Under the pieces are notes generated by a model that saw nothing but the letters and a program-made list of their open reading frames with translations, ran no database searches and had not been told where the DNA came from. A program made the translations under genes and the position numbers. Of a DNA stretch of 64,000 nucleotides, positions 1-64,000 are shown piece after piece (within the stretch, counting starts at the first letter, position 1; each line of letters starts with the position of its first letter). This stretch comes from Pseudorhodoferax sp. Leaf267 (lineage in GTDB: Bacteria; Pseudomonadota; Gammaproteobacteria; Burkholderiales; Burkholderiaceae_C), in the NCBI RefSeq assembly GCF_001422405.1, contig NZ_LMMV01000012.1, forward strand, positions 846,830-910,829, written 5' to 3'.

Positions 1-1
1 G

Positions 2-2176
2 ACCAGTGGTGAAGAGACCTTCGCCCATGTCTGCATCGACGACCTGCGCGAGCGCCGCGCGGCCGAACGCCGCATCCAGCAACTGCTGCAGTTCGACGAA
101 CTCACAGGCCTGCCCAACCGCCAGCGGCTGCTGGAGAGCCTGGATGCGATGCTGCTGGCCAGCGACCAGACCGCGGTGCTGGTGCTGGAGCTTGACCGCT
201 TCAAACGCGTCAACGACGGCCTGGGCATGCACATCGGCGACGCAGTGCTGCTCGAAGCGGCGCAGCGCCTCGTGGTGGCCGTGCGAGGCGTCGACCTGGT
301 GGCGCGCCGCAGCGGCGACGAGTTCGTCATCGTCGTGCCCGGCCCCACGGCGGTGCCCGTCGCGCTGGCGCAGACGCTGCTCGATGCCATCGCCAGGCCG
401 ATGGTGATCGAGGGCCACGAGATCTACATGACCTGCAGCGTTGGCATCGCGATGGCGCCTGCGGACAGCGACCGCGCCGACACCTTGCTGCGCCGTGCCA
501 ACGCCGCCCTGCACCAGGCCAAGTTGCACGGCCGCAACCAGATCGCCGTCTACGCCGCCGCGCCGCACGACGACGACCCGGCACGCATGGCGCTGGAGAC
601 GGCGCTGCGCCAGGCGTTGCGCAACGAGCGCCTCGAACTGCATTACCAGCCGCAGGTCGACCTGGTGCATGGCCGCATCGTCGGGGTCGAGGCCTTGCTG
701 CGTTGGGACCACCCCACGCTGGGCCGCGTCGCGCCCGACCGCTTCATCCCGATCGCCGAGGAGACCGGCCTGATCGTCGCCATCGGCGACTGGGTGCTGC
801 GCCACGCCATCGAGCAGGCCGCGGCCTGGCAGCGCGCCGGGCTGCCGCCCCTGCGCACGGCGGTCAACCTGTCGGCGCGCCAGTTGTTGCAGCCGGACCT
901 GGCACGGCGCATCGAAGGCCTGCTGGCCGCCACCGGTCTGGACCCGCGCCTGTTCGGGGTCGAGGTCACCGAGAGCATGCTGATCGGCAACTTCGAGCAG
1001 GCGGTGCAGCACCTGCAGGCGCTGCGTGCCATGGGCGTGGAAGTCTCGCTCGATGACTTCGGCACCGGCTACTCCAGCCTGAGCTACCTGCGCAGGCTGC
1101 CGGTGGACGTGGTCAAGATCGACCGTTCGCTGGTGCCCGACGTCACAGCGCCCGCGCAGGCCGTCTCGATCACGCGCGCCATCATCACGATGGCGCACCA
1201 GCTGCAGATGAAGGTGCTCGCCGAAGGCGTCGAGAGCGAAGGCCAGGCGGCGCTGCTGGCAGCCAACCAGTGCGACCAGATGCAGGGCTACTGGTTCAGC
1301 GCCGCCATGCCGGCAGCGGCGATCGAGGCGATGCTGCGCGATGGCCGGCAGATCGATCCGGTGCTGCTGGACCGGCGCGCGCGGCAACCCACCCTGCTGC
1401 TGGTGGACGACGAGGAGAACATCGTGGCCGCGTTGCGCCGGCTGCTGCGCGCCGAAGGCTGGCTGGTGCTGGGCGCCACCAGTGCAGAGCAGGCGCTGCA
1501 GCTGATGGCGCGCCACGAGGTCGACGTGATCCTGTCCGATCAGCGCATGCCCGGCATGACCGGCGTCGAGTTGCTGCGCCGGGCCCGGGTACTGTGTCCG
1601 GACACGGTCCGCCTGGTGCTGTCCGGCTACACCGAGCTGCAGGCGATCACCGAGGCGATCAACGAGGGCGCGATCTACAAGTTCCTTGCCAAGCCCTGGG
1701 ACGACGCGCAGTTGCGCAGCCACCTGCGCGACGCCTTCGCGTTGAAGGAGATGGCCGACAGCAACCGCCGGCTCGACCTGGAGGTGCAGCACGCCAACCG
1801 CGAACTGGCCGAGCTGAACCGGCGGCTGCAGGCGCTGCTGCAAGCGCAGCGCGCACAGAACCAGCGCGAGGTCGATAGCCGCGAGGCCACGCAGGAGCTG
1901 CTGGACGCCCTGCCGGTGCCTGTGTTCGGCGTCGACGACGAAGGCCTGCTGGTGTTCGTGAATGCGCCGGCGCGAACGCTGTGCGACGCGGATGGCGATG
2001 TGCTGGGCAGGCCTGCGAGCGGGGAGCTGTCCGACGCCATGCGGCGCGCGCTGGAGGGCGGGTCGGTGAAGCTGACCCTGGCGGGGCGCCGCTTCCGGGC
2101 GCTGTGCCGGCCGTTGAGCGGCAACGCGCGCGGCTGCCTGCTGGTGCTGCTGCCGCAAGCCGGAGTGCGTGCATGA
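2..2176 (+). CDS. GGDEF-EAL-receiver-PAS signalling protein (5' end outside window)
   Basis: Cyclic-di-GMP enzyme fused to a response-regulator receiver; 724 codons are visible and the N-terminus lies upstream of the window. Visible residues 1-30 look like the end of a PAS/PAC domain running into DELTGLPN, the start of the GGDEF domain. The active-site loop reads SGDEF (about 104-108), so its first Gly is lost. The EAL domain (about 205-440) keeps EALLR, EVTES, DDFGTGYSSL, KIDRSLV and AEGVES, so phosphodiesterase activity is plausible. A receiver follows (LLLVDDEEN, acceptor Asp about 513 in LSDQRMPG, Lys in KPW), then a coiled coil and a short PAS-like tail. It overlaps the next gene by ATGA, indicating an operon. 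Whether it makes or degrades c-di-GMP is inferred only from motifs. Confidence 0.9.
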   Translation, partial: TSGEETFAHVCIDDLRERRAAERRIQQLLQFDELTGLPNRQRLLESLDAMLLASDQTAVLVLELDRFKRVNDGLGMHIGDAVLLEAAQRLVVAVRGVDLVARRSGDEFVIVVPGPTAVPVALAQTLLDAIARPMVIEGHEIYMTCSVGIAMAPADSDRADTLLRRANAALHQAKLHGRNQIAVYAAAPHDDDPARMALETALRQALRNERLELHYQPQVDLVHGRIVGVEALLRWDHPTLGRVAPDRFIPIAEETGLIVAIGDWVLRHAIEQAAAWQRAGLPPLRTAVNLSARQLLQPDLARRIEGLLAATGLDPRLFGVEVTESMLIGNFEQAVQHLQALRAMGVEVSLDDFGTGYSSLSYLRRLPVDVVKIDRSLVPDVTAPAQAVSITRAIITMAHQLQMKVLAEGVESEGQAALLAANQCDQMQGYWFSAAMPAAAIEAMLRDGRQIDPVLLDRRARQPTLLLVDDEENIVAALRRLLRAEGWLVLGATSAEQALQLMARHEVDVILSDQRMPGMTGVELLRRARVLCPDTVRLVLSGYTELQAITEAINEGAIYKFLAKPWDDAQLRSHLRDAFALKEMADSNRRLDLEVQHANRELAELNRRLQALLQAQRAQNQREVDSREATQELLDALPVPVFGVDDEGLLVFVNAPARTLCDADGDVLGRPASGELSDAMRRALEGGSVKLTLAGRRFRALCRPLSGNARGCLLVLLPQAGVRA

Positions 2177-3237
2177 CCGCGCCCACCACCGACGCCACGA
2201 CCGTCACGCCGCCCGCGCCGCTGGCGCGCCTGTTTCGCCACAGCCTGCGCGAAGGCCGGGTCCATCCGCTGTTGCATGCCTTGCAGGGCCGCCGCCGAGA
2301 GCCACCGCAAGGTGCCGGGGAGGGCGCTGCGCCGGGCCGCCCCCAGCCAGCGCGCACCGCAGGCACAACTGAACGGACCCGGGTGAGCACGGTCCTTCGC
2401 CCGCTCGACCGCGACGACCTGCTCGCCGCCTTGCGCGGCCTGCCGCCGCTGCCGTCGGTGGTGCTCGACCTGATCGCGTCGCTCGGCCAGGAGGAACTCG
2501 GCGCTGCACAGTACGCGGCCAAGATCTCGCGCGACCAGGCGCTGGTCGCCAAGACCTTGCGGCTGGCCAACTCGTCGTTCTACGGGCGCGGCAGGCAGGT
2601 GGGCTCCGTTGCCGAGGCCATCACCGTGCTCGGCCTGCGCACGGTGCGCGCGGTCGTCACGGCCGCGGGACTGGCCGGCAGCTTCAGCCGCCATCCCGAG
2701 TTCGACCACGATGCCTTCTGGCGCCACTCGTTCGGCAGCGCCCTGTGCGCGCAGGCGCTGGCCGACGCATTGGGGCGCGACGACGGCGACCTGGCGTTCA
2801 CGGTCGGGCTGCTGCACGACATCGGCAGGCTGGCCCTGGCCAGCCTGTTCGCGCCGGCCTACGCCGAGGTCGACCGGTGGCGGCGCGACCAGGATGGCCT
2901 TGGCAGCGATGCCGAGCGCGCCGTGCTCGGCATTGACCACGCCGAGGTCGGCGGCCTGATCGCGCAGCAATGGAACTTCGCGCCGGCCATCGTCGATGCC
3001 ATCCGGCAGCACCATGCACCGGCACCCATGCCCGCCCAGGTCACGCTGGCCGGCATCGCCCATGTGGCCGATGCGATCGCCCACGCCCTGGGCATGGCCG
3101 GCGACGCCGACGAGGCGGTGCCGATGCTGGCGCTGCCGGTCTGGGCCGCGTGCCGGCTCGACGAGGCGGCCTGCCTGCAACTGTTCACGCGCACCGAGGC
3201 GCAATTCGAAGCCGTTTGCGAAGCACTGCAGAACTGA
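2173..3237 (+). CDS. HDOD domain protein
   Basis: A 354-residue protein with an HDOD domain (about 80-280), a catalytically silent relative of HD phosphohydrolases used in two-component and c-di-GMP signalling. Recognisable stretches are LPPLPSVVLDLI, KTLRLANSSFYG, EAITVLGLRTVRA and LLHDIGRLALA. The first 75 residues are low-complexity Arg/Pro/Ala-rich sequence and probably disordered. The ATG at 2173 overlaps the previous stop (ATGA), which fixes the start and implies translational coupling. Its partner is probably one of the neighbouring kinase or receiver proteins; the target is unknown. Confidence 0.88.
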   Translation: MTAPTTDATTVTPPAPLARLFRHSLREGRVHPLLHALQGRRREPPQGAGEGAAPGRPQPARTAGTTERTRVSTVLRPLDRDDLLAALRGLPPLPSVVLDLIASLGQEELGAAQYAAKISRDQALVAKTLRLANSSFYGRGRQVGSVAEAITVLGLRTVRAVVTAAGLAGSFSRHPEFDHDAFWRHSFGSALCAQALADALGRDDGDLAFTVGLLHDIGRLALASLFAPAYAEVDRWRRDQDGLGSDAERAVLGIDHAEVGGLIAQQWNFAPAIVDAIRQHHAPAPMPAQVTLAGIAHVADAIAHALGMAGDADEAVPMLALPVWAACRLDEAACLQLFTRTEAQFEAVCEALQN

Positions 3238-3242
3238 ACACC

Positions 3243-4139
3243 ATGTCCGAATCCGAACTCATCACATTGCAGCGCGCCAACCAGTCGCTGCGCGCCTTGA
3301 ACGAGAGCCTGCGCAACGCCCAGGCCCAGCTGCTGCAGTCCGAACGCCTGGCCTCGATCGGCCAGCTGGCCGCTGGCGTGGCGCACGAGATCAACAACCC
3401 GATCGGCTACGTGTTCTCCAACTTCGGCACGCTGGAAGGCTACCTCGCGCGCTTGGTGGAGATGCTGGAGGCCTACGAGCAGGCGGAGCCCGCGCTGGCC
3501 GGCAGCGACATCGCCGTCCGGCTCGCGGCCCTGCGCGGGCGTGTCGAACTCGACTACCTGAAGCAGGACATCCCGCTGCTGATGGCCGAGTCGAAGGAGG
3601 GCCTGTCGCGGGTGCGCAAGATCGTCCAAGATCTCAAAGACTTCTCGCGGGTCGACACCCAGCAGGAGTGGGTCTGGGCCTCGCTGCACCAGGGCATCGA
3701 CTCGACCCTGAACATCGTCGCCAACGAGATCAAGTACCGGGCCGACGTGCGCCGCGAGTACGGCGACCTGCCCGACATCGAATGCCTGCCGTCCGAGCTC
3801 AACCAGGTGTTCATGAACCTGCTCGTCAACGCCGCCCATGCGATCGGCCCGGAGCGCGGGCTCATCGTCGTTCGCAGCGGCGACGCCGGCAGCGAGGTCT
3901 GGGTCGAGGTGGAAGACAACGGCAGCGGCATCGCGCCGGAACAACTGGCGCGCATCTTCGATCCCTTCTTCACGACCAAGCCGGTCGGCCGTGGCACGGG
4001 CCTGGGCCTGTCGCTGGCGTACGGCATCGTGCACAAGCACCATGGACGCATCGACGTGCGCAGCGAGCCGGGCCGCGGCTCGTGCTTTCGCGTCACGCTG
4101 CCGGTGCGGCGCGCGGGCGCAGAAGGTGCCGCGCCATGA
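3243..4139 (+). CDS. Sensor histidine kinase, cytoplasmic
   Basis: A 298-residue soluble histidine kinase with no membrane segment and only a short N-terminal coiled coil. The phospho-acceptor is His48 in GVAHEINNP. The ATPase part has the N box (LNQVFMNLLVNAAHAI), D box (VEDNGSGIAPE), F box (DPFFTTKP) and G box (GTGLGLSLAYGIV). With no sensor domain, it probably receives its signal from a partner in the operon. It starts 5 bp after the HDOD gene and overlaps the following receiver gene by ATGA, so that receiver, or the one in the first gene, is the likely phosphotransfer target. Confidence 0.92.
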   Translation: MSESELITLQRANQSLRALNESLRNAQAQLLQSERLASIGQLAAGVAHEINNPIGYVFSNFGTLEGYLARLVEMLEAYEQAEPALAGSDIAVRLAALRGRVELDYLKQDIPLLMAESKEGLSRVRKIVQDLKDFSRVDTQQEWVWASLHQGIDSTLNIVANEIKYRADVRREYGDLPDIECLPSELNQVFMNLLVNAAHAIGPERGLIVVRSGDAGSEVWVEVEDNGSGIAPEQLARIFDPFFTTKPVGRGTGLGLSLAYGIVHKHHGRIDVRSEPGRGSCFRVTLPVRRAGAEGAAP

Positions 4140-5431
4140 CGACGGCCGCCCCGGCCTGGACGCTGCTCGCCGTCGACGACGAGCCCAACATCCTGGCGGC
4201 GCTGCGGCGGGTGTTCCGCACCACGGGCTGGCGCATCCTGACGGCCGGCAACGCCGAAGCGGCACTGGCGCTGCTTGCCGCGGAACCCGTGAATGCCGTG
4301 CTGTCGGACATGCGCATGCCGGGCATGGACGGCGCGCGGCTGCTCGAACAGGTCAGCCTGCGCTGGCCGCGCACCGCGCGGCTGCTGCTGACGGGCCAGG
4401 CCGACCTGGCGTCGACGATCACCGCGATCAACCACGGCCGCCTGCACCGCTACATCGCCAAGCCCTGGAACGACGACGAACTGGTACTGACCCTGCGGCA
4501 GGTCGCCGAGCGGCAACAGCTCGAAGCCGACAAGGAGGCGCTGGAGCGGCTGACGCAACAACAGAACGACGCGCTGAAGGCGCTGAACGCGGGGCTGGAG
4601 GCCCGCGTCGCCCTGCGCACCGAGGAACTGGCTGCCGCCAATGGCAGGCTCAAGCGCAACTACCTGACCTCGATCAAAGCCTTCACCGCGCTGATCGAAC
4701 TGCGCGGCAAGGCCCAGGTCGGGCACGCGCGCCAGGTGGCCAGCCTCGCGCAGCGCATCGCGCAGGCGATGGCGGTGGATGCTGAGGTGGCGCGCAATCT
4801 CCCGATCGCCGCATTGCTGCATGACATCGGCCACATCGGGCTCAGCGATGCGGTTCTGGCGCGACCGGTGGGCCGGCTCGGTCCGCAGGACCTGCAACGC
4901 TACCAGCTGCACCCGGTGCTCGGCGAGCAGGCCCTGCTGGCCAGCGACGACATGCAGGGCGTGGCACCGCTGATCCGCGCCCACCATGAACGCTGGGATG
5001 GCAAAGGTTTCCCCGATGGCCTGCGCGGCGCGGCAATCCCGCTCGGTGCGCGCATCCTCGCGGTGGCCGACGCCTTCGAGGACCTGCGCGGCGGGCGCAT
5101 GGACGGCCGCGCCCTGGACGCCACCGAGGCCTGCCACGCGGTGCTGGCCGGTCGTGGCAGCCAGTTCGATCCGGCGGTGGTCGACGCCTTCGTCGGCCTG
5201 TTCGCGGCCGGGCCTGACGAGCCAGCCTCGCCCACGATGCGGCTGCCCACCGCCGACCTGCGGGCCGGTCACGTCCTGGCGCAGGATTTCGTGTCGCCCG
5301 AGGGCGTACTGCTGCTGTCGGCCGGCCATTCGCTAACCGACGAGCTGATCGGCCGCATCGATGCCTTCGCGCGCAGGCACGGCCTGCCGCTGACCTTTGC
5401 GGTGCAGTCGCCAAGGGAGGCAGCCCAGTAG
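4136..5431 (+). CDS. Response regulator with HD-GYP output domain
   Basis: A 431-residue receiver fused to an HD-GYP c-di-GMP phosphodiesterase domain. The receiver has VDDEPN, acceptor Asp58 in LSDMRMPGMDG and the conserved Lys in AKPWNDDEL. A coiled coil (about 120-180) leads to the HD-GYP domain, where the metal motif is HDIGH and the hallmark reads HHERWDGKGFPDG, so the Tyr of GYP is Phe. A roughly 70-residue C-terminal extension (TADLRAGHVLAQDF onward) resembles the tail found in many HD-GYP regulators. It is the last gene of the signalling operon. c-di-GMP hydrolysis is inferred from the family. Confidence 0.92.
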   Translation: MTTAAPAWTLLAVDDEPNILAALRRVFRTTGWRILTAGNAEAALALLAAEPVNAVLSDMRMPGMDGARLLEQVSLRWPRTARLLLTGQADLASTITAINHGRLHRYIAKPWNDDELVLTLRQVAERQQLEADKEALERLTQQQNDALKALNAGLEARVALRTEELAAANGRLKRNYLTSIKAFTALIELRGKAQVGHARQVASLAQRIAQAMAVDAEVARNLPIAALLHDIGHIGLSDAVLARPVGRLGPQDLQRYQLHPVLGEQALLASDDMQGVAPLIRAHHERWDGKGFPDGLRGAAIPLGARILAVADAFEDLRGGRMDGRALDATEACHAVLAGRGSQFDPAVVDAFVGLFAAGPDEPASPTMRLPTADLRAGHVLAQDFVSPEGVLLLSAGHSLTDELIGRIDAFARRHGLPLTFAVQSPREAAQ

Positions 5432-5687
5432 GCATGGACGTGGCCGGGTGGACGCGGAAGCGCACGGATTTGTGCCTGAGCCTGATCTGGCCAGCGAAAC
5501 ACGTCGAACGCGCTGCCGCTCAGAGGGTGGAAGTCGATGGTCCCGGAACTTGGGGTTGTGTCCGTCGGCTCTCTGGCAGATTAGTAGTCGCGGTGAGGGA
5601 CGTCTCAGGGCGCAAAGCAGTCATCCCGCCATGCAGGAAAGCACCCCCCTCCCCGCCAGCATCTCAGCGACGACGCCTCTACCCCTC
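5432..5687. other. Intergenic region between convergent signalling operon and bchO
   Basis: 256 bp separate the HD-GYP stop from the convergent end of bchO. No conserved gene is visible. Reading frames cross it but have Arg/Pro-rich shadow composition. The right end (about 5685-5730) is strikingly C-rich on the plus strand and encodes the Gly-rich tail of BchO on the minus strand. I see no clear terminator hairpin with a T run. Confidence 0.5.
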
Positions 5688-6551
5688 CTACCCCCCACCC
5701 CCCAGCAACTCCCCCACCACCCCCGGCGCCTCCTCGTGCGCCAGGTGCCCCAGCCCCGGCAGTAACCGGAACCGCGCCCCCGGCAGCTGCCGCGCCACGC
5801 GCTCCGATTGCCGCGGGTTCACCGTGCTGTCCGCGCTGCCAGCCGCCAGCAGCAGCGCCACCGGCGCCTGCGCGATGCGCCGGCGCAGTGCGGGCACCAG
5901 AGGCCCCACGTCCCAGTGCGCCATCATGCGCAGCGCCCCGGACACATGCGCGGGCTGGCGCAGCAGCGCTCGGTAGTGGGCCACGGCGGGTGCGTCCAGC
6001 CGCGAGCCGGTGGAATCGACCAGGTGCTGCACCGCGCGCGGGCGTGACGCGGCCCGCGCCGCCAGCCAGGGCAGCAGCGGCAGCGCCGCCATGGCGCGCG
6101 CCAGCGGCGGAAACACGGCGCCGGCCAGGCCGGGCAGCGGCTTCAGCGCGCCGTTGAGCGACAGCAGCGTGCGCGCCTGCGGCAGCGCACCGTCCAGCCA
6201 CAGCTGCAGCATCAGCGCGGCACCGGCCGAGTGGCCGGCCACGGCGACCGGCGCGGCGTCCAGCGCGCGCAGCAGGGCCGCCAGCGCCTGCGCCATGCGC
6301 GGCAGGCTGGCGGCGCCGTCGGCGAATCCGCTGCTGCCGCCATGGCCCGGCAGATCGGGCGCGAGCATCCTGTAGCGGCCGGCCAGCAGCGGCGCGCAGC
6401 CGTCCCACGAGCGGCTGGACGAACCGGTGCCGTGCAGCAACAGCAGCAGCGGCCGGTCGGGCGCCTCCGTCGCGGGGGAGCGACGCACGTGCCAGCGCAG
6501 CCCGCCCGCGGTCGGTCGGGCTTCTTCCAGCGGGGCAGGGTCCAGGAGCAT
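5688..6551 (-). CDS. bchO: BchO-like alpha/beta hydrolase, Mg-chelatase accessory
   Basis: A 287-residue alpha/beta-fold hydrolase of the BchO family, found in photosynthesis clusters and linked to the Mg-chelatase step of bacteriochlorophyll synthesis; its biochemical role is not settled. Visible marks are the N-terminal GGLRWHVRR, the oxyanion loop LLLHGTGSSSRSW, APDLPGHG, the nucleophile elbow GHSAGA, the BchO-typical LSLNGALKPLPGLAG and a late GLGHLAHEE that supplies the His. The end is Gly-rich (ELLGGGG). It diverges from crtI across 45 bp holding a PpsR-type site, so both may share control. The usual bchD/bchI partners are not in the window. Confidence 0.85.
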   Translation of the reverse strand: MLLDPAPLEEARPTAGGLRWHVRRSPATEAPDRPLLLLLHGTGSSSRSWDGCAPLLAGRYRMLAPDLPGHGGSSGFADGAASLPRMAQALAALLRALDAAPVAVAGHSAGAALMLQLWLDGALPQARTLLSLNGALKPLPGLAGAVFPPLARAMAALPLLPWLAARAASRPRAVQHLVDSTGSRLDAPAVAHYRALLRQPAHVSGALRMMAHWDVGPLVPALRRRIAQAPVALLLAAGSADSTVNPRQSERVARQLPGARFRLLPGLGHLAHEEAPGVVGELLGGGG

Positions 6552-6561
6552 GCAGCCCTAT

Positions 6562-6579
6562 TGTCAACTAAACCTGACA
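6562..6579. promoter_or_regulatory. PpsR/CrtJ-type operator, bchO-crtI divergent promoter
   Basis: TGT (6562-6564), 12 bases, ACA (6577-6579) matches the TGT-N12-ACA consensus known for CrtJ/PpsR repressors of photosynthesis genes. It sits in the 45-bp gap between divergent bchO and crtI. A weak sigma70-like pair TTGTCA (6561-6566) and TACTAT (6584-6589), 17 bp apart, would place the operator over the -35 region of crtI. That layout puts the transcript start almost at the crtI ATG, so a very short leader is possible. Promoter elements are inferred. Confidence 0.6.
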
Positions 6580-6596
6580 CTACTACTATCCATAGC

Positions 6597-8136
<1,540 letters not shown>

Positions 8137-8165
<29 letters not shown>

Positions 8166-9213
8166 GCCGCATCTGGCGCGCCACTGGGCCGCCGATGTCG
8201 CCGCCTGCCGTGCCAGCCTGCAGCACAACAGCAAGACCTTCCATGCCGCATCGCTGCTGCTGCCGCGGCGCGTGCGCGAGCCGGCCACCGTGCTCTATGG
8301 CTTTTGCCGCCTGGCCGACGACGCGGTGGACGAGCAGGGCGGTCGGCTGGACGCCATCGCCCGGCTGCGCGAACGGCTGGATCGCGTCTACGCCGGCCAG
8401 CCGCTCACCGTGCCCAGCGACCGCGCGCTGGCCGCCGTGGTGGCCGCCTACGCCGTGCCGCGTGCGCTGCCCGACTTCCTGATCGAAGGCCTGGCCTGGG
8501 ATGTGGAAGGCCGCACGTACGACACGCTGGCGCAACTGCAGGACTACGCTGCGCGCGTGGCCGGTGCCGTGGGCGCCATGATGAGTCTGCTGATGGAGAC
8601 CCGCAGCCCCGACGCGCTGGCCCGCGCCTGCGACCTGGGTGTGGCGATGCAGCTGTCCAACATCGCGCGCGACGTCGGCGAGGACGCGCGCAACGGCCGG
8701 CTCTACCTGCCGCGCGACTGGCTGCGCGAGGCCGGGGTCGATCCTGCGGCATGGCTGGGCAACCCGCTGCCCGATGCGCGCATCGACGCCGTGGTCCTGC
8801 GCCTGCTGGCCGAGGCCGATCGCCTGTATGCGCGTGCCAGCGCCGGCGTGGGCAGCCTGCCGCTGGACTGCCGGCCCGGCATCAACGCGGCGCGCCTGCT
8901 GTACGCCGGCATCGGCCACGAGGTCCGGCGCGCCGGTGGTGACGGCGTGCGCCGCCGCGCCCGCGTGCCCGGCTGGCGCAAGACCATGCTGCTGGCGCGC
9001 GCGGCCGTCGGCCTGCGGCCCTCGCAGGCTGCGCTGGGCGCGCCGGCCTTGCCGTCCAACCAGCCCCTGCTCGACGCCGTGGCCGCAGTGCCGCCGGTCG
9101 GCCGCCAGGGCGCGGCCGAGTTCGTCGTCGACCTGTTCACGCGGCTGGCGCGCGATGAGCGCCAGCCCCATCGCCCGGCCGCGCCGGTGCTGTTGCGAGG
9201 AGATCCAGGATGA
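8137..9213 (+). CDS. crtB: Phytoene synthase CrtB
   Basis: A 358-residue squalene/phytoene synthase that condenses two geranylgeranyl diphosphates to phytoene. The first Asp-rich motif is in GFCRLADDAVDE and the second in LSNIARDVGEDARNGRLYLP, both intact. The early stretch SLQHNSKTFHAASLLLP is typical of CrtB. It starts inside the end of crtI (29-nt overlap), and its stop overlaps the ATG of hemA (ATGA), so crtI, crtB and hemA are translationally coupled. The C-terminus is somewhat longer than the 290-310 residues of many CrtB proteins. Confidence 0.94.
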
Positions 9214-10511
9214 GCCTCATGGCCCTCGGTCTGAACCATGCCAGCGCGCCGCTGGACCTGCGTGGCCGCTTCGCCTTCCCGGTCGAGCGCCTGGCGCCCA
9301 GCCTGCAGGCCCTGCGCGGCCACCTGGCCGCCGTGCAGTCGCCGGCCAGCGGGCTGACCATCCTGTCGACCTGCAACCGCACCGAGCTCTACCTGGGCCT
9401 GGCGCCCGAGGCGCAGCCCTCGCCCGAGCTGCTGCAGCCGGTCATCCACTGGCTGGCCGACCAGGGCGGCACCAGCCCGCAGGCGCTGACCGAGCACAGC
9501 TACCTGCTGCAGGGCGAGGCGGTCGCGCGGCATGCGTTCCGTGTCGCGTCCGGGCTGGACTCGATGGTGCTGGGCGAGCCGCAGATCCTCGGCCAGCTCA
9601 AGACCGCGGTGCGCGAGGCCGACGACGTGGGCGTGCTCGGGCCGACGCTGCAGCAGCTGTTCCAGCGCAGCTTTTCGGTGGCCAAGGCGGTGCGCACCGG
9701 CACCGAGATCGGCGCCCACGCGGTCAGCATGGCGGCGGCTGCGCTGCGGATCGCGCAGCAACTCTTCGGCGATCTGTCGGAGCGCCGCGTGCTGTTCGTC
9801 GGCGCGGGCGAGATGATCGAGCTGGTCGCCACGCATTTCGCGGCGCGTTCGCCACGCCAGATGGCGGTGGCCAACCGCAGCGCCGAACGCGGTGAGGGCC
9901 TGGCCAGCCGGCTCGGCGCGCAGGTGCTGCCGCTGCTGGGGCTGGACCAGCGGCTGGGCGAATTCGACATCGTCATCAGCTGCACCGCCAGCAGCCTGCC
10001 GCTGATCGGCCTGGGCGCCGTGCAGCGCGCGCTGGCGGCCCGCAAGCGCGAGCCCATGCTGATGATCGACCTGGCCGTGCCGCGCGACATCGAGGCCGAC
10101 GTGGGCAAGCTCGAAGACGTGTTTCTCTACACCGTGGACGATCTGGCCAAACGGGTGCAGCAGGGCGGCGAGCGCCGCCAGGCCGCGGTGCAGCAGGCCG
10201 AGGCCCTGGTCGATGCCGGCGTGAACCGTTTCAGCCAGTGGCTCGAGCAGCGCTGCAGCGTGCCGCTGATCATGGAGCTGCGCCAGCGCAGCGACCACTT
10301 GCGCCAGCTGGAGCTGGACCGTGCGCGCCGCGCCCTCGCGCGTGGCGAGGGCGTCGACCAGGTGCTCGAACAACTGGCTGGCAGCCTCAGTGCCAAGCTG
10401 CTGCACCGCACCCTTGCCGGCCTGCACGCCAGCCGCGGCGCCGAGCACAACGACTGGGCGGCGGCCGCTCGCCGCTGCTTCCTGCACGAAGGCTCGGACG
10501 TGCGGCACTGA
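9210..10511 (+). CDS. hemA: Glutamyl-tRNA reductase HemA inside the photosynthesis cluster
   Basis: A 433-residue glutamyl-tRNA reductase, the NADPH-dependent first committed enzyme of the C5 route to 5-aminolevulinate. The catalytic Cys lies in ILSTCNRTELY; other family stretches are ASGLDSMVLGEPQILGQLK, VGAGEMIEL (NADPH domain) and IDLAVPRDIE. The C-terminal helical dimerisation part is present, so the gene looks complete. It is locked between crtB (ATGA overlap) and a small membrane ORF plus bciA, so it should be co-expressed with pigment genes. It may be a second, phototrophy-dedicated copy; the genome's housekeeping copy cannot be seen here. Confidence 0.95.
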   Translation: MSLMALGLNHASAPLDLRGRFAFPVERLAPSLQALRGHLAAVQSPASGLTILSTCNRTELYLGLAPEAQPSPELLQPVIHWLADQGGTSPQALTEHSYLLQGEAVARHAFRVASGLDSMVLGEPQILGQLKTAVREADDVGVLGPTLQQLFQRSFSVAKAVRTGTEIGAHAVSMAAAALRIAQQLFGDLSERRVLFVGAGEMIELVATHFAARSPRQMAVANRSAERGEGLASRLGAQVLPLLGLDQRLGEFDIVISCTASSLPLIGLGAVQRALAARKREPMLMIDLAVPRDIEADVGKLEDVFLYTVDDLAKRVQQGGERRQAAVQQAEALVDAGVNRFSQWLEQRCSVPLIMELRQRSDHLRQLELDRARRALARGEGVDQVLEQLAGSLSAKLLHRTLAGLHASRGAEHNDWAAAARRCFLHEGSDVRH

Positions 10512-10518
10512 AGACGCC

Positions 10519-10647
10519 ATGCACGAGCGCCTCGGCCTGATCGAGATGCTGCTGTTCTTCGGCCTGGTGTTCGGCTGGGCGTTCTGGCAGTGGTGGGGTT
10601 GGCGCAAGTGGAAAAAGCGCCAGCAGCAGGAGGAGCCGCCGCAGTGA
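10519..10647 (+). CDS. Small Trp-rich single-helix membrane protein (orf42)
   Basis: A 42-residue ORF between hemA and bciA that I do not recognise. It has a hydrophobic segment at about 7-28, then a basic tail (RKWKKR at 29-34), so an N-out/C-in single-pass topology is likely. Six of 42 residues are Trp (20, 23, 25, 26, 28, 31). It begins 8 bp after the hemA stop, and its TGA overlaps the GTG start of bciA (GTGA), so translation is tightly coupled on both sides. The packing and a coherent membrane-protein pattern argue for a real gene. A role in holding pigment-synthesis enzymes at the membrane is speculation. Confidence 0.6.
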   Translation: MHERLGLIEMLLFFGLVFGWAFWQWWGWRKWKKRQQQEEPPQ

Positions 10648-11630
10648 CCGACACGACCTGCAGGCGCGTGCTGTTGCTCGGCGCCACCGGCAGCATCGGC
10701 CGCGCGACCGCCGCGGCCCTGCGCGCACGCGGCCACGCCTTGGTGTGTGTGCTGCGACCGCGCGCCGACCCGCATGACCTGGCGCGCACGCTGCCCGGCG
10801 CCACGCTGCGCTGGGGCGACGTGGCCGACGCCGGCTGGCTGGCGCAGCACGTGTTCGCGCCGGGTGAGCGCTTCGATGCGGTCATCTCGTGCATGGCCTC
10901 GCGCAGCGGTGTGCCGGCCGACGCCTGGGCCGTCGACCACCGCGCGCACCGCCAGGTGCTGCAGGCCGCGCAGCGCGCCGGCGTGCCGCAGTTCGTGCTG
11001 CTGTCGGCCATCTGCGTGCAAAAGCCGCGGCTCGCGTTCCAGCAGGCCAAGCTGGCCTTCGAGCAGGCGCTGACGGCCTCGGGCCTGCGCTACAGCATCG
11101 TGCGGCCCACGGCCTTCTTCAAGTCGCTGTCGGGCCAGGTCGAGCGCGTGCGGCGCGGCCAACCTTATCTGGTGTTCGGCGACGGCCGGCTCACCGCCTG
11201 CAAGCCGATCAGCGACGCCGACCTGGCCGACTACCTGGTCGGCTGCCTGCACGATGCGTCGCGCTGGAACCGCGTGCTGCCGATCGGCGGCCCCGGCGCA
11301 GCCATCACGCCGCGCGAGCAGGGCGAGGCGCTGTTCGCGCTGCTGGGCCGCCCGCCGCGCTTTCGCAGCCTGCCGCTGGGCATGATGGACGGCATCGTCG
11401 GCGGCCTGTCCATGGCCGCCCGGCTGTGGCCGAAGCTGGCGGCCAAGGCCGAGCTGGCGCGCATCGGCCGCTACTACGCGTGCGAGTCGATGCTGGTGTG
11501 GGACGCGCAAGGCGCGCGCTACGACGCCGACGCTACGCCCTCGACCGGGCGCGACACGCTGCAGGCGCACTACGCAGCGCTCGTGCGCGGTGAGCGCGTG
11601 CACGAGCGCGGCGCGCACGCGGTGTTCTGA
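10644..11630 (+). CDS. bciA: Divinyl (proto)chlorophyllide 8-vinyl reductase, BciA type
   Basis: A 328-residue extended short-chain dehydrogenase of the BciA family, which reduces the 8-vinyl group of divinyl chlorophyllide intermediates with NADPH. Evidence: the Rossmann motif LLLGATGSIGRA near the N-terminus and the family-specific stretches FVLLSAICVQKP, YSIVRPTAFFKSLSGQVE, FGDGRLTACKPISDADL, VLPIGGPG and RIGRYYACESMLVWD. The start is GTG at 10644, overlapping the stop of the 42-residue ORF. A start further upstream (about 10590) would add shadow sequence of that ORF. The gene ends 8 bp before convergent crtC. Confidence 0.92.
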   Translation: MTDTTCRRVLLLGATGSIGRATAAALRARGHALVCVLRPRADPHDLARTLPGATLRWGDVADAGWLAQHVFAPGERFDAVISCMASRSGVPADAWAVDHRAHRQVLQAAQRAGVPQFVLLSAICVQKPRLAFQQAKLAFEQALTASGLRYSIVRPTAFFKSLSGQVERVRRGQPYLVFGDGRLTACKPISDADLADYLVGCLHDASRWNRVLPIGGPGAAITPREQGEALFALLGRPPRFRSLPLGMMDGIVGGLSMAARLWPKLAAKAELARIGRYYACESMLVWDAQGARYDADATPSTGRDTLQAHYAALVRGERVHERGAHAVF

Positions 11631-11637
11631 GCGCGCT

Positions 11638-12888
11638 TCAGCTGCTGTGCCGCGGCATCCTGAACGGCAGCATCGCCTGCACCAGCGGCCGGTCGAAGCG
11701 CACCAAGTCCAGGCTTTCATGCATCCAGGGCGCACCGCCGTCTGCATCGGCCAGCAGGCTGCGGCAGTAGAACGGGCCGGACTCCAGCGTGGCGGCCACG
11801 GTGGGCGCGGCGGCGGGCAGGGCGCGGGTCTGACGGCCCACGCCCCAGGCGCTGGCGGGCAGGGCGCAGGCCGGCGGCGCGTCGCGCACGGCGATGGCGC
11901 CGTCGGCCGCGATCTGCAGGTCCAGCGCCTGCGCCGCGCCGGCACGCGGCTCGCAGGCATAGAGCACGCGGCAACCGTCGGCCTGCCGCTGGCGCGACCA
12001 ATGCCAGCGCGCGAAGTCGCGCGCCAACGGGCGCCGGCCCCAGTTGCAGTCCAGGTAGGCCTCGCCCTGCCAGCGCGCGGCCGGCGCGTCCAGTGCCACG
12101 TCGATGCGCGCCACGGGGCTGATCGGCTGCCAGTGGTGCAGCGCGCCGCGGTCGAGTGCGAACCGCCGGCCCGGGCGGGTCTGCAACTGCACGGCCAGGC
12201 TGCCGCGCACGCGTTGCGGCCAGGGCGCGGCCCATTCGTCCAGGTCGATACGCAGCCGGTCGGCGCCTTCCCACTGCAGGCGGCTCGGGCCGATGGCCAG
12301 GCTCTGCCGGTCGCGGTGCAGGTCGCGGTGGCCGCGCTCTGTCATGGTCCACCACTTGGCGTAACGGGCGCTGCCCGGCGCGCGGCGGTAGAGCGAGACG
12401 TTGACCGCCACATGCTCTTCGGCCAGCGCCTGTTCGTCGCCCCAGCGGCGGCGCTGCCAGGCGTAGTAGGGCGAGAACACGCTGCCGATGAAGGCGATGA
12501 GCGTCAAGGCCCAGGCGCTGCCGTCGGCCTGCGGATCACTCAGCGCGTCGAGGTACCACCAGGCATAGCCACCGGGTGCAACCGGAAGGTCGAAGCCAGG
12601 TCCTCCTGCATCAGCCGCGCTGCCAGCTGGCCCGACAGCGAGGCCATCGGCACCCCCGGCCCGGGATGGGCGCTCCCACCGGCCAGGTACAGGCCCGGCA
12701 CCGCGCTGCGCTGCACCGGCCGCTGGAAGCTCGCCTGCCAGCCGTGGCTCGCCTGGCCGTACAGCGCGCCGGCCGAGCCCGGATACGCCTGCGCGAACTG
12801 CGCCGGTGTCGTGCGCTGCGCCGGCCAGGGGCCAGGGCGCAGCACCAGGCCCATGCGGGCCAGCTGCTGGTGGGTCTGCTGTTCGCAT
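11638..12888 (-). CDS. crtC: Acyclic carotenoid 1,2-hydratase CrtC (start uncertain)
   Basis: Hydroxyneurosporene synthase that adds water to the 1,2 end of neurosporene- or lycopene-type carotenoids. Conserved CrtC sequence begins around 12597 with FDLPVAPGGYAWWYLDALSD and continues through LIAFIGSVFSPYYAWQRRR, WTMTERGH and YLDCNWGRRPLARDFARWHW. No in-frame ATG, GTG or TTG lies between 12888 and this block. ATG 12888 gives 416 residues, near the 44-kDa size I recall for Rubrivivax CrtC, but its first ~95 residues look like a shadow of crtD. A TTG at 12507 would give 289 residues and lose the conserved block. The gene follows crtD on the same strand with a large overlap. Confidence 0.8.
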   Translation of the reverse strand: MRTADPPAAGPHGPGAAPWPLAGAAHDTGAVRAGVSGLGRRAVRPGEPRLAGELPAAGAAQRGAGPVPGRWERPSRAGGADGLAVGPAGSAADAGGPGFDLPVAPGGYAWWYLDALSDPQADGSAWALTLIAFIGSVFSPYYAWQRRRWGDEQALAEEHVAVNVSLYRRAPGSARYAKWWTMTERGHRDLHRDRQSLAIGPSRLQWEGADRLRIDLDEWAAPWPQRVRGSLAVQLQTRPGRRFALDRGALHHWQPISPVARIDVALDAPAARWQGEAYLDCNWGRRPLARDFARWHWSRQRQADGCRVLYACEPRAGAAQALDLQIAADGAIAVRDAPPACALPASAWGVGRQTRALPAAAPTVAATLESGPFYCRSLLADADGGAPWMHESLDLVRFDRPLVQAMLPFRMPRHSS

Positions 12889-14162
12889 CGTTGCAACTCC
12901 TCTGGCGTGGGCGGTCGGGTGGAATCGTGCGCGGGCGCGTTGACGAGCAGCATCAGCCGCTCGGGGCCGGCCGGGGCGTCTGCGTGCAAGGCGGCGGGGC
13001 GGTCCTGCGCGCACAGGTAGACGGTGGGCGAGGGCGGCAGGCGTCCCCGTGCCAGCGCGTCGAACTCCTTGCGGTAGCCGTCCTGCGCCGGGTCGCAGAA
13101 GAACACGTTGTGGTGCGACAGCGCGAAGCCTTCGGGTGTGTCCACCTGGTGCCAGGTCAGCGCCGACAGCGAGCGCTGGGCCGGCGTCAGGGGCCGAGCG
13201 CCCAGGGCGCGCTGCAACGCTTTGCCCAGCAGGCCCTGGGCCAGCGCGTCCGCATCGCCGTTGAACAGCACGGCGTCGCCCTCCAAAGCCTCGCCGCTGG
13301 CCAGCAGCACGCCGCTGGCGCGCCCGCGCGTGAGGCAGATCTCGCGCACGGCCGCCCCATAGCGCAGCGTGGCGCCCTGGGCCTGGGCCGCGCCGGCCAA
13401 CGCCTGGGCCACGGTGTGCATGCCGCCCTCCACATGCCAGACCGCCTGGCGTTCCACATGGGCCACCAGCATCAGCGTGGCCGGCGCCAGGAAGGGCGAC
13501 GAGCCGCAGTAGGTGGCGTAGCGGCCGAACAGCTGGCGCAGGCGCGGGTCGTGGAAGTGCCGGCCCAGCGCCTGCCACAGGCTTTGGAAGGGCTGGATGT
13601 TGGACAGCCCGCGCACACCCGGCATGCCCTGGCGCAGCACGCGCGCCATGAGGCTCAGCGGGTTGTCCGGCCGCGCCGCGGTGATGAAGGACGACTCCAG
13701 CGTCTCGTACACAGCTTGCGCGTGCTGGCAGAAGCCGCGGTAGCGCTGCGCCTCGGCCGGGCTGCTGAAGGCGGCGATGGCGTCCACGCTGGCCTGCAGG
13801 TCGGCCAGCAGGTCCAGCCGGTCGGCGGCCTCGGGCCCCCAGGCGTGGCGCGCCAGCACGGCGCAGGGCGTGAGCTGCACCTGCCCGGCCAGCGACAGGC
13901 CGAGCGCGTCGAACAGCTGGTCGAACACCCAGCGCATGGTCAGCACCGTGGGCCCGGCGTCCAGCCGGTGCGGGCCGACCTGGCGCGTGCAGGCCTTGCC
14001 GCCGGGGCCTTGCGCCTGTTCCAGCACGTGCACGTCCAGCCCCGCGTGGGCCAGCAGCGCCGCCGCACTGAGCCCACCCACACCGGCGCCGACCACCAGC
14101 ACGCGCGGCGTGCGGTGCACGCTGGGCGAGGGGGCGTTCGGGCGGATAGGCATTGACTGCAT
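12540..14162 (-). CDS. crtD: Carotenoid 3,4-desaturase CrtD
   Basis: A 540-residue FAD carotenoid oxidoreductase (methoxyneurosporene / 1-hydroxycarotenoid 3,4-desaturase), related to CrtI. It has the FAD fold VLVVGAGVGGLSAAALLAHA near residues 20-39, GPGGKACTRQVGPHRLDAGPT and a C-terminal PGLYLAGGSAHPGPGVPMA. Assignment to CrtD rather than CrtI rests on pairing with crtC on the minus strand and divergence from crtE, the order seen in Rubrivivax-type clusters. ATG 14162 has a close alternative three codons in (14153). The 3' end overlaps the conserved start of crtC. Confidence 0.92.
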   Translation of the reverse strand: MQSMPIRPNAPSPSVHRTPRVLVVGAGVGGLSAAALLAHAGLDVHVLEQAQGPGGKACTRQVGPHRLDAGPTVLTMRWVFDQLFDALGLSLAGQVQLTPCAVLARHAWGPEAADRLDLLADLQASVDAIAAFSSPAEAQRYRGFCQHAQAVYETLESSFITAARPDNPLSLMARVLRQGMPGVRGLSNIQPFQSLWQALGRHFHDPRLRQLFGRYATYCGSSPFLAPATLMLVAHVERQAVWHVEGGMHTVAQALAGAAQAQGATLRYGAAVREICLTRGRASGVLLASGEALEGDAVLFNGDADALAQGLLGKALQRALGARPLTPAQRSLSALTWHQVDTPEGFALSHHNVFFCDPAQDGYRKEFDALARGRLPPSPTVYLCAQDRPAALHADAPAGPERLMLLVNAPAHDSTRPPTPEELQRCEQQTHQQLARMGLVLRPGPWPAQRTTPAQFAQAYPGSAGALYGQASHGWQASFQRPVQRSAVPGLYLAGGSAHPGPGVPMASLSGQLAARLMQEDLASTFRLHPVAMPGGTSTR

Positions 14163-14171
14163 GCGTTGATG

Positions 14172-14215
14172 TGTCTAGTCTACGTGACACTTGCAAATGT
14201 ATTGCACGTTTGACT
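14172..14215. promoter_or_regulatory. Tandem PpsR/CrtJ-type operators, crtD-crtE intergenic
   Basis: Site 1 is TGT (14172-14174), 12 bases, ACA (14187-14189), a perfect consensus. Site 2 is TGT (14198-14200), 12 bases, ACT (14213-14215), one mismatch. The two are separated by exactly 8 bp. CrtJ of Rhodobacter capsulatus is known to bind cooperatively to two palindromes 8 bp apart at bchC, so the arrangement is meaningful. The pair lies in the 126-bp gap between divergent crtDC and crtEF-bchCXYZ-puf and could repress both. I cannot assign -35/-10 boxes with confidence. Confidence 0.65.
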
Positions 14216-14288
14216 GCTGGTGCGCTAGAGGCGTCAATGCTTCTCCCCGGTCACAAGCCCTTGTCCACATCGGAACCAAAGGACCGCC

Positions 14289-15179
14289 ATGCCCCCATCC
14301 GACCGCATCGAACGCGCCCTGCGCGCCAGCCTGGACCGCTGCCTGGCACCGGGCCACCCGCCGCGGCTGGCGGCGGCCATGCAGCACGCGGTGTTCCCCG
14401 GTGGCGCGCGGGTTCGCCCCAAGCTGGTGCTGGCCGTGGCCTACGCGTGTGGCGACGACGATCCGGCCCTGGCCGACGCCGCTGCGGCCGCGGTCGAACT
14501 GCTGCATTGCGCCTCGCTCGTGCACGACGACCTGCCGTGCTTCGACAACGCCGCCACGCGCCGCGGCCTGCCCTCGGTGCACGGGGCCTTTGGCGAGCGG
14601 CTGGCGGTGCTGGCCGGCGATGCGCTGATCGTGCTGGCCTTCGAGTGCCTGGGCAGCGCGGCCGGCGGGCACCTGCAGCGCCTGCCCGGCGTGCTCAGCA
14701 CCGTCTGCCAGGGCGTGGGCATGCCGCACGGCATCAGCGCCGGCCAGAGCTGGGAGTGCGAGCCCCAGGTGGTGTTGAGCGACTACCAGCAGGCCAAGAC
14801 CGGCGCCTTGTTCGCGGCCGCCACCATGGCCGGCGCGCAGGCGGCCGGCGCCGACCCGGCTCCCTGGCGCAGGCTGGGCCAGACACTCGGGCAGGCCTAC
14901 CAGGTGGCCGACGACATCCGTGACGTGCTGTGCGATGCACAGGCCCTGGGCAAGCCGGTGGGCCAGGACCTGCTGCTGGACCGCCCCAGCGTCGCGCGGG
15001 CGCTGGGCCTGGAGGGCGCGCTCGCCGAGTTCGACCGGCTGGTCGCCGCCACGCAGGCCTGTGTGCCGGACTGTCCCGGCGCCAAGGCGTTTCGCAGCCT
15101 GATCGCGCTGGAGGCCGAGCGGCTGCTGCCCGTCGGCCTGTTCGGTGCGCGCAGCGGGCCGGCCAGGGTCGTCGCATGA
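14289..15179 (+). CDS. crtE: Geranylgeranyl diphosphate synthase CrtE
   Basis: A 296-residue polyprenyl diphosphate synthase that makes geranylgeranyl diphosphate for carotenoids and the bacteriochlorophyll tail. The first Asp-rich motif is LVHDDLPCFDN and the second is VADDIRDVL. The substrate pocket GGARVRPKL and the KTGALF stretch are present. It opens the crtE-crtF-bchCXYZ-puf array and overlaps crtF by ATGA. The 126-bp upstream gap carries the tandem PpsR-type sites. It belongs to the same fold family as IspA; its place in the cluster supports CrtE. Confidence 0.94.
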   Translation: MPPSDRIERALRASLDRCLAPGHPPRLAAAMQHAVFPGGARVRPKLVLAVAYACGDDDPALADAAAAAVELLHCASLVHDDLPCFDNAATRRGLPSVHGAFGERLAVLAGDALIVLAFECLGSAAGGHLQRLPGVLSTVCQGVGMPHGISAGQSWECEPQVVLSDYQQAKTGALFAAATMAGAQAAGADPAPWRRLGQTLGQAYQVADDIRDVLCDAQALGKPVGQDLLLDRPSVARALGLEGALAEFDRLVAATQACVPDCPGAKAFRSLIALEAERLLPVGLFGARSGPARVVA

Positions 15180-16363
15180 CCCCGGAGGGCCTGGCCGTGC
15201 ATGCGCCCCTGCACTGGAGCGATGCATGGCTGGCCTGGCGCGACCGGCTGCTGGCCAGCCCGCGCTTTCGGCGCTGGGCCGAGGGCTTTGCGCCCGCACG
15301 CTGGATCGCGCGGCGGCGGGCCGGCCAACTCTTCGACCTGCTGGCCGGCTTCGTCTACAGCCAGGTGCTGCTGGCCTGCGTGCGGCTGGGCCTGTTCGAG
15401 CGGCTGGCGCGCGACGGCCCGCAGAGCCTGGCGGCGCTGGCCGCCGTGCTGCCGCTGCCCGAGCCGGCGCTGGACCGGCTGCTGCAGGCCGCCTGCGCGC
15501 TGCGCCTGCTGGAGCGCCGGCGGCATGCCCGCTACGGCCTGGGCCCGCTGGGCGCGCCCCTGGTCGGCAATGCCGGCCTGGCCGCCATGGTGGAGCACCA
15601 CGAGGCGCTCTACCGAGACCTGGTCGATCCGCTGGCGCTGTTGCGCGCAGCGCCAGGGCAGGGCGCCGGTGGCGCGCTGTCGGACTTCTGGCCCTATGCC
15701 CGCGCGGCCGATCCGGCCCGGCTTGATGCCGCGCAGGTGGCGCCCTATTCGCAACTGATGGCCAGCTCGGTGCCCTGGGTGGCCGAGCAGCTGCTGCAGG
15801 CCTACCCGGTGCACCGGCACCGGCGGCTGCTGGACGTGGGCGGCGGCGAGGGCGCATTGGCGGCCTGCCTGGCGCATGCCGTGCCCCGGCTGCAGGTGCA
15901 GGTGTTCGACCTGCCTGAAGTGGCGCGGCGCGCCGAAGCCCGCTTCGCGCGCGAAGGCCTGGCCGACCGTTGCAGCGCCACAGGCGGCGACTTCCTGCGC
16001 GGGGAACTGCCGCGCGGCTTCGATGCGATCAGCCTGGTGCGCGTGCTGCACGACCACGACGACGCGGCCGTGCTGCGCCTGCTGGGTGCCGTTCACGCCG
16101 CATTGCCGCCCGGCGGCCGCGTGCTGGTCGCCGAGCCGCTGGCCGACGCACCGGGCGCACCCGCCATAGGCGCTGCCTATTTCGGGGTGTACCTGTGGGC
16201 CATGGGCAGCGGTCGGGCACGCACGGTCGCGCAGCTGCGCGACCTGCTGCAGCGCAGCGGCTTCGTGGACGTGCAGGCCCGCCCCACGGCCATGCCGCTG
16301 CACAGCGGTCTGCTGGTCGCCACGGCCGATGGTCTCGCGAAATCGAGTGTAAATCTTAGTTGA
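15176..16363 (+). CDS. crtF: Demethylspheroidene O-methyltransferase CrtF
   Basis: A 395-residue S-adenosylmethionine O-methyltransferase that methylates the 1-hydroxyl of hydroxylated carotenoids. An N-terminal winged-helix dimerisation part (about 45-140: GFVYSQVLLACVRLGLFERL) precedes the SAM domain with LLDVGGGEGALAACLA, VQVFDLPEVA, GGDFLRGELPRGFDAISLVRVLHDHDD and the catalytic-type His in LHDHDD. The start overlaps crtE (ATGA). The last codons and stop lie inside the first PpsR-type operator and the -35 box of bchC, so regulatory DNA for bchC is embedded in the end of this gene. Confidence 0.93.
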   Translation: MTPEGLAVHAPLHWSDAWLAWRDRLLASPRFRRWAEGFAPARWIARRRAGQLFDLLAGFVYSQVLLACVRLGLFERLARDGPQSLAALAAVLPLPEPALDRLLQAACALRLLERRRHARYGLGPLGAPLVGNAGLAAMVEHHEALYRDLVDPLALLRAAPGQGAGGALSDFWPYARAADPARLDAAQVAPYSQLMASSVPWVAEQLLQAYPVHRHRRLLDVGGGEGALAACLAHAVPRLQVQVFDLPEVARRAEARFAREGLADRCSATGGDFLRGELPRGFDAISLVRVLHDHDDAAVLRLLGAVHAALPPGGRVLVAEPLADAPGAPAIGAAYFGVYLWAMGSGRARTVAQLRDLLQRSGFVDVQARPTAMPLHSGLLVATADGLAKSSVNLS

Positions 16364-16391
16364 CATTATTCTGTGTCTTCATAAGATGACT
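16348..16391 (+). promoter_or_regulatory. bchC promoter with tandem PpsR/CrtJ-type operators
   Basis: Site 1: TGT 16348-16350, N12, ACA 16363-16365. Site 2: TGT 16374-16376, N12, ACT 16389-16391. The gap between them is 8 bp, identical to the crtD-crtE pair and to the spacing known at the Rhodobacter capsulatus bchC promoter. A sigma70-like promoter fits onto them: TTGACA at 16360-16365 and TAAGAT at 16382-16387 with a 16-bp spacer, so site 1 covers the -35 and site 2 the -10. Site 1 starts inside crtF. This would drive bchCXYZ and read through into puf. Confidence 0.7.
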
Positions 16392-16437
16392 CCATGAACA
16401 CCGCTTGCTGCTTTCTCCACATCCAAGGAGCTCACAC

Positions 16438-17391
16438 ATGAACACCCAGGCCGTCGTGCTGGAGGCCCCCGAGCAGCTTCGCTTGCGGCCCCTGCACCTG
16501 CCGGCCTTGCAAGGTGACGATGTGGTGGTCGAAGTGGAATGGAGCGGTATCAGCACCGGCACGGAGCGCCTGCTCTGGACCGGCCAGATGCCGATGTTCC
16601 CGGGCATGGGTTACCCGCTGGTGCCCGGCTACGAGGCCGTGGGCCGTGTGCTGGAAGTCGGCCGCGAAGGCAGCCGCCGCGTCGGCCAGCGCGTCTTCGT
16701 GCCGGGCGCGCGCTGCTACGGCGATGTGCGCGGCCTGTTCGGTGCGTCGGCCTCGCGTCTGGTGGTGCCCGGCGCCAAGGCCATTCCGGTGGCCGAGCGG
16801 CTGGGTGCGCAAGCCGTGCTGCTGGCGCTGGCCGCCACCGCCTACCACGCCGTCGCCGATGGTGGCCGCTGCGATCCGCACACACCGCCCGACCTGATCG
16901 TGGGCCACGGCGTGCTGGGCCGCCTGCTCGCGCAGCTGAACGTGGCGGCCGGCTACACCAACTTCTGCGTCTGGGAAACCAACGCGCAGCGCGCCCAGGG
17001 CGCTTTGGGCTACGAAGTCGTGCACCCCGAGGCCGACACGCGCCGCGACTACCGCGCCATCTACGACGTGAGCGGCGACGCCGGCCTGCTGGACACGCTG
17101 ATCGGCCGCCTGGCGCCCGGTGGCGAGGTGGTGCTGGCCGGCTTTTATGCCAAGCCGCTGAGTTTGAACTTCGCACCCGCCTTCATGCGCGAGGCCCGCA
17201 TCCGCGTGGCCGCCGAATGGAAGCCGGCCGACCTGGCCGCCGTGAACATGCTGCTGGACGAAGGCCGCCTGTCGCTGGACGGCCTGATCACCCACACCGA
17301 ACCGGCTGCATTGGCGAGCGAGGCGTACGGCCAGGCGTTCGGCGATGCGAGCTGCCTGAAGATGGTCCTGGACTGGAGAGCCCACCAATGA
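16438..17391 (+). CDS. bchC: 3-hydroxyethyl bacteriochlorophyllide a dehydrogenase BchC
   Basis: A 317-residue medium-chain dehydrogenase that oxidises the 3-hydroxyethyl to the 3-acetyl group of bacteriochlorophyll a. Typical BchC stretches are WSGISTGTERLLWTGQMP, FPGMGYPLVPGYEAVG, CYGDVRGLFGASASRLV and LIVGHGVLGRLLAQL (nucleotide-binding). ATG 16438 is preceded by AAGGAG at 16425-16430. The stop overlaps the bchX start (ATGA). It is the first gene after the tandem PpsR-type promoter. Confidence 0.94.
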   Translation: MNTQAVVLEAPEQLRLRPLHLPALQGDDVVVEVEWSGISTGTERLLWTGQMPMFPGMGYPLVPGYEAVGRVLEVGREGSRRVGQRVFVPGARCYGDVRGLFGASASRLVVPGAKAIPVAERLGAQAVLLALAATAYHAVADGGRCDPHTPPDLIVGHGVLGRLLAQLNVAAGYTNFCVWETNAQRAQGALGYEVVHPEADTRRDYRAIYDVSGDAGLLDTLIGRLAPGGEVVLAGFYAKPLSLNFAPAFMREARIRVAAEWKPADLAAVNMLLDEGRLSLDGLITHTEPAALASEAYGQAFGDASCLKMVLDWRAHQ

Positions 17392-18404
17392 ACGCCACTC
17401 TGCCTGCCGAGGCGACGGTTCGCTTCCAGTCCCGCACGGACATCCTGCGCGCCGAGGCCGCCATCGAGCCCGATGCGCCGGCCACCAGCCCGGCCGCCAA
17501 GACCACGCAGATCATCGCGATCTACGGCAAGGGCGGCATCGGCAAGAGCTTCACGCTGGCCAACCTCAGCTACATGATGGCGCAGCAGGGCAAGAAGGTG
17601 CTGCTGATCGGCTGCGACCCCAAGAGCGACACCACCAGCCTGCTGTTCGGCGGCAAGGCCTGCCCGACCATCATCGAGACCAGCAGCAAGAAGAAGCTGG
17701 CCGGCGAGGCGGTCGCCATCGGCGACGTGTGCTTCAAGCGCGACGGCGTGTACGCCATGGAACTCGGCGGCCCCGAGGTCGGCCGCGGCTGCGGTGGGCG
17801 CGGCATCATCCACGGCTTCGAGACGCTGGAGAAGCTGGGCTTCCACGACTGGGGCTTCGACTTCGTGCTGCTCGACTTCCTGGGCGACGTGGTCTGCGGC
17901 GGCTTCGGCCTGCCGATTGCGCGCGACATGTGCCAGAAGGTCATCGTCGTGGCCAGCAACGACCTGCAGTCGCTTTATGTGGCCAACAACGTGTGCAGCG
18001 CGGTGGAGTATTTCCGCAAGCTGGGCGGCAACGTGGGCGTGGCCGGCATGGTCATCAACCGCGACGACGGCACGGGCGAGGCCAAGCAGTTCGCAGGCGC
18101 CGCAGGCATTCCGGTGCTGGCCACCATCCCGGCCAACGAAGACATCCGCCGCAAGAGCGCCAGCTACGAAATCATCGGCCGGCCCGGCACGCAGTGGGCG
18201 CCGCTGTTCGAGGAACTGGCCATCAACGTGGCCGAGGCGCCCCCGGTGCGCCCGAAGCCGCAGACGCAGGACCAGTTGCTCGGCCTGTTCAGCGCCGAGG
18301 TGACGGGCCGCGATTTCAAGATGGAGCCGGCCACGCTGTTCGACATGGTGGGCAAGACCGAACTGGTCAAGCCCACGCTCGAAGTCGTCTACGACGCGGC
18401 ATAA
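17388..18404 (+). CDS. bchX: Chlorophyllide a reductase iron protein BchX
   Basis: A 338-residue nitrogenase-Fe-protein-like ATPase that delivers electrons to BchYZ to reduce the C7-C8 double bond of chlorophyllide, giving the bacteriochlorin ring. The P-loop is IYGKGGIGKS (about 45-54), with GCDPKSDTTSLLFGG switch sequence and 4Fe-4S Cys ligands in GRGCGGRGII and GDVVCGGFG. The N-terminal ~40 residues before the P-loop are the usual BchX extension. It overlaps bchC by 4 nt and lies 3 bp before bchY. Confidence 0.97.
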   Translation: MNATLPAEATVRFQSRTDILRAEAAIEPDAPATSPAAKTTQIIAIYGKGGIGKSFTLANLSYMMAQQGKKVLLIGCDPKSDTTSLLFGGKACPTIIETSSKKKLAGEAVAIGDVCFKRDGVYAMELGGPEVGRGCGGRGIIHGFETLEKLGFHDWGFDFVLLDFLGDVVCGGFGLPIARDMCQKVIVVASNDLQSLYVANNVCSAVEYFRKLGGNVGVAGMVINRDDGTGEAKQFAGAAGIPVLATIPANEDIRRKSASYEIIGRPGTQWAPLFEELAINVAEAPPVRPKPQTQDQLLGLFSAEVTGRDFKMEPATLFDMVGKTELVKPTLEVVYDAA

Positions 18405-18407
18405 CCC

Positions 18408-19898
18408 ATGTCCAACTGCCACGCATCCCCCGAGCAGGCCCAGGCCCTGGCCGCCGCCATGCCGGAGGCGACGCAGAAGACCCTGGCGACCTACGCGGCC
18501 GACTACCCCAAGGGCCCGCACGACCAGCCGCAGAGCATGTGCCCGGCCTTCGGCGCGCTGCGTGTGGGGCTGCGCATGAAGCGCACGGCCACGATCCTCA
18601 GCGGCTCGGCCTGCTGCGTGTACGGCCTGACGTTCACCTCGCACTTCTACGGTGCGCGGCGCAGCGTGGGGTACGTGCCCTTCAACAGCGAATCGCTGGT
18701 GACGGGCAAGCTGTTCGAGGACATCCGCGAGGCCGTGCACGCGCAGGCCGACCCCGAGAAGCTCGACGCGCTGGTCGTCATCAACCTCTGTGTGCCATCG
18801 GCCAGTGGCGTGCCGCTGCAACTGCTGCCCAAGGCCATCAACGGCGTGCGCATCATCGGTGTGGACGTGCCGGGCTTCGGTGTGCCGACCCACGCGGAAG
18901 CCAAGGACGTGCTGGCCGGCGCGATGCTGAAGTACGCCCGCGCCGAGGCCGAGACCGGCCCCGTGTCCGCCCCGCGCGGCTGGCGCGAGCAGGGCCTGGA
19001 CAGCGCCCGCACCGTGAGCCTGCTGGGCGAGTTGTTCCCGGCCGATCCGATGGTGATCGGCATGCTGCTGGCGCCGCTGGGCCTGAAGGTCGGCCCCACG
19101 GTGCCCACGCGGGAATGGCGCGAGCTGTATGCGGCGCTGGACTGCACGGTGGCCGCTGCCATCCATCCCTTCTACACGGCCAGCGTGCGCGAGCTGCAGG
19201 CCGCCGGCCGTCCCGTCGTGGGCTCGGCGCCGGTCGGTGCCGAAGGCACGGCCGCCTGGTTGCGTGCGGTCGGTGAAGCGGCCGAAGTGCCCACGGTGCA
19301 GGTCGAGGCCGCGATTGCCGGCATCGGGCCCGCCATCCGCGGTGCGCTGTCCCAGTCGCCCATACACGCCAAGGTCACGGTCAGCGGCTACGAAGGCTCC
19401 GAACTGCTGGTCGCCCGTTTGCTGATCGAAAGCGGTGCCACCGTGCCCTACGTGGGCACCGCCTGCCCGCGCACACCCTGGTCCGAACCCGATCGCCTGT
19501 GGCTGGAAGCACGCGGCGTCGAGATCCAGTACCGCGCCTCGCTGGAGCAGGACCTGGCCGCCGTCGAGCGCCACCGCCCGAACCTGGCCATCGGCACCAC
19601 GCCGCTGGTGCAGGCCTGCAAGGAACGCGCGATCCCCGCGCTGTACTTCACGAACCTGATCTCGGCCCGCCCGCTGATGGGCCCGGCCGGTGCCGGCTCG
19701 CTGGCGCAGGTCATCAACGGCGCGATCGCCAACCAGGTGCGGTTCGACACCATGCGCGAATTCTTCGGCCAGACCGGCCAAGGCGACCGCGCCGGCATCT
19801 GGAATGAGGTGCCCATCCTGCGCCCCGAGTTCCGCGCCGAGACCAAGCGCCAGGTCATCAAGATCATGAAGCGGCGCAAGGCGGAGGAAATGGTGTGA
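18408..19898 (+). CDS. bchY: Chlorophyllide a reductase subunit BchY
   Basis: A 496-residue NifD/NifK-like subunit of chlorophyllide oxidoreductase. Likely Fe-S Cys ligands are in [23 protein letters not shown] and [12 protein letters not shown]. Other family marks are [29 protein letters not shown] and [18 protein letters not shown] near the end. It forms a heterotetramer with BchZ that accepts electrons from BchX. The end overlaps the GTG start of bchZ by 4 nt. Confidence 0.96.
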
Positions 19899-21379
19899 GC
19901 TTCGTCCTCGACCACGACCGTGCCGGCGGCTACTGGGGCGCCGTGTATGTGTTCACCGCCATCAAGGGTCTGCAGGTCATCATCGACGGCCCCGTGGGCT
20001 GCGAGAACCTGCCGGTGACCAGCGTGCTGCACTACACCGACGCACTGCCGCCGCACGAGCTGCCCATCGTGGTCACCGGCCTCGCCGAAGAACAACTGGG
20101 CCGCGAAGGCACCGAAGGCGCCATGAAGCGCGCCCACGCGGTGCTGGACCCCGACCTGCCGTCCGTGGTCGTGACCGGCTCGATCGCCGAGATGATCGGC
20201 GGCGGCGTGACGCCCGAGGGCACGACGATCGCGCGCTTCCTGCCGCGCACCATCGACGAAGACCAGTGGCAGTGCGCCAACCGCGCCATCTACTGGTTGT
20301 GGACCGAGCACGGCCCGCGCAAGGTGCCGGCGCGCAAGCCCTTCGATCAGCGCCCCGCCGGCGAGAAGCCGCGCGTGAACCTGATTGGCCCGAGCTACGG
20401 GGTGTTCAACAGCGCCAGCGACGTGCACGAGATCCGCCGCCTGGTCGAAGGCATCGGCGCCGAGATCAACATGGTGTTCCCGCTGGGCAGCCACCTGGCC
20501 GACGTGGCCAACCTGGCAGATGCCGACGTGAACATCTGCCTGTACCGCGAGTTCGGCCGCATGCTGTGCGAGGCGCTGGAGCGCCCCTACCTGCAGGCGC
20601 CCATCGGCCTGCACAGCACCACGGCCTTCCTGCGCGAGCTGGGCCGGCTGCTGCACCTGGACCCCGAGCCCTTCATCGAACGCGAGAAGCACACCACCAT
20701 CAAGCCGATCTGGGACCTGTGGCGCTCGGTCACGCAGGACTTCTTCGCCACCGCCTCCTTCGGCATCGTGGCCAGCGAGACCTACAGCCGCGGCGTGCGC
20801 CACTTCCTCGAAGACGAGCTGGGCCTGCCCTGCCAGTTCGCCGTGGCGCGCAAGCCCGGCGAGAAGACCGACAACGCCGCCGTGCGCGCACTCATCAAGA
20901 GCAAGGCGCCGCTCGTGATGTTCGGCAGCGTCAACGAGCGCATGTACCTGGCTGAGGCCGCGTCGCAAGGGCCCATGCGGCCCAGCTTCATCGCCGCGAG
21001 TTTTCCCGGCGCCATCATCCGGCGCGCCACGGGCACGCCCTTCATGGGCTACGCGGGCGCCACCTGGCTGGTGCAGGAGGTGTGCAACGCGCTCTTCGAT
21101 GCGCTGTTCCACATCCTGCCGCTGGCCACCGACATGGACCGTGTCGACCCGACGCCGGCCCGGGCGCTGCCCGAGCTCGTCTGGACGGTCGAGGCGCGCG
21201 AGCTGCTCGACGAGTTGCTGGAGGCCCAGCCCGTGCTGGTGCGCATCTCGGCCGCCAAGCGGCTGCGCGACCAGGCCGAGGCGCGCGCCCGCGAGGCGGG
21301 CAGTGCAGCGGTCCATCCCGAACACCTGGAAGGGCAGGCACGACAGATCGTGACCGCCGCGCTCGGAGCACTCGCATGA
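19895..21379 (+). CDS. bchZ: Chlorophyllide a reductase subunit BchZ
   Basis: A 494-residue partner of BchY. Family marks are the N-terminal [21 protein letters not shown], the Cys-containing [28 protein letters not shown] region, [12 protein letters not shown] and [19 protein letters not shown]. The start is GTG at 19895, overlapping the bchY stop. A C-terminal protochlorophyllide-reductase-like tail (about 440-494) is present. About 120 bp separate it from pufB, so the bch and puf genes probably form a superoperon. Confidence 0.96.
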
Positions 21380-21499
21380 CCCGCGCAGTGTGTGCCCCAA
21401 GCCCCCTGATAACGCCTGCAGGCTTGCCGCCTGGGTGTTCCTTGCCGCGCGGGGGCTGCGCGGTGCTGGCCGAGAGGCCGAAGTTGAGGAGTGATCCAA
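21380..21499 (+). promoter_or_regulatory. Structured puf leader between bchZ and pufB
   Basis: 120 bp without a convincing gene. Three compact self-complementary elements lie in order: a 10-bp palindrome GCCTGCAGGC at 21414-21423, a hairpin CCGCGC/GCGCGG at 21445-21450 and 21458-21463 with a 7-nt loop, and GGCC-GAGA-GGCC at 21468-21479, a GNRA-type tetraloop. The pufB ribosome-binding site (GAGGAG) follows. No perfect TGT-N12-ACA site was found. Folding suggests an mRNA processing or stability region, as is known for puf transcripts. pufQ is absent. Confidence 0.45.
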
Positions 21500-21652
21500 A
21501 TGGTGCCTGAAGACAGGAGAGGCTCGTTATCCGGGCTGACCGAAGGAGAGGCCAGGGAGTTCCACGGCATCTTCATGGGCAGTTTCATGGGGTTCACGGC
21601 GATCGCCGTGGTGGCCCATGTGCTCGTGTGGATGTGGCGGCCCTGGCTCTGA
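21500..21652 (+). CDS. pufB: LH1 beta polypeptide PufB
   Basis: A 50-residue light-harvesting 1 beta chain. It shows the beta signature: [19 protein letters not shown] with His22 and the bacteriochlorophyll-ligand His40 in [13 protein letters not shown], at the end of the single membrane helix (about 26-46). A GAGGAG ribosome-binding site lies a few bases upstream. Unlike normal puf operons, the next gene is not pufA but a 73-residue ORF 32 bp downstream. Confidence 0.96.
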
Positions 21653-21684
21653 GCTGAAGTAACCAACGCGCCAGGAGGCATGCC

Positions 21685-21906
21685 ATGAATGACAACGCAT
21701 CCGTTTCGACGGCAGCTTATCTACTGCAGAACAAGGGCTACGGGGTCCTGTTCCTGTTCAGCATCGTGTTCCTGCTGGTGGTGGCGCTCGTCAGCCAGGC
21801 CTTGTTCCTGAACTGGCGCGAATGGTTCCCCGGCGCAGAGAGCGAGACCTCGTTGTTCAAGAGTGTGCGGGCAGGGGTCTATACCTTCATGTCGCACCTC
21901 AATTAG
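21685..21906 (+). CDS. Unrecognised single-helix membrane protein between pufB and pufA (orf73)
   Basis: A 73-residue protein that I do not recognise. It sits where pufB and pufA are normally adjacent. AGGAGG (21673-21678) lies 6 nt before the ATG, one of the best ribosome-binding sites here, and its TAG stop is embedded in the ribosome-binding site of pufA (TAGGAG). Residues 1-17 are polar (one Lys), 18-42 form one strongly hydrophobic helix, and 43-73 contain NWREWFPG followed by an amphipathic stretch with Lys59, Arg62 and His71. There is no His in the membrane helix, so it is not an LH1 alpha or beta chain. Size and location resemble PufX or LH1-gamma-type accessory subunits, but I see no sequence match. 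A role in RC-LH1 assembly or ring opening is inference. Confidence 0.8.
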
Positions 21907-21917
21907 GAGAAACAAGC

Positions 21918-22121
21918 ATGTGGAAAATCTGGTTGTTGTTCGATCCACGGCGCGCGCTGGTGGCCCTTGCGGCCTTCCTGTTCGTGCTGGCGCTGATCAT
22001 CCATTTCATCTTGCTGAGCACCAACAAGTTCAACTGGCTCGACGGTCCCCGCACCGCCGTGGTCAGCCAGAACTCGTCGATGCCGGCCGCCGTGCCGGCA
22101 ACGGCGGCGCCAACGAAGTAG
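21918..22121 (+). CDS. pufA: LH1 alpha polypeptide PufA
   Basis: A 67-residue light-harvesting 1 alpha chain. The N-terminus [12 protein letters not shown] is the classic alpha start; the membrane helix (about 13-35) carries the bacteriochlorophyll ligand His29 in [12 protein letters not shown], followed by FNWLDG. A tail of about 20 residues rich in Ala, Pro, Ser and Thr extends beyond the usual end and may be trimmed or exposed at the periplasmic face. The ribosome-binding site overlaps the stop of orf73, coupling its translation to that gene. A strong hairpin follows the stop. Confidence 0.96.
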
Positions 22122-22128
22122 CGCAGGC

Positions 22129-22159
22129 GGAGACGGGCCGGCGTTGCCGGCGCGTCTCC
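22129..22159 (+). other. Stable intercistronic hairpin between pufA and pufL
   Basis: GGAGACGGGCCGGC (22129-22142), loop GTT, GCCGGCGCGTCTCC (22146-22159): a 14-bp GC-rich stem with one G-G mismatch, starting 7 nt after the pufA stop. There is no T run, so it is not a simple terminator. In Rhodobacter, hairpins at this spot protect the LH1 mRNA from 3' exonucleases and set the LH1 excess over reaction centres; the same role is inferred. The remaining 70 nt to pufL hold nothing else evident. Confidence 0.7.
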
Positions 22160-22229
22160 CCCGCGCATCCCCATCCGGGCCCCACGTCAAGCGGGCGCCC
22201 TTCATCTTCTGGTCCCGGAGGTGGCTGCC

Positions 22230-23054
22230 ATGGCCATGTTGAACTTCGAGCGCAAGTACCGTGTCCGCGGCGGTACGCTGCTGGGAGGCGATCTGTTCGA
22301 CTTCTGGGTCGGGCCGTTCTATGTCGGCTTCTTCGGTGTCACCACCGCGTTCTTCTCGCTGGTGGGCACCCTGCTCATCGTGTGGGGTGCCTCGCAGGGA
22401 CCGACCTGGAACCTGTGGCAGATCAACATCGCGCCGCCCGACCTCAGCTACGGCCTGAGCCTGGCGCCGCTGATGCAGGGCGGGCTCTGGCAGATCGTCA
22501 CCTTCTGCGCCACCGGTGCCTTCATCAGCTGGGCACTGCGCGAGGTCGAGATCTGCCGAAAACTCGGCATCGGCTACCACATCCCGGTGGCCTTCGGCTT
22601 CGCCATCCTGGCCTACGTCACGCTGGTGATCGTGCGCCCGCTGCTGATGGGCGCCTGGGGGCATGGCTTCCCGTACGGGATCATGAGCCACCTGGACTGG
22701 GTGTCCAACACCGGCTACCAGTACCTGCATTTCCACTACAACCCGGCGCACATGCTGGCGGTGAGCTTCTTCTTCGCCACCACGTTCGCGCTGTCGCTGC
22801 ACGGGGCCCTGGTGCTGTCGGCCACCAACCCGGGCAAGGGCGAAGTGGTGAAGACGGCCGAGCATGAGAACACCTTCTTCCGCGATGCCATCGGCTACTC
22901 CATCGGCACGCTGGGCATCCACCGCCTGGGCCTGTTCCTGGCGCTGTCGGCCTCCTTCTGGAGCGCCATCTGCATCGTCATCAGCGGACCGTTCTGGACC
23001 AAGGGTTGGCCCGAGTGGTGGGGCTGGTGGCTGCGGCTTCCGGTCTGGAACTGA
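22230..23054 (+). CDS. pufL: Reaction centre L subunit PufL
   Basis: A 274-residue core subunit of the type II reaction centre with five membrane helices. The N-terminus [20 protein letters not shown] and [17 protein letters not shown] are nearly invariant in PufL. Bacteriochlorophyll and Fe ligand His residues are in [25 protein letters not shown] and [15 protein letters not shown] 22230 was chosen because PufL proteins begin MAM(L/S)FERKYR; a GTG at 22221 is possible but adds unconserved residues. pufM follows after 18 bp. Confidence 0.97.
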
Positions 23055-23072
23055 GGCGTAGAGGAGAACAAC

Positions 23073-24044
23073 ATGGCCGAATACCAGAACCTCTTCACCA
23101 GCGTGCAGGTCCACGCGCCCTCGTACCCGGGCATCTCGCTCGGCCGCAAGGACAGCGAGCGGGTCGGCACGCCGACCCACGTGCACCTGTTCGGGCGGCT
23201 CGGCGATGCGCAGATCGGGCCGATCTACCTGGGCTACCTGGGCCTGCTGTCGCTGCTGTGCGGCTTCATCGCGATCGAGATCATCGGGCTGAACATGCTG
23301 GCCTCGGTGAACTGGGACCCGATCCAGTTCGTGCGCCAGCTGCCCTGGCTGGCGCTGGAGCCGCCGCCCCCGGGCTATGGGCTGCACCTGCCGCCGCTCA
23401 ACGAAGGCGGCTGGTGGCTGATGGCGGGCCTGTTCCTCACCACCTCGATCCTGCTGTGGTGGGTGCGCATGTACCGCCGCGCGCGCAAGCTGGGCATGGG
23501 CACGCACGTGGCCTGGGCCTTCGCCGCGGCGATCTGGCTGTACCTGGTGCTGGGCTTCATCCGCCCGCTGCTGATGGGCAGCTTCGGCGAAGCGGTGCCC
23601 TTCGGCATCTTTCCGCACCTGGACTGGACGGCCGCGTTCTCGCTGCGCTACGGCAACCTGTTCTACAACCCGTTCCACATGCTCAGCATCGCGTTCCTGT
23701 ACGGCAGCACGCTGCTGTTCGCGATGCACGGCGCGACCATCCTGGCGGTGAGCCGCTTCGGCGGCGAGCGCGAGATCGAGCAGATCACCGACCGCGGCAC
23801 GGCCAGCGAGCGTGCCGCCCTGTTCTGGCGCTGGACCATGGGCTTCAACGCCACGATGGAGTCCATCCACCGCTGGGCCTGGTGGTTCGCGGTGCTGTGC
23901 CCGCTGACCGGCGGCATCGGCATCCTGCTCACCGGCACCGTGGTGGACAACTGGTTCCTGTGGGCCGTCAAGCACGGCGTGGCGCCCAGCTATGTGCCGG
24001 TGTTCCCGCCGGTGGTCGACCCGCTGATCGGAGGTGTGCGATGA
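23073..24044 (+). CDS. pufM: Reaction centre M subunit PufM
   Basis: A 323-residue partner of PufL. It has the N-terminal [13 protein letters not shown], pigment-binding His in [11 protein letters not shown] and [15 protein letters not shown], the non-haem iron ligands in [38 protein letters not shown] (Glu) and [10 protein letters not shown] (His). Length matches PufM proteins with a bound cytochrome subunit, which extend past the fifth helix. The stop overlaps the pufC start (ATGA), consistent with stoichiometric production. Confidence 0.97.
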
Positions 24045-25147
24045 ACCGCCGGCTGCCCACTGGGCGCATTGCCGCCATGCTCGCCGCAGCCCTGGTGCTG
24101 GTGGCCTGCGAGAAACCGCCGCCCGAGAGCGTGCAGCGTGGCCCCCGCGGCACGGGCATGGTGCAGGTCTACAACCCGGCCACGCTGGCGGCGCAGGCCC
24201 CGAAGAACGTGGCGCCCGAGCCGCTGCCGGCGGCTTCGCCGGAGGGCCCCAAGGCCGGGCAGGTCTACCAGAACGTGAAGGTGCTGGGGCACCTGAGCGT
24301 GGCCGAGTTCGCCCGCACCATGACGGCCATGACCAACTGGGTCACGCCCGGGCAGGGCTGCGTGGCCTGCCACAACCCGGCCAACTTTGCCGACGACTCG
24401 CTCTACACCAAGGTCGTGTCGCGCCGCATGCTGCTGATGACGCAGAAGATCAACGAGCAGTGGAAGCCGCACGTGGGCAATACGGGCGTGACCTGCTTCA
24501 CCTGCCACCGCGGGCAGCAGGTGCCGGCCGAAGTCTGGTTCCAGCCATTGCAGGAGCCACGCGCCAACACGTTCGCCGGCAACAGGGCCGGGCAGAACAA
24601 GCCGGTCGAGACGGTGGGGCTGAGCTCGCTGCCGTTCGACCCGCTGACGCCGTTCCTGCTGGAGGACCACAACATCCGTGTGGCTGCGACCACCGCACTG
24701 CCTGCGGGCAACAAGCAGTCGATCAAGCAGACGGAGTGGACTTACGGGCTCATGATGCACATGAGCAAGTCGCTCGGGGTGAACTGCACCCAGTGCCACA
24801 ACACGCGCAGCTTCTCCAGCTGGGACGGCGAGGCCTCGCCGCCGCGGCTGGCCGCGTACCACGGCATCCGCATGACGCGCGCACTGAACCTGGAGTTCCT
24901 GGTGCCGCTGACCAAGGACTTCCCGGTCAACCGGCTGGGGCCTGGCGGCGATGTCGCCAAGGTCAACTGCGCCACCTGCCACCAGGGCGCGCACAAGCCG
25001 CTGTACGGCGCGCAGATGGCCAAGTACCACCCCGAGCTGCTGACCACCACCGCCAGCACGCCACTGGCGACCCCGATCACGGCCGATCAGTTGCAGCTGA
25101 TCGCGCCGATGGGGCAGGCAGGTGCGGCGCCCGCTGTGGCCAAGTGA
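24041..25147 (+). CDS. pufC: Tetrahaem reaction-centre cytochrome PufC
   Basis: A 368-residue periplasmic lipoprotein that re-reduces the photo-oxidised special pair. The signal peptide ends in a lipobox (LVLVAC, Cys about 23), so it is anchored by a diacylglycerol. Four haem-binding motifs are present: CVACH, CFTCH, CTQCH and CATCH, with axial-ligand Met residues upstream of some (MTAMTNW, MLLMTQK, MMHMSKS). This is the full four-haem complement. It is the last puf gene; I see no clear terminator after it, and the DNA passes into a decayed LysR gene on the other strand. Confidence 0.96.
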
Positions 25148-25149
25148 GG

Positions 25150-25870
25150 GGCATGCGGTGCGGTGTCTGCCGACGTGCGCAAGCGCCGCACGCCGACGTC
25201 GCGGGCAAGCGCAGGTGGCAGCATGGCCGCATGCTCCAGCACGACTTGCAACACGCGCAAACCCGCCCGACGACCGCACCCAAATCGGATGCTGCCAAAC
25301 GCTTCGCCGCGGGTCTGCACATGGACCTGGACGTGGCGCCGAACGGCAAGGCCGTGCGCCACGATCGTTTCTTCGACCAGGTCTGCGAGCGCGGCGCGCT
25401 GATGGCAGCGCGCCCTGACGGCTGGAGCCGGATGGGGCATCGGGCCTGAGGCAGGTGCTGGCGCCTTTGCAGGCCGTTCGGGCGGTTCTCGGGCGTGGTC
25501 AGCACGATGCTGCGCACCAGGGGCGGGTCCAACTGCGCGCGGATGCCGTGCGGCGCACTCGGCAGCGGCGTGGTCTGGATCTCTGCCGAGCGCTCGCTGC
25601 CGTACAGCAGTGCGGCGTCGACTTCGCCCGATGCCAGCCAGCGCCGCAGCGTGCATGTGTAGCCCATGGTCACACGCATGCGCACGGTCGGGTACTGCTG
25701 CGCCACGGTGGCAACCAACGCGCTGGTCAGCAGACCGATGGTGCTGGGCAGCAGCCCCAGCGTGACCACACCGCTGACCACGCACGAAGCAGCCCCGGCG
25801 TGCATGGTCCAGAGCGCCAGCGAGATGCTGCCGCAGGTGGCAGGCCCCGCGTGCGCGGCATCGACGCGGG
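25150..25870 (-). pseudogene. Degenerate LysR-type regulator remnant
   Basis: 729 bp between pufC and the next LysR gene contain no intact gene. On the minus strand, one frame encodes VSGVVTLGLLPSTIGLL, YPTVRMRVTMGYTCTLRRWL and DAALLYGSE (about 25560-25800), which is the start of a LysR effector-binding domain. A different frame further 3' encodes LADLVEETIVAHGLAVRRHV, like the later part of that domain. The helix-turn-helix part is missing. A frameshift plus 5' loss means it cannot make a regulator. It resembles the intact neighbour (EAYSGFLREWL, VALLYGE), so it is probably a decayed tandem duplicate. Boundaries are approximate. Confidence 0.6.
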
Positions 25871-25876
25871 CGCATG

Positions 25877-26830
25877 TCATCCGGCAGACGAAGACGCAGG
25901 AGCATGCGCACCCAGCCAGCGTGCTGGCCATGCGCCACAGGCCGTCATCTCTTGCAGCACGCGCACGATCAATTCGTTGACGGCCGCGGTCGCCACCGTC
26001 TGCGGCCGCGTGAGGCTGGTGGCCCGCACCAGGCGGCGCGTCATGCCGGGGCTGTCGATGACGGCGGTGCGCAGGCGCTGCGCCGTCACTTCCTCGGCGA
26101 CAGCGCCGGCCGGCAGGATGGTGCTGCCGATGCCGTCCTCCGTCGCGCGCTTCACACTGCCCAGCGATTCGATTTCGGCCACCACGTCCAGTGCGACGCC
26201 CAGCGGTGCGCAGGCCTCGTCGATGATCTTGCGCAGCCCGTGTTCGCGGCCCGGCAGCACCAGCGGCCATTTGGCCAGCGCCTGCAGCGTGAGCTTTTTG
26301 GGCATACGCGTGTTGCCGGCATGGGTGATGAGCACCAGCCGGTCGTCCAGCAGCGGCAGCTTGGCCAGGCCAGGCTCCGGCGCCTCGCCGTACAGCAGGG
26401 CCACGTCCAGCCGGCCGGACTGCAACCACTCGCGCAGGAAGCCGCTGTAGGCCTCCACCAGCTTCAGGCGCACGCGCGGCAGCCGCTCGCGGCAGGCGCG
26501 CAGGATGGGCAGCGTGGCCACCAGCGCCACGGTGGTCGGCAGGCCGATCGCCACCTCGCCGTGCGGTTCGGAGATCGCTTCCTGCACGGCCGCGCGGGCG
26601 CGCTCGGCATCGGCCAGCACGACGCGGGCATGCTCCAGGAACACGCTGCCCACCGCCGTCAGCGCCATGCCGCGGCTGGAGCGCTCGAACAATTGCGCGC
26701 CCAGCTCGTGCTCGAGCGCGGCGATCTGCTGGCCCAGTGCGGGCTGGGCCACATGCAGGCGTGTGGATGCCTTGAGCAGGCTGCCGGCCTCGCTGATGCC
26801 GACGAAATTGCGCAGTTGCTTCAGTTCCAT
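25877..26830 (-). CDS. LysR-type regulator of the acyl-CoA gene cluster
   Basis: A 317-residue LysR regulator. The helix-turn-helix is at about 1-60 (MELKQLRNFVGISEAGSLLK, ARLHVAQPALGQQIAALE-like), followed by the effector domain (EVAIGLPTTVALV, EAYSGFLREWLQSGRLDVALLYG, LVLPGREHGLRKIIDEA). It is divergent from the maoC/acyl-CoA dehydrogenase genes across 140 bp that contain an inverted repeat, the usual LysR arrangement. It probably senses an acyl-CoA or dicarboxylate of that pathway. The C-terminal ~20 residues are poorly conserved and run up to the decayed LysR copy. Confidence 0.9.
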   Translation of the reverse strand: MELKQLRNFVGISEAGSLLKASTRLHVAQPALGQQIAALEHELGAQLFERSSRGMALTAVGSVFLEHARVVLADAERARAAVQEAISEPHGEVAIGLPTTVALVATLPILRACRERLPRVRLKLVEAYSGFLREWLQSGRLDVALLYGEAPEPGLAKLPLLDDRLVLITHAGNTRMPKKLTLQALAKWPLVLPGREHGLRKIIDEACAPLGVALDVVAEIESLGSVKRATEDGIGSTILPAGAVAEEVTAQRLRTAVIDSPGMTRRLVRATSLTRPQTVATAAVNELIVRVLQEMTACGAWPARWLGAHAPASSSAG

Positions 26831-26843
26831 GGTGCCCCCGGGG

Positions 26844-26871
26844 GCTAGTTGAAATGCATCTAGCGACTAGC
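26844..26871. promoter_or_regulatory. Inverted repeat in LysR-maoC divergent promoter
   Basis: GCTAGT (26844-26849), 16 bases, ACTAGC (26866-26871), with a central ATGCAT. Three CTAG tetramers, rare in bacterial DNA, occur within these 28 bp. The repeat lies 14 bp from the lysR start codon and about 100 bp from maoC, and is a good candidate for the LysR binding site. Binding is inferred. Confidence 0.45.
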
Positions 26872-26970
26872 TGGAATCAGTATTTCACAAATAGCGCGCC
26901 GCCCCGCAGAATCCAGCCGGCCTGCAGCGCATGCCCGCCTGCACCCCACACACACGAGGAGACGTGCCCG

Positions 26971-27576
26971 ATGGGCCTGGACATCGACCACCTGCGCAGC
27001 TGGATCGGCCGCACCGGGGCGCTGGTCTTCGTCAAGGTGAACCACGAAATCCGCGGCGATGGCGAGCTGGCGATCCTGCAAGAGCACGACATCGTCTACC
27101 GCGACATGCACGCCCCTCGCGAGGCCGCGCCCGCGCCGACGCCGGCCCCCGTCGACGCCCCTTGGGTGCGCCGCATCGTTCCCGACGACGTGCTGCTGTT
27201 CCGCTATTCCGCGCTGACCTTCAACGGCCACCGCATCCACGACGACCGCAAGGATGTGACCGAGGTCGAGGGCTACCCCGGCCTGATCGTGCACGGCTTC
27301 GTCGTCTGCGGCCGCCAGGAAGACGCCGGGCCCGTGAAGCTCTGGGCCCGCACCGAAGACGCCCACCTGGCGATGGACGCCACTGCAACGCTGTGCCGAA
27401 CCATCCGGAGACCAAGATGCTCAACGAAACCGACGCCTACCAGGAAATCCGCGACGCCGTGCGCCAGCTGTGCAAGCAGTTCCCCGACGAATACCACCGC
27501 AAGATCGACGAGGCGCGCGGCTACCCCGAGGAGTTCGTGCAGGCGCTCACCCAGGCCGGCTGGATGGCCGCGCTGA
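26971..27576 (+). pseudogene. Internally deleted MaoC-type (mesaconyl/itaconyl-CoA-like) hydratase
   Basis: The start LDIDHLRSWIGRT matches the N-terminus of ~280-residue FAS1-like/MaoC hydratases, but the next residues GALVFVKVNHEIRGDGELAI belong about 80-100 residues further on. Later, EVEGYPGLIVHG jumps to FVVCGRQEDAG, losing a further ~35 residues. Both deletions keep the frame. The hot-dog motif reads HRIHDDRKDV where HRIHYDRPYV is usual. After LAMDATATL (about 27393) the frame has no stop of its own and runs out of frame into the dehydrogenase gene to 27576. Three lesions suggest loss of function. GAGGAG near 26955 serves as ribosome-binding site. Confidence 0.65.
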
Positions 27577-28577
27577 TCCCCCAGGAGTACGGCGGCTCGG
27601 GCCTGTCCATGGCCGAGGCCTCGGTCATCATGGAAGAGATCAACCGCTCGGGCGGCAACTCGGGCGCCTGCCATGGGCAGATGTACGTGATGAACGCCAT
27701 CGTGCGCAGCGGCACCGACGCGCAGCGGCAGCAGTACCTTCCCAGGATCGCCAGCGGTGAACTGCGCATCCAGTCCATGGCCGTGACCGAGCCCACGACC
27801 GGCAGCGACACCACCCGGCTCAAGACCATGGCCGTGAAGAAGGACGGCCGCTGGGTCGTCAACGGCCAGAAGGTCTGGATCTCGCGTATCCAGCACAGCG
27901 ACATGATGATCCTGCTGGCGCGCACCACGCCGCTGGAGCAGGTGCAAAAGCGCTCCGAGGGCCTGAGCTGCTTCCTGGTCGACCTGAAGCAGGCCACCGG
28001 CAACGGCCTCACGGTGCGGCCCATCCTGAACATGGTCAACCACGAGACCAACGAGCTGTTCTTCGACCACCTGGAACTGCCCGAGGATGCGCTGCTCGGC
28101 CCCGAAGGCAAGGGCTTCAAGACCTTGCTGGACGGCCTGAACGCCGAGCGCACGCTGATTGCGGCCGAGTGCATCGGCGACGGCTACTGGTTCATCGACC
28201 GCGCCACCAAGTACGCCAACGAGCGTGTGGTCTTCGGCCGCCCGATCGGCAAGAACCAGGGCGTGCAGTTCCCGATCGCCGAGTCGCTGATCGAGCTGGA
28301 AGCCGCCAACCTCATGCGCTGGGAAGCCTGCAGGAAGATCGACGCACACCAGAACGCCGGCGCCGCCGCCAACATGGCCAAGCATCTGGCGGCCAAGGCC
28401 AGCTGGGAGGCGGCCAACGTCTGCCTGCAGACGCACGGCGGCTTCGGCTTCGCCTGCGAATACGACGTGGAGCGCAAGTTCCGCGAGACGCGGCTCTACC
28501 AGGTGGCGCCGATCTCCACCAACATGGTCTTCAGCTACGTGGCCGAGCACATCCTCGGCCTGCCGAAGTCGTATTGA
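27417..28577 (+). CDS. Acyl-CoA dehydrogenase
   Basis: A 386-residue flavin acyl-CoA dehydrogenase. The N-terminal helical domain (about 1-120) includes ALIPQEYGGSGLSMAEASVIMEE; the FAD/substrate stretch is SMAVTEPTTGSDTTRLKT, then WVVNGQKVWISRIQHSDMM. The C-terminal domain has ERTLIAAECIGDGYW, FGRPIGKNQGVQFPIAE and LQTHGGFGFACEYDVERKFRETRLYQVAPIS, where the catalytic-base region lies. It is the second gene of an operon with CaiB transferase, hydrolase and CitE-like lyase. The actual acyl-CoA is unknown; methylsuccinyl/itaconyl-type C5 substrates are one inference from neighbours. Confidence 0.93.
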   Translation: MLNETDAYQEIRDAVRQLCKQFPDEYHRKIDEARGYPEEFVQALTQAGWMAALIPQEYGGSGLSMAEASVIMEEINRSGGNSGACHGQMYVMNAIVRSGTDAQRQQYLPRIASGELRIQSMAVTEPTTGSDTTRLKTMAVKKDGRWVVNGQKVWISRIQHSDMMILLARTTPLEQVQKRSEGLSCFLVDLKQATGNGLTVRPILNMVNHETNELFFDHLELPEDALLGPEGKGFKTLLDGLNAERTLIAAECIGDGYWFIDRATKYANERVVFGRPIGKNQGVQFPIAESLIELEAANLMRWEACRKIDAHQNAGAAANMAKHLAAKASWEAANVCLQTHGGFGFACEYDVERKFRETRLYQVAPISTNMVFSYVAEHILGLPKSY

Positions 28578-28587
28578 GGAGCACGCG

Positions 28588-29781
28588 ATGACCCGCCCCC
28601 TGGACGGCATCACCGTCGTCACCCTGGAGCACGCCATCGCCGCGCCGTTCTGCACCCGCCAGCTCGCCGACCTGGGCGCGCGCGTGATCAAGGTCGAGCG
28701 CCCCGGCGTGGGCGACTTCGCGCGGGCGTATGACGAACGCGTGCAAGGCATGGCCTCGCATTTCGTCTGGACGAATCGCTCCAAGGAAAGCCAGACGCTG
28801 GACGTCAAGCATGCCGACGCGCAGAAGGTGCTGGCCCAGTTGCTGGAGCGGGCCGACGTGCTGGTGCAGAACCTCGCGCCGGGCGCGGCCGCGCGGCTGG
28901 GCCTGTCGTTCGAGGCGCTGCACGAGAAGCATCCGAAGCTCATCGTCTGCGACATCTCGGGCTACGGCGACGACCCGGCCCAGCCCGGCCCCTACCGCGA
29001 CAAGAAGGCCTATGACCTGCTGATCCAGGCCGAGTCGGGCTTCCTCTCGGTCACCGGTTCGGCCGACGCGCCGGCCAAGGCCGGCTGCTCCATCGCCGAC
29101 ATCGCGGCCGGCATGTATGCGTACACGGGCATCCTGTCGGCGCTGCTGCAGCGGGGCAAGACCGGCAAGGGCAGCCGCATCGACGTGTCCATGCTGGAGA
29201 GCATGGCCGAGTGGATGAGCTTTCCCATGTACTACGCGTTCGACGGCGCGCAGCCGCCACCGCGCGCTGGGGCCGCGCACGCCACCATTTACCCCTACGG
29301 CCCATTCCCGGCGGGCGATGGCGGCACCGTGATGCTGGGCCTGCAGAACGAGCGCGAGTGGGCGGCTTTCTGCAAGCTGGTGCTGCGCCAGCCCGAGCTG
29401 GCGACCGACGAGCGCTTCAATGCGAATTCCAAGCGCGTGGCCCGCCGCGATGCGCTGCGCGCGCTGATCGTCGAGAGCTTCCAGCCTCTGAGCAGTGCCC
29501 AGGTGGTCGAGCGGCTGGAAGAGGCGCAGATCGCCAACGCCCGCGTCAACGAGATGCACGACCTGTGGTCCCACGCCCAGCTCAAGGCGCGCGAGCGCTG
29601 GACCGAGGTCGCCACGCCCAACGGCCCCATCCCTGCCATGCTGCCGCCGGGCGCCAACGCGGCCTTCACGCCGCGCATGGATGCGGTGCCTGGCCTGGGC
29701 CAGCACACCGACGCCATCCTGCGCGAGCTGGGCTGGTCGCCTGGCGCCATCGAGAAGCTGCGTGCCGAGCAGGCGGTTTGA
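28588..29781 (+). CDS. CaiB/BaiF family CoA-transferase
   Basis: A 397-residue class III CoA-transferase. Family features are the N-terminal LDGITVVTLEHAIAAPFCTRQLADLGARVIKVE, NRSKESQTLDVKH, VLVQNLAPGAAARLGL and YDLLIQAESGFLSVTGSAD near the expected catalytic Asp (SIADIAAG). It starts 10 bp after the dehydrogenase with a GAGGAG ribosome-binding site. It probably activates a dicarboxylate or hydroxyacid to its CoA thioester for the neighbouring lyase; the substrate is not determinable from sequence. Confidence 0.92.
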   Translation: MTRPLDGITVVTLEHAIAAPFCTRQLADLGARVIKVERPGVGDFARAYDERVQGMASHFVWTNRSKESQTLDVKHADAQKVLAQLLERADVLVQNLAPGAAARLGLSFEALHEKHPKLIVCDISGYGDDPAQPGPYRDKKAYDLLIQAESGFLSVTGSADAPAKAGCSIADIAAGMYAYTGILSALLQRGKTGKGSRIDVSMLESMAEWMSFPMYYAFDGAQPPPRAGAAHATIYPYGPFPAGDGGTVMLGLQNEREWAAFCKLVLRQPELATDERFNANSKRVARRDALRALIVESFQPLSSAQVVERLEEAQIANARVNEMHDLWSHAQLKARERWTEVATPNGPIPAMLPPGANAAFTPRMDAVPGLGQHTDAILRELGWSPGAIEKLRAEQAV

Positions 29782-29811
29782 AGGAACACGCTTGAGAATG
29801 CGCGGCAAGAA

Positions 29812-30483
29812 ATGACTTCCGTGACTGCCATGCACATTGACCCAGCCCTCGCCAGTGGCGCGCACTTGCTGGACGGCCCGGCCGGGCCGCTGGAAGTGCT
29901 GTTCGACCGGCCCGATGCCGAGCCCGCCGGCATCGCCGTCGTCACGCACCCGCAGCCGTTGATGGGCGGCCATGCGCAGCACAAGATCCCGCAGCTGCTG
30001 GCGCGCGCGCTGCGCGACGCGGGCTGGCTGGTCGCGCGGCCCAACTTCCGCGGCGTGGGCCGCAGCGCCGGCACGCACGACGAAGGGCAGGGCGAGAGCG
30101 AGGACATGCTGGCCCTGTGCGCAGCCTTGCGTGCGGCCCACCCTGGCCAGCGCCTCGCGCTGCTGGGCTTCTCGTTCGGCGCCTACGTGCAGGCGCGCGT
30201 GGCCCATGCCCTGGCCGCGCGTGGCGCGCCGGCCTGGCGCGTGGGGCTGGCCGGCATGCCCTTCGGCACCGTGCAGAGCGGCCGCCATTTCGACACGCCG
30301 CAGGCCATCGACGATGCGCTGGTCGTGCATGGCGAGCGCGACGAGGTCGTGCCCCTCGCCCACGTGCTGGACTGGGCGCGAGCGCAAGTGCAACCTGTGG
30401 TCGTGCTGCCCGGTGCCGACCATTTCTTCACCGGCAAGCTGCACGTGCTGCGTCAGCTGATGCTGCAACACCTGGCCCCATGA
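29812..30483 (+). CDS. Alpha/beta hydrolase, HPxPLMGG family
   Basis: A 223-residue small alpha/beta hydrolase. The signature VVTHPQPLMGGHAQHKIPQLLARAL is typical of a widespread proteobacterial family of unknown substrate. The nucleophile elbow is GFSFGAYV, the acid Asp is in HGERDEVVPL and the His in PGADHFFTG. Two starts are possible (29812 and the Met at 29830), both with weak ribosome-binding sites. Its TGA overlaps the ATG of the downstream lyase, so it belongs to this operon, perhaps as a CoA-thioesterase or ester hydrolase (inference). Confidence 0.85.
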   Translation: MTSVTAMHIDPALASGAHLLDGPAGPLEVLFDRPDAEPAGIAVVTHPQPLMGGHAQHKIPQLLARALRDAGWLVARPNFRGVGRSAGTHDEGQGESEDMLALCAALRAAHPGQRLALLGFSFGAYVQARVAHALAARGAPAWRVGLAGMPFGTVQSGRHFDTPQAIDDALVVHGERDEVVPLAHVLDWARAQVQPVVVLPGADHFFTGKLHVLRQLMLQHLAP

Positions 30484-31334
30484 CCATGACCACTCCCCAC
30501 GCGCTGGCCGACGCCCGCAGTTTCCTCTTCGTGCCCGGCAACCGGCCCGAGCGTTTCGAGAAGGCCGCGGCCAGCGGCGCCGATGTCATCGTGCTCGACC
30601 TGGAGGACGCCGTGCCGGCCGCCGACAAGGCTGGCGCGCGCGCGGCCATCGCCCAGGCCTGGCCGGCACTGCAGGCGCTGGGCGTGCCGCTGGTCGTGCG
30701 CGTCAACAGCCTGGACCAGCCGCTCGGCCAGGACGACCTGCAGTGGTTCACGCAGCTGCAGGCGCCGGCCGGCGTCATGGTGCCCAAGGCCGAATCTGCC
30801 GAGGCGCTGCGGGCCGTACAGGAACGGCTGCCCGCCGTGCCTGTGCTGCCGTTGATCGAGAGCGCCGCCGGCTGGAGCGCCGTGCCCGCCATCGCGGCCG
30901 TGCCCGGCGTGCTGCGTCTCGTGGTGGGCCACATCGACTTCATGGCCGACACCGGCATCGTGTGCGCCGACGACGAGGCCGAGCTGTTGCCGCTGCGCTT
31001 TGCCGTGGCCATGGCCACGCGGCTGAACCGGCTGGCCGCCGCCGTCGACGGCGTGACCGTGGCCATCCAGGACGACGCGCGCCTGCGCGAGGACACGCGC
31101 CGCGCGCTGCGCCTGGGCTTCGGCGCCAAGCTGTGCATCCACCCGCGCCAGGTGGCCGTGGTGCACGAGACCCTGGCCCCCACACCGCAGCAGGCCGACT
31201 GGGCCGCGCGCGTGGTGGCAGCCGATGCCGCAGCGGGCGGGGCGGCCGTGCAGATCGACGGGCGCATGGTGGATCTGCCCGTGGTGCTGCAGGCGCGGCG
31301 CGTGCTGGCGCGGGTGCGAACGCCGGCCGCTTGA
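30480..31334 (+). CDS. HpcH/HpaI (CitE-like) aldolase/CoA-ester lyase
   Basis: A 284-residue TIM-barrel Mg-dependent lyase of the citrate-lyase-beta group that cleaves CoA esters such as citramalyl-CoA. Motifs: SFLFVPGNRPERFEKA at the N-terminus, VIVLDLEDAVPAADK, VVRVNS, GVMVPKAESAE, LPLIESAAG and GAKLCIHPRQVAVVHE. ATG 30480 overlaps the hydrolase stop. Together with a CoA-transferase and a hydratase, this recalls itaconate/mesaconate catabolism (CoA-transferase, hydratase, citramalyl-CoA lyase); that pathway assignment is inference, and the hydratase next door is damaged. Confidence 0.88.
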   Translation: MTMTTPHALADARSFLFVPGNRPERFEKAAASGADVIVLDLEDAVPAADKAGARAAIAQAWPALQALGVPLVVRVNSLDQPLGQDDLQWFTQLQAPAGVMVPKAESAEALRAVQERLPAVPVLPLIESAAGWSAVPAIAAVPGVLRLVVGHIDFMADTGIVCADDEAELLPLRFAVAMATRLNRLAAAVDGVTVAIQDDARLREDTRRALRLGFGAKLCIHPRQVAVVHETLAPTPQQADWAARVVAADAAAGGAAVQIDGRMVDLPVVLQARRVLARVRTPAA

Positions 31335-31348
31335 CGCGCAGCGCCCGG

Positions 31349-32281
31349 TCAGCCAGGGCCTGGTTCGGCTGCTTCTGAAGCCGACCGCCCCGTCCGCTCC
31401 AGGTGCTCCAGCAGCATGCGGGCCGCGGGCGACAGGGTGGCTTCGTCCTTGTAGCAGATGATGAAGCGTCGCCTCGCCCAGGCGTCGGTCAGCGGGATCA
31501 CCCGGAACGCATCGTGGCGCATGGCGGGCTCGACGACTTCACGCGGCACGACGGCGATGCCCAGCCCGGCGCGCACGCACCGGAGACTGGCATCGAAGGT
31601 GGAAACCACGGCCCTGTAGTTCAGCGGCATGCCGAGGATGGCCGCTGCACGGGCCAGCATGGTGTGCACGGCGGTCGGCGCGGGCAGGCCCACGTGTTCG
31701 TACTGCAAGGTCTCGACGAACGCGCACTGGCGCAACTTGGCGATCGGATGCGCGGGATGCGCCACGATGGCGAGATGGTCGCTGCGGTACGGGCGTGACT
31801 GCAGTTCGCCCAGGTCGACGGCATCCCAGCCCACACCCAGCGGGGCCAGGCCCTCGCGCACGGTCTGCGCCATCTTCGAGCTCAGCCCCTCGGCGATGTC
31901 GACCCGGATGGCGGCGTTCTCGGGCGCGCTCATGAAGGAGGCGATGTCGTCGGGCAGGAACTCGGCGATGGAGGAAACGGTTGCGAACACGCGCACCTGC
32001 CCTTTGATGCCACGCCCGAACGCGGCCATGTCGCGCGCGAGGCGGTCCGACCCGGCGAGCAGCGCACGCGCATGTTCGAGCAGCAACTCGCCCGCCGGCG
32101 TGGGGATGACGCCGCGGCGGTGCCGTTGCAGCACGGGCGTGTTCAACGCGGACTCGAGCTGGGCCAGTCGCTTGCTGATGGCCGACGAGCCGATGTTTTC
32201 CTGCTCTCCCGCGCGCGCCAGGTTGCGGTGATCGCAGGCGGCCACGAAGAGCCGCAGGCTGACGAGGTCCAGATCCCGCAT
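31349..32281 (-). CDS. LysR-type regulator, divergent from HMGL/CaiB/TctC genes
   Basis: A 310-residue LysR regulator from Met at 32281 (MRDLDLVSLRLFVAACDHRN). The helix-turn-helix covers RAGEQENIGSSAISKRLAQLE. The effector domain has VRVFATVSSIAEFLPDDI and GLGIAVVPREVV. An upstream start at 32335 would add 18 residues, but this family typically begins MRDLDL and the longer form would place the start codon inside the inverted repeat at 32330-32344. It diverges from the cluster starting at 32405 and is its probable regulator. Confidence 0.88.
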   Translation of the reverse strand: MRDLDLVSLRLFVAACDHRNLARAGEQENIGSSAISKRLAQLESALNTPVLQRHRRGVIPTPAGELLLEHARALLAGSDRLARDMAAFGRGIKGQVRVFATVSSIAEFLPDDIASFMSAPENAAIRVDIAEGLSSKMAQTVREGLAPLGVGWDAVDLGELQSRPYRSDHLAIVAHPAHPIAKLRQCAFVETLQYEHVGLPAPTAVHTMLARAAAILGMPLNYRAVVSTFDASLRCVRAGLGIAVVPREVVEPAMRHDAFRVIPLTDAWARRRFIICYKDEATLSPAARMLLEHLERTGRSASEAAEPGPG

Positions 32282-32329
32282 TTTTTGAGTTTCCGTTTTG
32301 GAATTGTCAGGCGGAAATCTTATCGCTTC

Positions 32330-32344
32330 TCCCATCGATTGGGA
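32330..32344. promoter_or_regulatory. Inverted repeat between LysR and HMGL-like gene
   Basis: TCCCA (32330-32334), TCGAT, TGGGA (32340-32344): perfect 5-bp arms in the 123-bp divergent intergenic region. It lies 49 bp from the lysR start and 61 bp from the lyase start, and is a candidate LysR site. The surrounding DNA is AT-richer than its neighbours, as expected for a promoter. Confidence 0.4.
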
Positions 32345-32404
32345 AACTCTATAGTGGCGCCTGTGCCTTGCGCAGACCGGCGCCGGGGCCCCACGGAGAC
32401 ACCC

Positions 32405-33343
32405 ATGACAGCTTTACCACCCCACGTGGTCGTGCGCGAAGTCGGCCTGCGCGATGGCCTGCAAAGCATCCAGCAGGTCCTGCCCACGGCGCGCAAGATC
32501 GAATGGATCCAGGACGCCCATGCCGCAGGGCAACGCGAGATCGAGGTGGGCTCGTTCGTCCCCGCCAGGCTGTTGCCGCAACTGGCCGACACGGCCGAAC
32601 TGGTGGCATTCGCCAGAACGCTGCCCGGCCTGCAGGTGTCCGTGCTCGTGCCCAACCTGCAGGGCGCCGAGAGGGCCATCGCGTGCGGTGCGCACCTGAT
32701 GCTGATCCCGCTGTCGGCCAGCCACGCGCACAGCCTGGCCAACCTGCGCAAGACCCCCGACGACGTGGTGGCCGAGGTGGCCAGGATGCGCGCGGCGCGC
32801 GACGCATCGGGCGCGAAGATCCTGATCGAGGGCGGCATCGGCACGGCGTTCGGCTGCACGATCCAGGGCAGGGTCGAGCCTTCCGAGGTGCTGCGCTGCA
32901 TGCAGGCCCTGCTGGACGCCGGCGCCGACCGCGTGAGCATTGCCGACACCGTGGGCTATGCCAACCCGGCGGCCGTGCAGGAGCTGTTCGGCAAGGCCCG
33001 CATGCTGGCGGGCGACAGGTTCTGGTGCGGGCATTTCCACGACACGCGGGGCCAGGCGCTGGCCAACGTCTACGCCGCGCTGCAGACCGGGGTGCCGCGG
33101 TACGACGCGACGCTGGCAGGCATCGGCGGCTGCCCCCATGCGCCTGGCGCGAGCGGCAACGCTTCGAGCGAAGACCTGGCCTACATGCTGGCCGACATGG
33201 GCATCTCCACCGGCATCGACATCGAGGCACTGCTGGCTTTGCGCCAGAAGGTGGCGGGCTGGCTGCAAGGCGAAAGCCTGCACGGCGCGCTCTGGCAGGC
33301 CGGCGTCTCCAAGACCTTTGCCAGCACCACCGTCCCCGCCTGA
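32405..33343 (+). CDS. Hydroxymethylglutaryl-CoA lyase-family enzyme
   Basis: A 312-residue DRE-TIM-barrel lyase. Motifs are VREVGLRDGLQSIQQ (catalytic Arg/Asp near residue 16), VGSFVPARLLPQLADTAEL, LIPLSASHAHSLANL, the metal-binding HFHDTRGQALANVYAAL and GIGGCPHAPGASGNASSEDL, with the catalytic Cys in the G-loop. It may cleave HMG-CoA, but alongside a CaiB transferase it may instead act on citramalyl- or another 3-hydroxy-3-methylacyl-CoA. It begins the divergent operon opposite the LysR gene; the next gene starts 21 bp downstream. Confidence 0.9.
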   Translation: MTALPPHVVVREVGLRDGLQSIQQVLPTARKIEWIQDAHAAGQREIEVGSFVPARLLPQLADTAELVAFARTLPGLQVSVLVPNLQGAERAIACGAHLMLIPLSASHAHSLANLRKTPDDVVAEVARMRAARDASGAKILIEGGIGTAFGCTIQGRVEPSEVLRCMQALLDAGADRVSIADTVGYANPAAVQELFGKARMLAGDRFWCGHFHDTRGQALANVYAALQTGVPRYDATLAGIGGCPHAPGASGNASSEDLAYMLADMGISTGIDIEALLALRQKVAGWLQGESLHGALWQAGVSKTFASTTVPA

Positions 33344-33364
33344 ACCCACCTGGACCGCACCGTC

Positions 33365-34522
33365 ATGACGAATCCCACCACGCCCCTGCCTCTGGCCGGC
33401 ATCCGCGTCCTCGAGTTCACCCACATGGTCATGGGCCCCACCTGCGGCATGATCCTGGCTGACCTGGGCGCCGAGGTCATCAAGGTCGAGCCACCCGGTG
33501 GCGACAAGACGCGCAAGCTGCCTGGCCTGGGCATCGGCTTCTTTCGCAGCTTCAACCGCAACAAGAAGAGCATCGTGCTCGACATCACGACCGAGGAGGG
33601 CTGCGCCACGGCCACCGAACTTGTGGGCGCCTGCGACGTGGTGCTGGAGAACTTCCGCCCCGGCCTCATGGAGAAACTGGGGCTGGACTACGCCACGTTG
33701 TCCAGGCTGTACCCGAAGCTCATCTACGTCACGCACAAGGGCTTCCTGCCCGGCCCCTACGAGAACCGGCTGGCGCTGGACGAGGTGGTGCAGATGATGG
33801 GCGGCCTGTCGTACATGACCGGCCCGGTCGGCCGGCCGCTGCGCGCAGGCACATCGGTCAACGACATCATGGGCGGCATGTTCGGCGCCATCGGCGTGCT
33901 GGCCGCGCTGCGCGAGCGCGACGCCACGGGCCGCGGCCAGGAGGTGCAGAGTGCGCTGTTCGAGAACTGCGTGTTTCTGTCGAGCCAGCACATGCAGCAG
34001 TACCTGATGACCGGCGAGCCGCCGCCGCCCATGCCCTCGCGCGTGTCGGCCTGGAGCGTGTACGACGTGTTCACGCTGGCCGAGGGCGAGCAGCTCTTCA
34101 TCGGCGCCGTGAGCGACAAGCAGTTCGCCACGCTGTGCAAGGTGCTGGCGCGTGAGGACCTGTTGCAGATGCCCGGCTTCGGCGACAACGCCTCGCGCGT
34201 GGCCGTGCGGCCGCACCTGCTGGCCGTACTGGGCGAGATCCTGGTCAACCACAAGGTCGAGGAACTGGCCCCCAGGCTGGAGGCCGCCGGCATCCCCTAC
34301 GCGCCCATCATGCGGCCCGAGCAGCTCTGCGACGACCCGCACCTCAAGCAGAGCGGCGGCCTGGTGCCCATGACCACCGACGAGGGCGGCGTGACCGAAG
34401 CCGTGCTGCTGCCGCTGACCATGGGCGGGCGCCGCCCCGGCGTGCGCATGCCGCTGCCCAAGGTGGGCGAGCACACCGAGGAAGTGCTCGGTGCCTTGCG
34501 CAGGCCGGCCGTGGCGACCTGA
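33365..34522 (+). CDS. CaiB/BaiF family CoA-transferase (second copy)
   Basis: A 385-residue class III CoA-transferase, not a close duplicate of the one at 28588. Family stretches are LAGIRVLEFTHMVMGPTCGMILADLGAEVIKVEPP, FFRSFNRNKKSIVLD, DVVLENFRPGLMEKLGLDY and the Asp-containing TSVNDIMGGMFGAIG. It follows the HMGL-family gene and precedes a TctC receptor, so the three probably form an uptake, CoA-activation and cleavage route for a branched hydroxyacid or dicarboxylate (inference). Confidence 0.92.
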   Translation: MTNPTTPLPLAGIRVLEFTHMVMGPTCGMILADLGAEVIKVEPPGGDKTRKLPGLGIGFFRSFNRNKKSIVLDITTEEGCATATELVGACDVVLENFRPGLMEKLGLDYATLSRLYPKLIYVTHKGFLPGPYENRLALDEVVQMMGGLSYMTGPVGRPLRAGTSVNDIMGGMFGAIGVLAALRERDATGRGQEVQSALFENCVFLSSQHMQQYLMTGEPPPPMPSRVSAWSVYDVFTLAEGEQLFIGAVSDKQFATLCKVLAREDLLQMPGFGDNASRVAVRPHLLAVLGEILVNHKVEELAPRLEAAGIPYAPIMRPEQLCDDPHLKQSGGLVPMTTDEGGVTEAVLLPLTMGGRRPGVRMPLPKVGEHTEEVLGALRRPAVAT

Positions 34523-34557
34523 GCGCGTGTAACGTGATCGAACCTGAGGAGACCAAC

Positions 34558-35550
34558 ATGCACATCCCCCCCACCACCGCCCACATCACCCGCCGCACCG
34601 TGCTGGCCAGCGTTGGCGCCGCGTTGGCCGCCACTGCGTGGCCTGCCCTGGCACAGACGAGCGACAAGCCCGTGCGCATCGTGCTGCCCATCAGCGCGGG
34701 CTCGGGCGTGGACAACATCGCACGCGCCTCGTCGGTGGCCATCGGCAAGGCCCTGGGCCACCCGGTGGTGATCGAGAACCTGCCCGGCGCAGGGGGCGTG
34801 ACGGGGGCCTCGGCCGTGGCCAAGGCCGCGCCGGACGGCTTCACGCTGGGCATGGTGTCCAACAACCACGTGATCAACCCCGCCGTCTACAAGAAGCTGC
34901 CCTACGACACCTTGAGCGACTTCACACCCATCAGCGTGATCGGCGCCACGCCGCTGGTGCTGGTGGCGGCCAAGTCGGTGCCGGCCGGCAACGTGAAGGA
35001 GCTCATCGCGCTCATCAAGGCCAGGCCCGACGACTTCAACTACGCATCGTCCGGCAACGGCACCATCATCCACCTGGCCGGCGAGATGTTCGTCGAGCAG
35101 GCTGGGCTCAAGGTGCGCCACATCCCGTACAAGGGCACGGGGCCCATGGTCAACGACCTGCTGGGCGGCCAGGTGCAGTTCGGCGTGGTCGCGCTGCCGG
35201 CGATCCAGGCGCACATCAAGAGCGGCTCGGTCAAGGCCATCGGCCTGTGTGGTGCGCAGCGCTCCGCGGCCGCGCCCGACATCCCCACCATCGCCGAGCA
35301 GGGCCTGCCCGACTACGCCGTTGAAGGCTGGTTCGCCGTGATCGGCCCAGCCAGGCTGCCGGCCGCCGATGTGCAGCGCGTGCACGAAGCACTCGTCAAG
35401 GCCTACGCCAGCCCCGAGGTGATGGACGCCATGACCAGGCAGGGCAACACCATCCGGCCCACGTCGCCGGATGAGGCGGCGAAGTTCTTCCGCAGCGAGG
35501 CCGCGCGTTATGCGGCGCTCGTCAAGAAGGCGAACGTCACCTTAGATTGA
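34558..35550 (+). CDS. Tripartite tricarboxylate transporter substrate-binding protein (Bug/TctC)
   Basis: A 330-residue periplasmic binding protein of the Bug family, greatly expanded in Burkholderiales. The N-terminus has twin Arg and a hydrophobic segment (ITRRTVLASVGAALAATAWP) ending ALAQ, so Sec or Tat export. Family marks are VRIVLPISAGSGVDNIARA, PVVIENLPGAGGVTGASAVAKA, RHIPYKGTGPMVNDLLGGQ and IPTIAEQGLPDYAVEGWFAV. ATG 34558 follows a GAGGA. No TctA/B membrane subunits are nearby, as is common for Bug proteins. The 3' end overlaps convergent aroG-like gene by 9 nt. Confidence 0.94.
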   Translation: MHIPPTTAHITRRTVLASVGAALAATAWPALAQTSDKPVRIVLPISAGSGVDNIARASSVAIGKALGHPVVIENLPGAGGVTGASAVAKAAPDGFTLGMVSNNHVINPAVYKKLPYDTLSDFTPISVIGATPLVLVAAKSVPAGNVKELIALIKARPDDFNYASSGNGTIIHLAGEMFVEQAGLKVRHIPYKGTGPMVNDLLGGQVQFGVVALPAIQAHIKSGSVKAIGLCGAQRSAAAPDIPTIAEQGLPDYAVEGWFAVIGPARLPAADVQRVHEALVKAYASPEVMDAMTRQGNTIRPTSPDEAAKFFRSEAARYAALVKKANVTLD

Positions 35551-36909
35551 GCCCGCTCGCGCCGCCTTCAGCACATCGGCGATCTGGAACGCCAGCTCCA
35601 GGCTCTGCGAGCCGTTCAGGCGCGGGTCGCAGGCGCTGCGGTAGCGGCTGCTGAGGCCTTCGTCCGTCAGCGCCTGCGCGCCGCCGCGGCATTCGGTCAC
35701 GTCCTGGCCGGTCATCTCGAAATGCAGGCCGCCCGCGTACGTGCCCTCCTGCGCGTGCGCGGCGAAGTAGCCGCGCATCTCGGCCAGGATGCGCTCGAAG
35801 TCGCGCGTCTTGTAGCCGTTGGACGCGGTCACCGTGTTGCCGTGCATGGGGTCGCAGCACCACACGGGCTTGCGGCCACTGCGGCGCACGGCGCGCAGCA
35901 GTGGCGGCAGTGCCTCGAGCACCTTGGCACTGCCCATGCGGCTGATCAGCACGGTGCGGCCGGGCTCGCCATTCGGGTCGAGCCGGTCCAGCAGGCGCAT
36001 CACGTCGTCGGCGCTGGCGGTGGGGCCGAGCTTCACGCCCACGGGGTTGGCCAGGCCGCGCAGGTACTCCACGTGCGCGGCGTCCAGGCTGCGCGTGCGC
36101 TCGCCCAGCCACAGCATGTGGGCCGATCCGCCATACCACTGGCCGGTGCGCGCGTCGTAACGCGTGAGCGCCTGCTCGTAATGCAGGTGCAGCGCCTCGT
36201 GCGAGGTGTAGAACTCCACCGCATGCAGCTGCGGCGTGCGCGCGGCATCGAAGCCGCAGGCTTCCATGAAGGCCAGCGACTCGGTGATGCGGTTGGCCAG
36301 TTCCGCGAAGCGCTCCCCCTGCGGGCTGGTGCGCACGAAGTCGGCCGTCCAGCGGTGCACCTCGTGCAGGTCGGCAAAGCCGCCCTGGGCCAGTGCGCGC
36401 AGCTGGTTCAGCGTGGTCGTGGAATGGGCATAGGCCGTCAGCAGCCGCGCCGGGTCGGGCTGGCGCGCCTGGGCGTCGAAGGCGTTGCCGTTGATGATGT
36501 CGCCCCGGTAGGACGGCAGCGTGACGCCGTCCACCGTCTCCATGTCCGAGGAACGCGGCTTGGCGAACTGGCCTGCGATGCGGCCGAGCTTGACCACCGG
36601 GCAGGCGGCTGCGTAGGTGAGCACCACGGCCATCTGCAGGATCACGCGGAAGGTCGATTCCACGGCGTCCTGCCCGAAGGCGTCGAAGCTCTCGGCACAG
36701 TCGCCGCCCTGCAGCAAAAAGGCCTCGCCGCGCGCCACGGCGGCCAGCCGCGTGCGCCGCTGTGCGATCTCGCCGGGGAAGATCAGCGCAGGCAGCGTGG
36801 ACAGGCGCTGCTCTGTGTCGCGCAGCGCGGTGGCGTCGGCGTAGCTGGGCAGCTGCAGGGCAGGGCGCTCGCGCCAGGAGGCCGGGGTCCAGTTGTGTTC
36901 GGTGTGCAT
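35542..36909 (-). CDS. 3-deoxy-7-phosphoheptulonate synthase, class II
   Basis: A 455-residue type II (plant/Mycobacterium-like) DAHP synthase, first enzyme of the shikimate pathway, joining phosphoenolpyruvate and erythrose 4-phosphate. Conserved stretches are FLLQGGDCAESFDAF, PVVKLGRIAGQFAKPRSSD, YAHSTTTLNQLRALAQGGFADLH, ANPVGVKLGPTAS, LISRMGS, WCCDPMHGNT and GGLHFEMTGQDVTECRGG. The metal ligands (Cys in GGDC, His in MHGN, Glu in FEMTGQ, Asp) appear intact. The gene stands alone on the minus strand. Confidence 0.95.
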   Translation of the reverse strand: MHTEHNWTPASWRERPALQLPSYADATALRDTEQRLSTLPALIFPGEIAQRRTRLAAVARGEAFLLQGGDCAESFDAFGQDAVESTFRVILQMAVVLTYAAACPVVKLGRIAGQFAKPRSSDMETVDGVTLPSYRGDIINGNAFDAQARQPDPARLLTAYAHSTTTLNQLRALAQGGFADLHEVHRWTADFVRTSPQGERFAELANRITESLAFMEACGFDAARTPQLHAVEFYTSHEALHLHYEQALTRYDARTGQWYGGSAHMLWLGERTRSLDAAHVEYLRGLANPVGVKLGPTASADDVMRLLDRLDPNGEPGRTVLISRMGSAKVLEALPPLLRAVRRSGRKPVWCCDPMHGNTVTASNGYKTRDFERILAEMRGYFAAHAQEGTYAGGLHFEMTGQDVTECRGGAQALTDEGLSSRYRSACDPRLNGSQSLELAFQIADVLKAARAGSI

Positions 36910-36945
36910 GGGCGGAGCTTATGCCGTTTGCGGCCACCCGCTGCA

Positions 36946-37620
36946 TCAGGATGCCGCGCGCCCGGGCCGGCGCACGGCGCGCAGCTTGCCGCTGGCGCCA
37001 CCACCGCAATAGAACAGGCCGGCGCCGTCGGACTCCAGCCCGCTCACATGGGTGCCGTCCGGCATCTGCAGGCGCTCGCGCACGGCGCCGGTCTGCGGGT
37101 CGATGTGGCGCAGCTCGCTCTCGTCGCCGTCCCAGGTGCCGTGCCACAGCTCGCCGTCGTCCCAGGTCACGCCGGTCACGAAGCGGTCGGACGCGATGGT
37201 GCGCAGGATGGCGCCCGTGGCGGGGTCGATCTGGTGGATCTTGCGCTCGCGGTACTGGCCGACCCACAGGCTGCCTTCGGCCCAGGCCATGCCCGAGTCG
37301 CCACCGTGGCCGGGCGCGGGGATGGAGGCCAGTACCTGGCCCGTGGCCGGGTCGATCTTGTCGATGCGCGACTGCGCGATCTGGTAGAGGTGCTTGCCGT
37401 CGAAGGCGGTGCCGGCATCGCAGGCGCGCGCCAGCACACGCGTGGCCGCGCCGCTGGCAGGGTCGATGGCGAGCAGACGCTCGCCGGTGGCGGCCCAGAC
37501 CTGGTGGCCGTCGTGCGTGACGCCGTGGATGGTGCTGGCGCCGGGAAAGGGGCCGTATTCGCGCACGATCTCGGCGCTCTGGCGCGAGGTGGCAGGTGGG
37601 GCGGTGGTGGCCTGGTCCAT
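36946..37620 (-). CDS. PQQ-like/NHL beta-propeller repeat protein
   Basis: A 224-residue protein without a signal peptide, built of about five blade-like repeats of the form W-x-GERLLAIDPASGAATRV, KIDPATGQVLASI, QIDPATGAILRTI and HIDPQTGAVRERL. It resembles glutamine-cyclotransferase/PQQ-binding-like propellers, but no catalytic residue set can be assigned. Start ATG 37620 has GGAGATC just upstream. It ends GKLRAVRRP. A regulator gene lies 46 bp upstream on the same strand; the pair may form a unit of unknown function. Confidence 0.75.
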   Translation of the reverse strand: MDQATTAPPATSRQSAEIVREYGPFPGASTIHGVTHDGHQVWAATGERLLAIDPASGAATRVLARACDAGTAFDGKHLYQIAQSRIDKIDPATGQVLASIPAPGHGGDSGMAWAEGSLWVGQYRERKIHQIDPATGAILRTIASDRFVTGVTWDDGELWHGTWDGDESELRHIDPQTGAVRERLQMPDGTHVSGLESDGAGLFYCGGGASGKLRAVRRPGRAAS

Positions 37621-37666
37621 GGTGATCTCCTGGTGGTGCGCCGGGGATCGGCGCCGTGGGTTCACT

Positions 37667-38887
37667 CTAGCCAGACGGCAGCGCGGCGGGGAGTAACAAG
37701 ATCGTCGTGAATCCCGCCAGGGGCGGCGCCAGCCAGCGGCGTGCACGCGCCCGGCCGATGGCGCGCACGCGACCGGCAGACTCCAGTTCTCCGAGCGCGC
37801 GCTGCACGGTGCGCTGGCTGTCGCCCAGCGCGAGCGCCAGCGCCGAGGTCGACCACGCGGCGCCATCGGCCAGAAGCGCGAGCAACGAGGCCTGCTGGCC
37901 CGCGATGGGCGGCGCCAGCACGACGACGCGGTCCGCAGCATGGGGGCGCAGCGCGAAGCCGCGCGGCGTGGCCTCGATGTGCGCCAAGCCCGCGACGAGC
38001 GTGCGCAAGCGGCCCAGCTCGACGCGCAGCCGCGCGCGGTGCGTGTCGTCGCCATCGCGCGTGCGAAAGGCCTTGGCGATCAGCGCGTGGCGCTCCGCAT
38101 CGAGGGGCCAGGCTTCGGCGAGCGTGCAGGCCAGCGCGAACAGCACGGGCCGGCGCGCCAGCGGCAGCCAGGCATCGCCCACGCGCAGACCGTGGCGACA
38201 GCCATCCAGGACCAGCGCGCCCGAGGCCATGACCGCCGCCACCTCCGCCAGCCGCAGCGGCTGCGCGCCGCCGGCGCCGATGCAAAGCGCAGCAGGGCAG
38301 TCCAGCGCAGCACGTGCCAGCGCGGCCTCGGCCTGCAGGGCAGGCACCTGGGCGCGCGCGGCTGCGTTCTGTGCACGATCGAGCGCGGCCAGGGCGGTGT
38401 CGATGCGCAGGGACCGCAGCGCCAGCTCGGCCTGCGCCAGCGCGGCCACGGCGGCGAGGACGGGGGGCAATCCGCGCGCGTCGAGCACGGCCAGGGCGGC
38501 AGCGGCCTGGTCGAGCCGGCCCAGCAGCAGCAGCCGGCGCGCTGCGATCAGGCGCGCCTGGAGCGCGTTGGCGGGATCGCCACGCGATTGCAGGGTGGTG
38601 GCCGCGGCCGCCAGCGGGCGCGGCGAGCCGCCCAGGTCGCGCAGCGCCAGCGCCACCTCGGCCTCAGCCACGACGCAGCGGGCGCGGGCCACGACTTCGT
38701 GCGTGCCGAAGCCGCGCGCCGCGCGGCGCAGCAACTCGCGCGCACGCGGCAATTCGCCGAGCTGGGCCATGGCAATGCCGCGCAGCGCCAGCGCGGGCGC
38801 GTCGTCGCGCAAGGCCACACGCTGCAGGGCTGCCAACGGGTCGCCCGCGGCCAGGGCGCGGGCGGCGGCGTTGATCAGCGAGTCCAT
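37667..38887 (-). CDS. Helix-turn-helix regulator with TPR-like N-terminal region
   Basis: A 406-residue Ala/Leu/Arg-rich protein. Residues ~1-190 are helical and TPR-like (repeated LARGxxxAALxR patterns). The middle (about 230-320) has AEVAAVMASGALVLDGCRHGLRVGD and RLRVELGRLRTLVAGLAHIEATPRGFALRP, like the DNA-binding/SARP-type part of bacterial activators. The C-terminus has a second winged-helix stretch STSALALALGDSQRTVQRALGELESAGRVRAIGRARARRWL. The lysine-poor, Arg-rich composition is extreme. It probably regulates the adjacent beta-propeller gene. Confidence 0.65.
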   Translation of the reverse strand: MDSLINAAARALAAGDPLAALQRVALRDDAPALALRGIAMAQLGELPRARELLRRAARGFGTHEVVARARCVVAEAEVALALRDLGGSPRPLAAAATTLQSRGDPANALQARLIAARRLLLLGRLDQAAAALAVLDARGLPPVLAAVAALAQAELALRSLRIDTALAALDRAQNAAARAQVPALQAEAALARAALDCPAALCIGAGGAQPLRLAEVAAVMASGALVLDGCRHGLRVGDAWLPLARRPVLFALACTLAEAWPLDAERHALIAKAFRTRDGDDTHRARLRVELGRLRTLVAGLAHIEATPRGFALRPHAADRVVVLAPPIAGQQASLLALLADGAAWSTSALALALGDSQRTVQRALGELESAGRVRAIGRARARRWLAPPLAGFTTILLLPAALPSG

Positions 38888-38915
38888 GACGGCATGCGCC
38901 CACCCGCGCGGCCCG

Positions 38916-39587
38916 TCAGGCGTCCGTGGCCGAGCTAGCCGCCACGCCCTGCGCGACGGCCGCGGCCTGTTGCGCCGCCAGGGCGCGCACGAAGCCGTCG
39001 CGCTGCTGCAGCCGCGCCCAGTAGGCCTGCACGGCTGGCGGGAAGCGCTCCACCAGTCCCAGGAAGCCGCCCAGCATCAGCGCATAGCCGACCGATACAT
39101 CGGCCCCGGTGAAGCGGCCGGCGCACAGGTGGTCATCGTGCGTCAGCAAGGCGTCGATGGCGCGCAGGCGTGCCAGGAACCACTTGGTGTAATCCTCGGC
39201 CGCCTGCGGGATCTGCCGCTCGGGCGGCTCGAAGCGGCCGTAGCGCAGCGCGATGGTCTGCGGGAAGGTGAGCGTGGCCTCGCCGTGGTGCAGCCAGTTG
39301 AGGTAGGCCGCGTAGCCGGGCTCGCCGGGCTTCACGTGCAGACCGCGTGCGTTGCCCGGGTCCAGCGTCTCGGCAAGGTACTGGCACATGGCGGCGGACT
39401 CGGTCATGGCCACGCCGTCGCCCTCGAGAAAGGGCACGGTGCCCAGCACGTTGATCGCAAGGTAGCTGCGTTCGCGCGCGCGCGGGGGGAAGGGCAGCAT
39501 CCTGAGCACGTAGGGCGCCTGCAGCTCCTCCAGCATCCACAGCGGCCGGAACGATCGTGCATTCACGCAGTGGTACAGGGTCAGCAT
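38916..39587 (-). CDS. Glutathione S-transferase family protein
   Basis: A 223-residue cytosolic glutathione transferase. The thioredoxin-like N-domain begins LTLYHCVNARSFRPLWMLEEL and has the cis-Pro loop LGTVPFLEGDGVAMTESAAMCQYLAE, where Glu-Ser contact glutathione. The helical C-domain follows with DYTKWFLARLRAIDALL and FTGADVSVGYALMLGGFLGLVERFP. Start Met 39587 is chosen over an upstream start (39674) because LTLYH is the conserved first strand. It diverges from phhA across a 225-bp region with two 14-bp direct repeats. Confidence 0.9.
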   Translation of the reverse strand: MLTLYHCVNARSFRPLWMLEELQAPYVLRMLPFPPRARERSYLAINVLGTVPFLEGDGVAMTESAAMCQYLAETLDPGNARGLHVKPGEPGYAAYLNWLHHGEATLTFPQTIALRYGRFEPPERQIPQAAEDYTKWFLARLRAIDALLTHDDHLCAGRFTGADVSVGYALMLGGFLGLVERFPPAVQAYWARLQQRDGFVRALAAQQAAAVAQGVAASSATDA

Positions 39588-39633
39588 GGCGGGTCTCCGT
39601 CGGTGTTCGGGCAAGGCGTGGGCGCGCGCCGTG

Positions 39634-39687
39634 CAGGATTCCTGCGCACCCGGCGGCCGGGGCGCGCAATGCACAGGATGCCTGCGC
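39634..39687. repeat. Two 14-bp direct repeats 40 bp apart, GST-phhA intergenic
   Basis: CAGGAT[T/G]CCTGCGC occurs at 39634-39647 and 39674-39687, differing at one base. Each contains the short dyad AGG-N3-CCT. The 40-bp period is about four helical turns, so two regulator dimers would sit on the same DNA face. They lie in the divergent region between the GST gene and phhA. A PhhR/Lrp-type or other operator role is inference. Confidence 0.45.
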
Positions 39688-39812
39688 GCAGATTCGGGTC
39701 CACTGCAGGCACCGGGCGGCGCCAGGCAATGTAGCCCAGGCCCGCGCGCCCGCCGGTCGCGCAGGTGGCATCATGGCCGGGGCGCGCACCGTGCAATCTT
39801 CTGGAGGACGAC

Positions 39813-40715
39813 ATGCTGCGACAACTGAACGAACACGCCGACGCGCCCACCCGGCATGGGCTGGCGGCCGGCGCCGCCGCCGCGCCGCAGCGGCCCGACT
39901 GGACCATCGACCAGGGCTGGGACCGCTACACGGCCGAGGAGCATGCGGTCTGGAAGACGCTGTTCGAGCGCCAGAGCAAGCTGCTGCCGGGCCGGGCCTG
40001 CGATGCCTTCGTGGCCGGCATGCGCGACCTGCCGATCGGCCCGGAGCAGATCCCCGACTTCCGTGCGCTGAGCGAGGTCCTGATGCAGCGCAACGGCTGG
40101 CAGGTCGTGGCCGTGCCGGGCCTGGTGCCGGACGACGTGTTCTTCGAGCACCTGGCGAACCGGCGATTCCCTGCCGGGCACTTCATCCGCAAGCCGCACG
40201 AGCTGGACTACCTGGAAGAGCCCGACGTGTTCCACGACGTGTTCGGCCATGTGCCCATGCTCATGAACCCGGCGATCGCCGACTACATCCAGGCCTACGG
40301 CGAAGGCGGCTTGCGCGCGCAAAAGCTGGGCGTGCTGGACAAGCTCGCCCGCGTGTACTGGTACACGGTGGAGTTCGGCCTGGTGCAGCAGGCCGACGGC
40401 CTGCGCATCTACGGCGCCGGCATCGCGTCCAGCTACACCGAGACCGTGTTTGCGCTGGACGACGCCTCGCCCAACCGCATCGCCTTCGACCTGGAGCGCG
40501 TGATGCGTACGCACTACCGCATCGACGATTTCCAGGAGAGCTACTTCGTGATCGATGACCTGGATCAGCTGCTCGAGTTGGCGCGCATCGACTTCGGCCC
40601 GCTGTACCAGCGCATCGAGGGCCAGCCCGAGTACCAGCCCGGGACCTTGCTGCCCGGCGATCGCGTGCGCACGCGCGGCACCGGCCGCTACCACGCGGCC
40701 AAACGCGCGGCGTGA
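39813..40715 (+). CDS. phhA: Phenylalanine 4-monooxygenase PhhA
   Basis: A 300-residue tetrahydropterin-dependent non-haem-iron hydroxylase converting phenylalanine to tyrosine. The Fe ligands are the two His of VFHDVFGHVPML and the Glu of YWYTVEFGLV. Other marks are the N-terminal PDWTIDQGWDRYTAEEHAVWKTLFERQ, RRFPAGHFIRKPHELDYLEEPD and GAGIASSYTETVFAL. ATG 39813 follows CTGGAGG. phhB (pterin carbinolamine dehydratase) is not adjacent. The gene ends shortly before tRNA-Cys. Confidence 0.95.
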   Translation: MLRQLNEHADAPTRHGLAAGAAAAPQRPDWTIDQGWDRYTAEEHAVWKTLFERQSKLLPGRACDAFVAGMRDLPIGPEQIPDFRALSEVLMQRNGWQVVAVPGLVPDDVFFEHLANRRFPAGHFIRKPHELDYLEEPDVFHDVFGHVPMLMNPAIADYIQAYGEGGLRAQKLGVLDKLARVYWYTVEFGLVQQADGLRIYGAGIASSYTETVFALDDASPNRIAFDLERVMRTHYRIDDFQESYFVIDDLDQLLELARIDFGPLYQRIEGQPEYQPGTLLPGDRVRTRGTGRYHAAKRAA

Positions 40716-40813
40716 GCCGCGGCCAGGCGCTTGTGCGCTGGTATAGAATCGCAGGCTCGACGGTTGGCTGCCAACCCTCGCAAAAAGTGCGTACCAGCGC
40801 ATTTTTGATGCTC

Positions 40814-40887
40814 GGCGCGATAGGAAAGCGGTTATCCACCGGATTGCAAATCCGTCTAGCCCGGTTCGACTCCGGGTCGCGCCTCCA
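40814..40887 (+). tRNA. tRNA-Cys (GCA)
   Basis: A 74-nt cloverleaf with acceptor GGCGCGA pairing with TCGCGCC, anticodon stem CCGGATTGCAAATCCG giving GCA, T arm GGTTCGACTCC and an encoded CCA at 40885-40887. Upstream, TATAGAAT at 40742-40749 looks like a -10 element, but no -35 at proper spacing was found. A terminator follows 10 nt downstream. Confidence 0.96.
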
Positions 40888-40896
40888 AGATCGACA

Positions 40897-40929
40897 AGCC
40901 CCTGCAGCCATTGGCCGCAGGGGCTTTTT
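40897..40929 (+). terminator. Rho-independent terminator after tRNA-Cys
   Basis: Stem AGCCCCTGC (40897-40905) pairs with GCAGGGGCT (40917-40925), with an inner GCC/GGC pair and a small loop, followed by a run of five T (40925-40929). It ends the tRNA-Cys transcript before tRNA-Leu. Confidence 0.85.
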
Positions 40930-40957
40930 GTTGCCGCACGCGCGCCTGCGCTGCGTC

Positions 40958-41050
40958 GCCTCGATGGTGAAATTGGTAGACACAGCGGACTTAAAATCCG
41001 CCGCTTTCCCGTGAGGGGGCGTACCGGTTCGACCCCGGTTCGAGGCACCA
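40958..41050 (+). tRNA. tRNA-Leu (UAA)
   Basis: A 93-nt class II tRNA with acceptor GCCTCGA/TCGAGGC, D arm GGTGAAATTGGTAGACAC, anticodon loop ACTTAAAAT giving TAA, a long variable arm (CGCTTTCCCGTGAGGGGGCG), T arm CCGGTTCGACCCCGG and encoded CCA. The anticodon and long arm identify leucine. Confidence 0.96.
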
Positions 41051-41144
41051 CCGATCTGCACGGCATGCGCCGCCCGTCCATCCCGTCAGGGGCCCGAATG
41101 GCCGCGCGTTGGCACATCCCTCACACCCGATTACCATCGTCTCC

Positions 41145-41774
41145 ATGTCACGTTACAACGCCCCCTTCGAGATCCATGTGCACGGCCAGGTGCAATTGCG
41201 CGCGGACGTGAGCTACGAGCAGATCCAGGAGGCGCTCAAGCCTTTGTGGAAATACGCCGGCGCGCGTTCGCTGGCGGCCGCGGCCGCCAGCGCCTACGAG
41301 GAAGAACCCGGAATCCGCTTCGAGCCCGCCGACCGCATGCTGGACATGTGCTGGACGGTGCCCGGCGACGACGACTTCAAGCAGGCCCTGGACGAGATGT
41401 GCATGAGCCTGAACGAGCTGGCCGAGCAGGGCGCGGCCATCGAGGTCACCTTCTACGATGCCGACTTCGACGAGGACGAGGAAGGCCCGGAGGACGAGGA
41501 GTCGCGCGACGACTTCCTGATGCTGTTCGTCGGCCCCAACCCCGCCGCCATCATGCAGGTGCAGCGCGACCTGCTGGTGCAGGACGTGATCCACACCATG
41601 GAGCGCCACTTCGACGCGAGCGAACTGGCCGGCGTGGTCGAGCAGATCGACAAGCTGTTCAACCAGCGCTTCGACGCGCTGACCAACTCGCTGGATCTGG
41701 GCAAGCCGTCGCGCGGCCCGGGCTCCGGTGGCCACGGCGGTGGCGGTGGCCGCCGGCCGCGCCACCTGCACTGA
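41145..41774 (+). CDS. Conserved hypothetical protein, acidic with Gly/His tail
   Basis: A 209-residue soluble protein; I recognise the type as a Burkholderiales conserved hypothetical but not its function. The N-terminal part MSRYNAPFEIHVHGQVQLR begins a beta-strand-rich region; the middle (about 60-120) has FDEDEEGPEDEESRDD, a strongly acidic stretch, next to FLMLFVGPNPAAIMQVQRDLLVQDVIHTMERHF. The C-terminus is low complexity, GGHGGGGGRRPRHLH. Start Met 41145 was preferred to an upstream one at 41109. It converges with the transporter gene at 41778 after 3 bp. Confidence 0.85.
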   Translation: MSRYNAPFEIHVHGQVQLRADVSYEQIQEALKPLWKYAGARSLAAAAASAYEEEPGIRFEPADRMLDMCWTVPGDDDFKQALDEMCMSLNELAEQGAAIEVTFYDADFDEDEEGPEDEESRDDFLMLFVGPNPAAIMQVQRDLLVQDVIHTMERHFDASELAGVVEQIDKLFNQRFDALTNSLDLGKPSRGPGSGGHGGGGGRRPRHLH

Positions 41775-41777
41775 GCA

Positions 41778-42674
41778 CTAACCCGGCGACGCCGGCGCCG
41801 GCACGCGCCGCAGGTTCATCAGGTTGCCGACCAGGATCAGCGCCGTGCCCAGCACCATGGGCCAGCTGAACGCCTCGGCATAGACCAGCCAGCCGGCCAG
41901 CGCCGACAGGGGCACGCGCAGGAAGTCCATGGGCACCACGACCGTGGCATCGGCAAGCGCCATGGCGCGCGCGATGCAGTAGTGCGAGAAGGTGCCGCAG
42001 AACGCGATCAGCACCACCCAGGCCCAGCCCGCGGGCGACGGCCAGCGCCACACGGCCAGCGCCGGCAGCAGCCCCAGCACCGATTGCACGACCAGCATCC
42101 AGAACATGATGGTCACGGCCTGGTCCCAGCGCGTGAGCGACTTCACGAGGATCACCGACACCGCGAAGCCCAGCGCCGCCGCCAGCGCGATGGCCTGTCC
42201 CGCGCCCAGCGCCTGCCCGCCCCCGGGGCGCGCGATCATGGCCACACCCACGGCGCCCAGCACGACGGCGGCCACCTTCCAGCGGTGCAGCCGCTCGCCC
42301 AGGAACAGCGCGGCGAGCAGCACCGTCCAGATCGGCATCGTGAACTCGATGGCCACCACCTGGCCTAGCGGGATCATGGTGAGCGCGACGAACCAGCCGT
42401 ACTGCGCGACGTAGTGCACGGCATTGCGCAGCACGTGGCGCGGCAGGTGGCGGCTGCGCATTGCGCGCAGGCCGCCTGCGGCGTGCACCAGCGGGTAGAG
42501 CATCAGCATGCCCATCAGCGAGCGCATCTCCATGATCTGGAACACGGCCAGCTCGCGCGCCGCCTGCCGGCCGGCCACCGCGATCACGACCATCAGCAAC
42601 AGCCAGCCTGCGACCCAGGGCGCCGCGCGGCGTGCCTGCTGCGCAGCGCTGGTCGGGATCGCCGCGGACGTCAA
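41778..42674 (-). CDS. EamA/DMT family transporter
   Basis: A 298-residue inner-membrane protein with about ten hydrophobic segments in two EamA repeats (for example FVALTMIPLGQVVAIEFTMPIW in repeat 1 and ALADATVVVPMDFLRVPLSALAGW in repeat 2). The family exports metabolites, amino acids or riboflavin-like compounds; the substrate cannot be inferred. The start is TTG at 42674 overlapping the stop of the upstream SDR gene (TTGA), so translation is coupled. Confidence 0.88.
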   Translation of the reverse strand: MTSAAIPTSAAQQARRAAPWVAGWLLLMVVIAVAGRQAARELAVFQIMEMRSLMGMLMLYPLVHAAGGLRAMRSRHLPRHVLRNAVHYVAQYGWFVALTMIPLGQVVAIEFTMPIWTVLLAALFLGERLHRWKVAAVVLGAVGVAMIARPGGGQALGAGQAIALAAALGFAVSVILVKSLTRWDQAVTIMFWMLVVQSVLGLLPALAVWRWPSPAGWAWVVLIAFCGTFSHYCIARAMALADATVVVPMDFLRVPLSALAGWLVYAEAFSWPMVLGTALILVGNLMNLRRVPAPASPG

Positions 42675-43588
42675 TGCGCGCCCGGCGCGTCCAGCGCGAA
42701 AGCCGGTGGCTGGCGGCCGTCGACATCGGTGAAGCCGTAGCGCTGCGCCAGCTCGGCCACCAGGTGCACGCCGCCGCTGAGGTCCATGACCTGCGGATCG
42801 GCGGCCAGTGCGGCGACGGCGCTGCCCAGGTAATGCGGCGACTCGGTGCGGGCCAGGGCAGGGCGCTCGTGCCAGTGATCCTCGTCGGTCTGGTGGCCGG
42901 CCAGCACGAACTCGGTGCGCATCCAGCCGGGCGAGACGGCCAGCGAGGCCACGCCGTGCGGCCGCAGGTCCTGCGCCATGCCGAAGGCCAGCCGCGTCAT
43001 CGCGGCCTTGGCCAGGTCGTAGAACAGGTTGCCGCGCAGGTACTCGCCGCGGTCGTGAAAAGTGGTGGTGACGATCAGGCCCTGCTGGCGCGCGACCATC
43101 AGAGGCGCCGCGTGGCGGCTGGCGACCACGTGGTTGCGCACGCCGTGCTCGAACATGCTCTGCCAGTGCGCCAGCGGCTGCTGCCAGAACGGCGCATCGA
43201 ACACGCCGTCGAAGCTCTCGTGGCCGCCCCAGGCGTTGTTGACCAGCAGGTCGACGCGGCCCTGCTCGCGCTGCACCTGCTCGAACAGCGCACGGACCTG
43301 GTCGTCGTCCGCATGGTCGCAGCGCACGGCGATGCCTTTGCCGCCGGCCTTGTCGACGGCGTCGGCCGTGCTGTCGATGTCGCCGGGCAGCTTGTCGAGG
43401 CTGGAGAGCGCAAGGATCTGGTCGTAGCCGGGGGCGGGCTGCCCGCGTGTGCTGCGCCCGGTCACGTAGACCGTGGCGCCTGCGGCGCCGAGTGCGATCG
43501 CGATGGCGCGGCCAGCGCCGCGGCTGGCGCCGGTCACCACGGCGATGCAGTCCTTCAAGGGATGGGGGTCCGGTTCGTCGGGTTGCAC
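42671..43588 (-). CDS. Short-chain dehydrogenase/reductase
   Basis: A 305-residue SDR. The NAD(P) motif is AVVTGASRGAGRAIAIALG near residue 17, then VNNAWGGHE and the catalytic region YDLAKAAMTRLAFGMAQDL with Tyr and Lys in the YxxxK pattern, and VSPGWMRTEF. The upstream Tyr-preceding Ser is replaced in TTTFHDRGEY, so activity is uncertain. GTG 43588 with GAAAGG upstream is chosen; an in-frame GTG at 43627 overlapping murI is possible. Its end overlaps the EamA transporter start. Confidence 0.85.
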   Translation of the reverse strand: MQPDEPDPHPLKDCIAVVTGASRGAGRAIAIALGAAGATVYVTGRSTRGQPAPGYDQILALSSLDKLPGDIDSTADAVDKAGGKGIAVRCDHADDDQVRALFEQVQREQGRVDLLVNNAWGGHESFDGVFDAPFWQQPLAHWQSMFEHGVRNHVVASRHAAPLMVARQQGLIVTTTFHDRGEYLRGNLFYDLAKAAMTRLAFGMAQDLRPHGVASLAVSPGWMRTEFVLAGHQTDEDHWHERPALARTESPHYLGSAVAALAADPQVMDLSGGVHLVAELAQRYGFTDVDGRQPPAFALDAPGAH

Positions 43589-43610
43589 GGGCAGCCTTTC
43601 GTGAGGGAGA

Positions 43611-44429
43611 TCAGGCGATCGTGCCACGGGCCGGCAGGGCCTGTAGGTGCGGCAGCCAATGCCGCACGGCGGCGTCCAGTCTTTGCGGCTCGCCGCTGGT
43701 CAACAGGCCCAGACGGCCGGGGCCGGTCCTTCGGGCCAGGCCATCGGGCCCCAGGCGCCGCACGGTCTGCCGCGCGACCGCCTCGCCGGTCGCCACCAGC
43801 TGCACGGCCGGGCCGACCAGGGCCTGGATCACGGGCTGCACCAGCACGTAATGCGTGCAGCCCAGCACCAACGTGTCGATCTCGCCCGGCTCGCTGCCGA
43901 AGGCGCCCATCTTCGCCACGTAGCGCGCGCACAGCGCCTGCACGGGCGCATCGCCGCCACCCTGCGCCGACGCGTCGATGGCCGCGGCCAGGCCGTCGCA
44001 GGGCTGCAGCACGATCTGCGCATTGCCGCCCACGGCCGCCTGCAAAGCCTTGAAGCGCGCACTGGCCAGTGTTCCGCGGGTGGCGATCACGCCGATGCGG
44101 CCGGTGCGGCTGCTGGCGGCTGCGGGTTTGAGCGCGGGCTCCACGCCCACCACGGGCAGGTCCGCATGCAGCGCGCGCACGGCCTCGACGGCGGCCGCCG
44201 TCGCGGTGTTGCAGGCGATCACCAGGGCCTTGATGCCGTGCCCGCGCAGCACTTGCGTGATGGCCCGCGTACGCTGCACGACGAAGGCCTCGTCGCGCTC
44301 GCCATAAGGGCCGAAGCCACTGTCGTCGAAGTACAGGAAGTCCTCGGATGGCAAGGCATCGCGCAGCGCGCGCAGCACCGACAGGCCGCCGGTGCCGCTG
44401 TCGAACACGCCGATCGGCTGCGCGCTCAC
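43611..44429 (-). CDS. murI: Glutamate racemase MurI
   Basis: A 272-residue enzyme making D-glutamate for peptidoglycan. The two catalytic Cys are in LVIACNTATAAAVEAV and LVLGCTHYVLVQPVI; the N-terminus IGVFDSGTGGLSVL is the family signature. The loop usually reading YFADSxxxPYG is YFDDSGFGPYG here, a mild deviation. The start is GTG at 44429. The gene lies 81 bp downstream of the fumA-like gene on the same strand. Confidence 0.94.
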   Translation of the reverse strand: MSAQPIGVFDSGTGGLSVLRALRDALPSEDFLYFDDSGFGPYGERDEAFVVQRTRAITQVLRGHGIKALVIACNTATAAAVEAVRALHADLPVVGVEPALKPAAASSRTGRIGVIATRGTLASARFKALQAAVGGNAQIVLQPCDGLAAAIDASAQGGGDAPVQALCARYVAKMGAFGSEPGEIDTLVLGCTHYVLVQPVIQALVGPAVQLVATGEAVARQTVRRLGPDGLARRTGPGRLGLLTSGEPQRLDAAVRHWLPHLQALPARGTIA

Positions 44430-44510
44430 GGCTGTACCTTTTGGCCTGCGGCCTGTCCCGCCAGGCGGGCGCGAGCTTGCTTGGGGCAGCGCGGCGCAGC
44501 GCTCATCCGT

Positions 44511-46064
44511 TCAGGCGGGTGTCAGCGCGATGTTCTTGAATTCGCCGGTCGCGATGCGCTTTTGCCACTCGGCCGGGCCGGTGATGTGGGCGCTGGTGCC
44601 GCCGGCGTCCACGGCCACGGTGACCGGCATGTCGACCACGTCGAACTCGTAGATCGCCTCCATGCCCAGGTCGGCGAAGCCCACGACCTTGGCGGTCTTG
44701 ATGGCCTTGCTGACCAGGTAGGCGGCACCGCCCACGGCCATTAGGTAGGCGCTCTTGTGCTTCTTGATCGCCTCGATGGCGACCGGGCCGCGCTCGGACT
44801 TGCCGATCATGGAGATCAGGCCCGTTTCGGCCAGCATCATCTCGGTGAAGCCGTCCATGCGCGTGGCCGTCGTCGGGCCGGCAGGGCCCACGGCCTCGTC
44901 GCGCACCGGGTCCACGGGGCCCACGTAGTAGATGACGCGGTTGGTGAAGTCCACGGGCAGCTTCTCACCCTTGGCCAGCATGTCCTTGATGCGCTTGTGC
45001 GCGGCGTCGCGGCCGGTCAGCATCTTGCCGTTCAAGAGCAACGTGTCGCCCGGCTTCCAGCTCGCGACTTCTTCCTTGGTCAAGGTGTTGAGGTCGACTC
45101 GTCTGCTCTTGTTGTAGTCGGGCGCCCAGTTCACCTGGGGCCACAGGTCCAGCGACGGCGGGTCCAGGTAGACCGGGCCTGAACCATCGAGCACGAAGTG
45201 CGCGTGGCGCGTGGCCGCGCAGTTGGGGATCATGGCCACTGGCTTGCTGGCCGCGTGCGTGGGGTACATCTTGATCTTGACGTCGAGCACGGTGGTGAGG
45301 CCACCCAGGCCCTGCGCGCCGATGCCCAGTGCGTTGACCTTCTCGTACAGCTCGATGCGCAGAGCCTCGACCTTGCTGAGATCCGCGCCGCTGGCCTTCT
45401 TGGCCTGCAGCTCGTACATGTCCAGGTCGTCCATCAGCGACTCCTTGGCCATCAACACCGACTTCTCGGCCGTGCCGCCGATGCCGATGCCCAGCATGCC
45501 GGGCGGGCACCAGCCGGCGCCCATGGTCGGCACGGTCTTGAGCACCCAGTCGACGATGCTGTCGCCGGGGTTGAGCATGGCCATCTTGCTCTTGTTCTCG
45601 CTGCCGCCGCCCTTGGCCGCCACGGTCACGTCGATGGTGTTGCCCGGCACGATCTCGGTGAACACCACGGCCGGCGTGTTGTCCTTGGTGTTCTTGCGGT
45701 CGAAGTGCGGGTCGGCGACGACCGAGGCGCGCAGCGTGTTGTCGGGGTGGTTGTAGCCGCGGCGCACGCCTTCGTTGATCGCGTCGTCCAGGCTGCCCGT
45801 GAAGCCCTCCCAGCGCACGTCCATGCCCACCTTGAGAAACACGTTGACGATGCCGGTGTCCTGGCAGATTGGGCGCTGGCCGGTCGCGCTCATCTTGCTG
45901 TTGGTGAGGATCTGCGCGATGGCGTCCTTGGCGGCCGGGCTCTGCTCGCGGGCGTAGGCGCGGGCCAGGTGGGCGATGTAGTCCGTGGGGTGGTAGTAGG
46001 AGATGTATTGCAGCGCTGCAGCGATCGATTCGATCAAGTCGGCCTGCTTGATGGTCGTGGTCAT
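44511..46064 (-). CDS. Class I (iron-sulfur) fumarate hydratase
   Basis: A 517-residue class I fumarase that interconverts fumarate and malate with a 4Fe-4S cluster. The three Cys cluster ligands are in RPICQDTGIVNVF, MGAGWCPPGMLGIG and MIPNCAATRHAHF. Other marks are YNHPDNTLRASVV and GPTTATRMDGFTEMMLAETG, with the C-terminal beta domain (from about 370) complete. It diverges from an unrelated class II fumarase across 120 bp. This oxygen-sensitive enzyme may serve when iron is plentiful or oxygen low (inference). Confidence 0.95.
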   Translation of the reverse strand: MTTTIKQADLIESIAAALQYISYYHPTDYIAHLARAYAREQSPAAKDAIAQILTNSKMSATGQRPICQDTGIVNVFLKVGMDVRWEGFTGSLDDAINEGVRRGYNHPDNTLRASVVADPHFDRKNTKDNTPAVVFTEIVPGNTIDVTVAAKGGGSENKSKMAMLNPGDSIVDWVLKTVPTMGAGWCPPGMLGIGIGGTAEKSVLMAKESLMDDLDMYELQAKKASGADLSKVEALRIELYEKVNALGIGAQGLGGLTTVLDVKIKMYPTHAASKPVAMIPNCAATRHAHFVLDGSGPVYLDPPSLDLWPQVNWAPDYNKSRRVDLNTLTKEEVASWKPGDTLLLNGKMLTGRDAAHKRIKDMLAKGEKLPVDFTNRVIYYVGPVDPVRDEAVGPAGPTTATRMDGFTEMMLAETGLISMIGKSERGPVAIEAIKKHKSAYLMAVGGAAYLVSKAIKTAKVVGFADLGMEAIYEFDVVDMPVTVAVDAGGTSAHITGPAEWQKRIATGEFKNIALTPA

Positions 46065-46184
46065 GGCGTGGGGGAATCGTTGTTGGAATGCGGCTGCAAT
46101 TATCGTTGGCCTCCATCCGTGCGCATGTCGAGCGGATGGTGTCCGTTAAGATGAGAAACGTTCTTGTTTGAAAGCCTTCATACC

Positions 46185-47570
46185 ATGTCCACCCGTTCCG
46201 AACGCGATACCTTTGGCCCGATCGACGTGCCCGCCGACAGGCTGTGGGGCGCGCAGACGCAGCGCTCGCTGCAGAACTTCGACATCTCCGGCGAGCGCCA
46301 GCCCAAGGAGATCATCCGCGCGCTGGCACAGGTCAAGCGCGCCTCGGCCACCGTGAACCACGCCCTGGGCCTGCTGGACGCGAAGAAGAAGGACGGCATC
46401 GTCGCCGCCGCGCAGGAGGTCATCGACGGCAGGCATCCGGACGAGTTCCCGCTCGTGGTCTGGCAGACCGGCTCGGGCACGCAGACCAACATGAACCTCA
46501 ACGAGGTGATCGCCAACCGCGCCAGCGAGCTGCTGGGCGGCGAGCGAGGCGAGGGCCGGCTCGTGCACCCCAACGACGACGTGAACAAGAGCCAGTCGTC
46601 CAACGACGTGTTCCCCACGGCCTCGCACGTGGCCGCCGTGGACGCGCTGACGAACAAGCTGCTGCCCGCGATCGACAAGCTCACCGCCACGCTGGCGCAA
46701 AAGGCCAAGGACTTCGACGGCATCGTGAAGATCGGCCGCACCCATCTGCAGGACGCCACGCCGCTCACGCTGGGCCAGGAAATCTCGGGTTGGGTCGCGC
46801 AACTGGAGCATGGCAAGAAGCACGTGCAGGCCGCGCTGCCGCACCTCTATGAACTCGCGCTCGGCGGCACCGCCGTGGGAACCGGCCTCAACGCGCCCAA
46901 GGGCTATGCCGAAGGCGTGGCCGAGGAGATCGCCACCATCACCGGCCTGCCGTTCGTCACCGCGCCCAACAAGTTCGAAGCCCTGGCCTCGCAGGACGGC
47001 CTGGTGCACGCCCACGGCGCGCTGAAGACCCTGGCCGCCAGCCTCACCAAGATCGCCAACGACGTGCGCTGGCTGGCCAGCGGCCCGCGCAGCGGCATCG
47101 GCGAACTGAGCATCCCCGAGAACGAGCCCGGCTCGTCCATCATGCCGGGCAAGGTCAACCCCACGCAGAGTGAGGCCGTGACCATGCTCGCGGCCCAGGT
47201 GTTCGGCAACGACGTGGCCATCAACATCGGCGGTGCGTCCGGCAACTTCGAGCTGAACGTGTTCCGCCCGCTCGTGGCGCACAACTTCCTGCAGAGCGTG
47301 CGGCTTCTGGCCGACGGCATGGTGAGCTTCAACGACAACTGCGCGGTCGGCATCGAGCCGAATCGCGAGCGCATCGCCCACCTGGTCGAGCAGTCGCTGA
47401 TGCTGGTCACCGCGCTGAACCCGCACATCGGCTACGACAAGGCCGCCTTCATCGCCAAGAAGGGCCACAAGGAAGGCCTGAGCCTGCGCGACGCGGCCAT
47501 CGCCTCGGGCCATGTGACGGGCGAGCAGTTCGACCAGTGGGTGATCGCCGACAACATGGTGGGCCGCTGA
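46185..47570 (+). CDS. fumC: Class II fumarate hydratase FumC
   Basis: A 461-residue iron-independent fumarase of the aspartase/fumarase superfamily. Motifs are [75 protein letters not shown] and the superfamily signature [13 protein letters not shown], with the catalytic Ser in the flexible loop. Start Met 46185 gives [11 protein letters not shown]; a TTG at 46164 would add seven residues. TAAGAT at 46147-46152 may be the -10 of its promoter. Confidence 0.96.
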
Positions 47571-47690
47571 TGCGTCGATGACGCGACGAAGTCCGCCCCA
47601 CCCACCGCGGCGTGGACCGCAAGCAGCCCAGAGGCTCGGGCGCGGATCGGTCTGCGCTGAGGGTTGCGAGGGCTAGGCGACCCGGCTGCC

Positions 47691-48152
47691 TCAAGGCATC
47701 TCGGCCATGCGCCGCAACAGGTAGACGAGGGCCAGGCGTTCGGCCGGATTGAAGTCGCCGAAGGTGCGATCGGTCACCTGCTGCGCGAATGGCACGGTGG
47801 CGGCCACCAGTTGCCGGCCCGCGTCCGTCAGCGCCAGCTCGCGCTTGCGGCCGTCGCGCTGGTGGGCCGATACGGTGAGCAGGCCGCGGGCGACCAGCCG
47901 CTCCACCACGCCGCGCACCGTGGCCTGGTCGATGGCCGTGCGCTTGACCACGTCGTTGAGCGAGCAGCCTCCCATGTCGCGCACGGCACACAGCGTCACG
48001 AACTGTGCCGCGGTCAGTTGCGAGTCTGGAATCGCAGACTGGAACAGCGCCACGTGCCGCTGGTAGGCGCGCCGCAGCAGATGGCCCACCTGGTCGGTGA
48101 CCGCGTAGTCGGCGCTGCTGTCGGGCAGTAGGTCAGGGGGTGTGCGTCGCAT
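47691..48152 (-). CDS. MarR family transcriptional regulator
   Basis: A 153-residue winged-helix repressor. The DNA-binding core is CSLNDVVKRTAIDQATVRGVVERLVARGLLTVSAHQRDGRKRELALTDAGRQLV, containing the recognition helix and the DGRKR wing. The N- and C-terminal helices that dimerise are present. It is separated by 42 bp from the tannase-family gene downstream on the same strand, so both may form a unit responding to phenolic compounds (inference). The 120 bp on its other side to fumC carry nothing recognised. Confidence 0.9.
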   Translation of the reverse strand: MRRTPPDLLPDSSADYAVTDQVGHLLRRAYQRHVALFQSAIPDSQLTAAQFVTLCAVRDMGGCSLNDVVKRTAIDQATVRGVVERLVARGLLTVSAHQRDGRKRELALTDAGRQLVAATVPFAQQVTDRTFGDFNPAERLALVYLLRRMAEMP

Positions 48153-48194
48153 GCGTGGGACGCGCGGCGCAACACGGGCGCCGCACGTAGCCGG

Positions 48195-49856
48195 TTACTG
48201 GCAACTGAAGTTGGCGGCGTCTTCGATGCTGCCCGAGCCCTTGTAGACAGCCTCCTGCGGGTAGGCACACAGCGGGCGTGTGCGGCCGGGCCACGCCACT
48301 CCCGCCGCGGCGCGCGCGGTGGAAACCATCACATCGGGCGCCGCGCCCTTCTCGACCCAGTCCACCAATGCGCCGACCGCGTTGAACTGGTCGGTGCCGT
48401 AGCTGCCGCCCGAGCAATGGCCCATGCCTGGCACGAAGAAGGCACGCGTGAAGGCTGCGGTCTGATCGTCGCCATAGCGCGCCTGCACCTTGCGGTAGTA
48501 GGCCTGCACGTCGTGGATGGAGAAGGCCAGGTCGGCCGCGCCGTTGAAGATGATGAGCTTGCCGCCGCGGGCCCGGAAGCGGTCCATGTTGGGCGACTCG
48601 GCGTTGGTGAAGTCGTTGCCCGAGCGCGTGAACGTGGCGGTGGTCGCGGTGAGCTTGGCGAACTCCGCATCGATGGCCGCCGTCAGGCCGTAGCCCAGCA
48701 GGTCGGCCGTGATGGTCGGCGGCGTGGTGTAGATGTGCGAGGCCTCGCCCGCGAAGATGGTGTAGAACGGATTGGCCGTCTGCGCGGCCATGCCAGGGTC
48801 GAAGGGCCAGGGCGCGTAGACCTGCTCACCGGCGGAGGTGCGGGCCCCGTCGAACAGTTTCTTCACGTAGCTGGCCTTCTCGGGCGACAGGCAATTGCTG
48901 CTCGCGCCGCCTTCGCAGGCCCAGGTGAGCGGGTCGGGCTTGCAGGCGCTCATGCGGCTGACCATGCCATCGTTGGCGCCGTCCAGCGCGTCGCAGGCGT
49001 CCAGGATGCGTTGGCGCACCACGGCCTGGTCGTCGGCGGTCAGCGTCCGGGTGATATCGGGCCGGCCATCGGCACCGGCGGGGGCGATGGCCGCCGCGAT
49101 CTGGGCCTGGTAGACCGAGCCCTGGATGGACGCCTGCGTGAGCCGAAAGCCAGGCGCGGCAGCGACGATGCCGTCGAACAGGTCCGGGTACCGCTGGGCG
49201 GCGACCATGGCCTGGCGGCCTCCGTTGGAGCAACCGACGAAGTACGACCGCACGGGCTGGATGCCGTAGAACCTGCGGATCAGCGACTTGGCTGCAGCCG
49301 TGACCTGCGGCAGCTGCTGGTCGCCGTATTCGTAGCGGGCCTGCGGGTCAGCGCCGAAAAGGAAGCTGCCGTTGGCCACGCCTGTCTCGGCGCGGTGGCC
49401 CGAATCGGTGGTGACCACCGCGTAGCCGTCGAGCAACGCGTTGCGGGTGTTGCCGCCGCCGGTGTAGGCACCGAGCGCGCGGAACAAGGTGCCATCCACG
49501 CCCGAGCCACCTTGGTAGTAGAAGCGGCTGTTCCACTGGTACGGCAGGCTGAGCTCGAAGCCCAGGGCATAGGGCTTGCCATCGATCCCGGTGCGCTGGT
49601 TCATGGCGCCGCGCAGCAGGCAGTGCTGCGGCACCGACGTCGCCGTCACCGCGCCGGTGGACGCCTCGGTGTAGGTCGATTCGCTGACGGCGCCGCCCGT
49701 CACGGCTGTGCCGTTGAGCGCGGCGCAGGCGGACTGGAACTGCTCCAGCGTCATGCTGATCGGCGTGGCATCGTCGTCGCTGCCTCCGCAGCCTGACAGG
49801 GCAAGGGCGAACAGGACGGCGCTGGCAGATATCGTGGTTTGACGCAGGCTTTTCAT
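48195..49856 (-). CDS. Tannase/feruloyl esterase family lipoprotein
   Basis: A 553-residue secreted serine esterase. The N-terminus MKSLRQTTISASAVLFALAL ends in the lipobox LSGC, so it is probably an outer-membrane or periplasmic lipoprotein. The nucleophile is the Ser of YFVGCSNGGRQAMVAAQRYP; the acid Asp is likely in NGAADLAFSIHD and the His in GMGHCSGG. Paired Cys residues around these motifs fit the family's disulfide near the catalytic triad. Substrates are gallate, ferulate or related esters by family; the exact one is unknown. Upstream frames (to 50057) lack conservation. Confidence 0.9.
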   Translation of the reverse strand: MKSLRQTTISASAVLFALALSGCGGSDDDATPISMTLEQFQSACAALNGTAVTGGAVSESTYTEASTGAVTATSVPQHCLLRGAMNQRTGIDGKPYALGFELSLPYQWNSRFYYQGGSGVDGTLFRALGAYTGGGNTRNALLDGYAVVTTDSGHRAETGVANGSFLFGADPQARYEYGDQQLPQVTAAAKSLIRRFYGIQPVRSYFVGCSNGGRQAMVAAQRYPDLFDGIVAAAPGFRLTQASIQGSVYQAQIAAAIAPAGADGRPDITRTLTADDQAVVRQRILDACDALDGANDGMVSRMSACKPDPLTWACEGGASSNCLSPEKASYVKKLFDGARTSAGEQVYAPWPFDPGMAAQTANPFYTIFAGEASHIYTTPPTITADLLGYGLTAAIDAEFAKLTATTATFTRSGNDFTNAESPNMDRFRARGGKLIIFNGAADLAFSIHDVQAYYRKVQARYGDDQTAAFTRAFFVPGMGHCSGGSYGTDQFNAVGALVDWVEKGAAPDVMVSTARAAAGVAWPGRTRPLCAYPQEAVYKGSGSIEDAANFSCQ

Positions 49857-50081
49857 CGCTGACTCCAGAGTGAAGGGGCAGGGTGGCGCAGCATCGGACC
49901 GCTGGAACCTAACGCAATTCGAGCGCATACGCTTCAATCCCCCAAGCAAGCCGTGCGCCAGCCTCCTGGCTGCATTTGCCGGCGCCAAGCCGTGTGTTCG
50001 TGCAATTGAAGTGCATGCGCTCTGTCGAAGCTGGTGCGCCATGCCATCGCGCCGCACCGGCTTGGCGCATGCCGCCGCTTG

Positions 50082-51353
50082 TCAGGCCGGTGCCAATGGC
50101 GTCTGCGGCAGGCCGCGCGGGCTGCGGGCATACGCACCGGCCACCGTCCCCGCCACCATGTCCGCCGTCACGGCCGACAGCGTCCACCCCAGGTGCCCGT
50201 GCCCGGTGTTGTAGAAGACGTTCGCCGCGCTCCCGCGCCCCACGCGCGGCAGCATGTTCGGCATCATGGGCCGCAGGCCGGCCCAGGGCGTCACGCGGCG
50301 CGTGTCCACGCCGGGGAAGCACTCGCGTACCCAATCCACCAGCGGGCGGATGCGGTCGGCACGGATGTCGCGGTTCTCGCCGTTGAACTCGGCCGTGCCG
50401 GCCACGCGGAAACGGTCCGGCCCCAGGCGGCTGGTGACCAGCTTGGTCGCGTCGTCGAGCAGGCTCACATTCGGCGCGGCGGCGCGGCTGGCTGCGTCGT
50501 CCAGGTGCACGGTGATGGAGTAGCCCTTGACCGGGTAGATGTTCACGCGGTCGCCCAGCGCGGCGGCGAAGCGGCGGCTGGCCACGCCGGCGCAGACCAC
50601 CACACCGTCGTGCGGGCGCGTGCGCCGCAGGCCATCGGGGCCGACCGAGACGATCCGCACGCAGTCGGCGTCGCTCTGCACCGATTCGACCTGCTGCTCG
50701 TACAGGCACTGCACGCCGCGCCGTGCGGCAGCCTGCGCCAGGCCGACCGTGAAGCGGTGGATGTCGCCCGTGCTGTCGCTCTCGGTGTACCAGCCACCGA
50801 AGTAGTCGCCGGCCAGCGTGGGCTCGATGGCCTTCATCTCGCTGGGTGTCACGGCGCGACGCTGCAGACCGCCCTTGGCCAGCAGCTCCGACACGCGGCC
50901 CGCGTGGTCGAAGCCCGCCTTGTCGCGGTAGATGTGCAAGATGCCTTCGCGCTTGTGGTCGAAGGCGATGCCTTCGTCCGCGGCCCAGCCGAGCAGGTGC
51001 TCGCGCGCGGCGATCGCCAGCCTGGTCGTCTCGACGGTGTTGCGCTCGTAGTGCGGCATCGCGGCGATGAACTCGGCGAACCACGACAGCTTGTGCCAGC
51101 TGGGCTTGGGCGAGACCAGAAGCGGTGCGTCCGCGCGCAGCATCCACTTCAAGCCCTTGAGCATGGTGGCGGGCAGGTTCCACACCTCGGCGTTCGAGGC
51201 CGACAGCTGGCCGCCGTTGGCGAACGAGGTTTCCATCGCGGCGTAGCGGTGGCGTTCGTACAGGGTGACGTCGAAACCGCGGCGCGCGAGGGCATAGGCG
51301 GTGGTGACACCGGTGATGCCGCCGCCGACGACGGCGATATGGGATGGCTGCAT
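50082..51353 (-). CDS. FAD-dependent D-amino acid dehydrogenase (DadA-like)
   Basis: A 423-residue DadA-family flavoprotein that oxidatively deaminates amino acids, passing electrons to the respiratory chain. The FAD fold is HIAVVGGGITGVTTAYALAR at the N-terminus, with YERHRYAAMETSFANGGQLS, VVVCAGVASRRFA, YPVKGYSITV and AGLRPMMPNMLPRVG. Upstream on the same strand lies a tandem glycine riboswitch, so expression is tied to glycine. That suggests a glycine- or D-alanine-related substrate, though DadA usually acts on D-alanine. Start ATG 51353 is at the end of the riboswitch leader. Confidence 0.92.
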   Translation of the reverse strand: MQPSHIAVVGGGITGVTTAYALARRGFDVTLYERHRYAAMETSFANGGQLSASNAEVWNLPATMLKGLKWMLRADAPLLVSPKPSWHKLSWFAEFIAAMPHYERNTVETTRLAIAAREHLLGWAADEGIAFDHKREGILHIYRDKAGFDHAGRVSELLAKGGLQRRAVTPSEMKAIEPTLAGDYFGGWYTESDSTGDIHRFTVGLAQAAARRGVQCLYEQQVESVQSDADCVRIVSVGPDGLRRTRPHDGVVVCAGVASRRFAAALGDRVNIYPVKGYSITVHLDDAASRAAAPNVSLLDDATKLVTSRLGPDRFRVAGTAEFNGENRDIRADRIRPLVDWVRECFPGVDTRRVTPWAGLRPMMPNMLPRVGRGSAANVFYNTGHGHLGWTLSAVTADMVAGTVAGAYARSPRGLPQTPLAPA

Positions 51354-51406
51354 GCAAGGCTCCAGAACACGCCAGGGGGTTGGGACCACCGCACGACCGT
51401 GCGGCA

Positions 51407-51608
51407 GACACCCCCTCTGTGCTGGACCTGAGAGATTCACGCGCGGCCGGGGCTGCACGCTTGCTCCTTCGGTGCACCCGGTTGGCGCAGCCGCCGGGCG
51501 CTCTTCAGAGTCTGGTTCGTGGGGCCGGTCCTGGTGCCTGAGAGATTCCGGGGCGGTTGCTCCTTCGGCGCCGACCGCAGCAGCTGCTGCGGTGCGGACT
51601 CTCCCGAT
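51407..51608 (-). ncRNA. Tandem glycine riboswitch upstream of DadA-like gene
   Basis: Read on the minus strand, two aptamers of the gcvT class follow each other. Aptamer 1 has GGGAGAGTCC, GCGCCGAAGGAGCAA and GAATCTCTCAGGCACC; aptamer 2 has ACTCTGAAGAGCG, TGCACCGAAGGAGCAAGC and GAATCTCTCAGGTCC, ending in ACAGAG. The CCGAAGGAGCAA and AATCTCTCAGG cores are the conserved glycine-binding elements. After aptamer 2, GGGGGT and ACCCCC flank a GCCGCAC/GTGCGGT hairpin, a possible expression platform without a T run, so translational control is plausible. Confidence 0.92.
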
Positions 51609-51795
51609 CCCACGCCGGCCCGCATCTGGGATGCCGGCCGGGTGTGGCGCACCTTGCGGTGGCGCCGAGGCCGCGATTGTGGCGTGGCGCGCTGAGCTTG
51701 CCAAGGGTTTTCCCGAGCCGTTCATCGCGACCGAGGCCGCGGGCCACAGTCTGGCGTCGGCGCTGTGCCCGCGCCATGTTCGGGACAATGCCGCG

Positions 51796-52458
51796 ATGAG
51801 TGCTGCCGACTTCCTTCTGTCTCCTGCCGTCCAGGCCATCTTGAAACTCGCGTTCTCCGAGCCGGCCCGCGCGTTCGCCGCCGACGACTTCGCCCGCCAG
51901 GCCAAGCTGGCCCTGCCCGAGGTCGAGGCCACGTTGGCGCACCTGGCCAGCAGCGGCGTGCTCGTGCAGGCCGACACCGCCGACGATCAACCGCCCGCCT
52001 GGTGCGCCAACACCGCTTTCGTCTTCTACGCTGAGCTGCGGCGCATCGCCCTGAAATCCTTCGCCGCCGCCGAGCCCCTGCGCGCCATGCTGCGCAGCAA
52101 GTTCAAAGGCCAGGTGGAGCGCGCGTTCCTGCTGGGAGAAGACCCTGCAACGCAGATGCTGAGTCTGCTCATCGTGCATGGCGAAGATGCACCGGACAAA
52201 GCCGTGCTGGACCAGGCGCTCAAGAAGCTCATCAAGTCCCGCGCCATCCACCAGCATGTGCATGCGCTCGTGATGCCGGCCACACGGTTCGATGCCTTGA
52301 AGGCAGGCGATAACTTGCTGGCCCAGCTGGCAGTCGATACCTGCATCGACATTTCTCCGTCGCCCCAGCGCAAGCCGGCCACCAAGGCTGCGGCCACCCA
52401 GCCCGTGGGCCTGCTGGAGAAGGCCCGCAGGCGGCTGGCGGGCCTCACGCGGGCTTGA
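51796..52458 (+). CDS. Winged-helix (ArsR-like) regulatory protein
   Basis: A 220-residue protein. The first ~60 residues form a winged helix (VQAILKLAFSEPARAFAADDFARQAKLALPEVEATLAHLASSGVL). The middle (about 95-165) with KGQVERAFLLGEDPATQMLSLLIVHGE resembles the nucleotidyltransferase-like part of small regulators that pair a DNA-binding domain with an NTP-transferase-like fold. The C-terminus is basic. The function is unknown. The 187 bp upstream, to the riboswitch, hold nothing I recognise. Confidence 0.7.
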   Translation: MSAADFLLSPAVQAILKLAFSEPARAFAADDFARQAKLALPEVEATLAHLASSGVLVQADTADDQPPAWCANTAFVFYAELRRIALKSFAAAEPLRAMLRSKFKGQVERAFLLGEDPATQMLSLLIVHGEDAPDKAVLDQALKKLIKSRAIHQHVHALVMPATRFDALKAGDNLLAQLAVDTCIDISPSPQRKPATKAAATQPVGLLEKARRRLAGLTRA

Positions 52459-52570
52459 AGCCGCTGCGCGCGCGTGGCGATGGAGCAGCTTGCTTGTAGG
52501 CGCATGCCGCGTGTTGTCGATCGACGACGAATTCGGTGATCCACGGCACCGCCCTCTTCGTAACATGGCC

Positions 52571-52603
52571 GGAGTGGGTCGCTTTCGGGCGAGAACCCAC
52601 TCC
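52571..52603 (+). promoter_or_regulatory. 9-bp inverted repeat in DUF4331 leader
   Basis: GGAGTGGGT (52571-52579) and ACCCACTCC (52595-52603), 15 bases apart, with an inner CGC/GCG. It lies 33 bp before the DUF4331 start, followed by an AT-rich stretch containing AAGTACTT. It may be an operator or a 5' mRNA hairpin; no T run follows. Confidence 0.5.
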
Positions 52604-52636
52604 TAAATGCAAGTACTTAACGCAGAGGAGCAAGTC

Positions 52637-54268
52637 ATGGTCGTCAAGTTCAAGACGTTGGCGCAGGGTTGTTCCCTGCTGCTGCTGGCCGGGGCCGCGC
52701 TGGCGTCCAGCCACCGCGAGGCGCCGTTCATCACCACCAGCCCCAAGGTGGATGGCACGGACTTCTACATGTTCCGCAGCTACGAGGGCATCGCCGCGAA
52801 CGGCACTGGTGGCCGCTCTGACTACGTCACGCTGATCGCCAACTACCAGCCGCTGCAGGCCCCGTACGGCGGCCCCAACTACTTCCAGCTGGACCCGAAC
52901 GCGCTGTACGAGATCCACATCGACAACAACGGCGACGCCAAGGAAGACCTCACCTTCCAGTTCCGCTTCACCAACAAGCTCAATGGCGTGGCCCTGCCCA
53001 TCGGCAGCGCCTCCACCCCGATCCCGCTGATCCAGGCTGGCGTCGTCAGCGCTGTCAACGATCCCAACCTGAACCTCAACGAGACCTACACGGTCAACGT
53101 CGTGCGTGGCGACCGGCGCCGGGGCGCGTCGCAGTCGGTCACCAAGGGCGACGGCAACAAGGTCTTCGAAAAGCCCGTGGACTACATCGGCGGCAAGACG
53201 CTGGGCGAGCCAGCCGCTTACGAGGCTTACGCGCAAAAGCACATCCACAGCATCAGGATCCCGGGTTGCCCGGCCGGCAAGGACGTGGGCAATGTGTTCG
53301 TCGGCCAGCGCCAGGAAGGCTTCGCCGTCAACCTGGGCACGGTGTTCGACCTGGTCAATGCACCCGCGTCGTTCCTGCTGGACCCAGCCAACAAGGACGC
53401 CGCCGGCATGGGCGGCAAGCACGTGATCCAGAAGGCCAACGTGACCTCGATCGCGATCGAAGTGCACAAGGACTGCCTGGTCGCCGGCACCGACCCCGTC
53501 ATCGGCGGCTGGTCCACCGCCAGCATGCGCCAGGCCAGGCTTCTGAACGGCAAGCCGCCGTCGGGCCACCAGGCCAGCGAGAAGGCGGGCGGCGCCTGGG
53601 TGCAGGTTTCGCGCCTGGGCAACCCGCTGGTCAATGAGCTCGTGATCGGCTTGCCGGACAAGGACAAGTTCAACGCCTCCAGGCCGCAGGATGACACGCA
53701 GTTCCTGAACTACGTCACCAATCCCAGCCTGCCGGCCCTGCTCGGCATCGCGCTGGCGGGCAACCCGGCTGCCGTGGCGCCGACCAATCTGCCGCGTACC
53801 GATCTGGCCACGGTGTTCCTCACCGGCATCACCGGCGTGAACAAGCCCGCGACCGCGACGCCGTCGGAGGTTCTTCGCTTGAACACTGCGGTTGCGCCCG
53901 TGGTGTTCGCGATGCAGAACCGCTTGGGTGTGGCCGGTGAAGTGCTGCGCATCGGTGGCCCGGCCAACCTGTCGCAGGCAGTGGACCTGGCCGGCTTCCC
54001 GAACGGCCGCCGCCCCAAGGACGACGTGGTCGACATCGCGCTGGTCGCGGTGCTGGGCGGGCTGTGCGTGATCAATGGCGACGGCAACGCGCTGGGTTTG
54101 AACAGCGTGCCCGGCGTGCCCAGCCTGACGTCCGCCTGCAAGCCGTCCAGCGTGCCGCTGGGTGCCGGCTCGGCCAGTATCCACGACGGCGTGGACCAGG
54201 CCACGGTGCCGTTCCTGGCCCGCTTTCCTTACCTGAACACGCCGAACTCCGGTTCGGCTGCTTACTGA
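52637..54268 (+). CDS. DUF4331 family exported protein
   Basis: A 543-residue protein of the DUF4331 family, common in proteobacteria and of unknown function. An N-terminal signal peptide (about 1-24, LAQGCSLLLLAGAALA) is followed by the family signature SSHREAPFITTSPKVDGTDFYMFRSYE. It continues with YFQLDPNALYEIHIDNNGDAKEDLTFQFRF, and Asp/Asn-rich loops could bind metal. ATG 52637 follows GAGGAGCAAG; an upstream Met (52607) lacks a signal-peptide logic. It leads an operon with a small lipoprotein, a TPR protein and a HupE/UreJ-like membrane protein. Confidence 0.88.
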   Translation: MVVKFKTLAQGCSLLLLAGAALASSHREAPFITTSPKVDGTDFYMFRSYEGIAANGTGGRSDYVTLIANYQPLQAPYGGPNYFQLDPNALYEIHIDNNGDAKEDLTFQFRFTNKLNGVALPIGSASTPIPLIQAGVVSAVNDPNLNLNETYTVNVVRGDRRRGASQSVTKGDGNKVFEKPVDYIGGKTLGEPAAYEAYAQKHIHSIRIPGCPAGKDVGNVFVGQRQEGFAVNLGTVFDLVNAPASFLLDPANKDAAGMGGKHVIQKANVTSIAIEVHKDCLVAGTDPVIGGWSTASMRQARLLNGKPPSGHQASEKAGGAWVQVSRLGNPLVNELVIGLPDKDKFNASRPQDDTQFLNYVTNPSLPALLGIALAGNPAAVAPTNLPRTDLATVFLTGITGVNKPATATPSEVLRLNTAVAPVVFAMQNRLGVAGEVLRIGGPANLSQAVDLAGFPNGRRPKDDVVDIALVAVLGGLCVINGDGNALGLNSVPGVPSLTSACKPSSVPLGAGSASIHDGVDQATVPFLARFPYLNTPNSGSAAY

Positions 54269-54287
54269 GCACAAGGAGCGCCAGGCC

Positions 54288-54560
54288 ATGCACGACATTT
54301 CCAGAAAGACGGCTGCCGCGTTGGCAGCCAGCACGCTGCTGGCGCTTGGCGCCTGCGGTGGGGGCGGTGGTGACGACAACGGCGGCTCGTCCGGCTTCGT
54401 GGAAGGCACTGACGTGCCGGTCGGTGTCGAACAGCGCATCACCGACGTGATCGCGTTCGCCCGCCAGCTCATCGCTGGCACGAGCGAGACGACCGAGCCG
54501 GCCGTGCTGGGCAACGCCAAGCTGGCAACGGACGACACGGCAGACCCCGTCGACCTTTGA
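54288..54560 (+). CDS. Small lipoprotein in DUF4331 operon
   Basis: A 90-residue hypothetical lipoprotein. The signal peptide ends with the lipobox LALGAC followed by a run of Gly (GGGGG) and an acidic linker. The rest (about 40-90) is a short polar region, VEQRITDVIAFARQLIAGTSETTEP, with one predicted helix. It starts 19 bp after DUF4331, and its TGA overlaps the TTG start of the TPR gene. No homologous function is recognised. Confidence 0.75.
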   Translation: MHDISRKTAAALAASTLLALGACGGGGGDDNGGSSGFVEGTDVPVGVEQRITDVIAFARQLIAGTSETTEPAVLGNAKLATDDTADPVDL

Positions 54561-55750
54561 GCGCGCCGCCTCCGCGGCAGCGCCGCCCGGCGAAGCCAGC
54601 ACTGGTCGCGCTCGGCATCTGCAGCATGTGCTGGGCGCTGGCATGCAGCGCCGTGCCGTTGCTGCCGGAGCCGCAGCGCGACGATGCCGTGGTGGAAGTG
54701 CTGCCCGGCATCACGCGCAACCGTCCTGCGCAAGGCCAGGCTGCGGCACCGGCCGATGCAGCGCAGGCTGCGCGCGCTGCCATCGAGGTGGCGCGCCAGA
54801 CCGGTGACGCGCGCTACTGGGGCCGCGCCCAGGCCGCGCTCGCGCCCTGGTGGGACAGGGCCGATGCGCCGGTGGATCTGGCCGTCCTGCAGTCCACCGT
54901 GCAGCAGGGCCGCCATGCCTTCGGCCCTGCGCGCGCCGTGCTCCAGGGGGCTCTGGCGCGCACGCCGGACCACGCACAGGGCTGGCTCAACCTGGCTGCG
55001 CTGGAGCGCGTCGAAGGCAACTACGCGCAGGCCCTGCAGGCTTGCGAAGCCGTGGGCCGTGCAGGGCAGGCGTTTTATGCACAGGCCTGCCGGCTGGAAA
55101 CCGTGTCGATGCAGGGGCAGCACGTCGAGGCCCGCACCGGCTTGCAGGCATTGCTGGCGACGCTTTCCAGCCGTGCAGCCGCGGGCCAGCGCAGCTGGAT
55201 CGCATCACTGCTGGCTGAAGCCGAGGAGCGGGCAGGGCGCAACGGCGATGCCCGCGCTGCCTACACGTTGAGCCTGGCGGCCGAGCCCGACCTGTACACG
55301 GCCATCGCCTTCAGCGACCTGCTGCTGCGCACTGGCGATGCTGCTGGTGCGCGCCGGCTGCTGGCTCCTCTGCCGCGCACCGATGCCGTGGTGCTGCGCG
55401 AGGCGCTGGCGCTGCGCCGGCTTGGCGATGTGCAATGGCAGGCGCTGCGCGACGACCTGCACGCGCGCGAGGCAGCGCTCGAGCGCCGCGGCGACGACCT
55501 CGACTTGCACGACCGCGAACGCGCACTGCTGGCGCTGTGGCTGGACGACACACCCGCCAAGGCGCTGACGCTGGCGCAGCGCAACCTCGACCTGCAGCGC
55601 GAGCCGCTGGACTGGTGGATCGCGCTGCAGGCCGCTGCCGCCGCACGCGACACGGCCGCCACCGCCGACATCCGCCGCCGGCTGCTGGCCACTGGGCTGC
55701 AAGACGCCAGGCTGGCGGCCCTGCCCGCTGCCCCGGGCCGCAAGCCATGA
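54557..55750 (+). CDS. TPR repeat exported protein
   Basis: A 397-residue protein with an N-terminal hydrophobic segment (about 14-32, ALVALGICSMCWALACSAVP) that could be a lipoprotein signal, followed by tetratricopeptide-like repeats from ~70 to ~340 (for example HAQGWLNLAALERVEGNYAQALQACE and GDARAAYTLSLAAEPD). It is likely a periplasmic scaffold. The start is TTG at 54557, overlapping the lipoprotein stop (TTGA); its stop overlaps the ATG of the HupE-like gene. Coupling to both neighbours indicates a fixed complex or pathway. Confidence 0.8.
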   Translation: MSAPPPRQRRPAKPALVALGICSMCWALACSAVPLLPEPQRDDAVVEVLPGITRNRPAQGQAAAPADAAQAARAAIEVARQTGDARYWGRAQAALAPWWDRADAPVDLAVLQSTVQQGRHAFGPARAVLQGALARTPDHAQGWLNLAALERVEGNYAQALQACEAVGRAGQAFYAQACRLETVSMQGQHVEARTGLQALLATLSSRAAAGQRSWIASLLAEAEERAGRNGDARAAYTLSLAAEPDLYTAIAFSDLLLRTGDAAGARRLLAPLPRTDAVVLREALALRRLGDVQWQALRDDLHAREAALERRGDDLDLHDRERALLALWLDDTPAKALTLAQRNLDLQREPLDWWIALQAAAAARDTAATADIRRRLLATGLQDARLAALPAAPGRKP

Positions 55751-56880
55751 GGCGCGCGCTGCTGTGGCTGCTGCTGGCGCTGGCCCCCGCAGCCTGGGCC
55801 CACAAAGGCAGCGACGCCTACCTGGACGTGCGCAGCGAAGCCGGTGCCCCGTTGCAGATGAGCCTGGCCGTGGCCATCAAGGACCTGGACCTCGTAGTGC
55901 CACTGGACGCCGACGCCGACGGACGGGTGACCTGGGGCGAGATCAAGTCTGCCGCCCCCGCCGTGCGAGATGTGCTGGGCGCGAGCACGGCTCTCGATGG
56001 CGCAGCGGTCTGCCCGCTCGCATGGACCTTTGCCGGCCTGGAGCGGCGCAGCGACGGCGTCTACCTGCGCTGGACAGCCAGCCCCGACTGCCCCGGCGCG
56101 CAGGCGCTGCGCTACGCACTGCTGCGCGAACAGGACGCCACCCACCGCTTGATCGTGACCGGCCATATCGACGGCCAGGACCTGCTCACGACCTGGTCGC
56201 CGCAGCAGCCCGGCGGCCTCGTGCTGCGCGCATCGACCGCGCCTTCGGCGGCAGCCGCGCCGCACAGCGGGCCGGCCACGCTGTGGACCTACCTGCAATT
56301 GGGCATGCACCATCTGCTGGAGGGCTACGATCACCTGGCTTTCCTGCTGGCCCTGGTGCTTCCGCTGCGGCTGGCATTGGGCCGGGCGCAGCCTGCTCTG
56401 CGGCCTGCGGTGGGGCCGGCGCACCACCCATCGACCTGGTGGGCATTGCTGCGTACGGTCACGGCCTTCACGGTCGGCCACTCCATCACGCTGGTGCTGG
56501 CCACGCTGGGGTTCACGCAGGCGTCGCCCGCCTGGGTCGAGCCCGTCATCGCGCTGTCGATTGGCGTCACGGCTTTGCTGAATCTGTACCCCGCAGCGCG
56601 CGTGCGCCCCGACGTGCTGGCGCTGCTGTTCGGCCTGGTCCACGGTTTCGGCTTCGCCGGGCTGCTCACCGAGGCCGCAGCCCCGAGCGGCCTGCTGCCC
56701 TGGGCACTGGCCGGCTTCAACCTGGGGGTGGAGTGCGGCCAGCTGCTGGCCGTCGCCGGCTGGGTGCTGCTGTCGCAGCTGGTGGTGCGCCGCAGCTGGT
56801 ACGGCAGCGTCGTGGTGCGCGGCGGCTCCTGGGCATTGGTGTTGCTGTCCGCCTGGTGGTTCTGGGAGCGGGTGCGGTAA
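55747..56880 (+). CDS. HupE/UreJ family membrane protein
   Basis: A 377-residue protein with signal peptide (ALLWLLLALAPAAWAHKG) and a periplasmic domain of ~170 residues that contains an EF-hand-like DADADGRVTWGEI. Then come about six membrane helices of the HupE/UreJ family, with the His/Asp-rich signature LGMHHLLEGYDHLAFLLALVLPL, TVTAFTVGHSITLVLATLG and LLFGLVHGFGFAGLL. HupE relatives are nickel/cobalt permeases. The large extracytoplasmic domain and DUF4331 partner suggest metal handling at the envelope (inference). Confidence 0.85.
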   Translation: MRRALLWLLLALAPAAWAHKGSDAYLDVRSEAGAPLQMSLAVAIKDLDLVVPLDADADGRVTWGEIKSAAPAVRDVLGASTALDGAAVCPLAWTFAGLERRSDGVYLRWTASPDCPGAQALRYALLREQDATHRLIVTGHIDGQDLLTTWSPQQPGGLVLRASTAPSAAAAPHSGPATLWTYLQLGMHHLLEGYDHLAFLLALVLPLRLALGRAQPALRPAVGPAHHPSTWWALLRTVTAFTVGHSITLVLATLGFTQASPAWVEPVIALSIGVTALLNLYPAARVRPDVLALLFGLVHGFGFAGLLTEAAAPSGLLPWALAGFNLGVECGQLLAVAGWVLLSQLVVRRSWYGSVVVRGGSWALVLLSAWWFWERVR

Positions 56881-56912
56881 GCGGCGGGCGCTCGACAGCG
56901 CCCGGCTTGCCC

Positions 56913-57350
56913 CTACGCCACAGGTTGCGCCGCAGCAGCCGACGCCGGCAGGCCGAACAACCGGTCGAAGCTCCAGTTGAAGACGAAGGTGTAGACCAGG
57001 AAGAACAGCAGCAGCGCGGCGTCGTAGAGCAGCGCTTCCCACAGGCTGATGTCCAGCCACCAGGCGAACAGCGGGATCAGCAACAGCGCCAGCCCGCCCT
57101 CGAAGCCCAATGCGTGGCCGATGCGCCGCGCGACCGAGCGCCCCCGCACGGGCTGGCGTGCCTCCCAAGCCTCGAACAAGGTGTTGAAGACCAGGTTCCA
57201 GACCACCGCCACGAGGGACGAGGCCGTGGCCAGCACCGTGGACTGGCCGGCCCCTGCGCCCGAAAGCGCCGCCAGGCCGATGCTGGCGAACAGGATGGCG
57301 AACCCTTCGTAGAGGGTGACGTAGACGACTTTGCGTTGAATTCCTTGCAT
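56913..57350 (-). CDS. PACE family efflux protein
   Basis: A 145-residue membrane protein with four hydrophobic segments arranged as two repeats, each containing an Arg-Lys/Glu pair near the membrane start (MQGIQRKVVYVTLYEGFAILFA; ARRIGHALGFEGGLALLL). This matches the PACE (AceI) family, which exports biguanides or short-chain diamines in proton antiport. It is a monocistronic gene converging with the HupE-like gene. Confidence 0.87.
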   Translation of the reverse strand: MQGIQRKVVYVTLYEGFAILFASIGLAALSGAGAGQSTVLATASSLVAVVWNLVFNTLFEAWEARQPVRGRSVARRIGHALGFEGGLALLLIPLFAWWLDISLWEALLYDAALLLFFLVYTFVFNWSFDRLFGLPASAAAAQPVA

Positions 57351-57527
57351 GATGGCCCGGACTGTATGCGTCGCGGGCTGAAAGAAGAAGTCAGGTCATG
57401 TCAGTTTGACTGATGAGTCAAGAACGCGCCGCTCGGATGGCGCAGGCCTGCGTGCGCGCTGCCGATGGCCGGCGCCGCTCCGGATAAACCCGACGCTGCA
57501 TTTCCTGGGAGCGATGTATCGTTTTAC

Positions 57528-57539
57528 TAAATCGATTTA
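57528..57539. promoter_or_regulatory. Putative LacI-family operator TAAATCGATTTA
   Basis: A perfect 12-bp palindrome TAAATCGATTTA with AT-rich flanks, 20 bp before the GTG start of the TRAP receptor gene. Length, symmetry and central CG are typical of LacI/GalR-family operators, and a LacI-family regulator is encoded four genes downstream. Its position argues against starting the receptor at ATG 57514, which would place it inside coding sequence. Confidence 0.65.
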
Positions 57540-57558
57540 CAACGATCAGGAGACCACC

Positions 57559-58548
57559 GTGCAACGCTTTCTTTCCGCCGCGCTGATCCTCGCGTTCTCC
57601 CTTGCCGCCGGCCATGCCGGTGCACAGGCACCTGCCAAGCGCCTGCTGCGCATCCACACCGCGGGCCCGGCCGACCTGGGCGTGGACAACACCTTCCTGG
57701 CGACCGAATTCGCCAACATGGTCAATGCCGCCTCGCCGTCGCTGGAGGTCAAGGTGTTCCCCAACAGCCAGCTGGGCCAGTCGCGCGAGGTCATCGAGGC
57801 CATGCGCCTGGGCTCGGGCGCAGCAGGCACGACGGGCGGTGCGGCGGAGTACGCGTCCTTCGTGAAGCGCGTCGGCGTGCTGGGCCTGCCTTTCGTGTGG
57901 ACCAGCTACGAGCATGCGCTCAAGGTGCTGGACGGCCCCGTCGGCCAGCAGCTCAGCGCCGACATGGAAAAGGGCGGCTTCAAGGTGCTGAGCTGGGGCG
58001 TGAGCTGGGGCTACCGCAACGTGATCACCGCCAAGAAGGAGGTCAAGCAGGCCGCCGACCTCAAGGGCCTGAAGATCCGCACCATCCCGACCAAGGTGTT
58101 CGTCTCCGCGATCAACGCCATGGGCGCCAATGCCACGCCCATGAACTTCGGCGAGATCTACACCTCGCTGCAGGGCGGCGTGCTGGACGGCTACGAGCAC
58201 ACGGCGGCGACCACGCTGTCGTTCAAGCTCAACGAGGTGTCGTGCTGCATGGCGATGACGCGCCACCTGATGGACCCGGTGGTGCTGGCGCTGTCCATGT
58301 CCGAATGGCGCAAGCTCAGCGCGGCCGAGCAGGCAGTCGTCACCAAGGCGGCAGACGATGCAGGCCGCAAGGTGCGCGCCCTGGCCGCCGTGCGCGAGGC
58401 CGAGTCGCTGGCCGCCGTGAAGAAGCTGGGCATGAAGGTTAACGACATCGACATCGCCCCGCTGCAGAAGGCCGCACTCAAGGCGCAGGACGATCTGGCC
58501 AAGGACTTCGGCGCCGAGGCGCTGCTCAAGCAGATCCGCGCGCAGTGA
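57559..58548 (+). CDS. TRAP transporter substrate-binding protein DctP
   Basis: A 329-residue periplasmic receptor of the TRAP family that captures an organic acid. A signal peptide (VQRFLSAALILAFSLAAGHAGAQA) is read from the GTG at 57559, preceded by AGGAGA at 57548-57553. Family marks are LEVKVFPNSQLGQSREVIEAM, LGLPFVWTSYEHALKVLDG, KGLKIRTIPTKVFVSAINAMGANATPM and YTSLQGGVLDGYEH, with the carboxylate-binding Arg in KIRTIPT. An ATG at 57514 would overlap the operator and add a non-signal tail. Its stop overlaps the next gene. Confidence 0.92.
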   Translation: MQRFLSAALILAFSLAAGHAGAQAPAKRLLRIHTAGPADLGVDNTFLATEFANMVNAASPSLEVKVFPNSQLGQSREVIEAMRLGSGAAGTTGGAAEYASFVKRVGVLGLPFVWTSYEHALKVLDGPVGQQLSADMEKGGFKVLSWGVSWGYRNVITAKKEVKQAADLKGLKIRTIPTKVFVSAINAMGANATPMNFGEIYTSLQGGVLDGYEHTAATTLSFKLNEVSCCMAMTRHLMDPVVLALSMSEWRKLSAAEQAVVTKAADDAGRKVRALAAVREAESLAAVKKLGMKVNDIDIAPLQKAALKAQDDLAKDFGAEALLKQIRAQ

Positions 58549-59015
58549 TGCACCGCGTATTCCACGCCATCGACCGCGCGGCCGAATGGCTGGTGGTCGC
58601 CCTCATGGGCCTGATCGTCGTCATCGCGCTGATCCAGGTGGTCAACCGCTTCGCCTTCAACTCCTCGCTGAGCTGGAGCGAGGAGGCGCAGATCTTCGGC
58701 CACATCTGGATCGTGTTCATCGGCATCCCGATCGCGCTGCAACGTGGCGCACACCTGTACATCGAGACCTTCTGCGACATGCTGCCGCCGCGCGCGCGGC
58801 TGGTGTTCGACTTCACGATGGAGTTGCTGTGGGCCGCGTTCGGCTTGTCGCTCATCGTGCTGGGCTGGATGGTGGCCGAGGTAGCGCACCTGCAGGAATC
58901 GCCGGGCCTGGAGATCCCGATGAGCGGGCCTTATGCCGGCATGGTGTTGGGCGGCGCTTATTTGCTGCTGGTGGCGCTGCGTCGCCTGGCCGCACTGCGC
59001 GGGAGGCTCGCATGA
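58548..59015 (+). CDS. TRAP transporter small permease DctQ
   Basis: A 155-residue inner-membrane protein with four predicted helices. It has the DctQ signature FAFNSSLSWSEEAQIFGHIWIVFIGIPIALQRGAHLYIE. ATG 58548 shares its A with the receptor stop (TGATG); a GTG at 58545 is a one-codon alternative. The stop overlaps the DctM start by 4 nt. It holds the receptor and large subunit together in the TRAP importer. Confidence 0.92.
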   Translation: MHRVFHAIDRAAEWLVVALMGLIVVIALIQVVNRFAFNSSLSWSEEAQIFGHIWIVFIGIPIALQRGAHLYIETFCDMLPPRARLVFDFTMELLWAAFGLSLIVLGWMVAEVAHLQESPGLEIPMSGPYAGMVLGGAYLLLVALRRLAALRGRLA

Positions 59016-60301
59016 TCTGGTTCCTGTTCGCGCTGATGCTGGGCACCATGCTGGCCGGCATGCCCATCCTGCTGGCCATCGCGCTGGTGGGCTACGTGGG
59101 CGTGGCGGCCGTGCCCGACCTGGTGCTGCCCCTGTTCGCGCAGAAGATGTTCGCGCAACTCGACTCGTTCACGCTGCTGGCGCTGCCGTATTTCATCCTG
59201 GCCGGCGGCCTGATGTCGGCCGGCGGCATGAGCCAGCAGCTGGTGGATTTCTCGCGCGTGCTGGTGGGGCACCTGCGCGCCGGGCTGGCCCATGCGTCGG
59301 TGGTCGCCAGCATGGTGTTCGCGGGCATCTCGGGCTCCAGCACGGCCGATGCGTCGGCGATCTCGGCCATCATGATCCCGACCATGAAGAAGTCGGGCTA
59401 CAACGCCGGCTTCTCGGCCGCGCTGATCGCCACGGCCGGCACCATCGGGGCCATCATCCCGCCCAGCATGGTGATGGTGGTGTACGGCGCCATCGCGCAG
59501 GTGTCGATCGGCGGGCTGTTCCTGGCGGGCATCATCCCGGGCATCCTCGTCGGGCTGTTCCTGATGGCGACCATCAAGATCTACACCTACCACCCCAAGT
59601 ACCCGGAACTGCGCGTCACGCACGGCCAGTTCAAGTGGCGCGCCGTGGGCAAGTCCTTGGTGGAGGTGTGGCCGGCGCTGCTGGGGCCGGTGATCATCGT
59701 CGGCGGCATCCTGACCGGCGTGTTCACGGCCACCGAGGCCGGCGCCGTGGCCTGCCTGTACGCGCTGGTATTGGGCATGGTGGTCTACAAGAAGATCAAG
59801 TGGCGCGACCTGCCGGGCATCCTGCTCGACGCGGCCGTGATGACCACCATGGTCTCGGGCGTGATCGCCGTGGCGGGCGCCTCGGGCTGGCTGCTGGGCT
59901 ACCTGGAATTCAACGACGGCGCCGTCAAGTTCGTCACCTCGTTCTCGCAGAACCCCACCGTGGTGCTGCTGCTGGTGGCCATCGTGATGATCGTGCTCGG
60001 CACCTTCGTCGACTCGCTGGCGGTGCTGCTGGTGTTCGCGCCGGTGGCCATCGAGATCAGCAAGGTCTACGGCATCGACCCGTTCCAGATGGGCCTGGTG
60101 ATGGTGATGTGCAACCAGATCGGCGCCGTGTCGCCGCCCACCGCGCCGTTGCTGTTCGTGACGACCAGCATCGCGCAGACCAGCTATTCGGAAGTGAACC
60201 GCCATGTCTGGTGGTTCATGCTGGCCGAGGTGCTGGTGATGCTGCTGGTGATCTTCGTGCCGGGCCTGGCCTCGTGGATCCCGCATTACTTCCTGGGATA
60301 G
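59012..60301 (+). CDS. TRAP transporter large permease DctM
   Basis: A 429-residue ion-coupled permease with about 12 helices. Typical stretches are LPYFILAGGLMSAGGMSQQLVDF, HASVVASMVFAGISGSSTADASAI, ATAGTIGAIIPPSMVMVVYGAI and NQIGAVSPPTAPLLFVTTSIA. It couples Na+ or H+ flux to uptake of the acid bound by the receptor. ATG 59012 overlaps the DctQ stop. A LacI-type gene begins 4 bp after its stop. Confidence 0.94.
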   Translation: MIWFLFALMLGTMLAGMPILLAIALVGYVGVAAVPDLVLPLFAQKMFAQLDSFTLLALPYFILAGGLMSAGGMSQQLVDFSRVLVGHLRAGLAHASVVASMVFAGISGSSTADASAISAIMIPTMKKSGYNAGFSAALIATAGTIGAIIPPSMVMVVYGAIAQVSIGGLFLAGIIPGILVGLFLMATIKIYTYHPKYPELRVTHGQFKWRAVGKSLVEVWPALLGPVIIVGGILTGVFTATEAGAVACLYALVLGMVVYKKIKWRDLPGILLDAAVMTTMVSGVIAVAGASGWLLGYLEFNDGAVKFVTSFSQNPTVVLLLVAIVMIVLGTFVDSLAVLLVFAPVAIEISKVYGIDPFQMGLVMVMCNQIGAVSPPTAPLLFVTTSIAQTSYSEVNRHVWWFMLAEVLVMLLVIFVPGLASWIPHYFLG

Positions 60302-60305
60302 CGGC

Positions 60306-61364
60306 TTGAGCACCATCCAGGATGTCGCGCGGCACGCCGGCGTGTCGATCAGCACGGTCTCCAACGTGCTGAACGGCCGCACCGACCGCATGGGCGCCGA
60401 GACGCTGGCGCGCGTGCAGGCAGCCGTCGCGGCGCTGAACTACCGGCCCAGCCGCGCGGCCCAGCAGCTCAAGACCGGGCACAACCCGATGCTGGGGCTG
60501 CTGGTGCCCAGCATCGCCAACCCCATGTACGGCTTCATCGCGCGCGAGGTCGAGGCGGTGGCCCAGCAGCAGCACGGCCACCGCGTGATGCTGGGCAACA
60601 CCTACCGCGACAAGGACGTGGAGACCGGCTTCTTCGACGATCTGCTGTCGCACGGCGTGCGCGGCGTGATCATGATCTCCTCGCAGCTCGACGAGCAGCA
60701 TTTCGAGCAGGCCCAGCAGCGTGGCCTGGTGGTGGTGAGCTACGACCGCCGCGCCACACCGGGTGCCGCGCCGGCCATCGACCACGTGACGGTCGACAAC
60801 CTGGCGGCCGCGCAGCTGGCCACCGCGCACCTGATCGCGCACGGCCACCAGCGGCTGGCCTTCGCCACCGCCTCGGGCCAGACCATGAGCCGGCGCGAGA
60901 AGGTCAAGGGCTTCCAGGCCGCGGCCCAGGCCGCCGGGCTGGCCGGCAGCGCCCAGGTGGTCGAAGGCCGCATGCAGGACGGCTACGGCGATTCGCAGAT
61001 GGCCGATCTGGGCCGCATGCTGGCCGCGCGCATCGCGGCCGACCCGCAGCGGCCCACCGGCATCGTGGCCGTGAACGACCTCATGGCCTTCGGCCTCTTG
61101 GCGGGCCTGCGCGATGCGGGCCTCGTGGTGCCGCGTGATGTGTCGGTGGTCGGCATCGACGGCCTGTTCCTCTCGGCACTCATGAACCCGGGCCTGACCA
61201 CGGTGCGCCTGCCCGTGCCCGACATGGCGCGCACGCTGGTGGACCGCGTCATCGCCCGCCTGGCCGACCCGGGCATCGCGCCCGCTGAGTTCATCTTCCA
61301 ACCCGACCTGGTGGAGCGCGAGTCCGTGGCCGCGCCGGCCCGGTCTGCCAGAAAGCAAGCGTGA
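60306..61364 (+). CDS. LacI-family transcriptional regulator
   Basis: A 352-residue LacI/GalR repressor. The helix-turn-helix MSTIQDVARHAGVSISTVSNVLNGR and hinge NYRPSRAAQQLKTGHNPMLG are followed by a periplasmic-binding-protein-like effector domain (VPSIANPMYGFIAREVEAVA, HLIAHGHQRLAFATAS, VAVNDLMAFGLLAGLRDAGLVVPRDVSVVGIDG). The start is TTG at 60306. It is embedded in the operon it is likely to control through the palindrome at 57528. The inducer is probably a sugar acid or lactone. Confidence 0.93.
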   Translation: MSTIQDVARHAGVSISTVSNVLNGRTDRMGAETLARVQAAVAALNYRPSRAAQQLKTGHNPMLGLLVPSIANPMYGFIAREVEAVAQQQHGHRVMLGNTYRDKDVETGFFDDLLSHGVRGVIMISSQLDEQHFEQAQQRGLVVVSYDRRATPGAAPAIDHVTVDNLAAAQLATAHLIAHGHQRLAFATASGQTMSRREKVKGFQAAAQAAGLAGSAQVVEGRMQDGYGDSQMADLGRMLAARIAADPQRPTGIVAVNDLMAFGLLAGLRDAGLVVPRDVSVVGIDGLFLSALMNPGLTTVRLPVPDMARTLVDRVIARLADPGIAPAEFIFQPDLVERESVAAPARSARKQA

Positions 61365-62380
61365 CAACCCGGCCTACCGTTTTCCTGACGCACAGCCCGA
61401 CGGCGGTGCAGAACTACTACGGCCCACGCGCGCTGGCGGCGCTGGAGGCCGTGGCCACGGTGCGCCGCTGCACGACCGAGGAGGCCTTCACGGCCGAGAC
61501 GCTGGCTGCAGCAGCCCAGGGCTGCGACATCATCGTGAGCGACCGGCGCGCCGAAGGCAGCGCCGACCTGCTGGCGCGCCTGCCGCAGCTGGTGGCGTTC
61601 TGCCGCTGCGCCGTGGACATCCGCAATGTCGACGTGGCCGCGGCCAGCGCGCACGGCATCCTGGTCACGCAGGCCAGCGCGGGCTTCATGGCCTCGGTGT
61701 CCGAATGGATCGTCGGCATGATGGTCGACCTGGCGCGGCACCTGAGCCCGGCCATCGCGCAGTCCCAGGCCGGCGCGGCGCCCACAGTGCGCATGGGGCG
61801 CGAGCTGCGCGGCGCCACGCTGGGCATCGTCGGCTTCGGCCAGATCGGCCGGTACCTCGCCGGCCTGGCGCGGGCCTTCGGCATGCGCGTGTGCGTGGCC
61901 GACCCGTTCGCGCAACTGCCGGCGGAGGTGGAGGCCATGCCGCTGGCCACCTTGCTCGCGCAATCGGATTTCGTGGTGTGCCTGGCCGCCGCCACGCCGC
62001 AGACCGAGAACCTCATGGACGCCGCCGCCTTCGCCGCCATGCAGCCCACGGCGTATTTCATCAATGCCGCGCGCGGCAACCTGGTCGACGAGGCCGCGCT
62101 GCTGCGCGCGCTGGACGCCGGCCGCATCGCCGGCTGCGCGCTCGACGTGGGCCGCGCGCCGGACCAGATGCCCAGCCCGGCGCTGGCGCGCCACCCGCTG
62201 GTGCGCGCCACGCCGCACATCGGCGGGCTCACGCCGCCGGCCATCGAGCACCAGTCGCTGGAGACGGCCGCGCAGGTCGCCGCCATCGTGCAGGGTCGCA
62301 TCCCGCCCGGCGCCGTGAACGCGGCGCAGGCGCTGCGGCTGCAGGCCCGCTTTCCCATTACCCCAGGAAGGAATCCATGA
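61361..62380 (+). CDS. D-isomer-specific 2-hydroxyacid dehydrogenase
   Basis: A 339-residue NAD-dependent dehydrogenase. The NAD motif is LGIVGFGQIGRYLAGLARAFGM, with the catalytic Arg in FINAARGNLVDEAALLRAL and the His in ATPHIGGLTPPAIEHQ. The residue expected as the active-site Glu falls near RAPDQMPSP, where the usual E-P pattern is altered. The start is GTG at 61361, overlapping the LacI stop. In context it probably oxidises a sugar-acid-derived hydroxyacid or reduces the corresponding ketoacid. Confidence 0.9.
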   Translation: MTTRPTVFLTHSPTAVQNYYGPRALAALEAVATVRRCTTEEAFTAETLAAAAQGCDIIVSDRRAEGSADLLARLPQLVAFCRCAVDIRNVDVAAASAHGILVTQASAGFMASVSEWIVGMMVDLARHLSPAIAQSQAGAAPTVRMGRELRGATLGIVGFGQIGRYLAGLARAFGMRVCVADPFAQLPAEVEAMPLATLLAQSDFVVCLAAATPQTENLMDAAAFAAMQPTAYFINAARGNLVDEAALLRALDAGRIAGCALDVGRAPDQMPSPALARHPLVRATPHIGGLTPPAIEHQSLETAAQVAAIVQGRIPPGAVNAAQALRLQARFPITPGRNP

Positions 62381-63198
62381 CCGCTGCACCTTTTCCGCCC
62401 GGCGCCTGCGACTGCCATGTGCATGTCTACGAGCAAGGCTTTCCGGTCGCGCCGAGCGCCGTCTCCCAGCCCCCGCACGGCCCGCTCTCGGCTTACCGCG
62501 AGGTGCAGGCCACGCTGGGGCTGCAGCGCGTGGTGCTGGTGCAGCCCACGGCCTATGGCTTCGACAACCGCTGCATGCTGGAGGCCCTGGCGCAATTGGG
62601 CGACACGGCGCGCGGCATCGCCATCGTGCCGCCGGACGCCAGCGATGCGGAGCTGCAGCGCCTGCATGCCCAGGGCGTGCGCGGCGTGCGCTACATGACG
62701 ATTCCGAACGCGGGTGGCATCGTCTCCTGGGACAGCATCGAGGCCATGGCCGCACGCATCGCGCCGCTGGGCTGGAACCTCAACCTGCAGCTCGACGGCC
62801 GCGACCTGCCGCAGCGCCAGGCCGTCATCGACCGCCTGCCGTGCAAGGTGGTGATCGACCACAACGGCAAGTTCCTCGAACCCGTGGCGCCGGAGCATCC
62901 GGCCTTCGAAGCACTGCTAGCTGTGCTGGCGCGCAAAGACCGCTGGATCAAGCTGTCGGCGCCCTACGAGACCTCCAGGGCCGGCCCGCCCGGCTACGAC
63001 GACGTGTCCACGCTGGCCCGGGCGCTGGTGCGCGCGCACCCCGACCGCTGCCTGTGGGCCAGCAACTGGCCGCACCCGGGCCGGGTGCCGCCGCCATCGA
63101 ACACGGCCCTGGCGGCGCTGCTGTCGGGGTGGGCGCCCGACGAGGCGGTGCGCCGCGCCATCCTGGTGGACAACCCCGCCGCGCTGTACGGGTTCTGA
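62377..63198 (+). CDS. Amidohydrolase, 2-pyrone-4,6-dicarboxylate lactonase-like
   Basis: A 273-residue TIM-barrel amidohydrolase-2 protein. Metal-binding motif CDCHVHVYE is at the N-terminus; further marks are VLVQPTAYGFDNRCMLEAL, GVRGVRYMTIPNAGG, KVVIDHNGKF and LWASNWPHPG (late Asp/Trp/His region of LigI-type lactonases). It probably hydrolyses a lactone feeding the dehydrogenase next to it. ATG 62377 overlaps the dehydrogenase stop, and AGGAAGGA precedes it. It ends the LacI-controlled operon. Confidence 0.88.
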   Translation: MTAAPFPPGACDCHVHVYEQGFPVAPSAVSQPPHGPLSAYREVQATLGLQRVVLVQPTAYGFDNRCMLEALAQLGDTARGIAIVPPDASDAELQRLHAQGVRGVRYMTIPNAGGIVSWDSIEAMAARIAPLGWNLNLQLDGRDLPQRQAVIDRLPCKVVIDHNGKFLEPVAPEHPAFEALLAVLARKDRWIKLSAPYETSRAGPPGYDDVSTLARALVRAHPDRCLWASNWPHPGRVPPPSNTALAALLSGWAPDEAVRRAILVDNPAALYGF

Positions 63199-63238
63199 GG
63201 GCGCCCCTGTCGCGCTGGCTACGAAGTAAATTGGCCGC

Positions 63239-64000
63239 ATGGCCTTCAGCTCCGACAGCGTCACCGTGTTCCTCGCCGTGCTCGACCACGGCTCCTTCTC
63301 GGCGGCCGCGCGCGCGCTCAAGCGCGTGCCCTCGGCCGTCAGCATGGCGATCGCCAACCTGGAGGCCGATCTTGCGCTGCCGCTGTTCGACCGCGGCGGG
63401 CGCGAGCCCCAGCCGACGGCCGCCGCCCGCGCGCTGGAGCCGCAGGCGCGCCAGCTGGCGCTGCAGCTGCGCGCGCTCGATGCCCATGCGCTGTCGCTCA
63501 CGCAGGGCCTGGAGAAACGGCTCACGCTGGCCATCGCGCCCGAGCTGCTGTCGGCGCGCTGGAGCGGCCCGCTGGCGGTGCTGGCGGCCGAGCACCCGCT
63601 GCTCGACGTGGAGGTGCTGGTGGCGCCGCAGACCGACGCGCTGGCGCTGCTGCACACCGGCCGCGTGCAGCTGGCGCTGGTGTTCGAGCGCCCGCTGCTC
63701 GACGGCCGTGAGGGCTTCGAGCAGGTCGGCGACGAGACCCTGGTGGCCGTGGCCGCGCCGCGGCATGCGCTGATGCACGCAGCCGAGCCGCTGGGCGAGG
63801 CGCATCTGACGGCCACGCGCCAGGTCGTCATCGCCGGGCGCGACACCGGCGTGGCCGACACGCGCGTGCTGTTCGCACGCCACCAGTGGCACACCGACAG
63901 CCCCGAGGCCGCCTGCGGCCTGCTGGAGGCGGGCCTGGGCTGGGGCTGGCTGCCGCGCAGCATCGTGCAGTGGCGGCTGGACGCCGGCACGCTCGCGCTG
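63239..64000 (+). CDS. LysR-type regulator (3' end outside window)
   Basis: 254 codons are visible of a LysR regulator. The helix-turn-helix is VFLAVLDHGSFSAAARALKRVPSAVSMAIANLEADLALPLFDRGGR, and the effector domain follows (LTLAIAPELLSARW, DALALLHTGRVQLALVFERPLLDG). The gene lies 40 bp downstream of the amidohydrolase, same strand, and continues beyond the window. Its target cannot be told. Confidence 0.9.
   Translation, partial: MAFSSDSVTVFLAVLDHGSFSAAARALKRVPSAVSMAIANLEADLALPLFDRGGREPQPTAAARALEPQARQLALQLRALDAHALSLTQGLEKRLTLAIAPELLSARWSGPLAVLAAEHPLLDVEVLVAPQTDALALLHTGRVQLALVFERPLLDGREGFEQVGDETLVAVAAPRHALMHAAEPLGEAHLTATRQVVIAGRDTGVADTRVLFARHQWHTDSPEAACGLLEAGLGWGWLPRSIVQWRLDAGTLAL

What the first reader, a model, noticed from the sequence alone, without database searches (positions are those of the whole stretch)
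21685..21906. Extra membrane subunit gene (orf73) inserted between pufB and pufA: candidate new RC-LH1 component
In puf operons known to me, pufB and pufA are adjacent. Here a 73-residue single-helix protein with an excellent ribosome-binding site lies between them, and its stop codon forms part of the pufA ribosome-binding site, so it should be made at LH1-like levels. It has no His in the helix, so it does not bind bacteriochlorophyll like an alpha or beta chain. Its size and topology recall PufX, LH1-gamma and protein-U, which shape the LH1 ring and quinone exchange, but the sequence is not recognisably any of them. It is the best candidate in this window for an undescribed component.
Basis: partly seen in the sequence, partly recalled or inferred. 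Interest (0 to 1): 0.82.

Follow-up and report, generated by a model that had tools for sequence, protein, structure and literature searches.

The report
Pigmentless LH1-beta copy in puf operon
The small gene between the two antenna genes of this purple bacterium is a relative of the LH1 beta antenna protein that has lost its bacteriochlorophyll-binding histidine; it was noted before as an unnamed reading frame in related bacteria, is kept by most of their sampled phototrophic kin, and its job is unknown but can be tested directly.

Summary
In detail: an intact 73-codon gene with a strong ribosome-binding site lies between pufB and pufA, and its stop codon overlaps the pufA ribosome-binding site. 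Two premises fail. The arrangement is in print: ORF2 of Rubrivivax gelatinosus (Nagashima 1994, as cited in PMC12817894) and ORF74 of Roseateles depolymerans, co-transcribed with pufBA and strongly induced by starvation (PMC10037100). And the protein is recognisable: its family profile matches LH1-beta chains (E 1.3e-14) and is homologous over full length to long LH1-beta, extension included (hhalign 99.6%, score 117; 60 shuffled controls at most 24.5). The bacteriochlorophyll-ligating His is kept in 106 of 106 unique PufB but in 1 of 99 orf73 sequences; 76 of 99 have Gln. The gene is present in 54 of 62 resolvable puf operons of the family sample, each time between pufB and pufA; 7 of the other 8 have a long PufB. 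It forms one clade under purifying selection. Related genes upstream of pufB elsewhere link it, less securely, to PufQ. Most likely it is a pigment-free pseudo-beta of RC-LH1; a PufQ-like assembly role is the main rival.

The parts
21500..21652 (+). pufB, short LH1 beta (50 aa from ATG 21500, ends at WRPWL); SD GAGGAG 21486-21491
   Evidence: PF00556 E 4.2e-13; NF040862 E 2.6e-26, both run on the frame from 21503
21673..21678 (+). AGGAGG ribosome-binding site of orf73, spacing 6
   Evidence: sequence; anti-SD duplex -10.3 kcal/mol
21685..21906 (+). orf73: His-less paralogue of long LH1 beta ('pseudo-beta'); ortholog of ORF74 of Roseateles depolymerans
   Evidence: PMC10037100
21796..21798 (+). 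Gln38 codon, at the place of the BChl-ligating His of LH1 beta
   Evidence: alignments; residue counts
21829..21903 (+). C-terminal extension (P49-N73: PGAE ... [10 protein letters not shown]), homologous to the extension of long LH1 beta; predicted helix 57-72 (low confidence)
   Evidence: C half score 37.3, 50 shuffles at most 10.5
21904..21909 (+). TAG stop of orf73 overlapping the SD (TAGGAG) of pufA
   Evidence: sequence
21918..22121 (+). pufA, LH1 alpha (67 aa)
   Evidence: PF00556 E 7.6e-17; NF040861 E 4.4e-22
22121..22166 (+). G+C-rich stem-loop just after pufA, in the place of known puf intercistronic hairpins; would leave pufB-orf73-pufA as one stabilised 5' message
   Evidence: fold of 22100-22235, -72.7 kcal/mol, z -2.25, 4 of 200 shuffles as low; function inferred
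22230..23054 (+). pufL
   Evidence: PF00124
23073..24044 (+). pufM
   Evidence: PF00124
24041..25147 (+). pufC (tetrahaem cytochrome subunit)
   Evidence: PF02276 E 1.1e-137

Best explanation
orf73 arose from a copy of the long form of LH1 beta (PufB). It kept the beta-type transmembrane helix, its WRxW end and the C-terminal extension, and lost both antenna histidines, so most members can no longer hold a bacteriochlorophyll the way a beta chain does (shown at sequence level). It is co-transcribed with pufB and pufA (shown in Roseateles by others) and should be well translated (inferred from its ribosome-binding site). The most likely mechanism, inferred: a pigment-free 'pseudo-beta' that joins the RC-LH1 complex in a beta-like orientation (N-terminus in the cytoplasm), at the edge of the ring or between beta chains. 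Its conserved C-terminal helix there makes the periplasmic contact that the extension of long beta makes in species that lack the gene; this would shape or seal the ring, or keep a quinone path open. That it is a His-less beta paralogue I hold at about 0.95; that it is a stable RC-LH1 subunit at about 0.5.
For: Homology: phmmer of orf73 alone already gives antenna chains (8z81_B 1.8e-4, 9m8m_B, an LH1 beta chain, 2.7e-4). The 21-member profile gives 8z81_B 1.3e-14, and 42 of its 49 matches are antenna chains. hhalign against long PufB scores 117 over 73 columns (60 column-shuffled controls at most 24.5, reversed 11.0). N and C halves each match on their own (69.0 vs at most 14.9; 37.3 vs at most 10.5; 50 shuffles each). 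PufA, another single-helix antenna chain, does not match (2.8%). Ligand loss: residue 38 is Q 76, T 8, L 3, A 3, S 3, K 3, C 1, G 1, H 1 of 99, and position 20 (His -18 of beta) is His in 3 of 99, while the ligand His is kept in 93 of 93 unique short and 13 of 13 unique long PufB; W44 98, R45 96, W47 92, G50 99 of 99. Conservation and single origin: 54 of 62 resolvable operons; one clade, 91/96, in a tree of 45 orf73, 41 short PufB, 13 long PufB and 7 upstream genes; dN<dS in 12 of 12 pairs. Complementarity in the family sample: 54 short beta with orf73, 7 long beta without, 0 long beta with it, 1 short beta without. Expression: pufA, pufB and ORF74 are the three loci most reduced in the sigma-factor mutant, share a 1-kb message and changed most under starvation (PMC10037100). 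The same paper says puc genes were not found in that genome, so an LH2-only role is unlikely.
Against: No orf73-type chain is among the PDB matches; the nearest solved RC by PufM (9m8m) has a 67-residue beta. Genes upstream of pufB are kin, and through them perhaps PufQ, which is a regulator and not known as a ring subunit. The complement with long beta rests on few independent events: 2 on supported branches, 7 on all branches of a quick pufL tree; none goes the other way, but the sign test cannot reach significance. In other Gammaproteobacteria upstream kin coexist with a long beta (L117, L172), so the two are not exclusive in general. G115 has a short beta, no orf73 and only 113 bases before pufB. 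AlphaFold2 is of middling confidence (mean pLDDT 68.7) and Foldseek found nothing.
Confidence: 0.55

Rival explanations
1. PufQ-like assembly factor: the protein is not part of the finished ring but helps LH1 assembly or pigment supply (for example by holding ferrochelatase or handing on tetrapyrroles), as is proposed for PufQ in Rhodobacter, and is made with the antenna so that pigment and apoprotein supply stay matched.
For: Related genes lie between bchZ and pufB, the PufQ place, in other Gammaproteobacteria and in one family of the same order. Their 14-member profile matches orf73 (98.3%) and PufQ (92.6%, E 4.5e-7, 0 of 40 shuffles as high). Direct orf73-PufQ (34%) exceeds 100 of 100 shuffles. 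PufQ loss lowers BChl and RC-LH1, and it is proposed to limit haem synthesis through ferrochelatase (PMC5725709, passages).
Against: Direct orf73-PufQ comes from the helix half only (69%; C half 0.0%, 47 of 50 shuffles as high). The C halves of orf73 and the upstream genes do not match either (9.4%, 1 of 50 shuffles as high). The 7 upstream sequences outside family f195 do not match PufQ (8.4%, 1 of 40 shuffles as high). Pfam lists PufQ for none of four upstream proteins, nor for orf73 or its 21-member set. orf73 keeps the WRxW end that the PufQ sequences lack, and does not sit in the PufQ place.
Confidence: 0.33
2. A pigmented beta variant: Gln38 ligates a bacteriochlorophyll in place of His, so that the protein is a spectral or structural variant of LH1 beta.
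For: Gln is the residue in 76 of 99; W47, in the place of the beta Trp +9 (recalled as H-bond donor to the BChl acetyl group), is kept in 92 of 99.
Against: Other sequences have T, L, A, S, K, C or G there (22 of 99); A, L and G (7) cannot ligate and the rest are not usual ligands (recalled). The second antenna His is lost too. No second alpha gene is seen in the operon to pair with.
Confidence: 0.1
3. A decaying pufB duplicate without function.
For: The antenna His is lost, and it evolves faster than pufB (branch lengths).
Against: Kept in 54 of 62 operons, no inner stops in the listed orf73 matches, dN<dS in 12 of 12 pairs, near-invariant motifs.
Confidence: 0.02

Closest known systems
LH1 beta polypeptide (PufB), long form, e.g. 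PDB 8z81_B, 9m8m_B, 7xxf_B
   Same: Homologous over the full length, including the extension after WRxWxPG; same operon; same predicted topology by homology.
   Different: No BChl-ligating His (Gln in most), no His -18; it coexists with a true short PufB; its own conserved C-terminal motif (GVYTFMSHL in the window).
ORF74 of Roseateles depolymerans and ORF2 of Rubrivivax gelatinosus
   Same: Same gene by place and, for Roseateles (L011), by sequence: the L011 copy has 74 codons, as the name ORF74 says; co-transcribed with pufBA.
   Different: No difference found. The passages I read give no function and no kinship to beta; one paper compared ORF2 with alpha chains only and noted the missing His. 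I have no ORF2 sequence; its identity is by place.
PufQ
   Same: Small single-helix protein of the puf operon; profile link by way of the genes upstream of pufB (92.6%).
   Different: Lies before pufB; direct match weak (34%) and from the helix half only; lacks the WRxW and PGAE motifs.
PufX, protein-U, protein-W, LH1-gamma
   Same: Small single-helix proteins of RC-LH1.
   Different: None among the 49 PDB chains matched by the family profile; PufX lies after pufM.

Membership tests
LH1 beta (PufB) | Sequence homology to LH1 beta chains | tested here: met
   Profile to PDB 1.3e-14; hhalign 99.6% to long PufB, 97.4% to short PufB. Single-sequence library scans miss it: for the window protein no PF00556 or NF040862; PF00556 seen weakly in 4 of 21 members (best 0.089), NF040862 in 3 of 21 (best 2.6e-6).
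LH1 beta (PufB) | BChl-ligating His (position 0) in the helix | tested here: not met
   Gln38 in the window; His in 1 of 99 orf73, against 106 of 106 unique PufB.
LH1 beta (PufB) | Second His at -18 | tested here: not met
   Gly20 in the window; His in 3 of 99.
LH1 beta (PufB) | Pairs with alpha in the LH1 ring and holds BChl | not testable with these tools
   Needs biochemistry or a structure.
PufQ (PF05398) | Match to the PufQ family model | tested here: not met
   Not listed for orf73 or the 21 members; in the window's genome the model's only match (below cut-off) lies on another contig.
PufQ (PF05398) | Gene between bchZ and pufB | tested here: not met
   orf73 lies after pufB. PufQ precedes pufB in Roseobacter litoralis and Sulfitobacter guttiformis.
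PufQ (PF05398) | Profile-level homology | tested here: inconclusive
   Direct 34% (0 of 100 shuffles as high); by way of the upstream genes 98.3% and 92.6%, but C halves of orf73 and upstream genes do not match.
PufX | Gene after pufM; PufX sequence | tested here: not met
   pufC follows pufM here; no PufX chain among the 49 PDB matches.
LH1-gamma / protein-U / protein-W | Sequence match to the solved chains | tested here: not met
   No such chain among 49 PDB matches up to E 10. That 7F0L holds PufX and protein-U is in PMC9640540; which entries hold gamma or protein-W chains is recalled.
LH1-gamma / protein-U / protein-W | Physical presence in purified RC-LH1 | not testable with these tools
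   Needs mass spectrometry or cryo-EM.

The most novel reading that the evidence does not exclude
orf73, the related genes upstream of pufB in other Gammaproteobacteria, and PufQ are one family of former LH1-beta antenna chains that (all but a few) lost their pigment ligand and became helpers or regulators of photosystem assembly. This would give the long-enigmatic PufQ an origin (an antenna chain) and Betaproteobacteria their missing counterpart. Against it: long PufB and PufQ do not match directly (0.7%, 25 of 100 shuffles as high).
Probability: 0.3. Interest if true: 0.75.

Novelty: new variant of a known kind. Interest (0 to 1): 0.5.

Why it matters
A third antenna-type gene, kept by 54 of 62 readable puf operons of the family sample and expressed with the LH1 genes in the one species measured, has stood as an unnamed frame since 1994 and was compared only with alpha chains in the paper I could read. 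Recognising it as a beta paralogue without its pigment ligand turns 'ORF2 of unknown function' into a concrete question: pseudo-beta in the ring, or antenna chain turned assembly factor. It can be answered with one purified complex and one deletion strain in culturable, harmless species. If the profile link to PufQ holds, that regulator would gain an evolutionary origin.

Tried and rejected
Rejected: PufX, gamma, protein-U or protein-W kinship; alpha-chain kinship (PufA 2.8%); direct PufQ membership; an 'invariant Gln ligand' (true for the first 21 relatives, false for the wider set); decay.

Led nowhere: Foldseek against the PDB with the AlphaFold2 model gave no match. The pufL-tree test of the long-beta/orf73 complement has too few independent pairs. 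Two searches for more upstream genes returned only the seed genomes; the next two gave seven new sequences (read). I could not read Nagashima 1994 or Suyama 2002, so what they say beyond the citing papers is unknown to me. In one search the codon comparison is ungapped; the pufA values are meaningless where tails differ in length and are not used. Fisher p 1.6e-8 ignores kinship and is not relied on.

Dropped rows: L010, L017, L116 and L124-L127 were left out as repeats and L024 as a 25-residue fragment; 108 entries, 99 unique, remained for orf73. Two pufL/M genomes are the unresolved 2 of 64: G209 (contig end) and G374 (no pufB/pufA in the stretch fetched). The upstream gene of G1041 (L119) entered the set by reading, not by a profile hit. 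The tree used a random part of the sequences (45 of 99 orf73, 41 of 93 short PufB).

Full report
What is there. Window 21685-21906 (+) is an intact 73-codon frame between pufB (ATG at 21500, stop 21650-21652) and pufA (21918-22121). AGGAGG stands 6 bases before its ATG, and its TAG stop overlaps the TAGGAG before pufA. Computed SD pairing is -10.3 kcal/mol for orf73, -8.8 for pufB and -7.3 for pufA; over 106 loci (some organisms twice) the means are -7.7, -8.4 and -7.4. The genes around it are an ordinary bch-puf cluster with pufL, pufM and pufC. A strong stem-loop follows pufA at about 22121-22166 (z -2.25). It lies in the place of the stem-loops downstream of pufBA that in Rhodobacter raise antenna over RC message (passage in PMC5725709), so orf73 should share the antenna-level message (inferred).

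What is already in print. PMC12817894 (section 8 read in full) says that the Rubrivivax gelatinosus puf operon has two frames of unknown function, ORF1 before pufB and ORF2 before pufA, citing Nagashima 1994 (not held). It aligned ORF2 with alpha chains only, found 10.1-14.5% identity to PufA2 and no His at the alpha ligand place. PMC10037100 (passages) lists ORF74 of Roseateles depolymerans, locus RS05155 between pufB RS05150 and pufA RS05160. [quoted passage not shown] The Roseateles depolymerans locus found here (L011) carries the ortholog, 74 codons from its ATG at 3935. Text searches listed no further paper that from its listing bears on the gene. Passages were read in PMC12817894, PMC10037100, PMC12654162, PMC10214105, PMC9640540, PMC5374385 and PMC5725709; none of these passages gives it a function or calls it a beta relative.

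What it is. A single-sequence search of all PDB chains gives weak matches to antenna chains (8z81_B 1.8e-4, 9m8m_B 2.7e-4). A profile of 21 relatives gives 8z81_B 1.3e-14, 9m8m_B 9e-12, 7xxf_B 4e-11 and 37 further antenna chains down to E 0.12; of the last nine matches (E 0.21-4.4) two are LH1 beta chains and seven are unrelated. Profile against profile, orf73 (99 unique sequences) matches long PufB of 74-76 residues at 99.6%, score 117 over 73 columns, short PufB at 97.4% (54.6), and PufA at 2.8% (15.6). Sixty column-shuffled versions of long PufB reach at most 24.5 and the reversed one 11.0. Both halves match separately: helix half 69.0 (50 shuffles at most 14.9), extension half 37.3 (at most 10.5). 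So the C-terminal part of orf73 is the same piece as the extension of long beta chains, with WRxWxPG at the junction.

What it has lost. In the alignment the BChl-ligating His of beta faces Gln38 and His -18 faces Gly20. Among 99 unique sequences position 38 is Q 76, T 8, L 3, A 3, S 3, K 3, C 1, G 1, H 1; position 20 is His in 3. W44 (98), R45 (96), W47 (92), P49 (98), G50 (99), Y66 (95) and S70 (97) are kept. As control, the ligand His is present in 93 of 93 unique short and 13 of 13 unique long PufB. The first 21 relatives had an invariant Gln; the wider set shows that a conserved Gln ligand is not general.

How far it reaches. In 399 genomes of the window's family, 64 have pufL/M and 62 give a profile hit, some of which are ordinary beta chains. 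After reading the operons: 54 have a short PufB with orf73 between pufB and pufA, 7 have a long PufB and no orf73, 1 (G115) has a short PufB and no orf73, and 2 are unresolved. In the order sample 47 of 399 genomes hit. The 43 of them outside the family divide into 34 with orf73 between pufB and pufA, 5 with long PufB alone, 3 with a short PufB and an upstream gene, and 1 on a contig that ends before pufA; no pufL/M control was run there. In the class sample 9 of 369 genomes hit; none of the 7 outside the order shows the B-orf-A order, but the number of phototrophs in that sample is not known. The complement with long beta is striking, but a quick pufL tree of 126 loci gives only 2 independent changes on supported branches (7 on the best tree), none in the opposite direction, so it is suggestive only.

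Origin and selection. In a tree of 106 sequences and 74 columns orf73 is one clade (91/96) apart from all PufB; bootstraps had not settled. dN is below dS in 12 of 12 orf73 pairs, for example 0.076/0.353 for the window against L003.

Kin upstream of pufB. In Gammaproteobacteria G810 and G903, in six genomes of family f195 by profile and a seventh (G1041) by reading, in four of 28 genomes of family f23 of the same order (G466, G613, G583, G1509) and on a Thiodictyon plasmid, a small gene lies between bchZ and pufB. At the ligand place these 14 sequences have Arg 10, Tyr 1, Leu 1, Trp 1 and His 1; the His is in G810's copy. Their profile matches orf73 (98.3%), long beta (98.8%) and PufQ (92.6%, E 4.5e-7, 0 of 40 shuffles as high). 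Results against a single family: the PufQ link rests mostly on the f195 sequences (83.0%), and the other seven alone do not show it (8.4%, 1 of 40 shuffles as high). Long beta and PufQ do not match directly (0.7%, 25 of 100 shuffles as high), while direct orf73-PufQ is 34% (0 of 100 as high) and comes from the helix half only. The C halves of orf73 and the upstream genes do not match (9.4%, 1 of 50), although those of long beta and the upstream genes do (94.8%, 0 of 50). Pfam lists no PufQ match for four upstream proteins. So a chain beta - orf73 and beta - upstream gene is well supported; the step to PufQ is not secure.

Model. AlphaFold2 gives helices 6-42, 44-47 and 57-72, confident (blocks of 89-92) only for residues 21-40; no Foldseek match.

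Verdict. The gene is real, conserved and already noted as an unnamed frame. What is added here is that it is an LH1-beta paralogue without its pigment ligand, present in 54 of 62 readable operons of its family sample, perhaps akin to PufQ. Most likely it is a pigment-free pseudo-beta of RC-LH1 (about 0.5), next a PufQ-like assembly factor (about 0.33).

Noticed in passing
window 25518-25775 (-), beside 25877-26830 (-): A fragment of a LysR substrate-binding domain (PF03466 positions 5-90 of 209, E 8e-11) lies between pufC and an intact LysR gene; it looks like the remnant of a second LysR gene.
   Followed up: partly
G466, G613, G583, G1509 (L141-L143, L190): Four of 28 searched genomes of a family of the same order (f23) have the beta-like gene without the antenna His upstream of pufB, in the PufQ place, instead of between pufB and pufA.
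   Followed up: partly
L163:2120-2344 (Thiodictyon syntrophicum plasmid pTs485): A 'hypothetical protein' between bchZ and pufB contains WRPW, as a beta chain does, but has Arg in place of the antenna His; it belongs with the upstream genes.
   Followed up: yes
L117:1087-1332 (G810): The one upstream gene of 14 that keeps a His at the antenna ligand place, with W at +6 and +9 as in beta; it may be closest to the beta ancestor or may still bind pigment.
   Followed up: no
PDB 8k5o chain 4: A single-copy 105-residue 'antenna complex alpha/beta subunit domain-containing protein' in an RC-LH1 entry matches the orf73 profile weakly (8.3e-4); a possible precedent for a one-copy odd beta chain. Its His was not checked.
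   Followed up: no
window genus g1 (G000, G376 against G069, G175, G253, G318): Within the window's genus only 2 of 6 sampled genomes carry pufL/M, so phototrophy is patchy there.
   Followed up: no
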